A program made the position numbers and the translations under genes. Positions 1 through 37,124 of a DNA stretch of 37,124 nt are shown piece by piece; within the stretch, counting starts at the first letter, position 1, and every line of letters begins with the position of its first letter. The stretch is from Bacteroidales bacterium. Lineage in GTDB: Bacteria; Bacteroidota; Bacteroidia; Bacteroidales; UBA932. The notes under the pieces are model-generated. The model had not been told where the DNA came from and did not search any database. It saw only the letters and a program-made list of their open reading frames with translations. The stretch is taken from positions 1 to 37,124 of the forward strand of contig JAFQHE010000032.1 in NCBI GenBank assembly GCA_017398125.1, read 5' to 3'.

Positions 1-86
1 ATTCGGATGGGGACGTTCTCAATGACGGGAACACCGTTTTTCTTACGGCTCTCCAAGGCAAAAATGATGTTTCTTTTAATGTTCAT
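1..86 (-). CDS. Tyrosine-type site-specific integrase, N-terminal fragment (runs off window)
   Basis: A leftward reading frame starts with ATG at 84-86 and stays open to the window edge, giving 28 codons that begin MNIKRNIIFALESRKKNGVP. The run of basic residues followed by 'NGVPVIENVPIR' resembles the start of Bacteroidetes tyrosine recombinases, whose first strand pair forms the arm-DNA-binding domain. The catalytic domain lies outside the window, so the family call rests only on this short start. The gene points away from a probable tRNA-derived attachment scar at 245-258, as expected for an integrase at the end of an integrated element. The rest of that element would lie to the left of position 1. 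Confidence 0.5.
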   Translation of the reverse strand, partial: MNIKRNIIFALESRKKNGVPVIENVPIR

Positions 87-89
87 AAA

Positions 90-128
90 TTGGGTGCGTT
101 AAAAAGTTACACCCAAAATTACACCCAA
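90..128. repeat. Short CACCCAA motifs upstream of the integrase
   Basis: TTACACCCAA occurs twice 12 bp apart (107-116 and 119-128), and its inverse core TTGGGTG lies at 90-96. The motifs sit between the integrase start and the proposed attachment core. This is where recombinase arm-type or excisionase sites are often found. The function is inferred from position only. Confidence 0.3.
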
Positions 129-244
129 TTTTTCATATATAAAAATGCACCCTATGAGTTTCAATGAATTTAACAATTTTATAAACGCTTAATTTACAGC
201 GAATTGAAATTTTGTGATTTTCTATGATTCCATAAGTTCTGGAG

Positions 245-258
245 CCTCCCTCTCCGCA
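245..258 (+). other. Probable attachment-site scar: tRNA-Ser-like 3' end
   Basis: The 14 bases CCTCCCTCTCCGCA match what I expect for the T-arm/acceptor 3' end of a bacterial tRNA-Ser whose 5' end starts GGAGAGG. No complete tRNA is present around it. It is followed at once by a strong hairpin terminator, which fits the original tRNA terminator left behind when an element entered the tRNA gene's 3' end. An integrase starts 160 bp away. The identification comes from remembered tRNA-Ser ends, not from an alignment. Confidence 0.42.
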
Positions 259-260
259 GA

Positions 261-310
261 AAAAGAGGCTTAAGTAGATGAAACAAATCGCTTAAGCCTC
301 TTTTCTTTTT
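261..310 (+). terminator. Intrinsic terminator with 14-bp perfect stem
   Basis: AAAAGAGGCTTAAG (261-274) and CTTAAGCCTCTTTT (291-304) form a perfect 14-bp stem with a 16-nt loop, followed by TTTTCTTTTT. The A-run on the other side could also let it work leftward. It follows the tRNA-Ser-like fragment directly and is probably that tRNA's terminator. Confidence 0.75.
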
Positions 311-399
311 GTCCACCACCCAAAAATCCACCCGTTTTTGTCCCACACTACCTTACCTTATCCATAGAAACAGCAAATCCTCGCCGGATTTATGACATG

Positions 400-433
400 A
401 ACCCCAAAAGTCCTTTGTCTGACTTTTGGGGTT
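400..433. repeat. 13-bp perfect palindrome with 8-nt loop
   Basis: AACCCCAAAAGTC (400-412) and GACTTTTGGGGTT (421-433) are perfect inverted copies around an 8-nt loop. It lies about 100 nt beyond the stop of the leftward M49-like gene and might end that transcript, although no T-run follows on the minus strand. The CCCCAAAAGTC wording also recalls the ends of some IS3-family elements, so it could be an insertion-sequence remnant. Neither reading is proven. Confidence 0.5.
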
Positions 434-533
434 ACATCATATTCCAACAAGGATTGCTCTTCTGAGAGATATTTTTGGATCAGTCCATTAAAAGTTCCTG
501 TTTTCTGTAGGACTATCCGCACCCCCTCACCTA

Positions 534-2138
534 TTACCATGCAAAGTTGAAACGGATATCACGAGGAATACCGGCTCCATTTACTTTTGCAATGTCAGCC
601 TCCAATGCAGGGGTAATCTTTGCATGCTCCGAAGAGTATTTCTTTGCAAACTCATAATCACCTGTAGCCTGGGTAGAAATGATAATATTTGCCCATGAAT
701 CAACTGCAGCACGTGCTTTCTCAAAATCTATATGGTATTTACCGTCGGCATTTCTTGTAAATGCACCCTGCTCCTCCATATAGTTGTAGCACATCATATT
801 TGCCTTGCCATGAGAAGAGGCAAAACCGAAGCGTACAGAGCGTACAATTCCTGTGATGAATGTTGCAAGAGCCTCCTCTTTTGTAATGTCGGTTATTTCG
901 CCCATATCAATAAGGTTACAAACCATAAACAGGCCAAGAATATCTGCCTTGCCCTCTTCCCAGGTAGTCTTCTCTGAACCCATTGCGGCATCAACAGAAC
1001 CTTTGCCGTTTACAGTCTGTTTCACGCCAAGGCCATGAGCAACCTCATGGAAGGTAACATTCCAGAAGAATGCATCTGCACTCATATATTTTTGTTGCTC
1101 CGGCTCAACAAGTACCTCGCCTATAGGTTTGAGAATCTTGTCAAATTTTGCCATCATACTATTGTAAAGCTGAAGGCGGCGTGCACCTTTTGCCAGCTGT
1201 ACCCTGTCGTCGTTAGGCAAGTTGATTGCAATGGTCTTGCTGCCCGAGTTACAGTCACCGGCATAGTAGATTGCATCATAAACATTCAAGTCTGATGATG
1301 TTCCAGGTACAAATGTCTTGTATTCAGGAGCGCATGGAAGCATTGTCTGCAATTTTGGAAGCAACTGCACATACTTTGAAAGGTTTGCACTGCGTGCCTC
1401 ATCCTTCAAAAGAATAAAACACTCATAAGAGGCTTTTGCCTCGTTAAGTTTGTCGTCATAGTTCTCAATAGGGCCAATGACAATATCCATATTGCAATCC
1501 TTCATATCCATCCACGCCATATCACTTGCAAAATAGTCATCGGTACGGAAGGCCTTGACCCTTTCTGTAAGATAATTGCGCATTCCCTCATTTGTGGTAA
1601 GTTCAGCCGCCTTCTCCAAAAGGGCACATACCTTCTCCAACTCCTCCTTGTACTCATCTTTATACCAGACGCACTTCAATGAGCCGTCTTCATTACGGCG
1701 CAATACAGTATAAAGACTATTTTTGTCGGGATCCTCAAAGGAATCAAACTCCTCTTTTGTAATGTCTGCAGGGTAGTACTGACAACCTGCTCCTTTCTCA
1801 CCATATCCCTCGATAAATGGTTTGTTGCTGTCCAACCTGTCCCAAGGGCCATAGTTGATCATTGCATATGTACGCTCATACTCATTTGTAAGGGCCTCCA
1901 TTACGGCTTTGTCGCCAAATGTCTGTTTCCAGAAGAGCTGGTCCATAATCTCACCTGCCTGACGGAATAGTGAAAGTATCTCCTTGTCATTGTCAGACAA
2001 AGCATCATAGAGAGGTGATTTAACCTCTACAACAGCATAGCTCTCCACTTTCTCTTTAAGTGGATGCTCATCACTGCTCTGGTTTGCGCAGGCAACCAAA
2101 CCCATTGCAGCCACTGCAGTCAAAAATAATTTTTTCAT
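534..2138 (-). CDS. M49-like (dipeptidyl-peptidase III-related) zinc metallopeptidase, lipoprotein
   Basis: This 534-residue protein starts with a lipoprotein signal peptide whose lipobox LVAC ends in Cys17, so the mature enzyme is probably lipid-anchored in the cell envelope. The zinc site is HEVAH at 364-368, with the third ligand expected in EEGKAD at 394-399. This pairing of a His-Glu motif with a downstream EExKAD/EECRAD motif is characteristic of peptidase family M49, which removes dipeptides from peptide N termini. Classical M49 enzymes have a six-residue HExxGH motif; this one has the five-residue HExxH form, also reported for some bacterial members. The gene stands alone, with its own TAnnTTTG element upstream and a palindrome downstream. 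The substrate is unknown. Confidence 0.75.
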   Translation of the reverse strand: MKKLFLTAVAAMGLVACANQSSDEHPLKEKVESYAVVEVKSPLYDALSDNDKEILSLFRQAGEIMDQLFWKQTFGDKAVMEALTNEYERTYAMINYGPWDRLDSNKPFIEGYGEKGAGCQYYPADITKEEFDSFEDPDKNSLYTVLRRNEDGSLKCVWYKDEYKEELEKVCALLEKAAELTTNEGMRNYLTERVKAFRTDDYFASDMAWMDMKDCNMDIVIGPIENYDDKLNEAKASYECFILLKDEARSANLSKYVQLLPKLQTMLPCAPEYKTFVPGTSSDLNVYDAIYYAGDCNSGSKTIAINLPNDDRVQLAKGARRLQLYNSMMAKFDKILKPIGEVLVEPEQQKYMSADAFFWNVTFHEVAHGLGVKQTVNGKGSVDAAMGSEKTTWEEGKADILGLFMVCNLIDMGEITDITKEEALATFITGIVRSVRFGFASSHGKANMMCYNYMEEQGAFTRNADGKYHIDFEKARAAVDSWANIIISTQATGDYEFAKKYSSEHAKITPALEADIAKVNGAGIPRDIRFNFAW

Positions 2139-2400
2139 AATAGTAATTTGTTCAGTTTATCTTATTGGATGAATCATATTGCAAAGATAATCAGATGTTC
2201 GGAAAATAATTACAATCAAATTTAACAATTAATTAATCATTTGTTAATAACCCCGTCATTAGCAGGTTATACCTTCGTAACAAAATAAAAAAGAGCTGTA
2301 AATATTTTTATACCTCTACCAATTTTACCCCCTTAAGAAAAAGGGTTCCTAAACTTTTTAAAAACTATTTGGTTAATAAGTCGCATTAACATTATTGATT
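2139..2400. other. AT-rich divergent intergenic region
   Basis: These 262 bp separate the leftward M49-like gene and the rightward sigma factor. The leftward -7 element is at 2182-2189. I find no clear TTTG/TAnnTTTG promoter for the sigma factor and no RNA gene. Confidence 0.5.
2182..2189 (-). promoter_or_regulatory. -7 element for the M49-like gene
   Basis: On the minus strand this reads TATCTTTG, an exact match to the Bacteroidetes -7 consensus TAnnTTTG. It lies 44-51 bp before the start codon. No good -33 TTTG is present at the usual spacing, so the promoter is only partly supported. Confidence 0.5.
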
Positions 2401-2898
2401 ATGGGAACCTCTAATAAAAACTTCGAAGCTGAGATTATCAGTATGGAATCCAGCCTACAGCGCTACGCCTACACACTCACATTGGACAGTGACGACGCCA
2501 AGGATCTTGTGCAGGAGACCTATTATAAAGCGCTTAACAACCAGGACAAGTTTGATTCTCAAACCAACCTTAAGGCATGGCTATACACAATCATGAAGAA
2601 CACCTTCATCAATGATTACAGAAGAAGAGTCAAGAAACAGGCTATCTTCAACAAAGATGTCCAGGAGTTTGTCATAAACAGCCGACCTGCAGAGGCCAAC
2701 CCTGAGAGTGACTTCAACTTCAAGGAGCTTACCGTAATGGTCAACTCTCTTGAACCTGAATTCAGAATACCTTTCCAGATGCATGACAGCGGATACAAAT
2801 ACCAGGAAATTGCAGATGAACTTGGACTGCACCTTGGCATAGTCAAGAGCCGTATCCACTTCTCAAGACAGAAACTGATAGAAAAACTCAAACACTGA
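2401..2898 (+). CDS. ECF-type RNA polymerase sigma factor
   Basis: A 165-residue sigma-70 family protein of extracytoplasmic-function size. Region 2 spans about residues 10-76, with DAKDLVQETYYKAL and the -10-recognition helix region NLKAWLYTIMKNTFINDYRR. Region 4 spans about 105-163, with a helix-turn-helix in YQEIADELGLHLGIVKSRI. Regions 1 and 3 are absent, as usual for the group. I start at the ATG at 2401 rather than the in-frame TTG two codons earlier. No anti-sigma factor or SusC/SusD-type gene adjoins it: the neighbours are an M49-like gene on the opposite strand and the convergent lspA. It may therefore be a stand-alone stress or envelope regulator. The target promoters cannot be read from this window. 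Confidence 0.9.
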   Translation: MGTSNKNFEAEIISMESSLQRYAYTLTLDSDDAKDLVQETYYKALNNQDKFDSQTNLKAWLYTIMKNTFINDYRRRVKKQAIFNKDVQEFVINSRPAEANPESDFNFKELTVMVNSLEPEFRIPFQMHDSGYKYQEIADELGLHLGIVKSRIHFSRQKLIEKLKH

Positions 2899-2902
2899 AA
2901 TA

Positions 2903-2917
2903 ACGGCGGCGGGCCGT
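2903..2917. terminator. Small GC-rich hairpin between convergent genes
   Basis: ACGGC (2903-2907) and GCCGT (2913-2917) form a short stem in the 31-bp gap between the convergent sigma-factor and lspA genes. It could terminate either way, but there is no real T-run and the stem is only 5 bp. Confidence 0.3.
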
Positions 2918-2929
2918 CAAGCTGGGATT

Positions 2930-3553
2930 TTAAAACTCTTTTGCAAAGAATTTACGCTGAAACAACAGCATATAGATTACCGCAACTGAAATACAGCTGT
3001 CGGCAAAATTGAAGACAGGCCTGAAAAATACAAACTCTTCACCACCCCAAATGGGAACCCACTCCGGAAGTACAGTATCAATAATGGGAAAATAGAACAT
3101 ATCCACAACTTTACCCATGAGAAGAGGTGCATATCCTCCTCCCGACGGGAAAAGTTCAGCCACCATAAGATAAGAAGAGGCGCTGAATATCTGGCCATAG
3201 AACAGACAGTCAATGACATTGCCAATAGCGCCTACCAAAACAAGTGATACCCCCACAATAACACCAGTGGGAGTATCGCTTTTTTTCAACAATACCTTGT
3301 TTATGTAGTAAATGATGAATCCAATAAGTATAACCCTGAAAAGAGTAAGCAGAATCTTTCCAACCATGCCTCCAAACTGCATTCCAAATGCCATTCCGTT
3401 ATTCTCCACAAAACAGATCTGGAACCAGTCACCAAACACCGGAATGCTCTCACCCAGTGTCATATTGAGCTTGACTGCAAATTTTATCACCTGATCAATT
3501 ACAAGCAACAAAACTACAAAAATGGAAATCTTTGCTCCTCCCGACAGTTTCAT
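2930..3553 (-). CDS. lspA: Lipoprotein signal peptidase (signal peptidase II)
   Basis: LspA is an inner-membrane aspartyl protease that cuts prolipoprotein signal peptides before the lipidated Cys. The 207-residue protein has hydrophobic segments near 8-28, 64-84 and 97-116 and a C-terminal one near 186-200. Family motifs are visible: the N-terminal LVIDQ, ENNGMAFG at 50-57, GNVID at 111-115, VVDMF at 149-153 and FNFADS at 181-186. D151 and D185 correspond to the catalytic pair. The 30-residue stretch between GNVID and VVDMF is longer than in E. coli LspA, as often seen in Bacteroidetes. I chose the ATG at 3551-3553, one base after the dksA-like stop; a longer frame would overlap that gene. 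This window encodes several lipoproteins it could process. Confidence 0.93.
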   Translation of the reverse strand: MKLSGGAKISIFVVLLLVIDQVIKFAVKLNMTLGESIPVFGDWFQICFVENNGMAFGMQFGGMVGKILLTLFRVILIGFIIYYINKVLLKKSDTPTGVIVGVSLVLVGAIGNVIDCLFYGQIFSASSYLMVAELFPSGGGYAPLLMGKVVDMFYFPIIDTVLPEWVPIWGGEEFVFFRPVFNFADSCISVAVIYMLLFQRKFFAKEF

Positions 3554-3554
3554 A

Positions 3555-3983
3555 TTATCTTCTGTTTTTTGCCTCAACGGACAGTGTGGCATGAGGTACC
3601 AACATAAGTCTCTCCTTAGGAATCAATTTGCCGGTCTCACGACAAATGCCATAAGTCTTGTTCTCAATTCTGATAAGAGCAGCCTCAAGATTCTGTATAA
3701 ACTTATATTGCCTCTGCGCCAACTGACCTGACTCCTCCTTAGACAATGATGACGCACCCTCCTCAAGGACCTTGAATGTTGGAGAAGTATCCTCAACACC
3801 ATTACTTGCGCTATGGGTAATGGCCGCCCTCAACTGCTCGTAATCATCTTTGGCCTTTTCCAACTTCTTAAGTATTACAGCCTTGAACTCCTGTAACTCC
3901 TCATCACTATATCTTACCTTTTCAAATTGGGCTGCCTTCTCTTCCTGAGCCTGAACATTACCCTTTGTAACCTTTGTAGCCAT
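3555..3983 (-). CDS. DksA/TraR-family RNA-polymerase-binding regulator, zinc finger degenerate
   Basis: The 142-residue protein has the DksA layout: a long charged coiled coil (about residues 25-110) and a C-terminal block YGICRETGKLIPKERLMLVP. In DksA this block holds a four-Cys zinc finger; here only one Cys remains. This matches the form I know from Bacteroidetes homologues, so it is probably a lineage trait rather than damage. DksA proteins enter the secondary channel of RNA polymerase and adjust transcription during starvation. The gene lies one base upstream of lspA, so the two are probably co-transcribed from the promoter at 4003-4034. Confidence 0.85.
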   Translation of the reverse strand: MATKVTKGNVQAQEEKAAQFEKVRYSDEELQEFKAVILKKLEKAKDDYEQLRAAITHSASNGVEDTSPTFKVLEEGASSLSKEESGQLAQRQYKFIQNLEAALIRIENKTYGICRETGKLIPKERLMLVPHATLSVEAKNRR

Positions 3984-4002
3984 ATCTGTTAGTTTTAATA
4001 TT

Positions 4003-4034
4003 CAAAGATAATAACTTATCTAAACTTTTTCAAT
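4003..4034 (-). promoter_or_regulatory. Promoter for dksA-like gene and lspA
   Basis: Minus-strand TATCTTTG at 4003-4010 matches the -7 consensus. A 20-bp spacer leads to ATTG at 4031-4034 (one mismatch to TTTG). The upstream half lies within the last codons of ileS, so these genes can be transcribed independently of ileS. Confidence 0.6.
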
Positions 4035-7000
4035 CTTTATGGAGATTGTTTCGTTGTTTCCCCATTCAATATCTGTACCACCCTCAATCTCATCGCTCAA
4101 GACAATGCTCTCGCAAAGGGTCTGGGCGCATACATAATCCTTGAACTGTACCAAAGAATCTGCTATCTCGCCAATATTGGATACTTGAGCCTTGATCTTG
4201 TCAGTAACCTCAAAATTGCACTCTTTACGCAAATTCTGGATTCTGTTCACAAGTTCACGTGCTGTACCCTCTTTCTTCAGTTCATCGCTTACGGTTATAT
4301 CAAGGGCAACTGTCAATTTACCCTCGGTTGCAACCAACCAGCCCGGCATATCCTCAGAGGTAATCTCATAGTCTCCCTTCTCAAGGATCACATCACCACC
4401 GGCAAGAGCCATCTTATACTCTTCTGACTGCTCAATGATGTTGATGTCACGCTGGCTCAATCGGCCGAATGCTGCAGAAATCTCCTTCATCTGTTTGCCG
4501 TACTTCTTGCCCAATGTCTTGAAGTTAGGTTTGATCTTCTTGGTTATCAACCCCTCGGTATTTCTGATAAACTCAACCTCCTTCACATTGACCTCGCCAA
4601 GGACAAGTTTCTGCACCTTCTCAAATTGTGTCTGGATAGCATCATCAAGCACAGGAATAATAATCTTTGCAAGAGGCTGCCTTACCTTTATGTTTACTTT
4701 TCTTCTTAGGGCAAGAACCATTGATGAACTCAACTGTGCCAACTCCATACGCTGCTCCAACGCCTTGTCTATATATTGCATCTGAGCCTCAGGCATCAAC
4801 ACAAGGTGTACCGAGCTCTCTGAATGTCTCTTGGATACTGCATTCAGGTCAAGGAAAAGTCTCTCCATAAAGAAAGGTGCAATAGGAGCCGCCAAAATTG
4901 AAATTGTCTCAAGGCATGAGTACAATGTCTGATAAGCAGCAAGTTTGTCCTCATCCATATTTCCACCCCAGAAACGTTTTCTGTTCAAACGTACATACCA
5001 GTTGCTCAAGTGGTCACAAACAAAATCCTGGATCTTCCTTCCCACACTTGTAACATCAAAGTTCTCATAACACTCTTTCACATCCTTTATAAGGCTGTTC
5101 AAAAGTGATATAATCCAACGGTCAATCTCAGGTCGCTTCTCTACAGGAACCTCAGGAGCATTACAGTCAAATCCGTCAACATTTGCATAAAGGGCAAAGA
5201 ATGAGTATGTGTTATAAAGTGTTCCAAAGAATTTCCTCTTAACCTCATCTACACCGGCTGCATCATATTTAAGGTTGTCCCACGGCTGCGCATTTGTAAG
5301 CATGTACCAGCGTAGAGTATCAGCACCGGACTCATCAAGGGCCTTGAACGGATCAACAGCATTGCCAAGACGCTTGCTCATCTTGTTACCGTCCTTATCC
5401 AACACCAATCCGTTTGAAAGTACAGTCTTGAAGGCAACCCTGTCATTCACCATGGTTGCTATTGCATGAAGTGTAAAGAACCAGCCACGTGTCTGGTCAA
5501 CACCCTCCGCAATGAAGTCTGCCACCTGACCGAACTCAGGCTGACCCAATTTAGCAAGAGTCTCCTGGGCAAAAGGCATGGCACCTGAATCAAACCAGAC
5601 GTCAATAAGGTCAAGTTCCCTCTTCATAGGCTGTCCGCTTGGTGATACAAGGATGTAACCATCAACGTACGGACGGTGAATGTCTATCTTCTCATAATTC
5701 TCCTTGCTGAAATCACCAGGAACAAATCCTTTATCCTTCAACGGGTTGCTTGCCATAAAACCGGCAGCAACAGATTTTTCAAGTTCATTGTACAACTCCT
5801 CTACAGAACCTATGCAGATCTCCTCCTTCTTATCCTCTGTTCTCCAGATAGGAAGAGGTGTACCCCAATAACGGCTTCTTGAAAGGTTCCAGTCCTGAAG
5901 ATTCTCCAACCACTTGCCAAAACGGCCTGTACCTGTACTTTCAGGTTTCCAGTTGATTGTCTTGTTCAACTCAATTAGGCGGTCCTGAACAGCGGTTGTC
6001 CTGATAAACCATGAATCCAACGGATAGTACAATACAGGTTTGTCAGTTCTCCAGCAATGAGGATAGTTGTGGGTATGTTTCTCAATCTTGAAAGCCTTGT
6101 TTGCAGCCTTCATCATAAGACAGATGTAAATATCAAGATTCTCTGCAGCAGAAGCGGCCTTCTCATCATAAACCTTATTTACTGTAAACTGAGGATCGTA
6201 CGCATTCTTCACCCATCTTCCTTCATACTCCTTATATGCCTCAACATCGATACACTCCTTTACAAACTGCTCATCAAGCTCCTCCATAAGGTAGAATTTA
6301 CCTGTAAGGTCAACCATAGGGCGAGTCTCACCTCTCTTGTTTATCATAAACAATGATGGGATACCTGCAGCACGTGCCACAAAGGCATCATCTGCACCAA
6401 AGGTTGGCGCGATATGCACAATACCTGTACCATCCTCTGTGGTTACATAATCACCAGGAATAATGCGGAAAGCCTTGTCTGAAGCATCCTTCCAGTTACC
6501 TTTCTCATCCACTGACACAGGTTTCACCCAAGGGATAATCTGCTCATACTCCATACCAACCAACTCAGGTCCCTTGTACTCGGCAACAACCTTGAATGGA
6601 ACAAGCTTGTCACCAGGTTTATAATCCTCCAAAGCAATCTCCTCTGCCTTTTTGTTGAAATGATTGTAAAGCAAAGATTTTGCAAGGACAGCTGTCATCT
6701 TCTCTCCTGTATAGCTGTTGTATGTCTGCACAGCAACATAGTCAATCTTAGGACCTACGCAGAGTGCCACATTTGAAGGCAAAGTCCAAGGAGTTGTTGT
6801 CCATGCAAGGAAATATGGAGTTCCCCATTGTGCCATTTCGGCCTTAGGGTTCTTGATCTTGAACTGTCCGACCACTGTAGTATCCTTCACATCCCTGTAG
6901 CAACCAGGCTGGTTCAACTCATGCGAGCTCAAGCCTGTACCTGCAGCCGGAGAGTATGGTTGGATTGTATAGCCTTTGTAAAGGTATCCTTTACCGTAAA

Positions 7001-7496
7001 TATCTTTCAACAGATGCCATAGGGTCTCAATATACCTGTTATCATAGGTTATGTAAGGGTCATTCATATCTACCCAATAACCAATCTTCTCAGTAAGGGT
7101 CTCCCACTCTTTGGTATACTTCATCACCTCTTTTCTACAAGCGGCATTGTAATCATCAACACTTATCTTCTTACCAATATCCTCTTTGGTAATTCCCAAC
7201 ATCTTCTCAACACCCAACTCCACAGGAAGACCGTGTGTGTCCCAACCTGCCTTTCTTTTTACAAGATAACCGCTCTGGGTTTTGTATCTGCAAAATACAT
7301 CTTTGATAGCCCTTGCCATAACGTGGTGGATACCAGGCATACCATTAGCGGAAGGCGGACCTTCAAAGAATATGAATTTTGGAGCTCCCTCACGAGCCTT
7401 CAATGTATTTTCGAAGCATTGTTCATCTTTCCATTTCTTTAGCACAGAATTATTTATCTCTACTAAATCAAGTTTTTTGTATTCTGTAAAACCCAT
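4020..7496 (-). CDS. ileS: Isoleucyl-tRNA synthetase
   Basis: A class I aminoacyl-tRNA synthetase of 1158 residues that charges tRNA-Ile with isoleucine. The HIGH-type signature is PGIHHVMAR near residue 50 and the KMSKS motif appears as GNKMSKRLGN. Between them lies a large editing domain (CP1), followed by the anticodon-binding region and a long C-terminal part. The HIHH-like variant and large size resemble the eukaryote-like IleRS common in Bacteroidetes; some enzymes of that class are naturally mupirocin-tolerant, which is not shown here. The open frame extends 71 codons further upstream, but that extension is hydrophobic, unlike the family, and crosses the promoter. I use the ATG at 7494-7496, giving MGFTEYKKLDLVEIN. 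Confidence 0.97.
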   Translation of the reverse strand: MGFTEYKKLDLVEINNSVLKKWKDEQCFENTLKAREGAPKFIFFEGPPSANGMPGIHHVMARAIKDVFCRYKTQSGYLVKRKAGWDTHGLPVELGVEKMLGITKEDIGKKISVDDYNAACRKEVMKYTKEWETLTEKIGYWVDMNDPYITYDNRYIETLWHLLKDIYGKGYLYKGYTIQPYSPAAGTGLSSHELNQPGCYRDVKDTTVVGQFKIKNPKAEMAQWGTPYFLAWTTTPWTLPSNVALCVGPKIDYVAVQTYNSYTGEKMTAVLAKSLLYNHFNKKAEEIALEDYKPGDKLVPFKVVAEYKGPELVGMEYEQIIPWVKPVSVDEKGNWKDASDKAFRIIPGDYVTTEDGTGIVHIAPTFGADDAFVARAAGIPSLFMINKRGETRPMVDLTGKFYLMEELDEQFVKECIDVEAYKEYEGRWVKNAYDPQFTVNKVYDEKAASAAENLDIYICLMMKAANKAFKIEKHTHNYPHCWRTDKPVLYYPLDSWFIRTTAVQDRLIELNKTINWKPESTGTGRFGKWLENLQDWNLSRSRYWGTPLPIWRTEDKKEEICIGSVEELYNELEKSVAAGFMASNPLKDKGFVPGDFSKENYEKIDIHRPYVDGYILVSPSGQPMKRELDLIDVWFDSGAMPFAQETLAKLGQPEFGQVADFIAEGVDQTRGWFFTLHAIATMVNDRVAFKTVLSNGLVLDKDGNKMSKRLGNAVDPFKALDESGADTLRWYMLTNAQPWDNLKYDAAGVDEVKRKFFGTLYNTYSFFALYANVDGFDCNAPEVPVEKRPEIDRWIISLLNSLIKDVKECYENFDVTSVGRKIQDFVCDHLSNWYVRLNRKRFWGGNMDEDKLAAYQTLYSCLETISILAAPIAPFFMERLFLDLNAVSKRHSESSVHLVLMPEAQMQYIDKALEQRMELAQLSSSMVLALRRKVNIKVRQPLAKIIIPVLDDAIQTQFEKVQKLVLGEVNVKEVEFIRNTEGLITKKIKPNFKTLGKKYGKQMKEISAAFGRLSQRDINIIEQSEEYKMALAGGDVILEKGDYEITSEDMPGWLVATEGKLTVALDITVSDELKKEGTARELVNRIQNLRKECNFEVTDKIKAQVSNIGEIADSLVQFKDYVCAQTLCESIVLSDEIEGGTDIEWGNNETISIKIEKV

Positions 7497-7521
7497 TGTA
7501 AAAAATCCTAAAAAATTTGAA

Positions 7522-7552
7522 TTTGCAAAGATAAAATAAATACCTATTTTTG
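7522..7552 (+). promoter_or_regulatory. cvpA promoter
   Basis: TTTG at 7522-7525, a 19-bp spacer and TATTTTTG at 7545-7552 match the Bacteroidetes consensus exactly. The cvpA ATG follows 24 bp later. The core shares the same bases as the ileS promoter on the other strand. Confidence 0.7.
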
Positions 7553-7556
7553 AAAA
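7526..7556 (-). promoter_or_regulatory. ileS promoter
   Basis: Minus-strand TATCTTTG lies at 7526-7533. After a 19-bp spacer there is TTTT at 7553-7556 (one mismatch to TTTG). The start codon is about 30 bp downstream. It overlaps almost completely with the rightward cvpA promoter. Confidence 0.65.
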
Positions 7557-7575
7557 ATATTTAAATGCTTCTGCT

Positions 7576-8070
7576 ATGGATTTGGGAATATTGGATTTCA
7601 TTATACTAATCATCATAATATCCAGCGCAATATATGGCGCATTCAAAGGATTCATTTCACAGCTTGCAACCATTGCTTCCCTGCTTTTGGGAGTATGGTG
7701 TGCATTCAAGTTTTCGGGTTATGCAGCGGCACAAATGAAGGAACTTTTTGAGATAGGCGAAACTGCCGTTTATATCGTCTCCTTCATTATCATCCTTGTA
7801 CTTGTCATAATTATCGGCAACCTTATCGGAAAAGCGGTGGAGAAGATAATCCATCTCTCACTATTAGGGTGGCTCAACAGGCTCCTTGGAGTTTTGTTCT
7901 CTGCAATGAAATGGGTAATTGTCATGAGTCTTGTGGCATATGTGCTCAATGTTATCAATGGTGCATGGCATATTATTCCCGACAAATTCTTTGCAGGCTC
8001 TCACCTTTACCCGCATTTGACAAATCTGTCACATAAAATTTTCCCATACCTTCAATCCATTGTCTCATAG
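7576..8070 (+). CDS. CvpA family inner-membrane protein
   Basis: A 164-residue integral membrane protein with about four hydrophobic segments (roughly residues 5-22, 28-47, 62-88 and 104-124) and the early 'YGAFKGFISQLATIASLLLG' stretch typical of the CvpA/colicin V production family. In E. coli CvpA is needed for colicin V production, but homologues are widespread and probably have a general envelope role. Its position just upstream of a peptide-export transporter is suggestive, but it has its own promoter and is divergent from ileS, so it may be an unrelated neighbour. It is the only candidate membrane protein near the peptide genes that could be considered for immunity, and nothing in its sequence specifically supports that. 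Confidence 0.85.
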   Translation: MDLGILDFIILIIIISSAIYGAFKGFISQLATIASLLLGVWCAFKFSGYAAAQMKELFEIGETAVYIVSFIIILVLVIIIGNLIGKAVEKIIHLSLLGWLNRLLGVLFSAMKWVIVMSLVAYVLNVINGAWHIIPDKFFAGSHLYPHLTNLSHKIFPYLQSIVS

Positions 8071-8197
8071 TACTGCCGGGAGTATTTTCATTCAATTCCA
8101 TATTTTTCACTGGTAGTAAAACGGATGATTTTGTATGTTTTGTTGGGGCATTTTGCCTCCGCTGTCCATATTTGCAACAATTTGATATGTGCAGATT

Positions 8198-10348
8198 ATG
8201 TGGGACGGATTTACAAAACGGAAAATTTGCATCAGGCAGCACGACCTGTATGATTGCGGAGCTGCCTCCTTATGTTCAATAGCTGCCTGGCATGGACTTG
8301 TCATCCCCCTTTCAAGGGCAAGGAGCCTCTGTGGATGCTCCAGGGAGGGCACAACAATAAAAGGGATACTTGATGGTGCCAGAAGTCTTGGGCTCAACGG
8401 GAAAGCCCTGAAATCCCCACAAAAGGAGCTTGTCGGGATAATGAATATGGAGACTCCATATATAGCCCATATCAGAAATGAAGATGGCATGTTGCACTTT
8501 ATAGTGGTAACTGCTATCAGTTCAAGGAGTGTCCGGGTGATGGATCCTGCATTTGGAGAGCTTGCTTCATGGCCGGCAGAGAAGTTCCTTGAACGGTGGA
8601 GCGGATACATTATAACATTAGCACCAGGTCCGGACTTCAGGAAAGGAGAGTTCAAATTACCTTTGTGGCGGAAGCTTGTTGGAGTTGTTGCCCCATTCAA
8701 GTTCAAGTTCATCATTGCAATGGCCGCGGGCTTTGCAATGATTGGAGCCGGAGCTGCAAATTCCTTTATCCTCCAACACCTGATAGATGTAACCTTATTG
8801 TCGGGAAGCATGAGAGAGATGTGTACCATTTCCGCCATTGTTTTTATTCTGGCCATTGCAACAATGCTCCTTTACAGGAGAAAGAGTCTGCTGTTACTTG
8901 AAAGCGGGTTGGAGATTGACCATATACTGGCCAGCAGCTATATTAAAAAGCTTTTTTGCCTGCCTGCCAATTTGTACAACCAGTTTGCACCCGGAGATCT
9001 GAACTCCAGAATTGGGGATATTTATAAAACACGTCTGTTCATATCGGAGAGCCTGCTTGCTGTTCCAACATGCTGCGCAACCTTGCTTATAGTAGTTTTT
9101 CTGATGTTCTGGTCAAATTCCAGACTTGCAGTCCTTTCTTTTTCTTTCATTCCGCTTTACGCGGTTCTCTGTATAGTGTCGGTCCGCCTCAACAGGAGGC
9201 ATAACAGGGATCTGGCTCTTCTTGGCGCACAGTTCCAGAACAGCATGCTCTTCGGTATGGATAGTATTGTAACCGCCAAACATTTCGGCACTGAGCAGCA
9301 TGCAGCTATGAAAATTGAGGAAAGGTTTGAGGCTCTCCAAAAAGAGATGCTTGACGCAGGAAGGTGCATTACTGGAATCGAAACTGCAGGAAACGGACTC
9401 TATGGAGCCCTGATCTCTTCGACATTGGTCTTGGGCGGCTATATGGTTATTGGAGGAAGGGTTACAACAGGAGAGCTGGTATCATTTTACACATTATGCT
9501 CTCTTTTTGCCGCCCCGCTTGATACTCTTGTTGACCTGCACAACCACTATTCGCAAGCATGCATTTCTGCTGAAAGGCTCTTTGAGATTCTTGAACTGGA
9601 AGAAGAGTCCGATACTTGGTCAGAGGCCCCAGAGAGGGGAAAATGCAGTAATGAATTGTGCACACATGGGGAGCACAGCCGGAGAGAAATTTGTAAATAC
9701 ATCATTGATAATGATATTTCATTTGCAAATGTATCTTTTGGGTATCCGGGAAGAGAGAAGATAATCGACAATTTTTCAACATCATTTTCATCAGGCAGGA
9801 TAACTGCCTTATGCGGATCGAACGGAAGCGGCAAAAGCACATTGGGTGCGCTACTTATGAGGGATCTCCCTGCTTTGGAGGGAAAAATAGAGATTGGAGA
9901 GCGTGATATATCAACCATACCTCTTAATATTTGGCGAAGCCAGCTCTGCATTGTTCCTCAGAATATATTCATTTTCAATGATACACTATTGAACAACATA
10001 ACCTGTCTTAAGGAGGAGCCAGATATGGAAAGGGTTGTATCCGCTTGTGTTGATGCTGGACTTGCCTCCCTTATCGGGAGACTGCCGTCGGGAGTGCATA
10101 CCCATATAGGGAGTTGGAGAGGAATGTTGTCGGGAGGAGAGATAGAGAAGATTGGTATTGCCAGGGCTCTTTACAGAGATCCCCAGACCTACATTTTTGA
10201 CGAGGCCACTGCAAACATGGATGAGTTTTCGGAGAGGTCCATTGCCTGCTTGTTGGGACGGCTAAAGAGAGTGGGGAAAAGGGTTATTGTAATCACACAC
10301 AGCAGAGTGTTGAGAGGAGTTGCAGATGAGATTGTTGATTTGGGTTAA
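8198..10348 (+). CDS. Peptidase-containing ABC transporter (PCAT) with C39 protease domain
   Basis: This 716-residue protein combines three parts. Residues 1-135 are a C39 cysteine peptidase with Gln14 (oxyanion hole), Cys20 in DLYDCGAAS, His100 and Asp116, so the triad is intact. Residues about 150-450 form a six-helix ABC exporter membrane domain. Residues about 500-716 form the ATPase, with Walker A GSNGSGKST at 540-548, signature LSGGE at 644-648, Walker B IFDEAT with D668/E669, and a switch His701. Such transporters cut leader peptides after a Gly-Gly and export the mature peptide. Two GG-leader peptides follow directly downstream, and a TolC-type channel and adaptor come after them. I start at the ATG at 8198; an in-frame GTG at 8189 is possible. 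The 127 bp after cvpA contain no clear consensus promoter. Confidence 0.93.
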   Translation: MWDGFTKRKICIRQHDLYDCGAASLCSIAAWHGLVIPLSRARSLCGCSREGTTIKGILDGARSLGLNGKALKSPQKELVGIMNMETPYIAHIRNEDGMLHFIVVTAISSRSVRVMDPAFGELASWPAEKFLERWSGYIITLAPGPDFRKGEFKLPLWRKLVGVVAPFKFKFIIAMAAGFAMIGAGAANSFILQHLIDVTLLSGSMREMCTISAIVFILAIATMLLYRRKSLLLLESGLEIDHILASSYIKKLFCLPANLYNQFAPGDLNSRIGDIYKTRLFISESLLAVPTCCATLLIVVFLMFWSNSRLAVLSFSFIPLYAVLCIVSVRLNRRHNRDLALLGAQFQNSMLFGMDSIVTAKHFGTEQHAAMKIEERFEALQKEMLDAGRCITGIETAGNGLYGALISSTLVLGGYMVIGGRVTTGELVSFYTLCSLFAAPLDTLVDLHNHYSQACISAERLFEILELEEESDTWSEAPERGKCSNELCTHGEHSRREICKYIIDNDISFANVSFGYPGREKIIDNFSTSFSSGRITALCGSNGSGKSTLGALLMRDLPALEGKIEIGERDISTIPLNIWRSQLCIVPQNIFIFNDTLLNNITCLKEEPDMERVVSACVDAGLASLIGRLPSGVHTHIGSWRGMLSGGEIEKIGIARALYRDPQTYIFDEATANMDEFSERSIACLLGRLKRVGKRVIVITHSRVLRGVADEIVDLG

Positions 10349-10358
10349 TATGGTGGAA

Positions 10359-10381
10359 GCCTGCGCACCATTTCTGCAGGC
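10359..10381 (+). repeat. Small hairpin between transporter and first peptide gene
   Basis: GCCTGC (10359-10364) and GCAGGC (10376-10381) can pair across an 11-nt loop in the 51-bp gap after the PCAT stop. It could set relative expression of the peptides. The stem is short and the role is speculative. Confidence 0.35.
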
Positions 10382-10399
10382 ACTATTAAATATTTCAGT

Positions 10400-10588
10400 A
10401 TGGAAGAGAGCAGATTTTCGAGTTGCGGTCTTGTGGAAATTGATGGACTGGAGCTGCAGTTGAGGGGTGGAATGACCTGGAAAGAGCTGATGCAGTTGCT
10501 TGGGGTAGTAGAGAAGGTCCTCAAGTTTATTGGGGAGTATGAAGAGGAGTTGCGAAGAGGTTTTGAAAAAGGGTGGAGGATTTTATGA
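10400..10588 (+). CDS. Short peptide with possible double-glycine leader (candidate bacteriocin/signal subunit 1)
   Basis: A 62-residue open frame begins at an ATG 51 bp after the PCAT stop. Its N-terminal third ends in LELQLRGG at residues 17-24. This resembles a GG leader, with hydrophobic residues at -4, -6 and -8 before the cut, although it lacks the classical Ser-11/Glu-8 pattern. Cleavage would give a 38-residue product, MTWKELMQLLGVVEKVLKFI followed by a charged, Trp-containing C terminus. The product looks strongly amphipathic-helical and contains GFEKG, a GxxxG motif of the kind used for helix pairing in two-peptide bacteriocins. Its TGA overlaps the start of the next peptide gene within ATGATGA, so translation is probably coupled. 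I recognise no named family; the assignment rests on location, leader shape and coupling. Confidence 0.6.
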   Translation: MEESRFSSCGLVEIDGLELQLRGGMTWKELMQLLGVVEKVLKFIGEYEEELRRGFEKGWRIL

Positions 10589-10782
10589 TGAATGCATTGA
10601 TTGAGATTTCTGCAAACGAAAGTTCGCGTATCTTCGGAGGACGCAGCGAAGAGATTGCCAAAGTGGTGGAATTTGCAGCACAATGTATAGGTGCTTTGGC
10701 AAAAATTATCTATCTGACGGCAAAGCGTGGCCCAAGGGCAATAACCGAACAGATGGCATCGGGTTACTATCCGAAATTCTGA
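10585..10782 (+). CDS. Short peptide with canonical double-glycine leader (candidate bacteriocin/signal subunit 2)
   Basis: The frame starts at ATG 10585 or the adjacent ATG 10588, overlapping the stop of the previous peptide gene. The leader MNALIEISANESSRIFGG fits the GG-leader pattern: Ile at -4, Glu at -8, Ser at -11, Ile at -12 and Leu at -15 relative to the cut after Gly-Gly. The predicted mature peptide has 46 residues, beginning RSEEIAKVVEFAAQ. It carries a central hydrophobic stretch (about AAQCIGALAKIIYLTA) with one Cys and a basic, aromatic C-terminal tail ending GYYPKF. This is the expected substrate of the adjacent C39 transporter. It could be a class II bacteriocin/microcin-like peptide or a secreted signal. 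A single Cys means no internal disulfide. Confidence 0.7.
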   Translation: MMNALIEISANESSRIFGGRSEEIAKVVEFAAQCIGALAKIIYLTAKRGPRAITEQMASGYYPKF

Positions 10783-10785
10783 CGT

Positions 10786-10871
10786 ATAATGCGGTTGTCA
10801 TGGCTAATCATCAAACAAGAGTCGGTTCCCAAGTAATTTTTGATGGATTTGCAATTTGGCAACCGCATTAT
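10786..10871. repeat. 12-bp perfect inverted repeat flanking a 62-bp segment
   Basis: ATAATGCGGTTG (10786-10797) and CAACCGCATTAT (10860-10871) are perfect inverted copies; pairing extends three more positions inward with one wobble. The left arm begins just after the stop of peptide gene 2. The right arm lies inside the -33/-7 spacer of the promoter of the outer-membrane channel gene. It may be a small invertible segment, an operator pair, or an RNA stem. Confidence 0.75.
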
Positions 10872-10879
10872 TATCTTTG
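10848..10879 (+). promoter_or_regulatory. Promoter for the TolC-like gene, adaptor and tsaB
   Basis: TTTG (10848-10851), a 20-bp spacer and TATCTTTG (10872-10879) match the Bacteroidetes consensus. The ATG follows 36 bp downstream. The right arm of the inverted repeat occupies the end of the spacer, directly against the -7 element. Confidence 0.7.
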
Positions 10880-10914
10880 TGAAGTTATTGCAGCATTACA
10901 CTATCCAGGAGATT

Positions 10915-12234
10915 ATGAAAATAGTCAAACTACTGTTTACCACCCTATTGTCTGTTTTTTCATGCATTTATTCTTATGCCCAGCAGAGCTGGACTCTGGA
11001 AGAGTGCATAGATTATGCTCACAAAAACAATCTTCAGGTAAAACAGCAGGAGGTATCTGTCAGGCAGGCTGAGAATAGTGTAAAACAGTCAAAACTTGAT
11101 TTCATTCCCACCTTCAATGCATCATTAGGGTATAATCTGAACTGGGGAAAATCGGTCAATATCAATGACCTTGAAATTACCAACCAGCTTACACAAAGTG
11201 CTACGGCCAATTTTGGGGCATCAACCCCAATACTTGAGGGATTTGCCAAACACAACACTTTGAAGAGCAACCGCACACAACTGCAAATCAGCCAGCAGGA
11301 GGTAGAACGGCTCAAAAATGAAATCACCATCTCAATAACCCAGGCATATCTTCAGCTTCTTCTCTCCATTGAAATAGAAAAGAGCGCCAGAGAGAGTTTC
11401 AACAGTGTGGCCCGACAGGTTGAGAGAACCGCACTGCTGGTAGAGGCCGGAAGCCAGCCATATAGTGCCCTGCTTGATATTGAAGCCCAACTCTCAACAG
11501 AGAGGGTACAACTGGTTGCTGCAGGCAATGATATTAAAAGCAACCGCCTGACATTGCTCCAATTGATGGATATACAGGATGATTCCAATTTCACAATTGC
11601 AGTTCCGGAGATTGATGACACCCTTGGCGTCTTCATAAAAGAGAGTATAAATTCAATATACAACAGTGCCACAACTCTCCCTCAGATAAGGACAGCTGAA
11701 CTGCAATTGAGCAAGAGCAGATATGATTACAAAATACAGAAAGGCTATCTCTTTCCGAGTATCTCTTTCAATGCCGGTTATGGTACATATTTCAGCGACA
11801 GCCAACACTCCCGTTTTTTTGACCAGTTCAACGAGAACAGGAATCCGTCGATGGGATTTTCGCTCAGTATACCAATCTTTAACGGCTGGCGAAGAAGTGC
11901 TGCAGTACGGAATGCCGGACTGAATGTAGAGAGTGCCCGGATTGAACTCAAAAGAAGGCACCATACACTTTATAAGGAGATTCAGATGGCAGCCAATAAT
12001 GCCGAAAATTCGTATGAAAAATATAAGGCGGCCCTCCATAATATGAAGGCAAGTGAGGAGTCATTTGAGTATGTAAGGAACAAATTCAATGCCGGCACCC
12101 TTAATGGTACCGACTATATAGTGGCCAAGAGCAACCTGTTCAAGGCCCAATCTGAATTTTACCAGACAAAATTCCAATATATTTTCCAACTGAAAATTCT
12201 GGATTTCTACAAGGGCACACCAATAAAACTATAA
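10915..12234 (+). CDS. TolC-family outer-membrane channel protein
   Basis: A 439-residue protein with a signal peptide (MKIVKLLFTTLLSVFSCIYS, cut near SYAQ). Two internally related halves rich in long coiled-coil helices follow, for example WTLEECIDYAHKNNLQVKQQ at the N terminus, a phrase typical of the outer-membrane efflux protein family, and FNAGTLNGTDYIVAKSNLFK near the end. TolC-like trimers span the outer membrane and periplasm and let substrates leave the cell in one step. It is followed after 4 bp by the adaptor gene. The ATG at 10915 is preferred over a longer frame from 10840 because it begins a proper signal peptide and lies just downstream of a consensus promoter. Confidence 0.92.
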   Translation: MKIVKLLFTTLLSVFSCIYSYAQQSWTLEECIDYAHKNNLQVKQQEVSVRQAENSVKQSKLDFIPTFNASLGYNLNWGKSVNINDLEITNQLTQSATANFGASTPILEGFAKHNTLKSNRTQLQISQQEVERLKNEITISITQAYLQLLLSIEIEKSARESFNSVARQVERTALLVEAGSQPYSALLDIEAQLSTERVQLVAAGNDIKSNRLTLLQLMDIQDDSNFTIAVPEIDDTLGVFIKESINSIYNSATTLPQIRTAELQLSKSRYDYKIQKGYLFPSISFNAGYGTYFSDSQHSRFFDQFNENRNPSMGFSLSIPIFNGWRRSAAVRNAGLNVESARIELKRRHHTLYKEIQMAANNAENSYEKYKAALHNMKASEESFEYVRNKFNAGTLNGTDYIVAKSNLFKAQSEFYQTKFQYIFQLKILDFYKGTPIKL

Positions 12235-12238
12235 CGGC

Positions 12239-13468
12239 ATGAGCGGGAACAGAAAAAGAAGCAAATACATACTATTTGGAAGTTTGGCAATTATAGCCAC
12301 TCTCATATTCATTGGGATAAACAAGGAGGAACCGGGAATTGATGTAACTGTGGAATATCCCAAACGCACTACAATCACTGAAGCCATTCCCGCCAATGGA
12401 AAGATCCAGCCGGTCACTGAGGTAAAGATCAGCCCCGACGTATCAGGAGAGATTGTTGAGCTCCATATCAACGAGGGGAGCAATGTAAACAAAGGAGATC
12501 TGCTCATAAAGATAAAGCAGGATGTCTATATTTCTGCCGTAGACAGGGCAGAAGCTTCTCTGAACTCAATCAAGGCACAATACCTCCAGCAGAAGGCCCA
12601 GCTTGTACAGATGGAGCAATCTCACAAAAGAAACACCCTGCTACACTCACAAAAGGCAATTTCACAGGCAGAGTATGAGACCTCCCAGGCACAATATGAG
12701 GTGGCAGTGGAACAGCTGAATGCTGCCAAATATAATGTAAAGAGTGCCCAGGCCGCTTTGGAGGAGGCAAAAGAGAACCTTAGAAAGACAACGATATATG
12801 CGCCCATGACAGGTATAGTCTCAATGCTTGCCGTTGAAAAGGGTGAGAGGGTTGTAGGAACAAGCCAGATGGCCGGCACAGAGATGCTACGCATTGCAAA
12901 CCTCAATGAGATGGAGGTACTTGTGGATGTCAATGAAAATGATATTATCAGATTGAGTCTGCAGGACACTGCATACATTGAGGTAGATGCCTATCCCAAC
13001 AGAAAATTCAAAGGTATAGTAACACAAATAGCAAATTCAGCCAAGAATACAGCCTCATCCCTTTCTGACCAGGTGACCAATTTTGAGGTCAAGGTAAGCA
13101 TACTTCCTGACTCATATACCGATCTGCAGGGGCAGAATTCCATTCCATTCCGTCCGGGCATGAGCGCATCTGTATCTATCCTTACCCAAATAAGCGAGAA
13201 TGCACTCACTGTACCTTTGCAGGCCATTACCACAAGAGAAGGGCTTCTTGATACAATTCCCGACAATGGAATCTGTGAACAGGTATTCATATATGACAGA
13301 ACCACATCACAAGTAAAAGTGACAAGAGTAAAAAGCGGCATACAGGATATGCAGCTTATTGAGATAACTGATGGCCTGACCGACAGTGTCGAGATTGTAA
13401 CAGGCCCGTACAATGCAATAAGCCGGACCCTGAAGAACGGCTCCAAAGTTAAAGTAAAGGAGAAATAG
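12239..13468 (+). CDS. Periplasmic adaptor (membrane fusion) protein, MacA/HlyD-like
   Basis: The 409-residue protein has one N-terminal membrane anchor (residues about 10-26) followed by a barrel-sandwich/lipoyl half (GKIQPVTEVKISPDVSGEIV), a long helical hairpin (about residues 100-185), the second lipoyl half (APMTGIVSMLAVEKGERVVG) and beta-barrel and membrane-proximal domains. Such adaptors join an inner-membrane pump to a TolC-type channel. No MacB-type ABC protein or RND pump lies nearby, so the upstream C39 transporter is the closest possible partner; the domain style is more MacA-like than the HlyD type usually paired with C39 exporters. It sits 4 bp after the channel gene and 1 bp before tsaB. 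Confidence 0.92.
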   Translation: MSGNRKRSKYILFGSLAIIATLIFIGINKEEPGIDVTVEYPKRTTITEAIPANGKIQPVTEVKISPDVSGEIVELHINEGSNVNKGDLLIKIKQDVYISAVDRAEASLNSIKAQYLQQKAQLVQMEQSHKRNTLLHSQKAISQAEYETSQAQYEVAVEQLNAAKYNVKSAQAALEEAKENLRKTTIYAPMTGIVSMLAVEKGERVVGTSQMAGTEMLRIANLNEMEVLVDVNENDIIRLSLQDTAYIEVDAYPNRKFKGIVTQIANSAKNTASSLSDQVTNFEVKVSILPDSYTDLQGQNSIPFRPGMSASVSILTQISENALTVPLQAITTREGLLDTIPDNGICEQVFIYDRTTSQVKVTRVKSGIQDMQLIEITDGLTDSVEIVTGPYNAISRTLKNGSKVKVKEK

Positions 13469-13469
13469 A

Positions 13470-14210
13470 ATGGAAAATATAATATTGCTGATTGAGACTG
13501 CTACAGAATCATGTTCGGTAGCTCTTGCAAAAGACCAGGAGATAATTGCAGAGAAATATATAAATGAGCCTAAAGCACATGCCACGCTCCTGGCCAGGTA
13601 TATCAAGGATATTTTGGAAGAGAACAACCTCTCCGTCAAGGATTGCAGTGCAATCGCAGTAAGTGAAGGGCCTGGATCATATACAGGACTCAGAGTTGGA
13701 GTATCATGCGCCAAAGGACTTTGCTACGGAGCGGAAAAACCGCTGATAGGTGTCGGCACCCTTGCAGCCATTGCACAATGCGCACTTGACAACAAAGAGA
13801 TTGCAAGCTCAATAGACGGGCTTCAAAAAACTATATTTTCCGCTACCGGCGAGAATTTGCCACTACTGATTGTTCCAATGATTGATGCCAGAAGAATGGA
13901 AGTATATACTGCAATCTTCAACTCAGAGGGGGACCAGCTTACTCCAACAGAGGCAAAGATTCTCGATGAGAAGAGTTTTTCAAAAGAACTTGAATCTTCT
14001 GTCGTACTCTTTACCGGCAATGGGGCAGAGAAATTCAAACCACTTATAAATCATCGCAATGCGATATTTGCGGAACAACTTCCGCATGCCACCGGCATGA
14101 GAGTGATTGCCAACAGTATGTACAATAAAAAAGAGTTCAAAGATTGTGCATACTTTGAACCCTTCTATCTTAAGGAATTTGTTGCCGGCAAGCCAAAAAA
14201 ACTTCTGTAG
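13470..14210 (+). CDS. tsaB: tRNA threonylcarbamoyladenosine biosynthesis protein TsaB
   Basis: TsaB is the non-catalytic partner of TsaD in forming t6A at position 37 of ANN-decoding tRNAs. The 246-residue protein carries the family signature SEGPGSYTGLRVG at 65-77 and an ASKHA-fold N terminus (LIETATESCSVAL). The start codon is one base after the adaptor gene's stop, so it is in the same transcription unit as the export genes. Its end converges with the DUF4369 gene, leaving a 6-bp gap without a terminator. Confidence 0.95.
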   Translation: MENIILLIETATESCSVALAKDQEIIAEKYINEPKAHATLLARYIKDILEENNLSVKDCSAIAVSEGPGSYTGLRVGVSCAKGLCYGAEKPLIGVGTLAAIAQCALDNKEIASSIDGLQKTIFSATGENLPLLIVPMIDARRMEVYTAIFNSEGDQLTPTEAKILDEKSFSKELESSVVLFTGNGAEKFKPLINHRNAIFAEQLPHATGMRVIANSMYNKKEFKDCAYFEPFYLKEFVAGKPKKLL

Positions 14211-14216
14211 CAACTC

Positions 14217-15371
14217 CTAATATGACAATTTGCCCAACTCCCTGTCAAGGGCAGCCTTGTCAAATATATTCTTGGCAACAATGTTGCCAGACTTGTCAAA
14301 CAATATAAGTGTAGGCAACTGTGTAACTGCGTAGGTATTCAAAGCCACACACGCAGTTCCCCTTCCATCACATACATTTATCCAAGGAAGAGCCTGTTCC
14401 TTTACAACTGTAGCCCATTGGGTTTTGTCAACATCAGCTGAGACCTGATAGATTTCAAGACCTTTAGGGTTGTATTTCGAGTAAAGCTCTTTCAAATCGT
14501 GGTTAAACATCTTCTGCTGGTCAATTGTACTTGTCCAGAAAACAAGTATGAAAGGCTTGCCCAACAATTCAGACATCTTTCTGTTCTGGCCCTTTGTGTC
14601 GGCCATTTCAATCTCAGGAAATGCCAGTTCTCCGGCCAAGGTAAGTTTGTTGTTGAACTCAAAGGCTTTCTGGTATTTGTCAACCTCCTCCTTAAGAGCC
14701 CTTACATATTTTGAATTTGGCAACGACTGCTTCAATGAATCATGGATACTTCTGAAATATACCAGATCATGGACATCTCCAAACAGAGGAAGTTCATCGG
14801 AGAATCGTTGATACAGCAGCATTATGTTTGACAATGAAGCAGGTTGTTTCATCATCTGGGCCAATGCGCCACGTTTGTAGTTTACAAAGAATTTGCTCAA
14901 CTCCACCTGAATCTCTTTGATTCTCTCTGTATCGTTTTTCTCAAGAGCATCAGCAATCTCAGTAGAGAAGGCATCAAACTTTGCCGAGGCATCATAGATT
15001 GTCTTTTCTATCTCAATGAGTCTGGATGTCTCATCAGATCCGGTAACGGTCAAACCACCGCCAAGAGTATCTACAGAGACCTTTACCCTGTCACCGCCTT
15101 TCAAAAGAAGTGATGCCAATCTTTTCTGGTTATATGACAGATAAAAGAAATCCGGATCATCTGCCTTTACATTTACTTTTCCTTTTGCATTGCCATTTGC
15201 ATCAAGATCCAAAGTGTCTACAATTGCAATTGTATTGACCTGAAGTTTTGACAACACAACCTCCTTGCCACCGGCACCGGGAACATTAAGCTCTATTACA
15301 GCATTCTCATTAGAAGAGCAGGATGCCAAAACAGAGGCAGCCGCCGCAACCAAAATTGTTCTTAGTTTCAT
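14217..15371 (-). CDS. Thioredoxin-like lipoprotein with N-terminal DUF4369-type domain, active-site Cys missing
   Basis: This 384-residue protein begins with a lipoprotein signal (LASC, Cys18). A beta-rich N-terminal region (about 25-115) fits the DUF4369-type domain found before TlpA-like thioredoxins in Bacteroidetes. A helical linker follows, then a thioredoxin fold from about 250, with the cis-Pro at 353 in TQLPTLILF. Where an active enzyme has WCxxC, this one has WTSTIDQ at 279-285, so the redox pair is absent. Two Cys later (334 and 341) do not replace it. It is therefore unlikely to be an ordinary disulfide reductase and may bind a partner or substrate instead. It lies 21 bp after the HIT gene, probably in the greA transcript. 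Confidence 0.8.
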   Translation of the reverse strand: MKLRTILVAAAASVLASCSSNENAVIELNVPGAGGKEVVLSKLQVNTIAIVDTLDLDANGNAKGKVNVKADDPDFFYLSYNQKRLASLLLKGGDRVKVSVDTLGGGLTVTGSDETSRLIEIEKTIYDASAKFDAFSTEIADALEKNDTERIKEIQVELSKFFVNYKRGALAQMMKQPASLSNIMLLYQRFSDELPLFGDVHDLVYFRSIHDSLKQSLPNSKYVRALKEEVDKYQKAFEFNNKLTLAGELAFPEIEMADTKGQNRKMSELLGKPFILVFWTSTIDQQKMFNHDLKELYSKYNPKGLEIYQVSADVDKTQWATVVKEQALPWINVCDGRGTACVALNTYAVTQLPTLILFDKSGNIVAKNIFDKAALDRELGKLSY

Positions 15372-15392
15372 ATTATTGATGTTAGGTTCTTT

Positions 15393-15794
15393 TTACAAAT
15401 TTTTGAATGCATCTGAAATCTTTTCAGTAACCTCGACAAACTGCTCAGGCGTAAGCTTCACCTTCTCCTTTCCAAAATCAAGATCAGCCTCTGACTGTAG
15501 CGGAACAAGATGTATATGTGCATGGGGAACCTCCATTCCCAACACCGCAACACCAACCCTTTTGCAAGGAACCGCAGCTCCAACAGCTTTTGCCACCTTT
15601 TGGGCAAATGCCCACAAGCCTGTAAATTCAGGGCTCTCCAAATCAAAGATATAATCGACCTCCCTCTTTGGAATAACCAAAGTATGCCCTGTTGCCAAAG
15701 GATTTATATCCAAAAAAGCATAGTAATTTTCATCCTCCGCCACTTTGTAGGAAGGAATTTCGCCATTGACGATCCTGGTAAAAATTGATGCCAT
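15393..15794 (-). CDS. HIT family nucleotide-binding protein
   Basis: A 133-residue histidine-triad protein with the HxHxH active site in PHAHIHLVP and the N-terminal phrase SIFTRIVNGEIPSYKVAED typical of HINT-like proteins. These enzymes hydrolyse nucleoside phosphoramidates or related nucleotides through the central His. The gene starts 2 bp after greA and is followed by the thioredoxin-like lipoprotein gene, so the three probably form one operon. The exact substrate cannot be read from sequence. Confidence 0.93.
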   Translation of the reverse strand: MASIFTRIVNGEIPSYKVAEDENYYAFLDINPLATGHTLVIPKREVDYIFDLESPEFTGLWAFAQKVAKAVGAAVPCKRVGVAVLGMEVPHAHIHLVPLQSEADLDFGKEKVKLTPEQFVEVTEKISDAFKNL

Positions 15795-15796
15795 AA

Positions 15797-16270
15797 CTAG
15801 ATTGATATGTCAATGATTTCAAAATTGATGATGCCGCTTGGTACCTGAACAGCCACCACATCACCCTTTTTCTTTCCAATAAGGGCCTTGCCTATAGGTG
15901 TTGCTGCAGCAAGCTTGCCCTCCTTGATGTTTGCCTCGCTCTCCCCTACCAATGTATACTCTACAATTGCATTGGTCTTAAGATTCTTTATCTTTACCTT
16001 ATTGAGCATCTGCACCTGGTCTGTATTGATCTTTGACTCATCAATGATTCTGGCATTGGCTATAAGATCCTGTAACTGTGAAATCTTCAACTCGCACAAA
16101 CCCTGAGCCTCACGCGCCGCATCATATTCTGCATTCTCAGACAAATCTCCTTTATCTCTGGCCTCAGCAATCTGTTTTGATATTGAAGGCCTCTCTACTG
16201 AAACAAGCTGGGCAAGTTCTGCCTTCAGCTTTTCCAATCCTTCTGCTGTTAAATAATGTATTTTTGACAT
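15797..16270 (-). CDS. greA: Transcription elongation factor GreA
   Basis: GreA rescues backtracked RNA polymerase by inserting its coiled coil into the secondary channel and stimulating RNA cleavage. The 157-residue protein has the N-terminal coiled coil with the conserved acidic tip DLSENAEY and a C-terminal FKBP-like domain (SPxGKALIGKK-type end). I use the ATG at 16268-16270 (MSKIHYLTAEG); the open frame runs 20 codons further up but that part crosses a hairpin and promoter. Together with the dksA-like gene, this window encodes two secondary-channel regulators. Confidence 0.95.
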   Translation of the reverse strand: MSKIHYLTAEGLEKLKAELAQLVSVERPSISKQIAEARDKGDLSENAEYDAAREAQGLCELKISQLQDLIANARIIDESKINTDQVQMLNKVKIKNLKTNAIVEYTLVGESEANIKEGKLAAATPIGKALIGKKKGDVVAVQVPSGIINFEIIDISI

Positions 16271-16280
16271 AATATATAAA

Positions 16281-16309
16281 ATTAAAAAGAATCCCGATTC
16301 TGTCGGGAC
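16281..16309 (-). terminator. Intrinsic-terminator-like hairpin in the greA leader
   Basis: On the minus strand TCCCGA-CAGAA-TCGGGA (16292-16308) is followed by TTCTTTTT. It lies about 70 bp after the ribF stop and can end the glycogen/ribF transcript. It also lies downstream of a consensus-like greA promoter, so greA transcripts from that site must read through it. Confidence 0.6.
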
Positions 16310-16318
16310 CCTTTGATG

Positions 16319-16347
16319 CAAAGGTAACAATAATTATCCAAAACAAA
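16319..16347 (-). promoter_or_regulatory. Probable greA promoter
   Basis: Minus-strand TACCTTTG at 16319-16326 matches the -7 consensus. A TTTG occurs at 16344-16347 with a 17-bp spacer, shorter than the usual 19-20. The start codon is 49 bp downstream. Confidence 0.5.
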
Positions 16348-16378
16348 AATGATTGACTTTTGTTTTGTCTATTTTGTA

Positions 16379-17266
16379 CTATGATAGCATCTCAAATGTT
16401 GAGACTCTGTCTTTTTCCAGCTGCTCCTTCAACATTTCAAGAGACGTGAACTTCTTCTCATCCCTTATTTTTCCGACAAATTTTATTTTAAGGTCAAGAC
16501 CATAAATATCTTCATTGAAATTGAGGATATATGTCTCAATTGTTCTTTCATTGCTGTCAGCCACAGTCGGACGTGTGCCTATATTGCACATTCCCATATA
16601 GCTTTTGCCAAACACCTCTGCCCATACTGCATACACACCGTTTCCAGGCACTACCTTCAACGGATTGTAGAGTTTCATGTTTGCTGTGGGGAAACCTATT
16701 GTCCTGCCCAATCTCTGTCCTGATACAACCACACCATTCAATTCATAGTTATAACCAAGAAAATCATTTGCAGAAGTAATATCCCCGACAGTCAGCAGAT
16801 TCCTTACTTTTGTTGAGCTTATTATGTTGTCATCTATAAGGAACTCCTCCACCCTCACCACATTTATACCGAGAGATCGGGCCGTCTCCATCATCTCCTT
16901 TTGGGACTGGTTGGCATTGCTGCCCAATCTGTGATCATAACCTATAATGAGAGTTGACACATCGTATTTCTGCTTCAAATAGATATCCAGGAACTCCTTT
17001 GTTGACAATTTGCTGAATTCGCGGGAAAAGGGAATGGTTATGAATTTGTCCACTCCCAGATCCTTTACAAGTCTCTCCTTTTCATCCAGCGAATTCAATA
17101 GTCTGAGGTTGCAGGCATCCTGCTGCAGCACATTGCGCGGATGGGGCCAGAATGTAATTACTGCACTCTCCTTGCCCTCATCCGCTGCAACTCTGCATAA
17201 CTCAGACAACACCTTTCTGTGTCCCTTATGGACACCATCAAAAAATCCGGTAGCTGCTACAACCAT
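16379..17266 (-). CDS. ribF: Bifunctional riboflavin kinase / FAD synthetase
   Basis: RibF converts riboflavin to FMN and then to FAD. The 295-residue protein shows the adenylyltransferase motif GFFDGVHKGH at 7-16, the SSTKVRNLL motif later in that domain, and the kinase signature GRTIGFPTAN in the C-terminal half. The start leaves only six residues before the nucleotide-binding strand end, shorter than many RibF proteins, but an in-frame stop lies four codons upstream, so no longer form exists. The first 10 bases overlap the end of glgP, so translation is probably coupled and ribF is the last gene of the glycogen cluster. Confidence 0.94.
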   Translation of the reverse strand: MVVAATGFFDGVHKGHRKVLSELCRVAADEGKESAVITFWPHPRNVLQQDACNLRLLNSLDEKERLVKDLGVDKFITIPFSREFSKLSTKEFLDIYLKQKYDVSTLIIGYDHRLGSNANQSQKEMMETARSLGINVVRVEEFLIDDNIISSTKVRNLLTVGDITSANDFLGYNYELNGVVVSGQRLGRTIGFPTANMKLYNPLKVVPGNGVYAVWAEVFGKSYMGMCNIGTRPTVADSNERTIETYILNFNEDIYGLDLKIKFVGKIRDEKKFTSLEMLKEQLEKDRVSTFEMLS

Positions 17267-19863
17267 TTTACCAATTCAAAATCCTGTCTGTGAGGTAGCA
17301 AATCGTGTTTTGCATACATTCTTGCTGCAATCTGGAATGCACCTGTCTTGTCAGGAACGATCTTGCACACATATGTGGCAACACCATTTTCATACTCTTT
17401 CAATGTGTATGGGAATACCTCCTTGATGCGTAGTCTTCCCTTCTTGTTGTACTCAGCAAGCAAAATCTCTATGCCTATATCCTGAGGATTGATCTCATTG
17501 CCTATAGCAACTGTCAATGTTGCCTCATAATTATTGCCCAATACCAAAGCACCAGAGACATTGCTGATGGTTGAATTGCTCAAAATTTCAACTTTTGACC
17601 ACTCCCTGCGCATCTTTTTCTTCCATGTAGAGATTGTTCTTGCCATAGCATAGTCATTCTCTATCATCTTATTGTAGCGCAATGACATTGGAGTGTAGAA
17701 CTTGTTGAAGTAGTCTGTCATCATTCTGTTTGTAGTGAAATCACAGGCAACCTCAGCCACACAGTTCTTGATAGTCTCAATCCAGGTATTTGAAATACCC
17801 TTAGAGTTCTTGTCATAATATTTTGGAGCAATGTCACTCTCAAAAATATGATAGATTGTAGCTGCATCCAACTCATCCTGGAAGTTCTGGTCGTCATAGG
17901 TACGCTCCATCTGTAGAGCCCAACCGGCGCCCTCCTTGTAGCCTTCAACCCACCATCCGTCAAGTACTGAGAAGTGCATTACACCATTCATTACAGCCTT
18001 CTCGCCACTTGTACCTGAAGCCTCAAGCGGCCTTGTTGGGTTGTTCATCCAAATGTCCACACCCTGAACAAGATATTTGGCCAAAGTAATGTCGTAGTTT
18101 GGAACAAATACAATCTTTCCGATGAACTGAGGCATCTTAGATATCTCTACAATACGTTTGATAAGATCCTGACCAGCCTTGTCTGCCGGATGGGCCTTTC
18201 CTGCAAAGATAAACTGAATAGGACGCTCAGGATTGTTAATGATTGAATCCAAAGTATCCAAATCCCTGAACAACAGATGAGCACGTTTGTATGTAGCAAA
18301 TCTTCTTGCAAAACCTACTGTAAGGATGTCATCCCTAAGTGTATTCTTGATCTCAACAATATGATGTGGAGAGTAGTGGTTTGCAATTGCAGGGTCAGAC
18401 AGACACTCTTTTACCTTGTCAATCAATTTTGTCTTGAGAGTACATCTGATCTTCCAGATCTCCTCATTGCTGACCTTACGTATTCCGCTGAAACAGCTTC
18501 TGTCATAGTGATGGCTTGCAAATGCTTCACCAAACACCTTCGCATGAACCTCTTTCCACTCAGGAGCAGTCCATGTAGGATAGTGTACACCATTGGTCAC
18601 ATAGCTTACATGCAACTCCTCAGGCAAGTAACCAGGCCACAAATATGCAAGAATATCCTGGCTTACCTTGCCGTGCAACCAGCTCACACCGTTAACCTCC
18701 TGCGACAAGTTTGCTGCAAGGTTACTCATTGAGAACTTCTCATTATTGTTATATGGATCTACCATACCCAAAGACATGAGTGTATGCCAGTCAATTTTCA
18801 ATTTCTCAGCAAAATGGCCGATATACTTGCCCAACATATCTGTACTGAAAGCATCGTGACCTGCAGGTACAGGTGTATGGGTTGTAAACAATGATGAAGA
18901 GCGTACAATCTCCATTGACTCTGTGAAAGAGAGCCCTTTCTCCTGAATATACTCCCTCAATCTCTCAAGTCCGATGAAAGCGGCATGACCCTCATTGCAA
19001 TGGTATATCTCTGAATGGATACCCATTGTACGCAAAGCCCTGATACCGCCTACACCCAACAATAGCTCCTGTTTCAATCTGTTCTCCCAGTCGCCACCAT
19101 ACAACTGATGGGTAATTCCTCTATCTTCGTAGATATTCTCATCTATGTCAGTATCCAAAAGATAAAGGGTAATTCTACCCACCTCAACCTTCCAGATTCT
19201 TGCATAAAGTGTTCTGCCAGGGAAAGCGACAGTTATTGTAAGCCAATTGCCCTTCTCGTCCATTACTGGAGTTGCAGGAGTCTTTGAAAAGTCCTGCGGA
19301 TCGTAGTTGGCAACCTGGTCACCTTGTGCAGAAAGTTTCTGTGTAAAGTATCCATGCTTGTAAAGGAAGCCTACAGCTGTCATCTTCACATTCATATCAC
19401 TTGCCTCTTTCAAATAGTCACCGGCAAGGATACCCAAACCTCCTGAGTAGATCTTCAACGATGTGTCAAGTCCATACTCCATGCAGAAATATGAAATGCT
19501 TGGACCTTTAGCCTCTTTTTTGTGAGACATATACGCCTCAAACTCCGCATACACCTCATCAAGTTTACCGATAAAGTTTTTATCTTTAGCAAGTTGGTTA
19601 TATCTGTTCAAATCAATAAGATCCAACATTGCAATAGGATTGCCGTTTGATAGTACCCATAGTTCAGGATCTGCCATCTTGAAAAGATCAATGGCACTCT
19701 GATTCCAACACCACCAAAGATTTTTTGACAATATATCCAAATTCTCCAATCTTTCCGGAAGCTTCTTATTAATTAGCATATTACGCCAGGTTGGATTGTT
19801 TACCTTGAACCTGTTGTAACTCTGTATTACCTCCTCCTTGTACTCCGAAAATTCTCCGTTCAT
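17257..19863 (-). CDS. glgP: Alpha-glucan (glycogen/starch) phosphorylase, GT35
   Basis: The enzyme releases glucose-1-phosphate from the ends of alpha-1,4-glucans using pyridoxal phosphate. The 868-residue protein carries the PLP-lysine motif EASGTSGEKAVMNG with Lys622, and the N-terminal NLWWCWN motif of the short bacterial/archaeal alpha-glucan phosphorylase branch, distinct from the E. coli GlgP/MalP branch. SGGLGILAGDYLKEASD at 140-156 and NEGHAAF at 290-296 are further family blocks. It lies 132 bp after the GH57 gene, with a long hairpin between, and overlaps ribF by 10 bp. Confidence 0.95.
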   Translation of the reverse strand: MNGEFSEYKEEVIQSYNRFKVNNPTWRNMLINKKLPERLENLDILSKNLWWCWNQSAIDLFKMADPELWVLSNGNPIAMLDLIDLNRYNQLAKDKNFIGKLDEVYAEFEAYMSHKKEAKGPSISYFCMEYGLDTSLKIYSGGLGILAGDYLKEASDMNVKMTAVGFLYKHGYFTQKLSAQGDQVANYDPQDFSKTPATPVMDEKGNWLTITVAFPGRTLYARIWKVEVGRITLYLLDTDIDENIYEDRGITHQLYGGDWENRLKQELLLGVGGIRALRTMGIHSEIYHCNEGHAAFIGLERLREYIQEKGLSFTESMEIVRSSSLFTTHTPVPAGHDAFSTDMLGKYIGHFAEKLKIDWHTLMSLGMVDPYNNNEKFSMSNLAANLSQEVNGVSWLHGKVSQDILAYLWPGYLPEELHVSYVTNGVHYPTWTAPEWKEVHAKVFGEAFASHHYDRSCFSGIRKVSNEEIWKIRCTLKTKLIDKVKECLSDPAIANHYSPHHIVEIKNTLRDDILTVGFARRFATYKRAHLLFRDLDTLDSIINNPERPIQFIFAGKAHPADKAGQDLIKRIVEISKMPQFIGKIVFVPNYDITLAKYLVQGVDIWMNNPTRPLEASGTSGEKAVMNGVMHFSVLDGWWVEGYKEGAGWALQMERTYDDQNFQDELDAATIYHIFESDIAPKYYDKNSKGISNTWIETIKNCVAEVACDFTTNRMMTDYFNKFYTPMSLRYNKMIENDYAMARTISTWKKKMRREWSKVEILSNSTISNVSGALVLGNNYEATLTVAIGNEINPQDIGIEILLAEYNKKGRLRIKEVFPYTLKEYENGVATYVCKIVPDKTGAFQIAARMYAKHDLLPHRQDFELVKWL

Positions 19864-19929
19864 TTAATACCTCTCTTTTAAATTAATTAATATTGTTTAT
19901 CTTAATCTTTTATCTCGCTATATAAAACC

Positions 19930-19974
19930 TTTAAAATCTGTCCTGGACCATAAACAGCCAAGACAGATTTTAAA
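19930..19974 (-). repeat. Long stem-loop between GH57 gene and glgP
   Basis: TTTAAAATCTGTC (19930-19942) and GACAGATTTTAAA (19962-19974) are perfect inverted copies. In the RNA of the minus strand the stem extends four more pairs (UUGG with CCAG), giving 17 pairs and an 11-nt loop. It begins 21 bp after the GH57 stop and is followed by GGTTTTATA. It may be a partial terminator or an mRNA-processing or stability element that sets glgP-ribF expression apart from the upstream genes. Confidence 0.75.
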
Positions 19975-19995
19975 AACACCTTCCATTTAACTGTA

Positions 19996-21213
19996 CTATT
20001 TTGAAGATTTCCTTTTTTTAGCGGCAGTTGCCTTGTCAACCCTCAACTGGAAATCGCTGAAAGCATTCATATAGTTGATGAATGCCTCGTATGGTGTATC
20101 GTATGGGTTAAAGTACTTATGTACCGCACCATCCGAGAAAAATTTTGTACACATATAATAGAAATGGTCACTCTCCTGCAATTTTCTGTAATCAGAGATA
20201 AGGGCCTCGTCTTTTGTAGCCATGACCTGTTTCTCCATTGAATACAATTTGTGGAAAGCCTCATTTTGAAGTTCATTTCCTATCCATGCACTTGTATCAC
20301 GCTCCTCATCTGCCCAAGAAATTGCAAACGGCACATGAAGCGGTGCTACAGGCTGATGTTTCTGAGCAACCTCTGAAGGGGTGCGGAACTTCAAGTTTGT
20401 ATTCTCAAGTACAGCACCTGGCAAAGCCCTCATGAATTCAAAGATACCTGTAGAGTGTCTCTGATGCTCACCGAATGTCTCATAATCCATAAACAGGTTA
20501 ATAACCTCGTCATTTACACAAGCTTCATTCAGCCATTGGGCATATTTGTCACTGGTAAGCGGCCAGTTTGGATTGCTTCTGTCAGAGAAACGGAATGCAA
20601 TATCATCACTCAAGTTGAAGTTCTTCAAAAGAAGTTTCATTTTAGGATTGATTGCATTTGTGTACAGATAGTTAGGGCTCTTCCATCCAAGAATGTGTTT
20701 GGCACCCTCTGTAAGCATCACATTATAACCCATATCTGCCACCTGAGCTCCAATCTGGTCAGAATATATCAACTCAGTATTTCTAAATGCTTTTGGAGTA
20801 ACACCAAAGTGTTTTTTGATAGCAGCAGCATGGGCCTTCACCTGAGCCTTGAACTCCTTCTCTGAAGCCAAAGAGGCCAAGCTGTGCGAATATGTCTCTG
20901 CCAAAAACTCTACGCATTTGGTTGCAGCAAGCTTCTTGAAACTCTCCAATACCTCAGGAGCATACTTCTCAAACTGCTCCAATGCTACACCTGAAATTGA
21001 ATATGCAATCTTGAACTCTCCTTTATACTTGTCGATAAGTTCCAACATAAGTGAGTTCATAGGAAGATAGCATCTCTCCGCAACTCTTTTTAGAATTGTT
21101 TTGTTTGCAAATTCATCAAAATACTGAGAATCATTTCCTATATCAAAAAAACGGTACAATCTTAGCCTGTCTGGTTGATGTACTTGGAAATAAAAACATA
21201 ATGACTTGTCCAT
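19996..21213 (-). CDS. Glycoside hydrolase family 57 alpha-glucan enzyme
   Basis: This 405-residue protein has the GH57 N terminus (FYFQVHQPDRLRLYRFFDIG), where the early His is conserved, the nucleophile motif FRNTELIYSD with Glu147, and the acid/base motif LFMDYETFGEHQ with Asp243. GH57 includes amylases, 4-alpha-glucanotransferases and branching enzymes. The length and the Bacteroidetes glycogen context suggest an alpha-amylase/glucanotransferase acting on intracellular glucan. No signal peptide is present. It starts 30 bp after the glycosyltransferase gene. The C-terminal tail is Lys-rich (AAKKRKSSK). Confidence 0.9.
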   Translation of the reverse strand: MDKSLCFYFQVHQPDRLRLYRFFDIGNDSQYFDEFANKTILKRVAERCYLPMNSLMLELIDKYKGEFKIAYSISGVALEQFEKYAPEVLESFKKLAATKCVEFLAETYSHSLASLASEKEFKAQVKAHAAAIKKHFGVTPKAFRNTELIYSDQIGAQVADMGYNVMLTEGAKHILGWKSPNYLYTNAINPKMKLLLKNFNLSDDIAFRFSDRSNPNWPLTSDKYAQWLNEACVNDEVINLFMDYETFGEHQRHSTGIFEFMRALPGAVLENTNLKFRTPSEVAQKHQPVAPLHVPFAISWADEERDTSAWIGNELQNEAFHKLYSMEKQVMATKDEALISDYRKLQESDHFYYMCTKFFSDGAVHKYFNPYDTPYEAFINYMNAFSDFQLRVDKATAAKKRKSSK

Positions 21214-21243
21214 ATCTTTTACTTATTTTATTCTAACTTAATA

Positions 21244-22533
21244 CTACTCTCCGGCAATTGCCATTGAATAAACATCTTTGATTTTTAAAGCGGCATTTTC
21301 CCATTTCAAGGCATTAACCTCTTCAACGCCACATCTTATACTCATTTCTGACAGGCCAGGATATGCCAAAAGGCCATACATTGCATCAGCCATGGCATCA
21401 ATATCCCAGAAATCAACCTTAATGGCATATTTGAGCACCTCAGCCACACCCGACTGTTTTGAGATGATTGTAGGTACGTTTGACTTCATTGCCTCAAGAG
21501 GAGATATACCGAACGGTTCAGATACCGAAGGCATAACATAAACATCAGAGTATGAGAACATCTTCTTCACATCTGCTCCTCTAAGGAAACCTGTAAAGTG
21601 GAACCTGTCAGCTATACCCAACTTTGCGACACGCCTGATTGAACGGTTCATAAGATCACCATTACCGGCCATCACGAATCTGGCGTTAGGCATACGTTTG
21701 AGCACCTTGGCAGCTGCCTCTATAAAATACTCAGGTCCCTTCTGGAAAGTGATACGGCCCAAGAATGTAACAATCTTGTCCTCAACACCCCTTCTTACGT
21801 CAACCTGCTGGAACTCATTAAAATCGACAGCATTATGTACTGTAATAACTTTTGAAGGGTCAATCCCGTATTTGTTTATAACAATATTTCTGGTAAGGTT
21901 ACTTACTGTAATCACCTTATCTGCCTCCAACATACCCATTCTCTCAATCTCAAATACACGGGTATCGATATTGTCGGCACTTCCCCTATCAAAAGATGTG
22001 GCATGCACATGAATCACAAGAGGCTTGCCTGATATTCTCTTTGCTGCAATTCCGGCAGCGTATGTAAGCCAGTCATGTGCATGTATGACATCAAATGTAT
22101 TCTCAGATGCAATTGTTGCAGCAACCATAGCATAGCTCGCAACCTCCTCCATAAGGTTTGCACCATATTTTCCTGAGAATTTGTATTTGGCACCATATTT
22201 CACCTTGAACTGTTCGTACTCAGATCTTTTTATCTCAGAACCATATTCTGAATAAAGTTGAGGATCTATATATGGAACAAGGTTAGAAGAAACCCTAAGA
22301 AAGTCAACTTTGTTCAAGAAAGTCTGCATATCACTCCAGGTCTGGGTAAACGGAACATCGCTCGCATTTACAATCTTTACGGCAGACTGATCCTCATCAC
22401 CGGAAGCGGACGGCATCACAAACAGTATCTCGACATCATGTTTGGCCAATCCTTTGGTAAGGCCGTGGCAAGCGGTTCCCAAACCACCGGCAATATGAGG
22501 AGGAAATTCCCAACCGAACATTAAAACTTTCAT
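21244..22533 (-). CDS. GT4/GT5-like glycosyltransferase, probable glycogen synthase
   Basis: A GT-B fold glycosyltransferase of 429 residues. It opens with MKVLMFGWEFPPHIAGGLGT, the donor-site glycine loop of starch/glycogen synthase-like enzymes, and has HAHDWLTYAAG in the acceptor half. The C-terminal half has FLGRITFQKGPEYFIEAAA and the nucleotide-sugar motif PSVSEPFGISPLEAM, whose two Glu frame the E-x7-E signature. Flanked by debranching and GH57 enzymes, it is probably the chain-elongating glycogen synthase. It is shorter than E. coli GlgA and no glgC is in the cluster, so the donor may be UDP-glucose, as reported for Prevotella glycogen synthesis; this is inference. The start is 2 bp after the GH133 gene. 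Confidence 0.85.
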   Translation of the reverse strand: MKVLMFGWEFPPHIAGGLGTACHGLTKGLAKHDVEILFVMPSASGDEDQSAVKIVNASDVPFTQTWSDMQTFLNKVDFLRVSSNLVPYIDPQLYSEYGSEIKRSEYEQFKVKYGAKYKFSGKYGANLMEEVASYAMVAATIASENTFDVIHAHDWLTYAAGIAAKRISGKPLVIHVHATSFDRGSADNIDTRVFEIERMGMLEADKVITVSNLTRNIVINKYGIDPSKVITVHNAVDFNEFQQVDVRRGVEDKIVTFLGRITFQKGPEYFIEAAAKVLKRMPNARFVMAGNGDLMNRSIRRVAKLGIADRFHFTGFLRGADVKKMFSYSDVYVMPSVSEPFGISPLEAMKSNVPTIISKQSGVAEVLKYAIKVDFWDIDAMADAMYGLLAYPGLSEMSIRCGVEEVNALKWENAALKIKDVYSMAIAGE

Positions 22534-22535
22534 TG

Positions 22536-24470
22536 CTATTTCTTTATTTTATTTAACAAATATTTTCCACGAATAATCTCTGCGACACTCACCGAAGAAG
22601 ATATACATCCATGAGGTCTGTGAGAAGGGTCACCATCATAAAGTTCAGCAATTGAACCTACTCCGTGGATATTTATATCCTCCTCAAAGGCATTGAGCAT
22701 ATCTTTGGCCTGTTTTGCAAATGATTTTCCAACCAGTTTGAGCTGAGCCTCAATATATAGTCCCAACAACCATGGGAAGCTGCATCCATTATGGTGTGCC
22801 ATGTCTCTATGGAACTGGTCACCCTCATAAACACCTTTATAAAGAGGATTCTTTGGAGACAATGTCCTAACTCCGCGTACTGTAAGAAGTTCCTTCTTGA
22901 CAGCCTTCAACACCTCCATCTTCACATCATCCTCAATTGGAGAATATGGAAGAACCACAGCAACCAGCTGATTAGGACGGGTAAATATGTTTCTACCCCT
23001 TTCATCGCAGTAATCAGCAAGATGTCTTCGCTCCTCTACCCAGAAATAATTTGTATAATTATTCTTTATGCTCTGTATTGTCCTCTTCCAGGTTGCCTCA
23101 AGTTTGCCTTTGCCGAACTTCTTGTCCATCTCCACGGCAAAACAAAGGGCATTATACCAAAGGGCATTGGTCTCAACCTGATAACCTGCTCTCTCGGTCA
23201 AAGGTCTGCCGGTCACTTTGTCGCACACATTCATCCACGAGAGCGGAACACCATCTTTCTTGCACCATAGAAGTCCATTTTCATGAAGCATTACCTCATC
23301 TCTCTCACCATTACGGTAGGTGTCCAAAATGGCCACAAGATCCTTACCGTACTTTTTCCATACATACTCAGGTTTTGCCCCGAACTCAATATATTGCTGC
23401 AGTGTTCTGAAAAGCCACAATGGTAGGTCAGGCTCGTTGCCAGCCTTGAATATGCGGTCTCTCTTTTCTGTGAGTATATCCTCAATTACAGCCTCAAAAT
23501 GTTTGACATCACCATCATTGAATAGTGTCAAACCAGGAATTGCTATAAGCGAGTAGCGCAAATCCTCATAATCCCATGTATAACCTGCACAAACACTGTA
23601 CTTGTTGTTCTGCTTAAGCACACACTGCTGGCCTGCAAGCTTCAGGCAATCCTCAAAGCTGTTTCTTGAATTGTCCACTCTTTTTGCAACCTCGTCATCA
23701 AAACGTTTCTTCAAGCTGCGTGTCTTGATTTCAGATGTGGATGCGGACAATATGATGCTTTCACCCTTCTTAATTGGAACTTCAAAATAACCGGGAACAA
23801 ACAAATCCTCCTTGTCATCAAATCCCCTTCTGCTCTCCTCCTTATAAGTGATGCCATAGTACCAGTCAGGGTTCGCCACCCACTCTCCAGCCTTGTTCAA
23901 TTGGAGATGTGTAGTTGGGAAACCGTCATACATCTTGAATGCAACACCATTCTGAACAGTTTCATACTTGGTATTGGCATCTGAATTTGCACTGGTAAGG
24001 GCATGTATGTTTCGATAAGCCAAGAAAGGTTTGATTCTAAGTTTTGTATCAGAGTGAGCATCCAAAAGTGTATATTTCACCAAAATTTCCTCTGTCTCTC
24101 TGACAAACATTATTGTTTTACTGAATATCATACCACCCACCCTGTATGTGATGGTAGAAGCATAATCCATCTCGAAATCTATGATGTACTTATGACCGCG
24201 AGGTTCATACACCTTTCCATAAGAGCTGATTCCAAGATTGAAAACCTGTCCGTGCTGCACCAATGATTCATGAAGAGTCGACAAAAGAATATGTCTCTCA
24301 TTGCCGAAATTTTCAATTGGAACAACCAGCAGACCGTGATATTTTCGGGTATTGCAACCAACGATTGTGGTATTGATATAACCACCGGCCCTGTTTGTCA
24401 AAAGAATCTCTCTCTCCAAAGAATACTCAAGATTTACAAGTTCCTCTTTATTAAATTCCAAATAAGCCAT
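22536..24470 (-). CDS. Amylo-alpha-1,6-glucosidase (GH133 glycogen debranching enzyme)
   Basis: The 644-residue protein has the two parts of archaeal/bacterial glycogen-debranching enzymes: an N-terminal beta-rich domain with LTNRAGGYINTTIVGCNTRKYHGLLV at about 25-50, and a C-terminal (alpha/alpha)6 barrel with GYTWDYEDLRYSL, NEPDLPLWLF, YQVETNALWYNA and HHNGCSFPWLLGLYIEA. Such enzymes remove alpha-1,6-linked glucose at branch stubs. It lacks the GH13 transferase half of eukaryotic debranching enzymes, so transfer may be done by the GH57 partner. A consensus promoter sits in its 32-bp upstream gap and the end of glgB, so this and the downstream genes can be expressed apart from glgB. Confidence 0.92.
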   Translation of the reverse strand: MAYLEFNKEELVNLEYSLEREILLTNRAGGYINTTIVGCNTRKYHGLLVVPIENFGNERHILLSTLHESLVQHGQVFNLGISSYGKVYEPRGHKYIIDFEMDYASTITYRVGGMIFSKTIMFVRETEEILVKYTLLDAHSDTKLRIKPFLAYRNIHALTSANSDANTKYETVQNGVAFKMYDGFPTTHLQLNKAGEWVANPDWYYGITYKEESRRGFDDKEDLFVPGYFEVPIKKGESIILSASTSEIKTRSLKKRFDDEVAKRVDNSRNSFEDCLKLAGQQCVLKQNNKYSVCAGYTWDYEDLRYSLIAIPGLTLFNDGDVKHFEAVIEDILTEKRDRIFKAGNEPDLPLWLFRTLQQYIEFGAKPEYVWKKYGKDLVAILDTYRNGERDEVMLHENGLLWCKKDGVPLSWMNVCDKVTGRPLTERAGYQVETNALWYNALCFAVEMDKKFGKGKLEATWKRTIQSIKNNYTNYFWVEERRHLADYCDERGRNIFTRPNQLVAVVLPYSPIEDDVKMEVLKAVKKELLTVRGVRTLSPKNPLYKGVYEGDQFHRDMAHHNGCSFPWLLGLYIEAQLKLVGKSFAKQAKDMLNAFEEDINIHGVGSIAELYDGDPSHRPHGCISSSVSVAEIIRGKYLLNKIKK

Positions 24471-24492
24471 TTTAACTATTTTTTTTACGGCG

Positions 24493-24523
24493 CAAATATA
24501 GTTTATTTTTTGCGCAAAACAAA
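24493..24523 (-). promoter_or_regulatory. Internal promoter for GH133 and downstream glycogen genes
   Basis: Minus-strand TATATTTG at 24493-24500, a 19-bp spacer and TTTG at 24520-24523 match the Bacteroidetes consensus. The -33 element lies in the last codons of glgB and the GH133 ATG is 23 bp downstream of the -7 element. Confidence 0.65.
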
Positions 24524-26476
24524 AGCACTTCGTGAAGGCAAATAAAGTGACAAGAAATTATCATCTCCCTGAGGCATTGTGAAATGCACTGAGCGCCTGT
24601 TATTGCGTTCAAACCCGTTGAACTCTTTCCAGTCGGTATCAAGAATTATTTTGTATTCTCCAGGCTGTGCCTTCACAAAATAGTTTTCATACGAGTTGGT
24701 CGGGCTGAAATTGAATACGAAAATATAACCATTCCTCTCCATTGCAAGAATCTGTTTATGTTCATCGTTGTATATGGATACCGGAGGTGCCGACAATATT
24801 TTTTTCTTTTTCATGAAGCCAATCATAGCCTCCTCAAAAGACATAAGCTTTCCATACCTCAAGAATGGACTCTCACTCAACGACCATTGGCGTCTTGCAT
24901 ACATATACGACCACTCATTTCCCTCCCTCGGAAAATCGATCCATTCAGGATGGCCGAACTCATTTCCCATAAATGTAAGATAGCCGTTGCCCGAAGTGGC
25001 GGCAGTAAGGAGCCTTATCATCTTGTGCAGGGCAATTCCCCTATCCACAACAAGACTTTGGGACTCCAGATTCATGCTGGTATACATCTCCTTGTCCATA
25101 AGCCTGAAGATTATGGTCTTGTCACCAACCATAGCCTGGTCGTGACACTCCGCATAACTTATGGTCTTCTCATCTGCCCTTTTGTTAGTAAGCTCATACC
25201 ACATATTGCATACATTCCAGTTCTCATCACTGACCTCCTTGATCCACTTGATCCAGTGGTCTGCAACACCCATACTCATTCTGAAGTCAAAACCTGTTCC
25301 ATACTCCTCGATAGGAGCGGCAAGTCCTGGCATGCCACTCATATCCTCAGCCACAGTAAAGGCAGTAGGTTTGATCTCCTTGACAAGAATATTTGCAAGG
25401 CCCAGGTATGTAACCGCATCTTCATCAGTATTTCCGCTGAAATAGTCATCGTAAGTTGTAAAACATTTGCCAAGGCCATGGTCCCAATAGAGCATACTGG
25501 TTATGCCGTCAAAACGGAAACCGTCGAGGTTGTACTCCTCCATCCAGAACTTGCAGTTACCCAAAAGGAACTGCAGGGTCTCATCCCGGCCATAATTGAA
25601 GCATCTTGTCCCCCATGCAGGATGATCTCCCTTTTCACCCTGATGAAAATAGGGATACCCGTTTGATCCGTCAATATTGCACAGACCCTCAAGTTCATTC
25701 TTCACTGCATGTGAATGTACTATATCCATAATTACCGCTATTCCCATTGAATGGGCAGTATCAACCAGCTCCTTAAACTCTTCCGGAGTACCGAAACGGG
25801 AACTCAATGCATAGAAATTTGAGACCTGATAGCCAAAGGAACCATAATATGGATGCTCCTGCAAAGCCATAATCTGCAATGTATTGTAACCCATTTTTGC
25901 AACATGGGGCAATACATTCCTTGTAAAGTGTTTAAACGAAGCAACAGCAAGCTCCTCACCGGCCATACCTATATGCACTTCGTATATGAGCGGATTTTCT
26001 ATCTTTTTTGCAAACTTATGCTTCCATTTGTATTGCTCTTCCGGCTGCCATACCTGAGCGGCAAAAAGGTATGTCTTCTTATCTTGGACACACCTTGTAG
26101 CATAAGCCGGCAACCTCTCTCCATCACCGCCATTCCAGTAGACATGCCACTTGAACAGATCTCCATGACTGATCTTGTCAAGAGGCAGTTTCAACTCCCA
26201 GTTTCCGCATCCTATATTCTGCATAAGATACTCGGGAAGCTGCTGCCATCCATTGAAATCACCAACAACATATATTGCAGTTGCATTTGGGGCATACTCT
26301 CTGAATACCCAACAGTCCGCCTCCCTATGAACACCATAGTACAGGTGGTTATTGATTGCATCCTTAAGTTTTCTGCCATAACCGGCCAACTCGTTCCTTC
26401 TGATGACCAAGCGCATGTACCGGTTTGTAATCTGCTTTTTAAAAGGCTCCAAATATGCGTCGTTATCAAATATCAT
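24503..26476 (-). CDS. glgB: 1,4-alpha-glucan branching enzyme, GH13
   Basis: GlgB introduces alpha-1,6 branches into growing glucan. The 657-residue protein has an N-terminal CBM48 (about 45-130, VVGDFNGWQ) and a GH13 barrel with nucleophile Asp323 in DGFRFDGITSM, acid/base Glu377 in VAEDMSG and the His-Asp pair at 445-446 in YAECHDQAMVGDK. The wording around these sites is closer to eukaryotic GBE1 (GH13_8) than to E. coli GlgB, as often in Bacteroidetes. A longer frame exists upstream but would overlap xseB; I use the ATG at 26474-26476, 10 bp after the xseB stop. Confidence 0.94.
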   Translation of the reverse strand: MIFDNDAYLEPFKKQITNRYMRLVIRRNELAGYGRKLKDAINNHLYYGVHREADCWVFREYAPNATAIYVVGDFNGWQQLPEYLMQNIGCGNWELKLPLDKISHGDLFKWHVYWNGGDGERLPAYATRCVQDKKTYLFAAQVWQPEEQYKWKHKFAKKIENPLIYEVHIGMAGEELAVASFKHFTRNVLPHVAKMGYNTLQIMALQEHPYYGSFGYQVSNFYALSSRFGTPEEFKELVDTAHSMGIAVIMDIVHSHAVKNELEGLCNIDGSNGYPYFHQGEKGDHPAWGTRCFNYGRDETLQFLLGNCKFWMEEYNLDGFRFDGITSMLYWDHGLGKCFTTYDDYFSGNTDEDAVTYLGLANILVKEIKPTAFTVAEDMSGMPGLAAPIEEYGTGFDFRMSMGVADHWIKWIKEVSDENWNVCNMWYELTNKRADEKTISYAECHDQAMVGDKTIIFRLMDKEMYTSMNLESQSLVVDRGIALHKMIRLLTAATSGNGYLTFMGNEFGHPEWIDFPREGNEWSYMYARRQWSLSESPFLRYGKLMSFEEAMIGFMKKKKILSAPPVSIYNDEHKQILAMERNGYIFVFNFSPTNSYENYFVKAQPGEYKIILDTDWKEFNGFERNNRRSVHFTMPQGDDNFLSLYLPSRSAFVLRKK

Positions 26477-26486
26477 AACAGTAGTT

Positions 26487-26669
26487 TTAGTCCAACAATG
26501 ATTCAAAATTCTCTTTATACCCCTTAAGTTCCTTCTTACAGTACTCAATGAGTGAGACCGCCTCCTTGAGGCATCCTTCAACCTGGTCAAGAGAGGTATC
26601 GCTACTCTCCAGCTTTTTTACCATCTCCTCCAGACGCGCATAAGCGCTGTCATAGCTCATATCTTTCAT
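26487..26669 (-). CDS. xseB: Exodeoxyribonuclease VII small subunit
   Basis: A 60-residue acidic helical protein with the XseB pattern SYDSAYARLEEMVKKLESSD followed by a second helix containing YCKKEL. XseB chains wrap the XseA catalytic subunit and are needed for a stable, regulated exonuclease VII. It starts 5 bp after xseA, the usual arrangement, and ends 10 bp before glgB. Confidence 0.93.
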   Translation of the reverse strand: MKDMSYDSAYARLEEMVKKLESSDTSLDQVEGCLKEAVSLIEYCKKELKGYKENFESLLD

Positions 26670-26674
26670 AACCT

Positions 26675-27874
26675 CTATTTTTCAAAAATTTTCCTGACAA
26701 CAAAATCCAGCTCAACAACACCATCCTTCATGAAAAGTTTCATTTTTCCCTCTGGCGGAATATCCTCAACAGAGACCATACGCCGGCCATTTTCATCCGC
26801 CACCATTACAAATCCACGTTCAAGGAGCTGCTGCGGATCCATTGCCTTTATCTTGAATTCTACAAAGTTAAGTTTATTCTCCTTATCAGCTATCAACATT
26901 CTGCAAGAATTTTTCAATCTGTCGGAGAATCTTGCAAGTTTTCCCTCCTCTTCTGCAATCATCCCATTGAGTGCAATCCTGCATCTGTTATAGAGTGCCT
27001 CAAGCCTCGCAGCCTGCTCCATATAGAGACCAATAATAAAATCAGCTACGGCCGTAGGGGTCTTGCAAGAGGTATGGGCCACCATATCAACAACGTGATA
27101 ATCATGATCATGCCCCACACCAACAAGTACAGGCAACGGAAACTGTGCTATATTGAGTGCAAGTTCATAATCATCATAACATGCCAGTTCCAATGCGCTT
27201 CCACCACCTCGCACAATCACCACAGCATCATATATCACGCCTCCCGACAGCTCTCTGTCCACCGCCTCCAATGCCTCTATGATTCCCTGAGGAGCATCTG
27301 CGCCCTGCATCGGAGCGGCAAAAAGCTCTGTAAAGATTGACACCCCGCTCTCCTCTTCAGAAATATGCTTCATAAAATCCCTATAACCGGCGGCAGAGGG
27401 CGAGGAGATTACAGCCAGCCGTCGGGGAAGCAACGGCAACTGCAGCTGGGCATTAACCCCGAACATCCCCTCTTTCTCCAGTCTGTCTATCACACGCCGG
27501 CGTTCAAGTTCAAACTCACCTATTGTATAAGAGGGGTCTATATCAAGTATGTTCAATGAGAGTCCGTATACTGCAGAATATTGCACCTGAACCTTCACAA
27601 GAATATGCATTCCCACGGAGAGCGGCACTCCAGCTGTGGTTGTAAAATAGGGAATAAGCAATGAGGCAGCCCTGCTCCATATTGTTGCACGTGCCTTAGC
27701 CACTATGGTTTTGCCCTCCTGATCATAGTCTACCAGTTCAATATACCAATGTCCGTTCGGATTGCCCTTCAACTCCCCAATTTCAGCCGTCACCCAAACC
27801 GACCCAGCCACCGCTTCATCCACTGCGCTTTTCAACCTTTGCTGCAGTTGGCATAATGAAATCTTATCTTCCAT
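26675..27874 (-). CDS. xseA: Exodeoxyribonuclease VII large subunit
   Basis: XseA is the catalytic subunit that degrades single-stranded DNA from both ends. The 399-residue protein has the N-terminal OB fold (VWVTAEIGELKGNPNGHWYIEL), then the catalytic domain with the RRLAVISSPSAAGYRDFM block and VIVRGGGSALELACYDDYEL, and GHDHDYHVVDMVAHTSCKTPTAVA. The family usually has GHExD at that site; here it reads GHDHDY. A helical region and a short C-terminal beta part follow. The start is taken as the ATG at 27872-27874 (MEDKISLCQLQQ); the open frame above it runs into the divergent engB region. It heads the eight-gene leftward cluster that ends with ribF. Confidence 0.92.
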   Translation of the reverse strand: MEDKISLCQLQQRLKSAVDEAVAGSVWVTAEIGELKGNPNGHWYIELVDYDQEGKTIVAKARATIWSRAASLLIPYFTTTAGVPLSVGMHILVKVQVQYSAVYGLSLNILDIDPSYTIGEFELERRRVIDRLEKEGMFGVNAQLQLPLLPRRLAVISSPSAAGYRDFMKHISEEESGVSIFTELFAAPMQGADAPQGIIEALEAVDRELSGGVIYDAVVIVRGGGSALELACYDDYELALNIAQFPLPVLVGVGHDHDYHVVDMVAHTSCKTPTAVADFIIGLYMEQAARLEALYNRCRIALNGMIAEEEGKLARFSDRLKNSCRMLIADKENKLNFVEFKIKAMDPQQLLERGFVMVADENGRRMVSVEDIPPEGKMKLFMKDGVVELDFVVRKIFEK

Positions 27875-27925
27875 CTTTTTTCCCAAAAATTTCTTAAAAT
27901 TACAATTAATTTCGCATATCTTTAG

Positions 27926-27933
27926 TAGATTTG
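27926..27933 (+). promoter_or_regulatory. -7 element for engB
   Basis: TAGATTTG matches TAnnTTTG and lies 16 bp before the engB ATG. No TTTG is found at the expected -33 distance, so support is partial. Confidence 0.4.
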
Positions 27934-27949
27934 CAGTAAAATTTGAGAA

Positions 27950-28558
27950 ATGAGGATAACCAAAGCAGTATTTGCTGGCAGCAGTGAGAAATTGGGCGAC
28001 AGACCTAAGGCCAGATTGCATGAGTTTGCCTTCATCGGAAGGTCAAATGTGGGCAAATCGTCGCTCATAAACACCTTATGCGGTGTAAGCAAGTTGGCAA
28101 AAACATCTGCCACACCCGGCAAAACACTGCTTATCAACCACTTCTTGATAAACGATTCCTGGTATCTTGTAGATCTGCCAGGTTATGGATATGCCAAAAT
28201 TTCACAAAAAGGCAGGGAGAGGCTTACCAATATGATCAACACCTATGTGGGCAAGTCAGAAGAACTTGCCATATTGTTTGTGCTTCTTGACTCCCGTCTG
28301 CCCATACAGAAGATAGACCTTGAATTTCTTATGGCATTGGGTGAAGCCCAGGTGCCTTTTGCGATCATCTTCACAAAGGGTGACAAACTTGGCAAAACCG
28401 CCTTGGCAAACCAGATTGAAAAGAACAAGAAGACACTGCTGGAGTATTGGGAGGAGCTTCCGCCCGTATTTGTAACCTCATCTGAGAACGGTTTGGGCAA
28501 AGAGGAGGTTCTTGACTACATTGGAGAGGTTCTTCAGATACTCAAAGAGAACAAGTAA
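27950..28558 (+). CDS. engB: Ribosome-biogenesis GTPase EngB/YsxC/YihA
   Basis: A 202-residue TRAFAC GTPase needed for assembly of the large ribosomal subunit. The G1 loop is GRSNVGKSS at 30-38, G2 is the Thr in the TSATPGKT region, G3 is DLPGYGYAK from residue 75, and G4 is FTKGDK near residue 142. The length is normal. It is divergent from xseA and lies 33 bp upstream of prs. Confidence 0.96.
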   Translation: MRITKAVFAGSSEKLGDRPKARLHEFAFIGRSNVGKSSLINTLCGVSKLAKTSATPGKTLLINHFLINDSWYLVDLPGYGYAKISQKGRERLTNMINTYVGKSEELAILFVLLDSRLPIQKIDLEFLMALGEAQVPFAIIFTKGDKLGKTALANQIEKNKKTLLEYWEELPPVFVTSSENGLGKEEVLDYIGEVLQILKENK

Positions 28559-28591
28559 AGACAAACACACTTAAACACTATAATAAACGCT

Positions 28592-29542
28592 ATGGATCAC
28601 ACTCATACCATTAAAGTATTTTCATGCAGAGGATCAAGACCTATTGCTGAAAAGATTGCACAATCTCTAAAAATGGAGTTGGGAAAATCAGAAGTTACAG
28701 TATTCAGTGACGGAGAGTTCCAACCTGCCTTCAATGAGAGTGTCAGAGGTGCAACTGTATTTATCGTACAATCCACTTATCCGCCTGTAGAGAACCTTTT
28801 TGAGCTTCTTCTTATGATTGATGCAGCAAAAAGAGCTTCTGCATATAAGGTAATTGCTGTAATGCCTTATTTCGGTTGGGCAAGACAAGATAGAAAAGAC
28901 CGTCCAAGAGTATCAATCGGAGCAAAGATGGTTGCCAACATGCTTGGTGCCGCAGGTTGCGACAGAGTGATGACTGTTGACCTTCACGCAGACCAGATTC
29001 AAGGTTTCTTCGATTTTCCTGTGGACCACATCTATGCAAGCTCCATCTTCCTTCCATACTTGAGAAGCCTCAATATGGAGAACATCTCTATTGCAGCTCC
29101 TGATATGGGTGGCGCAAAGAGGGCAAATGCTTATTCACGCATCCTTGGATGTCCGCTTATCGTTTGCCATAAATCAAGGGAGAGGGCAAATGTTGTTGGT
29201 TCAATGACTGCCATCGGTGATGTTGAAGGAAGGAATATCATTATTATTGATGATATGGTTGACACTGCAGGAACTCTTACCAAAGCTGCCAACATGCTTA
29301 TGGAGAAGGGTGCACTTTCAGTAAGGGCTTTGGCAACACACGCAGTATTGTCTGGAGCTGCCTATGAGAACATTGCAAACTCTCAATTGGCAGAACTTAT
29401 TGTTACAGATACCATTCCTTTGCGTCCTGGTCCAGATTCAGACACTTCAAAAATCAAGGTTATTTCAATTGCAGAGTTGATTGGTGATGTAATTGACAAA
29501 GTTTACAACTACAAATCAATTACTCCAACTTTCGTATTCTAA
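28592..29542 (+). CDS. prs: Ribose-phosphate pyrophosphokinase
   Basis: The enzyme makes phosphoribosyl pyrophosphate from ribose-5-phosphate and ATP for nucleotide, NAD, His and Trp synthesis. The 316-residue protein has the FSDGEFQP motif, the flexible-loop motif RQDRKDRP at 99-106, VDLHADQIQGFF at 129-140 and the PRPP-binding loop DDMVDTAGT at 220-228. It is followed by a strong terminator and then nadE, which also depends on PRPP-fed pathways. Confidence 0.97.
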   Translation: MDHTHTIKVFSCRGSRPIAEKIAQSLKMELGKSEVTVFSDGEFQPAFNESVRGATVFIVQSTYPPVENLFELLLMIDAAKRASAYKVIAVMPYFGWARQDRKDRPRVSIGAKMVANMLGAAGCDRVMTVDLHADQIQGFFDFPVDHIYASSIFLPYLRSLNMENISIAAPDMGGAKRANAYSRILGCPLIVCHKSRERANVVGSMTAIGDVEGRNIIIIDDMVDTAGTLTKAANMLMEKGALSVRALATHAVLSGAAYENIANSQLAELIVTDTIPLRPGPDSDTSKIKVISIAELIGDVIDKVYNYKSITPTFVF

Positions 29543-29559
29543 TGATAAAATGAATCCAG

Positions 29560-29600
29560 AGAAGGTGACTATTCTTGCTTTTAGTCACCTTCTTTTGGTT
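29560..29600 (+). terminator. Intrinsic terminator after prs
   Basis: AGAAGGTGACT (29560-29570) and AGTCACCTTCT (29583-29593) form a perfect 11-bp stem with a 12-nt loop, followed by TTTGGTTT. It lies 17 bp after the prs stop and about 20 bp before nadE. Confidence 0.8.
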
Positions 29601-29616
29601 TAAAAGAGGCTGTCTG

Positions 29617-30459
29617 ATGATTTCCAGTGAGTTAAAAATAGAAGATGTCCATAACCGGCTTGTTGAAGGAATTCTCGGGTTCTTCAATGCCAACGGACGC
29701 AGTAAGGCAGTCATAGGATTGTCTGGTGGAATTGATTCGGCCGTTGTTGCCGTTCTGGCTGTAAAGGCCCTTGGCAAAGAGAATGTCCATGCCTTGCTTA
29801 TGCCGAGTGAGTTCTCCACACTACACTCAATACAGGATGCCGTTGATATGGCAGACAATCTTGACATTGAGTACCACATAATTCCTATAAGCACAATATT
29901 CAAGAAATTCATGAAGGAGCTGCAACCCATTTTTGGCAGGGATAACCAATGGAATGTGGCCGAGGAGCATCTGCAGACAAGAATCAGAGGAACACTTCTT
30001 ATGGCGTATGCCAACAAATTCAATGCACTGCTTCTCAATACGACAAACAAGAGCGAATTGAGTGTGGGATACGGCACTCTATATGGTGATTTGTCGGGAG
30101 CCTTAATGGTATTGGGAGACCTGTATAAAAGTGAGGTCTACGAGATGGCCGATTACATCAACAGTATTTCTCCCCTTATACCAAAATCCACAATGACCAA
30201 GGCTCCATCAGATGAGTTGAGATACGAACAGAAAGACAATGACTTTCTTCCGGACTACTCATATCTTGATCCGCTTCTGCACGCACTTAATGAGGAGGAA
30301 AAGGGATTTGAAGAGCTTGCAGTTGCCGGATATGACAGAGAGCTTCTTACAAAGATCACATCACTCAGAGAGAGGTCCAAAATAAAGCTGCTGCAGGCAC
30401 CCCCTCTACTGAACATTAGCAGCAAGCCACTTGTTCATGAATCAAAATATCTACTATAG
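29617..30459 (+). CDS. nadE: NAD(+) synthetase
   Basis: NadE amidates deamido-NAD to NAD using ATP. The 280-residue protein has the PP-loop SGGIDS at 36-41 and conserved blocks such as TTNKSELSVGYGTLYGDLSG and KAPSDELR. It lacks the N-terminal glutaminase/nitrilase domain of the larger NadE, so it should use ammonia directly or a separate amidotransferase. I use the ATG at 29617; the longer frame begins inside the terminator hairpin. A small membrane-protein gene follows 17 bp later. Confidence 0.94.
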   Translation: MISSELKIEDVHNRLVEGILGFFNANGRSKAVIGLSGGIDSAVVAVLAVKALGKENVHALLMPSEFSTLHSIQDAVDMADNLDIEYHIIPISTIFKKFMKELQPIFGRDNQWNVAEEHLQTRIRGTLLMAYANKFNALLLNTTNKSELSVGYGTLYGDLSGALMVLGDLYKSEVYEMADYINSISPLIPKSTMTKAPSDELRYEQKDNDFLPDYSYLDPLLHALNEEEKGFEELAVAGYDRELLTKITSLRERSKIKLLQAPPLLNISSKPLVHESKYLL

Positions 30460-30476
30460 TTTAAAGGAAAAATAGA

Positions 30477-30731
30477 ATGAAACTGGTATTATTATGCATC
30501 ATACTTGTAGGAATCTGCGTATTTCTGCTCTGCTTCAATATTATCTTCAGAAAGGACGGCAAATTCCCAGATACCGAAATAGAGCATAACAAGGAGATGC
30601 GCAAAAGAGGAATACAATGTGCAAAAATTGAGGAAAAGAGACTTTGGGGCAAGAAAAACAGAAAAAAAGGTTCGCAAAACGCAGTGGAATGCAACAATGA
30701 CTGCGGAAGTTGTGGAGCCGGATGCGAATAA
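30477..30731 (+). CDS. Small membrane protein with Cys-rich C terminus, function unknown
   Basis: An 84-residue protein. Residues 2-23 form one hydrophobic membrane segment. A basic/polar linker follows (RKDGKFPDTEIEHNKEMRKR), with a single Cys in GIQCAK, then a Lys/Arg-rich stretch, and the tail ends CNNDCGSCGAGCE with four Cys. The KDGKFPDT/N-K-x-MRKRGIxC pattern recalls small conserved membrane proteins of Bacteroidetes that have no assigned function. The four-Cys tail could bind a metal or an iron-sulfur centre. It is probably co-transcribed with nadE and converges with the S26-type peptidase gene at 6 bp. Confidence 0.7.
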   Translation: MKLVLLCIILVGICVFLLCFNIIFRKDGKFPDTEIEHNKEMRKRGIQCAKIEEKRLWGKKNRKKGSQNAVECNNDCGSCGAGCE

Positions 30732-30737
30732 TGTACC

Positions 30738-31205
30738 TCAGAATAGCCGTTTTACCTTTCCAGCTGCAATCATACCCCATCTTAAAATGCGCCATACCAG
30801 CAGTTCCACACTATAGATGGCACTCTTTGGTGCTTTAGCCTTTGCTGTACCGTTATTGCATCTGTATATCTCAGCAACCCTGCCAACCACATCTGATGGC
30901 AGGCAATCTTCTCCTCTTCCAAAAACATTGTCACCTCTCAACACTATACGGCCTGTTGGTTTGTCAAAAGATGTTACCCTATGTAGCACATGCATTCCCT
31001 TATATCTGAAGAGCAATATATCACCTTTGACTATGCTCTGCGGATTGCATGGCTCAAGCTTCACCTCATCCTTGCCGTTACGCAAAAGGGGCATCATGGA
31101 AAAGCCGTTGACAGTAAAACGTACGCTCCGTCCTGATGCAATCTCCTCTTCAACCCACGCAAAAAATATATTGTTGGGAACAACCCTCTTTGATGTGCTC
31201 TCCAT
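30738..31205 (-). CDS. S26-type signal peptidase-like serine protease (Ser/His form)
   Basis: The 155-residue protein has NGFSMMPLL (catalytic Ser36), a KGDILLFR strand, VLHRV with His75 where bacterial signal peptidase I has its Lys base, and the GDN motif at 91-93. The Ser/His pair is the pattern of the ER/archaeal/SipW branch. There is no N-terminal membrane segment; instead the C terminus (about 130-155) is an amphipathic or membrane-associated helix. It is the last gene of the PqqD-NTase-ABC-HprK-S26 operon, 8 bp after the kinase-like gene, so it probably trims a substrate of that pathway rather than general secreted proteins. It could also be classed as S24/S26 LexA-like, but there is no DNA-binding domain. 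Confidence 0.8.
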   Translation of the reverse strand: MESTSKRVVPNNIFFAWVEEEIASGRSVRFTVNGFSMMPLLRNGKDEVKLEPCNPQSIVKGDILLFRYKGMHVLHRVTSFDKPTGRIVLRGDNVFGRGEDCLPSDVVGRVAEIYRCNNGTAKAKAPKSAIYSVELLVWRILRWGMIAAGKVKRLF

Positions 31206-31213
31206 AACTTACA

Positions 31214-32101
31214 TTACCTCCCGAAAATCGTTTCACAAGAGAGTTGCGCAGCAGCATAATCAGGCAGACATCCCATTCTGTATACCGGCACAGACTCAAG
31301 AAGTTTTCCTATGGTTGAACTTATACCGTCATACAACAATGCATCATAAGCAAAATCAGGAGGAGATGACGGATGCACCGCGCCATACGCATGGAGCAGC
31401 GGCAATCTTTCAATTCTGTTGAATGGAGCCTGATATAACCTGACAATGGCTGCCAATGGATACCTCTCCTGCTTGTAGCAAGGGGTCTTGCCACTCCACG
31501 GCGATCCGTAGACATATACACTACCATCTTCGATCCTCAATATAGGACTGTCATCGTTCAAGAGTGTTGCTCCAGGTATTGATTCACGCCACATACGCGT
31601 ATGCGTACTTTTACCTGTTCCGCTCTCGCCAAGGAATAGTACCGCCATGCCATCATATACAATACAGCTGCTATGTATTGCTATTGCATTGCTTCCCGAC
31701 AGCATTACACCAAATCCTATCCACAAGGCAAACCTCAACATCTGCGGCATAAGTGAACCGCAGACCACAGCCCTGCCCTCATCGCAGCTGACCTGCATAA
31801 ACAGTTCATTTCCATTCTCATGCCTCATTTTCTGAAAATAGCGGCCGGTTTCATCTGTAGAGTAGAATTCACTTACAACACCATCATTCTCAGAAGAATA
31901 AAGCAATTTACCTGTGATTCCTCCAAAATCCTTGCCACCATAAGAAAAAGTTATCAAAGCCGCCTCTTCCAGCTCCGATCTCTCTTCAAAAACGGCGAAA
32001 CTTCCAAGCCCTGCCAGGCCATTTACAAGATCATCACCCTGAACATCAACAATGTATCCGCCTATACGAAATCTCTTTGACTCCATTGAATCCACAAACA
32101 T
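31214..32101 (-). CDS. HPr-kinase/PEPCK-like P-loop ATPase
   Basis: About 295 residues. The C-terminal half has the HprK fold signatures: a Walker A loop GESGTGKS, a preceding HSSCIVYDGMAVLFLGES strand pair, the acidic motif LLNDDSPIL about 20 residues later, and GSPWSGKTP. The N-terminal half has no clear family. Relatives of this kind phosphorylate the C-terminal Ser of some lasso-peptide precursors and occur as HprK-related proteins beside PqqD-like proteins; no HPr or PTS gene is near. Numbered from the GTG at 32113, which overlaps the ABC stop, Walker A is at 162-169; I give the first ATG at 32101 as the start, but the GTG is possible. Substrate unknown. Confidence 0.8.
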   Translation of the reverse strand: MFVDSMESKRFRIGGYIVDVQGDDLVNGLAGLGSFAVFEERSELEEAALITFSYGGKDFGGITGKLLYSSENDGVVSEFYSTDETGRYFQKMRHENGNELFMQVSCDEGRAVVCGSLMPQMLRFALWIGFGVMLSGSNAIAIHSSCIVYDGMAVLFLGESGTGKSTHTRMWRESIPGATLLNDDSPILRIEDGSVYVYGSPWSGKTPCYKQERYPLAAIVRLYQAPFNRIERLPLLHAYGAVHPSSPPDFAYDALLYDGISSTIGKLLESVPVYRMGCLPDYAAAQLSCETIFGR

Positions 32102-32109
32102 ATCTATTA

Positions 32110-33774
32110 TCACTCAATTTCCACAACTCTGTCACAGAACTTAAGGGAGCTCTCCCTATGCGCTATGGACAATATCGTCAAATCTCCACAACTCTTCCTC
32201 AACTGCAACAGCATATTATTTATCTCCAGCTCAGTACCATTATCAAGAGCAGATGTTGCCTCATCAAGAAGCAGCACATTCACTCTCCTGTAAATGGCAC
32301 GTGCAATTCCTATTCTCTGTCTCTGCCCTCCCGACAATCTCTTGCCCTCCTCGCTCATATTTGTATCAATTCCGTCGGGCAAGCTCTCCACCCACTCCCT
32401 GAGGCAGACTTTGTCGAGCACCTCTTCAATCCTCTTCCGGTCAATCTCAGTCTCACCCAGCGCAATGTTTTCCGCCAACGTGCCATAAAATATGAATACA
32501 TCCTGGGATACATACCCGACCTGACTCAACCACTTCTGGCGGTTGCCCTCATGCAACGGTATGCCATCTATCCTTACCTCTCCACTCTGGGGTGAAATGA
32601 AGCCCAACAGAAGATTGAACAGGGTTGTCTTGCCTACTCCACTGTACCCCTTGAAACCGACAAACTCGCCACTGTTCACGGTGCAGTTGAAATCATTGAA
32701 GAGAGGATCTCCGTCGGGAAAAGAGTAGTAGATTGATGCAAACTCTATCTTGTCTGAGAATGGCCGTTCGAATGATTTGTCTGGTTCTTCAGCTATAGAA
32801 GCCGGATTATTGGCAGAGCTATTCTCTCCATTTTTATCGTAATTCAGGGCAGTCTCTATAATATCGAGGCAATAAGAGGCATTCTCAAGCTGGGCATAAC
32901 CGGTCATTATACTGCGTATTGCCGGCAAAAGCCTGAACGAAGCCACTGCAAAAAGGCCTACCAGCAACGACACATCGCCGCTGCGTGTCACAACCAGCAG
33001 CACCAGACCAATCACTATGGCCAACTCTCCCAAAAAGAGCGGAATCCGCATCAGTGTATCCATCTGCAGCCTGTTGGTTGCTATTTTGTCAAGACCTGTC
33101 TTGAACATCTCTTGTGCATACGGAAATGCTCCGCTCACCTGCAGGTCGGCATACCCCTTGAACGTATCCATTACAACCCGGCTCTGGTCACGCTTTGCCT
33201 TGACATCCTCTTTTCCTATTGCCTTGACCCTCTTTCTTACTCCAAGGACATATATGAGCAGAAAGGGCGTAAAACTGCAGAGAAGTATTAAAGATGTCTT
33301 AAAATCATAAATGGCAAGAGCTGTAGCCACCAATATCAACAGCATTGAATCACTCGCCATCTTCAAAAGCGAAGGCAACACATTCTGGCTGAATATGAAT
33401 GATATATAGTTGGTATCGTGGGAAAGTCTGTTGGAACCCTCACCCTTAATGAAAAGCAAGCCCCGTCTGAAATAGCTGGTGTAAAGGGCCAGGCTCAACC
33501 TCTTGTAGATTGAGAGCATATATCTGTTCTGGAATCTTGAAAAGAGTATGCCCACTGTGCTTTTGAGTATTATCAATGCCACAGCCAATAGTGAAAAGAG
33601 GAGTGCTGCCCTGCTGTTTTCTCCCCCCTTAAGGAGCCAATAGAGGACCGGAAGCAAGGATGCCAGACTTACAAAATCCAGCAAGGTCGTAAAAAAGAGA
33701 GCAGCAGCGACACGTACTCCACCTTTACGTTCCCTTTTGTCAAGCAATTTGTATATTCTTCCGAAGAGCTGCAT
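32110..33774 (-). CDS. ABC exporter (fused membrane and ATPase domains), no peptidase domain
   Basis: The 554-residue protein has a six-helix exporter domain (about 20-300), a Ser/Asn-rich linker (about 312-335) and an ATPase with Walker A GYSGVGKT at 376-383, signature LSGGQ at 480-484 and Walker B LLLDEATS with D504/E505. Unlike the transporter at 8198 it lacks the C39 protease domain, so any leader removal would need the separate S26-type enzyme. Size and layout resemble PglK/lasso-peptide D-type exporters. Its stop overlaps the kinase-like frame and it lies 43 bp after the nucleotidyltransferase gene. Confidence 0.92.
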   Translation of the reverse strand: MQLFGRIYKLLDKRERKGGVRVAAALFFTTLLDFVSLASLLPVLYWLLKGGENSRAALLFSLLAVALIILKSTVGILFSRFQNRYMLSIYKRLSLALYTSYFRRGLLFIKGEGSNRLSHDTNYISFIFSQNVLPSLLKMASDSMLLILVATALAIYDFKTSLILLCSFTPFLLIYVLGVRKRVKAIGKEDVKAKRDQSRVVMDTFKGYADLQVSGAFPYAQEMFKTGLDKIATNRLQMDTLMRIPLFLGELAIVIGLVLLVVTRSGDVSLLVGLFAVASFRLLPAIRSIMTGYAQLENASYCLDIIETALNYDKNGENSSANNPASIAEEPDKSFERPFSDKIEFASIYYSFPDGDPLFNDFNCTVNSGEFVGFKGYSGVGKTTLFNLLLGFISPQSGEVRIDGIPLHEGNRQKWLSQVGYVSQDVFIFYGTLAENIALGETEIDRKRIEEVLDKVCLREWVESLPDGIDTNMSEEGKRLSGGQRQRIGIARAIYRRVNVLLLDEATSALDNGTELEINNMLLQLRKSCGDLTILSIAHRESSLKFCDRVVEIE

Positions 33775-33817
33775 TGTTTATAGCTATTATTTTTTGGTAA
33801 TTACACCATTTTTGAGG

Positions 33818-35056
33818 TCATTTTGTTTTGAAGATAAGCATAGGTTCCTTTACATGGGCTACTACAGATTTCCATATTCCCGACAGCAGAGAGGTTCTTA
33901 TTACCTCATTGACCAATCTGTATCTGTGAATAAGTCTGCGTGTCTTGTATATCAATATCCTGAACCTGCCTTTAAACGGAATTTCATTCTCATACTCCGG
34001 ACAGATCATCTCTTTCAACATCTTTCTGGCAAGAGCTTTTGCACTCTCAATATCAACTGCACCGTTTGCAAAGCAGCCGCCATTTACACCGGAATCAGTA
34101 CCCAACAAAGTATCACTAAGTACCGACAAAGCAGCAATTCCTTTAAGGAAATACTTGTCATCTATCTCACCCGGCCACTCTTTCAAGGCCCCGGCCTGCA
34201 ACAGCACTGCCCAGTCGCACAAATGGTGCAATGTAAGCCCGCAGCCATAATGCTGGAATGCATGGAAAGGAACAAAGATCGAATTGAATGCCAATGACGG
34301 AACAAGTATACTCCGGCTGCACCCTTGCAACACCACCTCTTTTGGATTGATGTTCCGTCTCAAAAATAGATCAAGCACCTCTCCATACTTGTAGTGCTGC
34401 ACGTTAAGGAAAAATTTATGGTTCTCAATGGGAATATGTCTGTAATTGAAGTTGCTGTGCTTGTATGAGTGCATCTGAACCTCTATTCCCTCTTTGCGCA
34501 TAAGTTCATCAGCCAGTTCATTGGCCCTGCGGTCTCTCTTTCTGGCAACCGATTCGCAATCTCCACTCTCCTTTGAACAAGAGGCCTCTTTGGATGACAG
34601 TTCGGAAGTTCCGGCTGCGCGCTCCAGATTTTCAAGGGCAAATGTGTATATGTCAATATCACCGCCCTCACGATGCTGTGGCTTAGGATAATATGATGAC
34701 AACCCTACACCCTTCAGCTGTACAGTTGCTATGCCGTTGCTTCTGTAGAATGAACTGAGCTCTTCTATCACGCTACAATACAAAGCATAACGCTTTTCAT
34801 ACCTCTCAACAGCCATTGCCCAAGGGATCTTGACGCTCAATGGAGGCTGCTGCTCTTTAGGCAACTTCATAACGCCATCCCAGGCCAATGCCATAACACC
34901 CTGCTTGCAGGCCAAACCATAACAGAGGCTCCACTCCTTTGCAGAGACTCCGTCAAACCGGCCTTCGGCAAGACCGCTCACCTCTCCATACCCGAATCCG
35001 AGCCTGAGCAGTGCAAAAAGCAACTTTTCACTTCTATTCAAATTGAAACCGTCCAT
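33818..35056 (-). CDS. Nucleotidyltransferase family protein (NTP_transf_5-like)
   Basis: The 412-residue protein has the nucleotidyltransferase-fold signature LKGVGLSSYYP at 114-124 followed by GGDIDIY at 131-137, where the two Asp should bind metal. Helical flanking regions and HAFQHYGCGLTLHHLCDWAVLL fit the family often found beside PqqD-like and HprK-like genes. Residues about 146-178 are a Ser/Lys/Glu-rich insertion right after the catalytic motif, unusual for the family. The start is taken as ATG 35054-35056 (MDGFNLNRSEKLL). It may attach a nucleotide to a peptide, protein or sugar; the substrate is unknown. Confidence 0.8.
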   Translation of the reverse strand: MDGFNLNRSEKLLFALLRLGFGYGEVSGLAEGRFDGVSAKEWSLCYGLACKQGVMALAWDGVMKLPKEQQPPLSVKIPWAMAVERYEKRYALYCSVIEELSSFYRSNGIATVQLKGVGLSSYYPKPQHREGGDIDIYTFALENLERAAGTSELSSKEASCSKESGDCESVARKRDRRANELADELMRKEGIEVQMHSYKHSNFNYRHIPIENHKFFLNVQHYKYGEVLDLFLRRNINPKEVVLQGCSRSILVPSLAFNSIFVPFHAFQHYGCGLTLHHLCDWAVLLQAGALKEWPGEIDDKYFLKGIAALSVLSDTLLGTDSGVNGGCFANGAVDIESAKALARKMLKEMICPEYENEIPFKGRFRILIYKTRRLIHRYRLVNEVIRTSLLSGIWKSVVAHVKEPMLIFKTK

Positions 35057-35089
35057 AAAGCAATCAGAGACCAACCTGCCATTTGCCTG

Positions 35090-35356
35090 CTACGAGATTA
35101 CACCGCAATTTTTCAGAGATTCCACCCACTTGCCGGCATCCTTCATGGCAAGATCATTGTCAATTCCATACTCATCAACAAGAGCCTGTGCAGCATCCTC
35201 CACCTCAAACTCCCTTGCCTCCATAGCTTTGTAAAGATACTTGGCTGTTGAATTCAATGAAATTATACGTGTCAGGTCTGTACCCACCTTACCCTGGTTA
35301 ACAATAATGCACTCACCTGCCACCTCTCTCAATTTATATTCTGGATCTATTTTCAT
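35090..35356 (-). CDS. PqqD-like peptide-binding protein (RiPP recognition element type)
   Basis: An 88-residue protein with the PqqD-fold pattern: a short strand LREVAGECIIVNQGK, the LNSTAKYLYKAM helix and a C-terminal winged helix-turn-helix (DLAMKDAGKWVESLKNCGVI). PqqD-like domains bind leader peptides of ribosomally made, modified peptides and present them to tailoring enzymes. It is the first gene of a five-gene operon with nucleotidyltransferase, ABC, kinase-like and S26 genes. I start at the ATG at 35354-35356; a GTG two codons earlier is possible. No radical-SAM partner is present, unlike pyrroloquinoline quinone loci. Confidence 0.85.
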   Translation of the reverse strand: MKIDPEYKLREVAGECIIVNQGKVGTDLTRIISLNSTAKYLYKAMEAREFEVEDAAQALVDEYGIDNDLAMKDAGKWVESLKNCGVIS

Positions 35357-35376
35357 AAGCACTTAAATTACACCCC

Positions 35377-35384
35377 CAAAGGTA
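35377..35384 (-). promoter_or_regulatory. -7 element for the PqqD operon
   Basis: Minus-strand TACCTTTG matches TAnnTTTG and lies 20 bp before the ATG. The expected -33 position falls inside the terminator hairpin of the upstream gene, without a good TTTG. Because a terminator separates this operon from the surface-protein gene, it probably has its own promoter. Confidence 0.5.
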
Positions 35385-35433
35385 ATAAAAAAAGAGGAAA
35401 CGGCATGTAAACTTGTACATTCAGCCATTTCCT
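35385..35433 (-). terminator. Intrinsic terminator after the BspA-like gene
   Basis: In minus-strand RNA AGGAAAUGGC pairs with GCCGUUUCCU (35424-35433 with 35395-35404, one G-U pair), with an inner AUGUA/UACAU stem, followed by CUCUUUUUUU. It begins 32 bp after the stop of the surface-protein gene. Confidence 0.85.
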
Positions 35434-35465
35434 CCTGTTTTACAAAAGGTAGTATCTTTATCTGA

Positions 35466-37124
35466 TTACTCCGTAGGATAAGAGTAAACAGCATAATCTT
35501 CATCTATGCCTGTGCTCTTTGTGCTTAAAATATCGTATGCAGCCTTGGTTACCTTAACTGAAATTGGTTTTGAAGAGGCTTTACTGCCTAAATGATAGAA
35601 CATAAAGCCAAAATCAGTTACCTTGCTTACGTTAAAGGATGTCAAATCAAGAGAGGTAAGGCTACTGCAATGATAGAACATCCAGCTCATATCTGCAACC
35701 TTCTCTGTATTGAAATTACTTAAATCAAGAGAAGTAAGGCTACTGCAAAAACCGAACATACTTTTCATATTTGTAACATTTGCTGTATTGATATTACTCA
35801 AATCAAGGGTTTGAAGTTTCTCACACTCATTGAACATACTATGCATATCTGTAACATTCTCAGTATTGAAATTGCTCAAATCAAGCGAAGTAAGGCTGCT
35901 GCAACCACGGAACATATAGCTCATGTTAGTCACATTCTCTGTATTAAACTTGCTCAAATCAAGCGAAGTAAGGCTACTGCAACCATCGAACATATAGCTC
36001 ATGTTAGTCACATTCTCTGTATTAAACTTGCTCAAATCAAGCGAAGTAAGGCTGCTGCAACCACGGAACATATAGCTCATGTTAGTCACATTCTCTGTAT
36101 TAAACTTGCTCACATCAAGAGAAGTAAGACTGCTACATTCATCGAACATCCATGTCATATTTGTTACATTTGCTGTATTGAAATTGCTCAAATCAAGAGA
36201 GGTAAGTCTACTGCAATTATAGAACATCCAGCTCATATCTGTAACCTTCTCAGTATTGAAATTGCTAAGATCAAGAGAAGTAAGACTGCTGCATTCACTG
36301 AACATCCAGCACATACGTGTTACATTAGATGTATTTATACAGTCATTAAAATCAATTGCTGTAATGCGTGCCAAAGCATCTGCAGTTGCCTCCTCTAATG
36401 AGCTTGCTCCAAACATGTACGAGCAATTTGCATTGAACACAAACTCTTTGGCAGCTGTGTGAATTTCAATTACACTGCCATTTACTTTGATATAGGCTCC
36501 GGTGCCGGTTCCTATTTCTGTGGCTCCGGAAAGGTTTTCTCTGCTGTTTGCAATGAATTTGACCTGAACACTCTCTAATGTGCCAATGGCTGCCACAACT
36601 GCATCTCTGAATGTTTTTCCATTTGGCAGATAACAGGCGGCAGGTATCTCTTCAAAGTTGCTGCTGCTTTTGGCAATATTGTAGAGGTTGCCTGAGGTGA
36701 TTGTGTTGTTGCCAAGTATGGTCTTGTAGGTGGTCTCTCCGGCAGTGGCATAGATGGCACAGTTCTTTACCTCTTTGCCTGTTGCAGGTACTGCAAAGTA
36801 TGCAGTTGCCTGGCCGTCGGCATCAGCTGTAATGCCTTCTGTTGAGATTATGTTTGAACCTGAAAGCAGACCTTCGGCATAGAGCTCCACATTCACACTC
36901 TTGCTCTTGAATGCCTCGTTTGTGAGGGACATTTTGATTATGGCCGAGTTGTGGTTGAATTTGAGGTTCAATCCAGTGGTTGACTGGTTGGCAGTCACAT
37001 CTATTGAGGCTTCAAGGGTAAGAAACTCTTCAACATCGGCCAATGTTCCGCCCTGAGAGCTGTAGTCTGCCGGTGTTGTGGCAGGGTAAGATGCCTTTAC
37101 AGAGCCGGCAGAGGCAAATGTTGA
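35466..37124 (-). CDS. Surface protein with fimbrillin-like N-terminal region and BspA-type repeats (5' end outside window)
   Basis: The frame is open from the window edge to its TAA, giving 552 visible residues; the true start and any signal peptide lie to the right. The first 160 or so residues (FNHNSAIIKMSLTN, then TSGNLYNIAKSS) resemble the Mfa/FimA-like fimbrillin family. They are followed by nine consecutive 26-residue repeats with consensus MSWMFxxCSSLTSLDLSxFN-TENVTN, the DUF285/BspA-like leucine-rich type found in host-binding surface proteins. A short C-terminal region follows. The protein is probably exported and attached to the cell surface or a fimbria. An internal TTG at 37041 is not a believable start because the upstream frame stays open and in style. 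Confidence 0.85.
   Translation of the reverse strand, partial: STFASAGSVKASYPATTPADYSSQGGTLADVEEFLTLEASIDVTANQSTTGLNLKFNHNSAIIKMSLTNEAFKSKSVNVELYAEGLLSGSNIISTEGITADADGQATAYFAVPATGKEVKNCAIYATAGETTYKTILGNNTITSGNLYNIAKSSSNFEEIPAACYLPNGKTFRDAVVAAIGTLESVQVKFIANSRENLSGATEIGTGTGAYIKVNGSVIEIHTAAKEFVFNANCSYMFGASSLEEATADALARITAIDFNDCINTSNVTRMCWMFSECSSLTSLDLSNFNTEKVTDMSWMFYNCSRLTSLDLSNFNTANVTNMTWMFDECSSLTSLDVSKFNTENVTNMSYMFRGCSSLTSLDLSKFNTENVTNMSYMFDGCSSLTSLDLSKFNTENVTNMSYMFRGCSSLTSLDLSNFNTENVTDMHSMFNECEKLQTLDLSNINTANVTNMKSMFGFCSSLTSLDLSNFNTEKVADMSWMFYHCSSLTSLDLTSFNVSKVTDFGFMFYHLGSKASSKPISVKVTKAAYDILSTKSTGIDEDYAVYSYPTE
35613..36314 (-). repeat. Nine tandem 78-bp repeats in the BspA-like gene
   Basis: Nine units of 78 bp each encode 26 residues beginning M-x-x-MF. 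The three central units (start points of the shared block at 35913, 35991 and 36069) are almost identical at the DNA level, whereas the outer units have diverged. This suggests recent duplication or gene conversion in the centre. Confidence 0.9.

Follow-up and report, generated by a model that had tools for sequence, protein, structure and literature searches.

The locus lies in a 37,124-nt stretch of DNA (the window) from Candidatus Egerieousia (GTDB family UBA932) and comprises an intact PCAT, a C39 peptidase fused to an ABC exporter (8198..10348), two overlapping double-glycine peptide genes, pep1 (10400..10588) and pep2 (10585/10588..10782), a TolC-type outer-membrane channel (OEP; 10915..12234), and an RND/MacA-type periplasmic adaptor (MFP; 12239..13468), all on the plus strand. 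UBA932 is a little-studied gut family, and the peptide pair resembles the membrane-active pairs with which lactic acid bacteria kill their competitors. pep1 encodes 62 aa, with a 24-aa leader ending in LRGG and a 38-aa mature part; pep2 begins with two tandem ATGs and, counted from the second (10588), encodes 64 aa, with an 18-aa leader ending in IFGG and a 46-aa mature part. The two genes overlap in ATGATGA. The channel matches PF02321 (E 6.2e-56; TIGR01844 under its cut-off) and the adaptor matches TIGR01730 RND_mfp (160.7 bits, cut-off 94.9), in agreement with the original prediction of both components on one strand. Upstream of PCAT is cvpA (7576..8070, plus strand; PF02674, E 2.2e-30), which encodes a CvpA family membrane protein. 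It is the usual neighbor (63/70 loci) and is also found without PCAT; as CvpA adjoins TolC or TsaB without PCAT in several genomes, we rejected it as a clue to colicin V.

PCAT contains Peptidase_C39 (E 8.5e-25), ABC_membrane, and ABC_tran domains, and Gln14, Cys20, His100, and Asp116 are invariant in an alignment of 21 sequences, covering 21 of the 35 loci of the genus, confirming that the peptidase triad is intact and fused to an exporter. The protein thus has the makeup of a PCAT, a C39 domain with Cys-His-Asp joined to ABC membrane and ATPase domains. Among solved structures, the nearest chain is that of the "ABC-type bacteriocin transporter" PCAT1 (4ry2; E 6.5e-93 over query residues 5-701). 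Given scores below the curated cut-offs of TIGR01193 (289.8 versus 523.85 bits) and TIGR03796 (314.4 versus 853.3 bits), its sequence identifies it as a divergent PCAT, which is expected to cleave GG leaders and to export the products.

Both peptide frames, in order and with the cleavage motif, follow PCAT in all 70 assessable loci, from 12 genera, as the original prediction of two short double-glycine genes downstream of the transporter implied. Assessable loci were those PCAT loci that retain CvpA upstream or TolC downstream; one (L213) was left out because its contig stops 595 nt past PCAT, and six PCATs are nonsyntenic, among them L214, which has just ~360 nt downstream. Frames in the genus were selected by hand from the open reading frame list. 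Gene order as a whole is not identical across the 70 loci, as cvpA is upstream in 63 and TolC-MFP is missing downstream in two (L036 and L142). Among 299 genomes of the family, 130 match the pep2 profile and every one of these has a PCAT match (1e-60), whereas none of the 114 genomes without a PCAT match is pep2 positive. The pN/pS ratios, from seven independent pairs, are 0.20 for pep1 (binomial 4e-29) and 0.21 for pep2 (9e-33), demonstrating strong purifying selection on both genes. That the small frames are chance or noncoding, a reading favored by the lack of database matches for the window peptides, has a practically negligible probability and was rejected on the 70/70 conservation and the pN/pS of ~0.2. 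Loss of the frames in relatives, or a PCAT always accompanied by another substrate, would have spoken against the original prediction; instead, the frames are under purifying selection and the pair follows this PCAT throughout. Our results support the peptides as real, conserved partners of this PCAT.

There is no sign of an arms race in the mature peptides, because the mature parts are under tighter constraint than the leaders, with the boundary fixed at residue 24 for pep1 and 18 for pep2, which is slightly off for a few short leaders. Purifying selection is less evident in pep1 of L054/L059, with a dN/dS of 0.76 (one of 17 pairs tried); two pair-and-gene combinations yielded no ratio, their synonymous change being saturated. 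The system is present in 37/39 genomes of the genus. PCAT distances track those of CvpA (r 0.83) and TsaB (r 0.78) in the 60 of 68 loci that have all seven genes needed for the test. The locus is usually at one fixed, housekeeping chromosomal place and is vertically inherited like a core gene. A horizontally acquired island was rejected on the same distances, and a viral home was rejected since no relatives were found among viral contigs.

Motif counts for the mature peptides cover 68 loci, with L223 and L229 omitted as near copies of L218. GxxxG occurs in 64/68 mature pep1 sequences (300 shuffles: mean 19.3, maximum 30) and in 52/68 mature pep2 sequences (mean 15.5, maximum 25); the remaining four pep1 sequences carry GxxxA and all 68 pep2 sequences carry [GA]xxxG, so that GxxxG or a Gly-to-Ala variant is present in both peptides at every locus (68/68 and 68/68). 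In the window, pep1 has GxxxG (GFEKG) near its C terminus and pep2 has the variant AxxxG (AQCIG), where most relatives have GxxxG. Across 33 loci of other genera, invariance or near invariance is confined, apart from the initial Met, to the GG of the leader and the glycines of GxxxG; four g45 loci have AG in place of GG in pep2. The helical moment exceeds that of shuffles in 68/68 pep1 and 67/68 pep2 sequences, and AlphaFold places helices in both mature parts, at low pTM (0.36 and 0.38). Hydrophobicity suffices for a simple transmembrane helix in 17/68 pep2 and only 2/68 pep1 sequences, and window pep1 has a net charge of 0 and is not cationic. Mature pep1 is cysteine free in 56/68 loci and mature pep2 in 47/68, with a maximum of 2 Cys.

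Two different adjacent precursors with double-glycine-type leaders (70/70 assessable loci) and GxxxG or a GxxxG-like motif in both mature peptides are features of class IIb bacteriocins, and we compared the peptides with plantaricin JK and lactococcin G, comparators picked after the resemblance had been noticed. PlnJ against pep1 was equaled by 2 and 0 of 2000 shuffles and PlnK against pep2 by 1 and 2, each by 0 of 1097 natural GxxxG windows, which are not independent of one another, their source loci being related; against the same backgrounds, LcnG-beta against pep1 gave 32 and 45 of 2000 and 4 of 1097, and LcnG-alpha against pep2 gave 2 and 6 of 2000 and 7 of 1097. LcnG-alpha also weakly matches pep1 (85 and 83 of 2000), and bit scores for PlnJ/K and LcnG are low throughout (4.6-8.4). 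PlnE/F and NC8-alpha did not match the peptide profiles. In a Firmicutes pair (L128), the second peptide matches pep2 slightly (54/2000) and the first does not match pep1 (543/2000). No curated class IIb model matched the window peptides; pep1 from the same locus in genus g41 (L217) passes the class IIb model TIGR03949 (25.1 > 21.5 bits), which is short (45 positions), and the match may stem partly from the leader. Matches to NF038034/NF038035 were weak and, where shown, under the cut-off. We do not file the system as class IIb because the window has no immunity gene and its peptides have no curated match, the activity being a predicted one. The GxxxG motifs and the partner-specific similarity to PlnJK/LcnG nevertheless narrow the original prediction of "bacteriocins or signals" to a putative class IIb-like pair.

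Other searches yielded little. In the PDB, the peptide profiles matched a designed coiled coil best (E 0.0037); single peptides retrieved nothing useful. Genus pep2 gave isolated weak matches in PHROGs, and the 33 other-genus peptides of each kind gave only weak, unrelated matches in Pfam. Outside the family, the pep2 profile matched four genomes (E 0.005-0.009) among 393 of the order, 6 of them listed as family, always within frames of 355-722 aa; besides the window's own genome, the pep1 profile matched 1 of 294 genomes of the class (E 0.0038). Both results are chance-like.

In the window and its genus, the interval between PCAT and TolC has no extra gene and hence no immunity gene. In all eight g45 loci, an Abi/CAAX gene (PF02517, 2.4e-15; EELLFR, FSLCH, H) lies directly 3' of pep2, and tblastn with two g45 queries found it in 0/101 other sequences. 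Abi/CAAX proteins are known two-peptide immunity proteins (PMC6957408), and by this analogy the g45 protein is a candidate immunity protein.

The genes from PCAT to MFP might form a single tripartite exporter dedicated to the two peptides. Within the genus, PCAT, OEP, MFP, and the peptides co-vary beyond the flanking genes (partial r 0.55-0.84; 0/300 permutations), and TolC and MFP are therefore likely the outlet. In other genera, however, the PCAT-OEP partial r is just 0.21 and was attained by 14/300 permutations. TolC-MFP-TsaB occurs without an adjacent PCAT in three other families (G042, G043, and G059) and inside the family (G010, G066, and G082), and the two loci that lack TolC-MFP downstream keep PCAT and the peptides. 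TolC also carries its own conserved promoter element. The Bacteroidota-type promoter consensus TTTG-N19/20-TAnnTTTG has three strict matches in the window, counting both strands, among them a candidate promoter for cvpA-PCAT-pep1-pep2 (7522..7552, plus strand; N19) upstream of cvpA and TTTG-N20-TATCTTTG (10848..10879, plus strand), which precedes the start codon of TolC by 35 nt. TAnnTTTG is present within 170 nt upstream of TolC in 54/68 loci versus 7% of random windows and is near background upstream of PCAT (8/68); the strict two-element form precedes TolC in the window only (1/68). TolC-MFP-TsaB thus has a probable separate start, with a candidate promoter of its own. We regard a dedicated exporter as somewhat unlikely; the "complete dedicated export route" originally predicted is upheld only in part, TolC-MFP being probably the outlet for the peptides, yet a separable module.

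Known systems share parts of this arrangement. Plantaricin JK and lactococcin G likewise have two adjacent precursors, short mature peptides, GxxxG in both, and amphipathic helices, and around GxxxG, PlnJ/LcnG-beta resemble pep1 and PlnK/LcnG-alpha resemble pep2; unlike them, the present system has a Gram-negative host, a vertically inherited locus, TolC/MFP beside the exporter, and no immunity gene in the genus. The bacteroidetocins, class IIa-like peptides of Bacteroidales, are described with a GG leader, a C39-type transporter, a 42-aa mature bacteroidetocin, and no obvious immunity gene but as a single four-cysteine peptide with thiol oxidoreductase and transmembrane protein genes (PMC6671954), whereas our cassette lacks those genes and has two mostly cysteine-free peptides; membership was rejected, as no mature peptide has four cysteines (maximum 2 Cys, n = 68). 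Caulobacter Cdz (CdzC/CdzD) also consists of two small GxxxG glycine-zipper proteins with type I secretion, and its authors liken it to class IIb, but its proteins are longer (86 and 84 aa) with extended hydrophobic zippers, it has an immunity gene, cdzI, and Cdz-like systems are often acquired horizontally (PMC5380434), unlike the present locus. GxxxGxxxG occurs in just 1/68 mature pep1 and 1/68 mature pep2 sequences, and membership was rejected. Export of the class II microcin colicin V (CvaB, CvaA, and TolC) is similar in pairing a C39 exporter, adaptor, and TolC for a GG peptide (PMC10352776); here, the adaptor is RND/MacA type, TolC is adjacent, there are two peptides, and cvpA also occurs without PCAT. 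In the gonococcal Nap system, a C39 peptidase likewise accompanies several bacteriocin-like peptides of the GG type; as described, its genes form a horizontally acquired island with an FapF-type channel, and the peptides bring about autolysis without killing other species (PMC11798529).

On balance, we favor exported, paired, helical, membrane-active peptides with class IIb-like action and core-gene-like inheritance, which would most likely serve to harm close relatives by damaging their membrane. PCAT would cut pep1 and pep2 after Gly-Gly, and the released 38- and 46-residue products would leave most likely via the neighboring MFP and TolC. Both products may be amphipathic helices working as a pair, with the GxxxG face in each allowing docking as a two-helix unit in the membrane, as has been described for plantaricin JK and other class IIb pairs. 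The targets would most likely be close relatives from the same niche in which the pair or its receptor is missing or different. Counting against a class IIb-like reading are the absence of an immunity gene from the window and genus, the vertical inheritance (37/39), unlike most bacteriocins, the tighter constraint on mature parts than on leaders, and the low PlnJ/K and LcnG bit scores.

Several of these same observations, the absence of immunity in the window genus, the vertical inheritance, and the strong purifying selection, would suit a pair that acts on the producer's own population, in autolysis or envelope remodeling, rather than on competitors, and the Nap peptides set a precedent, being described as autolytic although they have a C39 peptidase and the features of class II microcins (PMC11798529). 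The Abi/CAAX gene that one genus carries where immunity genes are found and the partner-specific similarity to killing pairs render this unlikely. A lactococcin G/plantaricin JK-type system in Gram-negative Bacteroidota that has become a vertically inherited core module of one gut family, with a role at the cells' own envelope or in distinguishing kin from non-kin instead of in warfare and with immunity kept or regained in some genera only, is a doubtful but conceivable variant. C39 exporters export pheromones too, and isolated weak model matches to BlpC (4.4e-4), VP1 (0.011), and ComC (0.039) point to secreted signals; we consider that role very unlikely, as the genus cassette has no sensor or regulator, with only the named genes between PCAT and TolC, the two different peptides are always paired, and a conserved GxxxG is unexpected in pheromones.

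Two-peptide GxxxG bacteriocins have been described from Gram-positive bacteria (PMC6957408), with Caulobacter Cdz as an atypical Gram-negative case (PMC5380434). Class IIb labels are already known in Bacteroidales, from Bacteroides dorei RX2020, whose genome has peptides so labeled and an ABC transporter; these were named by BAGEL 4 and antiSMASH, and the description, on which our comparison rests, presents no conserved two-gene pair (PMC11944543). A family-wide, synteny-fixed pair in gut Bacteroidales would extend the two-peptide mechanism, as a core trait, to a further phylum, and the purpose of a conserved, immunity-poor bacteriocin would become a testable question. The constant PCAT-pep1-pep2 order supplies natural variants by the dozen, and genus g45 supplies a candidate immunity protein.

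The original prediction had placed an exporter, two peptide genes, an outer-membrane channel and a periplasmic adaptor in the window, and all of these parts were found where it put them. The C39 peptidase-ABC exporter (PCAT; 8198-10348, + strand) is intact, with C39, ABC membrane and ATPase domains, and its Gln14, Cys20, His100 and Asp116 were invariant among 21 aligned sequences. Its nearest solved chain was PCAT1 (E value 6.5e-93), followed by HlyB (3.2e-41). Directly downstream lie pep1 (10400-10588; predicted mature peptide of 38 residues) and pep2 (10585 or 10588-10782; predicted mature peptide of 46 residues), the two genes overlapping in ATGATGA, and then the genes for the TolC channel (OEP; 10915-12234, +) and the adaptor (MFP; 12239-13468, +). 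Neither window peptide matched a Pfam or NCBIfam model at an E value of 1 or better. Elsewhere in the window, 30738-35362 (- strand) holds a PqqD-like frame (35090-35362, by eye), an NTP_transf_5 protein (PF14907, 1.4e-33), an ABC transporter, and HPr-kinase-like and S24/S26-like frames recognized by eye and without a Pfam match; this looks like a separate cluster of the peptide-natural-product type, without C39. In the protein encoded at 35466-37043 (-), a repeat of the type SSLTSLDLSNFNTENVTNMSYMF recurs many times nearly unchanged, resembling BspA-type surface repeats.

The window genome (G000) belongs to Candidatus Egerieousia, a genus assigned to Bacteroidales, GTDB family UBA932 (PMC8035907). 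A C39-alignment search of named contigs recovered loci including those of Candidatus Egerieousia excrementavium and Candidatus Egerieousia equi, and many record titles of matched contigs refer to rumen, gut-section or faecal samples from yak, water buffalo, goat, cattle, deer and horse. The relatives search found an orthologous PCAT in 34 of 36 other genomes of the genus (exceptions, G001 and G010), and the family search found both PCAT and pep2 matches in 37/39. All 35 genus loci inspected (the 34 and the window) have both ATG-started frames with an invariant Gly-Gly. Both frames were likewise present at 20/20 loci from other genera, which had been selected by a pep2 profile match, and adjoin PCAT in G071 and G080, which were fetched because the profile had missed them. 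Among 20 further PCAT-positive, pep2-profile-negative genomes, PCAT occupies the conserved locus in 14, with both frames in 13 (the contig of L213 ends too early for assessment); the remaining 6 PCATs have no conserved neighbor on the stretch and no peptide pair as far as it reaches. The pair is therefore present at 70/70 assessable loci from 12 genera, and also at L090, on a further named contig left out of the 70. At L217 (genus g41), pep1 begins 483 to 495 nt past the PCAT match, farther than elsewhere, and in four loci of genus g45 the pep2 leader ends in Ala-Gly, not Gly-Gly. CvpA lies upstream at 63/70 loci (contig ends account for two of the seven misses) and TolC downstream at 68/70, with one or the other at every locus; MFP and TsaB were each found at 66/70, with two misses each due to contig ends. 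Among 299 family genomes, the pep2 profile matched in 130 (E 0.01), all of them within the 185 with PCAT matches (1e-60), a number that includes PCATs sited elsewhere; the two counts come from two draws with the same handles and size, taken as one set. Outside the family, the peptide profiles gave chance-like matches only.

Both peptides are under purifying selection: 7 independent close pairs gave pN/pS values of 0.196 (pep1) and 0.206 (pep2), and in the full set of 17 pairs tried the mature parts were more constrained (0.16 and 0.17) than the leaders (0.35 and 0.29). Beyond the initial Met, the invariant or near-invariant columns in 33 other-genus loci are, in each peptide, the leader Gly-Gly and both glycines of a GxxxG motif (G54/G58 in pep1 and G30/G34 in pep2, L219 numbering). 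In the 35 genus loci, Tyr47 and Gly54 (pep1) and Gly35 (pep2) are the corresponding residues that never vary outside the leader, with the remaining motif position alternating mainly between Gly and Ala; the window pep2 has AQCIG. Strict GxxxG occurs in 64/68 mature pep1 (shuffle mean, 19.3), the remaining four having GxxxA, and in 52/68 mature pep2 (shuffle mean, 15.5), where [GA]xxxG occurs in 68/68. The helical moment exceeded that of shuffles in 68/68 pep1 and 67/68 pep2. In the mature parts, AlphaFold predicted helices at 27-46 and 48-61 for pep1 (mean pLDDT, 75.6; pTM, 0.36) and a single helix at 21-57 for pep2 (71.1; 0.38), with pLDDT 92 in block 31-40 around the pep2 motif.

PlnJ and PlnK, the subunits of plantaricin JK, are described as amphiphilic helices in contact via GxxxG (PMC4985602). 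Four PDB-confirmed subunits, picked as comparators after the resemblance had been noticed, were scored against the mature profiles. The pep1 profile matched PlnJ (8.4 bits) and the lactococcin G subunit LcnG-beta (4.8), and the pep2 profile matched PlnK (7.1) and LcnG-alpha (4.6), all with alignments spanning GxxxG. The same loci supplied 1,097 natural GxxxG windows for comparison, of which 0 scored as high for PlnJ, 4 for LcnG-beta, 0 for PlnK and 7 for LcnG-alpha. Wrong-partner scores were unremarkable, except for LcnG-alpha against pep1 (85 and 83 of 2000 shuffles). PlnE, PlnF and NC8-alpha matched neither profile, and NC8-beta scored faintly against pep1 (44 of 2000 shuffles). The NCBIfam lactococcin G-beta model gave weak matches in 5/33 other-genus pep1 (best, 0.0044) and the G-alpha model one (0.082) in 33 pep2, while pep1 of L217 scored above the cutoff of the class IIb model TIGR03949. 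Separately, a rumen MAG contig labelled Firmicutes (RUG832; L128, 10158-10453) has a distantly related PCAT (22%) and, after it, two Gly-Gly peptides, the first weakly matching the lactococcin G-beta (2.4e-4) and TIGR03949 (0.0016) models. In g45, a gene for a CAAX/Abi-type membrane protein lies directly 3' of pep2 at 8/8 loci (L145, L148, L150, L197, L218, L223, L225 and L229); the two proteins examined have 239 to 240 residues and all three motifs. No relative was found in the other 101 sequences searched.

The channel and adaptor genes probably form a unit of their own. Across 60 loci, OEP and MFP distances were tightly paired (r = 0.93; 0.60 to 0.69 to other genes), and PCAT distances tracked those of CvpA (0.83), TsaB (0.78), pep1 (0.86) and pep2 (0.81). 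With TsaB and CvpA distances removed, the PCAT-OEP correlation was 0.83 in 30 genus loci (0/300 permutations) and 0.21 in 30 other-genus loci (14/300). TolC-MFP-TsaB occurs without an adjoining PCAT in three other families (G042, G043 and G059) and, within the family, in G010, G066 and G082; in G010 and G066, CvpA lies upstream across gaps of 189 and 159 nt without a peptide frame. The two genus genomes lacking PCAT and pep2 matches differ, G010 (L181) retaining CvpA-TolC-MFP-TsaB and G001 (L182) having TsaB next to CvpA, with no TolC-MFP on that contig. In several family genomes CvpA adjoins TsaB, with both PCAT and TolC-MFP absent between them, and in G019 (L036) and G073 (L142) PCAT and both peptides stand without TolC-MFP within about 7.8 kb downstream. 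TAnnTTTG, the Bacteroidota -7 element, was found in the 170 nt preceding TolC at 54/68 loci (genus, 32/34; outside, 22/34). It occurs upstream of PCAT at 8/68 and in the first 90 nt past PCAT at 1/68; the rate among random windows of 170 nt was 7%. The strict two-element form was found upstream of TolC in 1/68 loci, the window alone (at 10848); another strict match in the window, at 7522, precedes cvpA. This distribution suggests that cvpA-PCAT-pep1-pep2 and TolC-MFP-TsaB are two transcription units, which probably cooperate.

No two-peptide system in UBA932 was found in the literature titles and abstract openings covered, which included only a minority of subscription papers and no bioRxiv preprints. 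The Bacteroides dorei RX2020 genome paper reports several peptides labelled class IIb by software (PMC11944543), and the label is therefore not new in Bacteroidales; a Bacteroidales RiPP survey notes the association of PCATs with Gly-Gly peptides as general (PMC10352776). A camel rumen study, with genomes including UBA932, gives bacteriocin clusters in Firmicutes, Spirochaetota and Actinobacteriota only (PMC9177762). A rumen culture survey mentions lanthipeptide core peptides of Cryptobacteroides and contains neither "two-peptide" nor "class IIb" (PMC13289728), and a review mentions bacteroidetocins and one two-component Gram-negative bacteriocin (PMC7616364). Bacteroidetocins likewise have no obvious immunity gene (PMC6671954), and the Nap peptides indicate that peptides of such type can serve autolysis (PMC11798529). 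The system is not filed as class IIb because the window has no immunity gene and its peptides have no curated match; nonetheless, judged from the sequences, it would work like a class IIb pair.
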